10,656 bases of DNA from Pseudomonadota bacterium (GTDB lineage Bacteria > Pseudomonadota > Zetaproteobacteria > Mariprofundales > Mariprofundaceae): assembly GCA_002401635.1 (NCBI GenBank), contig NVTQ01000054.1, forward strand, positions 1-10,656, given 5' to 3'. Positions within the stretch are counted from its first letter, which is position 1; each line of letters begins with the position of its first letter. Positions 1 through 10,656 of this stretch are shown here, piece by piece. The position numbers and the translations under genes are program-made. Below the pieces are notes generated by a model. The model was not told the DNA's origin. It searched no databases and saw only the letters and a program-made list of their open reading frames with translations.

Positions 1-96
1 TGATCACCCATGGAGAAGAAATGCCATTGGCTCAAGCACTAAAAAGCGGACAGTTCTATTTTGGGGAAAAGAGGACATTTCTACTTTGCGTTGACA
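1..96 (+). mobile_element. Probable right-end remnant of an IS21-like insertion sequence
   Basis: Two tandem copies of a ~20-bp motif, GGACAgTTCTAtTTTGgG at 49-66 and GGACAtTTCTAcTTTGcG at 74-91, are spaced 25 bp apart. The second runs into TTGACA at 91-96, so the sequence read from the other strand begins TGTCAACGC. Repeated internal motifs of this kind just inside TG...CA termini are typical of IS21-family ends, and this wording resembles such ends from memory. No transposase is recognisable: the short open frames at 2-94 and 3-107 match nothing I know. If correct, the element (istA/istB) lies left of the window and ends near base 96. It could instead be a degraded end with no intact IS attached. 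Confidence 0.35.
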
Positions 97-124
97 GAAG
101 CACATAGCCAAACAAACACATTCA

Positions 125-169
125 TAAAAAAAGAAAAGGCTCGCCTAACCTCACGTTAGACGAGCCTTT
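125..169 (-). terminator. Rho-independent terminator of rpsT
   Basis: A 15-bp stem with one mismatch pairs 135-149 with 155-169 around the 5-nt loop 150-154. On the minus strand it is followed by a T-rich tract (125-134, TTTT then C then T-run). It begins 23 bp after the rpsT stop codon, so it is the expected end of that transcript. On the + strand the tail is weaker (a T-run only at 181-187), so it would be at best a poor terminator for anything entering from the left. Confidence 0.9.
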
Positions 170-191
170 AAAGCTATACGTTTTTTTAAGC

Positions 192-455
192 TTAAGCCAT
201 TGCCTTCACATGTGCATTCAAACGAGATACACGACGTGATGCCTGACGAGCATGAATCAAACGCTTGCCACCAGCACGGTCAATCAAAGACACTGCTGAT
301 TTCAATGCTACGTTTGCCGCATCTTTATCGCCTGCTTCAATTGCTACTTCTAATTTTTTCACTGCTGTACGCATAGTCGAACGTTGCGTACGATTTAATG
401 CACGCTTTTTAATATCCTGACGCGCACGCTTCAATGATGATACATGATTAGCCAC
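192..455 (-). CDS. rpsT: 30S ribosomal protein S20
   Basis: This 87-residue, very basic protein is ribosomal protein S20, which binds 16S rRNA early in assembly of the small subunit. The N-terminus ANHVSSLKRARQD and the internal RTQRSTMRTAVKK match the conserved S20 pattern (N-x-x-S-A-x-K-R-x-R followed by the S-x-x-R-T-x-x-K helix), and the length is normal for the family. The start codon is GTG (453-455), supported by the Shine-Dalgarno sequence AAGGGGT at 463-469 with a 7-nt spacer. A weak start codon is typical of rpsT: E. coli uses TTG and S20 represses its own translation. Whether that applies here is inference. The gene is monocistronic, with its own promoter and a strong terminator 23 bp downstream. 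Confidence 0.97.
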   Translation of the reverse strand: MANHVSSLKRARQDIKKRALNRTQRSTMRTAVKKLEVAIEAGDKDAANVALKSAVSLIDRAGGKRLIHARQASRRVSRLNAHVKAMA

Positions 456-462
456 TGTTGTT

Positions 463-469
463 ACCCCTT
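463..469 (-). promoter_or_regulatory. Ribosome binding site of rpsT
   Basis: AAGGGGT on the minus strand lies 7 nt upstream of the GTG codon at 453-455. It fixes the non-ATG start of rpsT. Confidence 0.8.
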
Positions 470-513
470 GTCACCGTACTTAACTGCACGGAACAGTCAA
501 AAATGAGCGGCGA

Positions 514-541
514 ACCATAACGATGATTCTACTTCTGTCAA
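514..541 (-). promoter_or_regulatory. Sigma70-type promoter for rpsT
   Basis: On the minus strand a perfect -35 box TTGACA (536-541) is followed after 16 bp by TATGGT (514-519), which matches 4 of 6 bases of the -10 consensus. Transcription would start around 507, giving a 5' leader of about 50 nt before the rpsT start. The rest of the 162-bp gap between rpsT and the antiporter shows no strong + strand promoter. Confidence 0.6.
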
Positions 542-617
542 CGCCTAATCACAGCTTGCCCCCACCCCATCAAACTGACAAGCTTGCATCATTGTTATCT
601 AGGAGCACCACCAAACT

Positions 618-2492
618 ATGAGTAGTTATAACGACCCAACCGCAGTCTTTGTTATTGCTGTACTCATTGCCGTATCAGCGCAATTAGCATCTGAACGTAT
701 GCGACTACCACCGATCTTTCTTTGGCTCCTAGCAGGTATGGGTTTGGGACCTTTCGGGCTACATTTATTACAAACCGAAAGCATTGAACCAGCCCTTCAC
801 ACGCTCGTCGAGCTTGGTCTTGCCATTATTCTATTTGAAGGCGGCATGAATCTTAACCTAAAAGCCCTCAAAGAGCACCGCACTGTTGTCGGCAGGCTGG
901 TCATACTCGGACCTATTCTCACCATGTCTGTTGGCGGTATTGCGGCACATTATTTAACAGGTTTGAGCTGGTCGTTATCATTGTTGTTTGGCGCAATCAT
1001 TTCCATTGGTGGCCCCACAGTGATTACCCCCATTATTCGTCAAGTGCGATTGGATCGTGAAATTAGTCATATTCTTAGTAGTGAAGCCATGCTTGTGGAT
1101 GCTGTCGGCGCAATTCTTGCCATTGTTATGTTGCAACTCACCTTGTTGCCAGATGCCAATGCTTGGACAACTTTTCAAGATATTCTCATCAAGCTGGGTG
1201 TGGGCGCATTCATAGGCATTTCAGGCGGCTGGATTATTGCAAGAGCACTGCATTTTAATATTTCACACAACCTTGAAATGCGAACTATTTTTACGCTGGC
1301 ATGCTCATGGGGCATCTATCTACTTGCCAATAGCCTTAGTGAACAAGCAGGGCTTATGGCTGTACTGATGGCTGGCACAACCTTACAACGCATGAAAATT
1401 CCAGATTTCCAACGTCTTCGCCATTTCAAAGGCAGTTTGTCGATTCTAATCATATCCGTATTGTTTGTATTATTGGCTGCCAACCTCGACCTTTCGCTTT
1501 TAAGCAATTACCTATGGCAGGGCTGTGCTATTTTCTTCTTGCTCGCGCTTATTGCCAGACCTTTATCGGCTTGGGGTTCAGGTTATGGTTCCAAATTAAC
1601 ACCCGCACAAATCAACTTCCTTGCCATGATGGCTCCACGCGGTGTGGTTGTGGCTGCTATCACATCATTGTTTGCGTTGGTATTACACGAAGCAGGTTAC
1701 CAACAAACCGATCTATTGGTCGCACTGGTCTTTATCATCATCATCATTTCAGTTTTTGTTTATGGTTTTATTGCGAGACCTTTAAGTCAGTGGTTAAAGG
1801 TTGATGGTGGTAGCGACCGCACCATTTTGATTATTGGTGGCGGGCAAATGGGCGCTGAACTTGGCAGGGCTTTGTGTAGCGACCGTGAAGTTCGTTTTTT
1901 AGACTTGAATGGTGAAGTCGTAAGCCATCTCAAACATGCAGGTTTTACAGCCGTTCGTGGCAATGCGCTTGATCCATTATACTTGGAAATTGTACATGCT
2001 GAAGAAGTTAGTGCGGTATTGGTCATGACGGGTTCATCCGATCACAATTTACTCATCGCATCATTGGCAAAAGATCAGTTTCATGTGCCAGAAGTCTATG
2101 TCGCCTTGCAAGAAGATAGCGAAGACAAACATCAGCGCCTGATTCACCGCCTGCAAGCCAAACGTTTGTTTGCCAAACCATACACGGCAACCTATTGGCA
2201 AGATCAGGCTTTTCGCAAACGCTTGGTGCATGAGAGCCAGCGCATTGAAGAAGATTCCATGCTTAATGGCTGCCGCATGGGTGATGCTCGTATCCCGCAT
2301 GGCATTCAGCCACTTGCCGTTCACCGCGATGGTCTAACATTGATTCCTGATGATGATTTGCGCTTACAAACGGGCGATGAGATTGCCATGTTGTTGCGTC
2401 CTGAACGCATTCAAGAAGGACAAACCCTTATCCTTCCGCCCACAACCGATAACAGCATGGTAAATTTACAAAAGAAAACTAGCCGTAACTAA
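618..2492 (+). CDS. Cation:proton antiporter with C-terminal TrkA-N/TrkA-C regulatory domains
   Basis: The 624-residue inner-membrane protein is a monovalent cation/proton antiporter, likely exchanging Na+ or K+ for H+. Residues ~8-390 form a Na_H_Exchanger-type membrane domain of about a dozen hydrophobic segments. They include GGPTVITP (131-138), the acidic pair E156 and D161 in SEAMLVDAVGA where related exchangers hold their ion-binding acid, and MAPRGVV (338-344). Residues ~401-520 form a Rossmann RCK/TrkA-N domain: the glycine-rich IIGGGQMG (405-412) is followed by an acidic D429 at the end of the second strand, which suggests NAD(H) or nucleotide sensing. Residues ~540-605 fit TrkA-C. 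The ATG has AGGAG at 601-605 with a rather long 12-nt spacer. gluQRS begins one base after the stop, so the two are probably co-transcribed. Ion specificity cannot be read from sequence: NhaP-type Na+/H+ and Kef-like K+/H+ roles are both possible. Confidence 0.88.
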   Translation: MSSYNDPTAVFVIAVLIAVSAQLASERMRLPPIFLWLLAGMGLGPFGLHLLQTESIEPALHTLVELGLAIILFEGGMNLNLKALKEHRTVVGRLVILGPILTMSVGGIAAHYLTGLSWSLSLLFGAIISIGGPTVITPIIRQVRLDREISHILSSEAMLVDAVGAILAIVMLQLTLLPDANAWTTFQDILIKLGVGAFIGISGGWIIARALHFNISHNLEMRTIFTLACSWGIYLLANSLSEQAGLMAVLMAGTTLQRMKIPDFQRLRHFKGSLSILIISVLFVLLAANLDLSLLSNYLWQGCAIFFLLALIARPLSAWGSGYGSKLTPAQINFLAMMAPRGVVVAAITSLFALVLHEAGYQQTDLLVALVFIIIIISVFVYGFIARPLSQWLKVDGGSDRTILIIGGGQMGAELGRALCSDREVRFLDLNGEVVSHLKHAGFTAVRGNALDPLYLEIVHAEEVSAVLVMTGSSDHNLLIASLAKDQFHVPEVYVALQEDSEDKHQRLIHRLQAKRLFAKPYTATYWQDQAFRKRLVHESQRIEEDSMLNGCRMGDARIPHGIQPLAVHRDGLTLIPDDDLRLQTGDEIAMLLRPERIQEGQTLILPPTTDNSMVNLQKKTSRN

Positions 2493-2493
2493 G

Positions 2494-3414
2494 TTGCCTA
2501 AGCCCATCAAACGCACACGCTTTGCCCCTAGTCCGACAGGGTTGATGCATGTCGGCAATGCTTTTGCTGCATTACAATGCCAGCAATGGGCTTTGTCCCA
2601 GCATGCAGACTTATTACTGCGTATTGAAGACATTGATTTCACCCGTTGCCGCCCTGAATATAGCCAATCCATGATCGAGGATTTGCAATGGTTGGGCATT
2701 GACTGGCATGGTGAAGTTCGGCAACAGAGTGAACATCTGCCATGTTATCAAGATGCACTTGCACAACTTCAAGAGCGCGGGCTTATTTACCCCTGTTTCT
2801 GCACACGCAAACATATTCAACAAGAAATAAAAAACATGGGCATTGCCCCACACGAAGAGGATATGCACGACGCATACCCTGGCATTTGCCGCGATATTCC
2901 AGCCACAAAACAGCAGCAACGCATGCAGAATGAAGCCTTTGCATGGCGCTTGAATGTAAAAAAAGCTTCGGAAGCATTGCATAAACCCATATATTGGCTG
3001 GATGAGCTAGGCACCCAACATGAAATTCAACCAGAAACGCTGGGCGATATGGTTATCGCCCGCAAAGATATTGGCATCAGCTATCACCTTGCCGTGGTTG
3101 TAGATGATGCCCTGCAAGGCATCACCCATGTCATTCGCGGCGAAGATTTACGCAGCAGTACAGGCATTCATCGTTTGCTACAGGCGCTGTTAAAACTTCC
3201 TTCACCCACCTACCAACATCATCGTTTAATCCTTGATATACAAGGCAAACGCCTCGCCAAACGCAATCAATCCACCACCTTAAAAAATCTTCGCGAAGCA
3301 GGTATATCAGCCCAAATACTGCGTGATTTTCTTATGCAAAAAGATGCTACATGGGCATTTTCATACGATGCCACCGCCCATACGATTGCCCAACAACTTG
3401 GCAGCCGCACCTAA
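2494..3414 (+). CDS. gluQ: Glutamyl-Q tRNA(Asp) synthetase
   Basis: The 306-residue protein is a GluRS paralogue without the anticodon-binding domain. It activates glutamate and attaches it to the queuosine at position 34 of tRNA-Asp (also named YadB or GluQRS). Seen directly are RFAPSPTGLMHVGN (9-22, the HIGH-type signature), the zinc ligands C101, C103, Y128 and C132, and KRLAKR (252-257, replacing KMSKS). The length is normal for GluQRS and far below the ~470 residues of GluRS. The start is TTG at 2494: an in-frame stop at 2461 and the absence of any ATG before the HIGH motif leave it as the only sensible initiator. It lies one base after the antiporter stop (TAAGTTG) and has no clear Shine-Dalgarno sequence, which suggests translation coupled to the upstream gene. 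The role requires tRNA-Asp with queuosine, so tgt and queA/queG should exist elsewhere in the genome. Confidence 0.95.
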   Translation: MPKPIKRTRFAPSPTGLMHVGNAFAALQCQQWALSQHADLLLRIEDIDFTRCRPEYSQSMIEDLQWLGIDWHGEVRQQSEHLPCYQDALAQLQERGLIYPCFCTRKHIQQEIKNMGIAPHEEDMHDAYPGICRDIPATKQQQRMQNEAFAWRLNVKKASEALHKPIYWLDELGTQHEIQPETLGDMVIARKDIGISYHLAVVVDDALQGITHVIRGEDLRSSTGIHRLLQALLKLPSPTYQHHRLILDIQGKRLAKRNQSTTLKNLREAGISAQILRDFLMQKDATWAFSYDATAHTIAQQLGSRT

Positions 3415-3465
3415 ATCCACCAATATGCGCCATATTAAACTATTCAGCATGTTTAAAAATACTCC

Positions 3466-3586
3466 GTGACTGTTCAGATTGCCGCTGATTTGTCCGAGGA
3501 TAAGGCGAAAAAGCGCAGCTTACTGCTGTAAGTGAGTATTTTTCAACGCAATCATCGGATAAATCAGTGGTGAACTGAATAGTTAC
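3466..3586 (+). repeat. 121-bp imperfect palindrome, REP/MITE-like
   Basis: This element fills much of the 201-bp gap between gluQRS and cysM. The arms begin GTGACTGTTCAG (3466-3477) and end CTGAATAGTTAC (3575-3586). Within them the 13-mer at 3485-3497 pairs with 3555-3567 over its whole length, the only deviation being a G-U pair (3492/3560). The apex is a small hairpin (CTTAC 3519-3523, loop TGCT, GTAAG 3528-3532). Several mismatches between the arms are G-U in a + strand transcript but A-C in the other sense, so the fold is better as + strand RNA. No protein is encoded. The palindromic layout suggests a dispersed non-autonomous repeat, and the fold could attenuate or stabilise the gluQRS mRNA. 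No second full copy exists in this window. Confidence 0.6.
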
Positions 3587-3615
3587 CCATATTACAAGAT
3601 AAAAGGACGTTCCCC

Positions 3616-4554
3616 TTGGCAAGCATTCTCGATTTAATTGGTAACACCCCCATGGTGGAGCTAAAAAACATACCTAAACACCTCCCAGATAATATTCATA
3701 TCTACGCCAAGTTAGAACGCTTTAACCCTGGAGGCTCTGTGAAGGATCGCCCTGCCTTGCGTATGATTCAGGATGGTATTGCCAGCGGTTTACTAACCCA
3801 CGATAAAACCATTTTAGACTCAACATCGGGCAACACAGGTATTGCATTGGCGATGATTGGTGCTGCCTTGCAATACAAGGTTCGTTTGGTCATGCCTGGC
3901 AATGTTTCGGATGAGCGCAAACGCATTTGCCGTGCTTATGGTGCTGATTTAATTTTTTCCGATCCTTTGGAAGGATCAGATGGTGCCATTATAGAAGCCC
4001 GCCGTATTTATGAGGATGATCGTGGACGTTACTTTAAGCCAGACCAATACAACAATCCTGCCAACCCATTGGCACACGAGGAAAGCACAGGCCCTGAGAT
4101 TTGGCGCGATAGCGATGGCAAAATAACCCACTTTATTGCATCACTCGGCACATCGGGCACCTTGGTAGGCACAGGAAGATTCCTAAAACGAAGCAATCCG
4201 AACATTCAAATTATTGCCGCCGAACCTGATTCGCCTTTTCATGGTATTGAAGGGCTTAAACACATCGAATCAAGCATTGTTCCAGGCATTTATGATGCTT
4301 CTGTCCACGATGAAAAAATTGGCATTAGCACCGATGATGCTTATGATTTTACACAGCGCCTTGCCACTGAAGAAGGCATTCTATGTGGGCAATCCTGTGG
4401 TTGCGCTTTGGCTGCGGCTTTAAAAGTTGGCGAAGCCTTGGCTAAAGAAGGAAAAGCAGGTGAAATCGTTGCTATATTTCCTGATGGTGGTGAAAAATAT
4501 TTAACCACCGCTGTGTTTTCTGGGGATCGCGTGAATGATGGCGGAGGCATTTAG
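3616..4554 (+). CDS. cysM: Cysteine synthase, CysM type (PLP-dependent O-acetylserine sulfhydrylase)
   Basis: The 312-residue fold-type II PLP enzyme makes L-cysteine from O-acetylserine and a sulfur donor (sulfide or thiosulfate) in the cytoplasm. The PLP-binding lysine is K43 in NPGGSVKDRP (38-47). The substrate loop is STSGNTG (69-75), and the phosphate-binding turn is GTSGT (178-182). The segment DQYNNPANPLAH...TGPEIW (143-163) resembles CysM more than CysK, and the length fits CysM, so the B-type call is likely but not certain. Some relatives use O-phosphoserine. The start is TTG at 3616, supported by AAGGA (3603-3607) 8 nt upstream. The first internal ATG is codon 13, inside the conserved N-terminal GNTPMVEL motif, so it is too late. 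No clear promoter is visible apart from the palindromic repeat upstream. The gene converges on the diguanylate cyclase, with only 14 bp between the two stop codons. Confidence 0.9.
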   Translation: MASILDLIGNTPMVELKNIPKHLPDNIHIYAKLERFNPGGSVKDRPALRMIQDGIASGLLTHDKTILDSTSGNTGIALAMIGAALQYKVRLVMPGNVSDERKRICRAYGADLIFSDPLEGSDGAIIEARRIYEDDRGRYFKPDQYNNPANPLAHEESTGPEIWRDSDGKITHFIASLGTSGTLVGTGRFLKRSNPNIQIIAAEPDSPFHGIEGLKHIESSIVPGIYDASVHDEKIGISTDDAYDFTQRLATEEGILCGQSCGCALAAALKVGEALAKEGKAGEIVAIFPDGGEKYLTTAVFSGDRVNDGGGI

Positions 4555-4568
4555 CCTGTTAAAAACGA

Positions 4569-5984
4569 CTAAATCTTATCCAGCTCTGCATCACACACAA
4601 TACGGTTGCGACCCGTTTCTTTCGCGTGGTATAAAGCTTTATCAGCTCGCTCTACCATCGACTGAAGCTCTTTATCATCATCTCTTAATGCACTCAAGCC
4701 AATGCTAATGGTCACTGACTTACCGTTCATTTCTTTAAAATATTCCGAAGCAATCGCAAGCCTTAATTTTTCAGCCGCTTGCTGAGCTTGCAAGACGTTG
4801 GCATGCGGCAAAACACAAACAAACTCTTCGCCGCCATAACGTGCTACAAAATCCGTTTCTCGCAGGCTTTTCTTTATCACTTGCGCAATGCGAACCAACA
4901 CTACATCACCACATGGATGACCATAGGTATCATTGACTGCTTTAAAATAATCAATATCAATCAACAACAGCGATAGGGGTTCATAATTTCTTCGTGCATG
5001 CTGAATAAAACCTTTGCGACTTAAATCAAAATATCCGCGATTATAAATACGGGTCAAACCATCAGTAATTGAATCTTCTACGGCATTATCTCTTTCTTGC
5101 TGCAACTGTTCTCGATGTTTTTCAAGCTCACCATTCAGCATCTCCAACTGCTCATAGCGTGAAATATCATTCATTGCGATTGCCATATCACCTGCTATTT
5201 TTTGCAAAAAATCCAATTGCGCATGGCTAGCTTCCTCATCCAAAGCCAACACCAAAGCCCCTAGTTTCTCCTGCCTATATAACATAGGAAACATCATTGC
5301 ATACTTAGGTTGCATGGTAGATGTTTCCCCTTCCAATAAAACTTCAACATCTGACAAATGTTTCAAACCGATCATATAAGCCAATGATTCTAATTCTTCT
5401 GACACATGCGTTAAAAATATTTTTTGCGCAACCGCATCATCATTCATGCCATGCACTGCTGTTAAAGAAATTTGATTCTTTTCTGCCGAGTACAGACACA
5501 CTGCCCCTGCAAATACTGGAAGGTGCATGCTAATCAATGCCAATACTTCGGAAAGTGCCATTTCTCGATCATTGGACGCTGACAAGATAGCAACCGCAGA
5601 AGCGTAGGTATGGTTCAATGCATCACGTTCCAACAGATTCTTATTAAGTGCCTCAACATTTTCCGCCATTTCAATAAAGCGGCAACCAAGAACGCCAAGC
5701 TCATCTTTTTCATGAAACACAAGGCGCTCATTCAGCACACCATCTTTAAAGTCACCTGTCATACGCATTAGCTGCCGAATGGGGTAAAGAATTCGTTTAA
5801 ACAAGAGCATTGCCAACAAAGATGCCAACACAATATTCAGCATAAAACAAAACATCACCAAATAATGCTGATTATCCCTTAATATAGAGAGTTGCCCAAA
5901 ACCAACAACAGATACAAGCACCATAAACAAAATGATAACCAAAACCCGTGTTTTAATGCATGTGAAAAACATGCCTACATACAA
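4569..5984 (-). CDS. Membrane-bound diguanylate cyclase (HAMP-GAF-like-GGDEF)
   Basis: The 471-residue inner-membrane protein should make cyclic di-GMP from two GTP. Hydrophobic segments at ~13-34 and ~43-63 are separated by only a few polar residues, so there is almost no periplasmic sensor. A HAMP-like linker (~64-117, with P68 and DELG at 94-97) follows. Then come a GAF-like region (~125-270), a probable coiled coil (~275-302) and a GGDEF domain (~305-465). The catalytic motif GGEEF (384-388) is intact, as are the metal-site residues in LIDIDYFKAVND (341-352) and the inhibitory I-site RETD (375-378), exactly five residues before GGEEF. Activity with product feedback inhibition is therefore predicted. 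The listed start is TTG at 5984. An ATG at 5972 would remove four residues, and neither has a convincing Shine-Dalgarno sequence. It begins 18-30 bp after the icd stop, so co-transcription and perhaps translational coupling with icd are likely. Confidence 0.9.
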   Translation of the reverse strand: MYVGMFFTCIKTRVLVIILFMVLVSVVGFGQLSILRDNQHYLVMFCFMLNIVLASLLAMLLFKRILYPIRQLMRMTGDFKDGVLNERLVFHEKDELGVLGCRFIEMAENVEALNKNLLERDALNHTYASAVAILSASNDREMALSEVLALISMHLPVFAGAVCLYSAEKNQISLTAVHGMNDDAVAQKIFLTHVSEELESLAYMIGLKHLSDVEVLLEGETSTMQPKYAMMFPMLYRQEKLGALVLALDEEASHAQLDFLQKIAGDMAIAMNDISRYEQLEMLNGELEKHREQLQQERDNAVEDSITDGLTRIYNRGYFDLSRKGFIQHARRNYEPLSLLLIDIDYFKAVNDTYGHPCGDVVLVRIAQVIKKSLRETDFVARYGGEEFVCVLPHANVLQAQQAAEKLRLAIASEYFKEMNGKSVTISIGLSALRDDDKELQSMVERADKALYHAKETGRNRIVCDAELDKI

Positions 5985-6002
5985 GCAAAATTACTGCCAG
6001 TA

Positions 6003-7745
6003 TTAATAACCTTTGGTAAAGTCAGTCTTATGGCACTTCGGACATGGTGGAATGCGGCCCGTCTTTTTAAAATGCATGGAGTGCCCACAATCTTTACATG
6101 TCAGGGTTCCTGCACTGGTAATCTCACCCGAACGACAAGACAACGATGCTCCAGTTTTAACAGCTGCCCCAGATAATGCGCTACCTGCTGCCTGCAACAA
6201 TGATGAAATCGATGCCAAGGCACCATGACCCAAACGCGCTGGATTTAATTTAATTTTGGCTTCATTACGAACATTTGTCGCAATTTGTCCAAAATCACGT
6301 TCAAGAAACCCTTTCAGTTTTTGACCTTGTTCTTCCGTAAATGCGCCCGCATGGGTCAATTGTTCACGGGCTTTTTCCATAGCAACATGCGCCACTTCGG
6401 ATGTTTTATCCGCTCCTGACTCAAACAACTCTTTGAACTTCGCCGCCAATTCATCATATTGATCTGCTTCTTCGCCACTAATCGCCGCATCATCCATATG
6501 ATCAATCACCGCACCACCAAATTCAGATGTTGATAATTTCACAGCATCATCCATCAAACGCTCAAAATCATAGGTCACAGTCTTGGCTTGTATGGCTCCC
6601 ATAATGCCTTTTTCCACCAAACCAGCCGCCTCATCCCAGCCCATATAACGCAACATCATCGCACCTGAAAGCATCATGGATGACGGATTCACCATATTTT
6701 TACCAGCATATTTGGGGGCTGTGCCATGCGTTGCTTCAAAAATAGCATGCCCTGTGTCGTAATTAATATTCGCACCAGGTGCAATACCAATGCCACCCAC
6801 TTGTGCTGCCAATGCATCAGATAAATAGTCACCATTAAGATTTAATGTCGCAATCACATCAAATTCTTTGGCGCGCGTTAACACCTGTTGCAGAGCAATA
6901 TCCGCAATACAATCTTTAATCACAATACCATTGGGCAATTCACACCAAGGACCATCACCGATTTCCACCGCACCGAACTCTTCCTTGGCAACCTCATAAC
7001 CCCAGTTGCGGAAGCCCCCTTCGGTGTACTTCATAATATTGCCTTTGTGAACCAAGGTGACTGATTTCTGCTCGTTCTCGATAGCATATTGAATAGCGGC
7101 ACGTACCAAACGTTTCGTACCTTCACTGGAAACAGGTTTGATTCCAATACCAGATGATTCAGGAAAACGGATTTTGGTCACGCCCATTTCATCTTGTAAA
7201 AATTTAATGACTTTTTTTACATCATCCGAACCAGCTGGCCATTCGATGCCAGCATAAATATCTTCTGAATTTTCACGGAAAATGGCCATATCGACATCTT
7301 GCGGACGTTTGACAGGTGAAGGTGTGCCTTTAAAATATTTCACAGGGCGCAGGCATGTATACAAATCCAACTTTTGGCGCAAAGCCACATTAAGCGAAGT
7401 AAACCCTTCACCAATCGGCGTGGTTAATGGACCTTTCAAACCAATTAAATATTCATTGAATGCTGCCAAGGTTTCATCAGGCAACCACGCCTCATCACCT
7501 TGCCCGTATAAATTCCATGCTTTTTCACCTGCAAAAACTTCCATCCAAGCCAGCTTGCGTTCGCCGCCGTAGGCTTTCTCAATAGCTGTACCCAACACCT
7601 TCTGGGTTGCGCTCCAAATATCAGGCCCAATACCGTCACCTTCAATGAAGGCTACAATAGGCTCATTGGGCACATTCAATGTGCCATCATCACCCATGGT
7701 TATTTTTTCGCCTGATTCAGGAAGTGTTATGTTTTCGAATGCCAT
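6003..7745 (-). CDS. icd: NADP-dependent isocitrate dehydrogenase fused to a YbeL-like (DUF1451) zinc-ribbon domain
   Basis: Residues 1-~417 are a complete E. coli-type isocitrate dehydrogenase, converting isocitrate to 2-oxoglutarate in the TCA cycle. Substrate residues are present: S117, N119 and R123 (TSLNVALR), R133, R157, Y164, K234, D306 and D310. NADP-specificity residues K345, Y346, Y392 and R396 are all kept. S117 matches the serine phosphorylated by AceK in E. coli. E. coli Icd ends where this domain ends. Here the frame continues for ~160 residues without interruption: a helical stretch (~428-500, with EKAREQL and LERDFGQ), a glycine/alanine-rich linker, and [12 protein letters not shown] leading to a zinc ribbon C550-x2-C553-x14-C568-x2-C571. 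This matches the layout of stand-alone YbeL/DUF1451 proteins. There is no internal ATG at the junction. The start ATG is supported by AAGAGG (7752-7757). The dgc gene follows after 18 bp. The function of the extension is unknown. Confidence 0.95.
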
Positions 7746-7853
7746 AAGAAGCCTCTTTTTACAGTTTTTCTTAAAACTTTAAACGATCAGGATGCTGCAC
7801 TGCTATATCTTAGCGCATGCACGCTGTATAAGAAACATGGCAAGCATACGTCA

Positions 7854-8138
7854 TCAATGGTCTTTTTGTGATATTTTCGCGGCTTTTTGTGCTTTTCTCT
7901 TGGCTTCTTGCGCTTTTAAGCGCGCCCGCGAATATTTTTTCTGCTCAATGGCATCCGAAGCTTGTTTTAAAGCTTCCTCTGCACCCCTTAAATAAGCCAC
8001 AGACTCAGACTGCGAACCACTCACCGCCTGCGCTGCTTTCACCGCTGAGCGCGCTTCCGCCATCTCCTGCACGGGTGGTTTTACCACACAAGCGACCAAT
8101 ACAAAAAGGCATGCAAATATCCATATACGCTTCATCAT
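7854..8138 (-). CDS. Small helical lipoprotein (DUF4398-like)
   Basis: The 94-residue protein begins with a basic tip (MMKR), a hydrophobic stretch (IWIFACLFVLVA) and the lipobox LVAC, with C17 as the predicted lipidated cysteine. The mature part of ~78 residues is almost entirely alpha-helical and rich in Ala, Lys, Glu and Gln, with heptad-like Ala spacing (ARSAVKAAQAV, EEALKQASDAI, ARLKAQEAKRKAQKA). This resembles the short lipoproteins annotated as DUF4398, whose role is not known to me. The C-terminal third is strongly basic. ATG codons at 8138 and 8135 are both possible; GAGGG at 8150-8154 is rather far upstream (~11-14 nt). The gene starts 31 bp after the aspS stop and is followed by a 108-bp gap to icd with no obvious terminator. 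The overlapping + strand frame lacks comparable features. Confidence 0.75.
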   Translation of the reverse strand: MMKRIWIFACLFVLVACVVKPPVQEMAEARSAVKAAQAVSGSQSESVAYLRGAEEALKQASDAIEQKKYSRARLKAQEAKRKAQKAAKISQKDH

Positions 8139-8169
8139 AGCTTAAGCATTACCCTCATGTTAAACACTG

Positions 8170-9966
8170 TCAATCAGATGTTGCTTCTGCCACTGTACGG
8201 CGTTTGCGTAAACCAAGCTCTTTCCACTGCAAATCACCCACTTCGGATGGAGAAGATGCCATCGGATCTGCCGCACGCTGCGTCTTTGGAAAGGCAATGA
8301 CATCACGAATCGATTCTGCATTGACCATCAAACTTATCACCCGATCCAAACCAAATGCCAAACCACCATGCGGAGGTGCGCCATATTTCAAAGCATTCAA
8401 TAAAAAACCAAATTTATCATTGGCTTCTTCATCAGAAATATTGAGAGCCTTTAATACACGCGATTGTACTTCGCTATCATGAATACGAATAGAACCACCA
8501 CCAATTTCCGTACCGTTCCAAACCAAATCGTAAGCTTGTGAACGCATCTCAAGCGGCGCTGTTTCAAGCTTATGCAAATCTTCTGGGTAAGGAGCCGTAA
8601 AGGGATGATGCAAAGCTTGCGGGCGTTTGTTCTCAGCATCCCATTCAAACATAGGGAAATCTACCACCCAGACAAATTGATTCGATTTGGCATCAAACAA
8701 ACCCAAATCTTTACCCAACTCCACGCGCAAATAACCCAAAGCATTATTGACCACATCTTTTGTATCTGCACCGAAGAATAACAAATCACCATTTTCGGCA
8801 CCACAACGCTCAAGCAAAGCCTGCAATACATCTTCCGATAAATTCTTCACAATCGGCGACTGCAAACCTGCTGGAATGTCATCCTTATCATTGACCTTAA
8901 TGTACGCCAAACCTTTGGCACCATAGATGGATACGAATTTGGTGTAATTATCAATTTTCTTCCGGCTCAATTGCGCACAACCATTTGGCACACGAATCAC
9001 TTTCACCAAACCGCCGTTATTGGCAGGGCCACTGAAGACTTTGAAGTCCACCGATTTCATCAAGTCGGTCACATCAATATGTTCCAGTCCAAAGCGCACA
9101 TCTGGGCGATCCAGACCATATTTATCCATGGCTTCGGCATAAGTCATACGTGGAAACGGTGCATCAGCAGCTTTGCCCATACCCGCTTCAAACATCGAAG
9201 AAATCAAACCTTCAGCCACAGCCATGACATCATCTTGATCCACAAACGACATTTCCAAATCGACCTGCGTAAATTCAGGTTGACGATCAGCACGCAAATC
9301 TTCATCGCGGAAACAACGGGCAATTTGATAATAACGATCCACACCTGCCACCATCAACAATTGTTTAAATAACTGCGGGCTTTGTGGCAAGGCATAAAAT
9401 GAGCCTGGATATACCCGTGAAGGCACCAAATAATCACGTGCGCCTTCAGGTGTGGATTTATTGAGAATCGGTGTTTCCACATCCAAGAAATCTTGGCTAT
9501 CCAAATAGTTTCGTGCGGCATGGGTCACTTTATGACGCAGCATCAAATTCTTTTGCATGACTGGACGGCGCAAGTCCAAATAGCGATACTCAAGGCGGTG
9601 TTGCTCGCCAGCATTGCAATCATCATCAATGGCAAATGGCGGTGTTTCAGCCTTATTTAACAATACAAGACTCGAAATCTTAATTTCAATTTCACCTGTT
9701 GGAAGCTTTGGATTCACAGCATCAACATCGCGTGGAATCACTTCACCAATCACTTCAATCACATTCTGCTGACGCATGGAATGCGCCAAAGCATGCATTT
9801 CAGGGGTGTCTGGGTGAGCAACCACCTGCACAATGCCAGAGCGGTCACGCACATCCAAAAAGATGACCCCGCCATGATCACGGTTGGTTTCAACCCAACC
9901 ATTGAGTCGAACCTGTTGCCTAAGATGTGTATTACGAAAATCACCACAGTATGTACGCGCTATCAT
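8170..9966 (-). CDS. aspS: Aspartate--tRNA(Asp/Asn) ligase
   Basis: The 598-residue class IIb synthetase charges tRNA-Asp with aspartate. An N-terminal OB-fold anticodon-binding domain (~1-105) is followed by the catalytic core, with QSPQLFKQ (195-202), motif 2 FRDED...DRQPEF (219-232) and motif 3 GLAFGLDR (535-542). The bacterial insertion domain lies at ~275-415. The ATG at 9966 is chosen over the ATG at 9987 because GGAGG (9975-9979) sits 8 nt before it, and because the protein then starts [10 protein letters not shown] like other AspRS. His31 in RDHGG is the residue found in the non-discriminating Pseudomonas AspRS. From this I infer that it may also aspartylate tRNA-Asn for GatCAB to convert. 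It is the first gene of a leftward set (aspS, lipoprotein, icd, diguanylate cyclase) and is divergent from ung. Confidence 0.97.
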
Positions 9967-9974
9967 TGCGAAAG

Positions 9975-9979
9975 CCTCC
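9975..9979 (-). promoter_or_regulatory. Ribosome binding site that sets the aspS start
   Basis: GGAGG on the minus strand lies 8 nt before the ATG at 9964-9966. It lies downstream of the alternative in-frame ATG at 9985-9987, so it rules out that longer start (7 extra residues). Confidence 0.85.
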
Positions 9980-10032
9980 AAAATCATTACCTTTTACTAG
10001 TTTTAAATCAAACAACCACCAAAAGGCGGCGC

Positions 10033-10061
10033 AGCATACCCTCATCGTGCTTTGCCTGCAA
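10033..10061 (-). promoter_or_regulatory. Candidate promoter for aspS
   Basis: On the minus strand TTGCAG (10056-10061) and TATGCT (10033-10038) are separated by 17 bp. The matches to consensus are 3/6 and 4/6, so this is only a candidate. It would give a leader of about 60 nt. The rest of the 211-bp aspS-ung gap is AT-rich, with TATATA at 10132-10137 as a possible -10 box for ung but no matching -35 box. Confidence 0.35.
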
Positions 10062-10164
10062 AATATCTCCAATATTCACATTGAAAAATCAGTATCTCAA
10101 ACACCGCCGCCCTTCTAAATACCCTAGACTTTATATATGCACATCACCACACTTCGCTAAAATT

Positions 10165-10169
10165 GGAGG
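10165..10169 (+). promoter_or_regulatory. Ribosome binding site of ung
   Basis: GGAGG lies 8 nt before the ATG at 10178-10180, an ideal position. It supports that codon as the ung start. Confidence 0.8.
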
Positions 10170-10177
10170 TCTTTGAT

Positions 10178-10656
10178 ATGAATACACGCATCAACATAGA
10201 GCCTTCATGGAAACAACAATTGCTTCACGAATTCTCACAAGACTATATGATAACATTGCGCTCCTTCCTACAATCTGAACAGCAAAATCAGAAAAATATT
10301 TACCCGCCTGCCAATCAATGTTTTTCAGCACTCAATACCACCCCTTTTAAGCAGGTAAACGTTGTTATTCTTGGTCAAGACCCATACCACGGCGAAAATC
10401 AGGCGCACGGCTTGTGTTTCTCTGTACCGCCCCATATCAAAATACCGCCATCTTTAGTGAATATTTACAAAGAATTACAAGCTGATTTGAATATTCCACT
10501 GGCCAAACATGGCTGCCTAATTCACTGGGCACAACAAGGGATTTTGCTACTCAACAGCGTCTTAAGTGTCGAGCAGGGGCATGCTGGCTCGCATCAAAAC
10601 AAGGGTTGGGAGCGTTTCACGGATGCCATCATCACACAGCTCAATCAAAACACCGA
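10178..10656 (+). CDS. ung: Uracil-DNA glycosylase, N-terminal part (runs off the window)
   Basis: The first 159 codons of a family 1 uracil-DNA glycosylase are present; the remaining ~60-70 residues lie beyond the right edge. The enzyme excises uracil from DNA and starts base-excision repair. The water-activating loop GQDPYHG (66-72) holds the catalytic D68. AHGLCFSV (76-83) supplies the aromatic F81 that stacks on uracil, and LLLNSVLSV (123-131) contains N126, the uracil-specificity asparagine. The Leu-intercalation loop (HPSPLS in relatives) would be outside the window. One small deviation is Cys80 where E. coli has Ala (AHGLAFSV). The gene is divergent from aspS, with a strong Shine-Dalgarno sequence upstream. 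The family call is certain; only completeness is unknown. Confidence 0.96.

Follow-up and report, generated by a model that had tools for sequence, protein, structure and literature searches.

We found an NADP-dependent isocitrate dehydrogenase (ICD) of the E. coli type that continues, in the same reading frame, into a whole DUF1451 module with a predicted zinc ribbon at its end. The fusion recurs across the Mariprofundaceae, a family of Zetaproteobacteria that are mostly iron oxidisers. In the genus that holds Ghiorsea, the enzyme has withered and the tail has been kept in most sampled members. The tail therefore probably has a function separate from that of the enzyme. We lean towards a reading in which the protein is a bifunctional fusion: the tail would have a role independent of ICD, and the ICD fold would be its carrier or scaffold. 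The window, by which we mean the whole stretch of 10,656 nucleotides analysed here (contig NVTQ01000054.1), belongs to a 2.1 Mb assembly that is 79% complete.

The fusion gene in the window is one uninterrupted frame with an ATG start (Table 1). A profile search of its 580-residue product found Pfam Iso_dh at residues 31-413 (E 2.4e-90), followed by DUF1451 (PF07295; E 1.6e-26, profile positions 7-143 of 146). The latter match covers most of the profile and scores 93.7 bits with the whole protein, above the gathering threshold of 26.1; the tail searched alone gives E 1e-27. The NCBIfam model for NADP-ICD, NF005425, spans residues 4-417 with 692 bits against a cut-off of 490, and TIGR00183 reaches 673 bits against a cut-off of 567. 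In the alignment with E. coli Icd (1ai2), residues 5-417 correspond to 4-416. Together with the NF005425 match, this bears out the claim of an earlier note on this DNA that the ICD part ends at about residue 417, as E. coli Icd does. The same note had described the extension as a whole DUF1451 protein with a CxxC-x14-CxxC ribbon, a spacing that we also read from the sequence; the Pfam match agrees with this and rules out a tail unrelated to DUF1451. NF008261, a YbeL-type equivalog model, stays far below its cut-off of 183 (31.7 bits, or 39.7 with the tail alone), and its best stretch is mainly the zinc ribbon, residues 538-578. A sequence search for a solved structure of the tail gave no convincing match (best E 0.13). 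In the full-length structure prediction (mean pLDDT 75), the ICD fold is followed by four helices and then the ribbon. The helices lie at 423-442, 448-464, 470-498 and 508-533 in the numbering of the model, which is the residue number minus 1, and positions 492-532 in that numbering have pLDDT below 50.

Table 1. Features of the window around the ICD-DUF1451 fusion gene
Feature	Position	Strand	Basis
ICD-DUF1451 fusion CDS, 580 aa	6003..7745	-	ORF, Pfam and NCBIfam
NADP isocitrate dehydrogenase part, residues 1-417, equivalent to E. coli Icd	6495..7745	-	Profiles, 1ai2 alignment
Tail of the fusion, residues 418-580, made up of a linker, four predicted helices and the zinc ribbon	6006..6494	-	
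Pfam DUF1451 match, residues 445-577	6015..6413	-	Pfam
Predicted zinc-ribbon cysteines C550, C553, C568, C571	6033..6098	-	Alignment of fusions and relics
Small DUF4398 protein, adjoining the fusion	7854..8138	-	Pfam
aspS, syntenic marker for locating the site in other genomes	8170..9987	-	Pfam
HAMP-GGDEF protein, directly downstream of the fusion	4569..5984	-	Pfam

Judged by its sequence, the enzyme half is an ordinary, catalytically complete NADP-ICD of the E. coli type. Positions were assigned by the 1ai2 alignment. We take the substrate residues to be S113, N115, R119, R129, R153, Y160, K230, D283, D307 and D311 in E. coli numbering, and the NADP residues presumably are K344, Y345, Y391 and R395. 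All 14 are identical in 32/32 aligned fusions, a set made up of the window and 31 of the 36 ORFs of at least 500 aa from named records. Left out were L118 (a dead copy, described below), L131 (a frame change) and, by thinning, L101, L105 and L108. All four ribbon cysteines are present in each of the 31 aligned fusions that are complete at this end. E. coli Icd is a homodimer. The fusion shares with E. coli-type NADP-ICDs the full-model match and the 14 residues, but differs from them by 163 extra in-frame residues; moreover, neither AceK nor isocitrate lyase was found in the family (see below). Its tail has the helices and the CxxC-x14-CxxC ribbon of DUF1451/YbeL proteins, but is fused to ICD, whereas those proteins stand alone in 27 loci outside the order. 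ICDs of the Thermus thermophilus/Rickettsia type (TIGR02924, NF006673) likewise carry a long C-terminal extension, but belong to another subfamily, for which the fusion scores far below the cut-offs (TIGR02924, 203.5 against 561). The 496-residue Thermus protein (2d1c) aligns with the fusion only over 16-336, its C-terminal part being unaligned. We therefore rejected the idea that the tail is the Thermus-type extension.

PF07295 matches occur in 62 of the 74 Mariprofundaceae genomes; the other 12 have none, and many of the 74 are incomplete. In 43 of the 74 the fusion is a single frame of 571-621 aa from stop to stop, a count that takes in G033 (cut by a contig end) and G032 (with a frame change near the end), and five further fusions are cut at contig edges. 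The rest comprise one frame of 521 aa, 11 frames of 296-341 aa, and two weak, short matches (G031 and G097). Intact fusions are found in 14/14 genus codes of the family, and in the isolate records of Mariprofundus ferrooxydans PV-1, M. micogutta and M. erugo. The recurrence of the same frame in these genomes and isolates rules out an assembly error and makes a missed stop or frameshift at the junction very unlikely. Beyond the family, a sister-family genome (G037) carries the fusion as well, with 68% identity. Clade conservation, which the earlier note had raised as a possibility, is thus borne out by the 43 family genomes and G037. In a third family, the ICDs of G039 and G040 have no tail (the match stops at residues 418-420, and the G039 gene itself ends at residue 417), and no ICD of the E. 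coli kind was detected in G038. Among 37 Mariprofundaceae genomes we saw no E. coli-type ICD ending at 417: those found run into the tail or hit a contig end.

In the loci examined outside the order Mariprofundales, DUF1451 stands alone. We examined 80 of 209 loci of relatives, 53 assigned to Mariprofundales by record title or matching contig and 27 from outside, and all of the latter are stand-alone, with frames shorter than 220 aa. We also sampled 398 genomes from across the phylum. Outside the order, no over-cut-off DUF1451 match in this sample has a frame longer than 274 aa, and some weaker matches below the cut-off lie in longer frames of up to 704 aa. The nearest stand-alone tails are 38-44% identical and come mostly from Desulfuromonadales. 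In a tree of 50 chosen tails, the 28 fused or relic rows (20 fused, 8 relic or dead) are separated from the 22 stand-alone ones with support of 92/89. The two parts would have been joined, presumably once, in a common ancestor that Mariprofundaceae share with one sister family. The earlier note knew of no described ICD of this architecture, and we also found no example in the open-licence literature on ICD with DUF1451, a zinc-ribbon extension or Ghiorsea. The M. ferrooxydans protein is already in public databases, but its architecture, and the way in which this has eroded, seem not to have been described.

This erosion is found in the genus code g8, the genus holding Ghiorsea, with 16 genomes: two with an intact fusion (G026 and G033), one with a dead copy (G072), 11 with a short relic, one with a clean loss (G070), and one that is 56% complete and has no tail match (G062). 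Thus, 12 of the 16 keep the tail and have lost ICD catalytic residues. The dead copy (L118) is nearly full length, with 518 residues, and has one of the 14 active-site residues left. The short relics have about 287-315 aa from the first ATG; they lack roughly residues 75-350 and retain two ICD end segments. Profiles of these segments (residues 2-80 and 350-417) match all 12 dead or relic proteins, with lowest scores of 14.6 and 9.6 bits against 9.3 and 6.9 for the best of 2400 shuffles, and a profile of the ICD middle matches only L118 (110.5 bits) among the same 12. All 11 relic frames are open, and the four ribbon cysteines are kept in the dead long copy and in 10/10 aligned short relics. 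The helical part of the tail is itself shortened by small deletions in the five relics of the G017 type. In three relic loci (L030, L042 and L044), the relic has a DUF4398-like gene, recognised by reading, on one side and a dapE-like gene on the other, and aspS is a near neighbour; the downstream neighbour is thus dapE-like there, as opposed to HAMP-GGDEF in the window. In G070, which is 98% complete, the whole gene is cleanly gone, and only 80 bases separate the DUF4398-like frame from the dapE-like one (L193, 4218-4297). We withdrew G013 as a true loss of ICD, since its contig runs on for only about 350 bases after aspS.

The retained tail is under purifying selection. Among 11 close relic pairs (dS <0.7, seven related genomes), dN/dS is 0.01-0.06 for the tail and 0.13-0.30 for the ICD remnant, and the medians over all usable relic pairs are 0.104 for the tail (27 pairs) and 0.253 for the remnant (19 pairs). 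In intact fusions (41 fusions, 23 usable pairs) ICD has a median of 0.053, whereas the tail has one of 0.095 and ranges from 0 to 0.51, so that here the tail evolves faster and is not the more constrained part. Some pairs are near saturation. This larger set replaces an earlier one of 20 chosen intact fusions, in which four usable pairs gave a tail median of 0.039. The relic values bear on the idea that the tail regulates ICD in cis, in that zinc binding or cysteine oxidation in the ribbon would make the enzyme more or less active or stable, or alter its oligomer state. The invariance of the four cysteines in the aligned set and the failure to see a tail-less ICD among the 37 genomes are in its favour, but the tail is kept after ICD catalysis is lost, in close pairs it is more constrained than the remnant, and its relatives outside the order stand alone; we consider such a regulator unlikely. 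A redox or zinc sensor, as the earlier note suggested, could act on ICD in the intact proteins, but the relics cannot be explained in this way. The note had also offered the tail as a regulator in place of AceK. AceK was indeed not found (0/61 Mariprofundaceae genomes). AceK serves the glyoxylate branch, of which there is no sign here, since isocitrate lyase was not found either (0/74). The absence of both enzymes also counts against a cis regulator in general. We rejected the replacement of AceK because isocitrate lyase is absent too and the tail outlives the ICD catalytic core in one genus.

The relics of the Ghiorsea genus could instead be pseudogenes that are in frame only because they are recent, and would then tell us nothing about the tail. 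G072 may be seen as an intermediate on the way to G070, where the gene is already gone, and the remnant does evolve faster than the tail. With start codons chosen by us, a crude pattern for a ribosome site was seen ahead of only 3 of 10 relic starts; the dead copy has it too, as do 3 of 5 intact starts examined. However, open frames and all four cysteines in 11/11 relics and the low dN/dS of the tail in close pairs speak against decay. The tail tree adds to this. On it, the relics group with the intact fusion L104 (100/100), and a single clade of the 11 short relics, a group tested after the first tree, is rejected (AU p 0.013); under decay, the same core would then have to have been lost more than once. 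The same test on aspS with 8 short relics does not reject a single clade (p 0.28). Repeated truncation of the same core is therefore suggested by the tail tree, though not by aspS, and the pseudogene explanation appears quite improbable to us.

A second enzyme is available to many of these bacteria. Monomeric isocitrate dehydrogenase (IDH) catalyses the same reaction as ICD. It is a separate gene of a Pfam family (PF03971) different from that of the ICD half, and we found it in 32/74 Mariprofundaceae genomes and 3/14 genus codes. In g8 it occurs in 13 of 16 genomes, namely 11 of the 12 with a dead copy or relic, G070 and G062, and in neither of the two with an intact fusion (one-sided Fisher test of intact against lost, with G062 left out, 0.029, ignoring shared ancestry). 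The exception is G064, which has a relic; no monomeric IDH was found in this assembly, 97% complete and 9% contaminated, and its only other ICD-type match is leuB-like, an absence made unsure by the contamination. Elsewhere the two do occur together: genus codes g1 and g9 combine monomeric IDH with an intact fusion, and so does the genome of the window itself. The second enzyme may thus permit the loss of ICD, but does not force it.

The co-occurrence in 11 of 12 genomes would also be expected if the relic were a pseudoenzyme that regulates or stabilises monomeric IDH in trans. Purifying selection on the two retained ICD segments is weak, with dN/dS of 0.13-0.30 among the close pairs, and the segments are predicted to fold. 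The model of one relic (L114, 315 aa, from a 24-row alignment) has a mean pLDDT of 69, with block means of 77-94 for residues 11-60 and 81-150, which take in most of the remnant, 43-60 for the helices and 69-86 for the ribbon. In a Foldseek search with this model, the first 24 PDB matches are ICDs, several over about 60 residues at 1.3-1.6 A, and five matches reach E 0.001; the TM-scores are low (0.16-0.22), as only part of the model fits. The alignment behind the model contained ICD rows, so the match of fold is supportive rather than independent. G070 and the incomplete G062, with monomeric IDH and no tail found, and G064, with a relic and no monomeric IDH found, do not fit a role in trans, which we strongly doubt. 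That the tail is inert in intact fusions, an accident held by chance, might be argued from the retrieved portions of the literature, where no function of DUF1451 or YbeL is given, but is hardly credible given intact fusions in all 14 genus codes, the median tail dN/dS of 0.095 over 23 pairs, and the invariant cysteines.

We return to the bifunctional fusion with an independent tail. A DUF1451 module of 163 residues, comprising four predicted helices and a zinc ribbon, would have joined ICD in the ancestor of the Mariprofundaceae and the sister family. The tail would perform a role apart from isocitrate oxidation, with the enzyme as its carrier or scaffold. Where monomeric IDH was present, in the Ghiorsea genus, selection on the active site may have lapsed, and the catalytic core would then have been lost, with the tail and the two ICD end segments retained. 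Several observations count against this reading. No monomeric IDH was found beside the relic of G064, and G070, with the gene entirely gone, can evidently do without the tail. Intact fusions elsewhere also have monomeric IDH beside them, in the genome of the window included. The close-pair dN/dS values come from seven related genomes, and in intact fusions the tail is faster than ICD. Finally, few relic starts show the ribosome-site pattern, and the relic-model helices have low pLDDT. With its dead long copy, its relics and its clean loss, this one genus offers a natural series of an enzyme being pared down to a scaffold while an unrelated enzyme that catalyses the same reaction is present. 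As a tentative extension, ICD may be a disposable carrier that was whittled, perhaps repeatedly, to a small non-catalytic docking fold holding the module in place once another IDH was available, so that what had been an enzyme became a dedicated partner protein; it could then link carbon metabolism to stress or translation, or act on monomeric IDH. The partner docking suggested in the earlier note may hold.

The neighbours of stand-alone relatives give weak hints of stress or translation for the tail. In 20/20 loci from the best matches of the 398-genome sample, stand-alone DUF1451 is adjoined by a frame that we take to be LeuRS, and a GTPase of the 50S-binding kind lies near it in 12 of 28 loci (L136-L163; Pfam was run on one). 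In Acidihalobacter sp. (L138, 388-8459), it occurs with genes for three Hsp20 proteins, PsiE, an S30AE-like protein, DnaJ, an M48 peptidase and thioredoxin 2, a cluster reminiscent of heat-resistance islands. The fusion in the window is near aspS. It is conceivable from these neighbours, if doubtful, that the partner of the tail is a macromolecule in a stress or translation setting. DUF1451 occurs well beyond Mariprofundales, and its fusion to a well-understood enzyme offers a handle on the function of the tail. The dead and relic copies of g8 are natural ‘knock-outs’ of the enzyme half, and the tail can be tested in a protein with an assayable partner domain. The retrieved portions of the literature on DUF1451 and YbeL deal with expression changes, a stalling reporter and a display anchor, and give no function. 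In the part available to us, the CysDuF paper lists DUF1451 under electron transport. A crTCA study, in the text available to us, worked with the 2-oxoglutarate carboxylase from M. ferrooxydans rather than with the ICD of that species (PMC12183294).

We also noted some features of individual loci. The small DUF4398 protein beside the fusion in the window has, by reading, a lipoprotein-like start. The frame change of G032 (L026/L131) lies inside the zinc-ribbon part of the fusion, and is either a sequencing error or a real loss. In G039 (L031, 728-3501), the tail-less ICD abuts the start of a gene that we labelled, by reading, as membrane proton-pyrophosphatase-like. One Mariprofundaceae genome (G080) carries a second, stand-alone DUF1451 gene beside the fusion (L081, 1082-1699).
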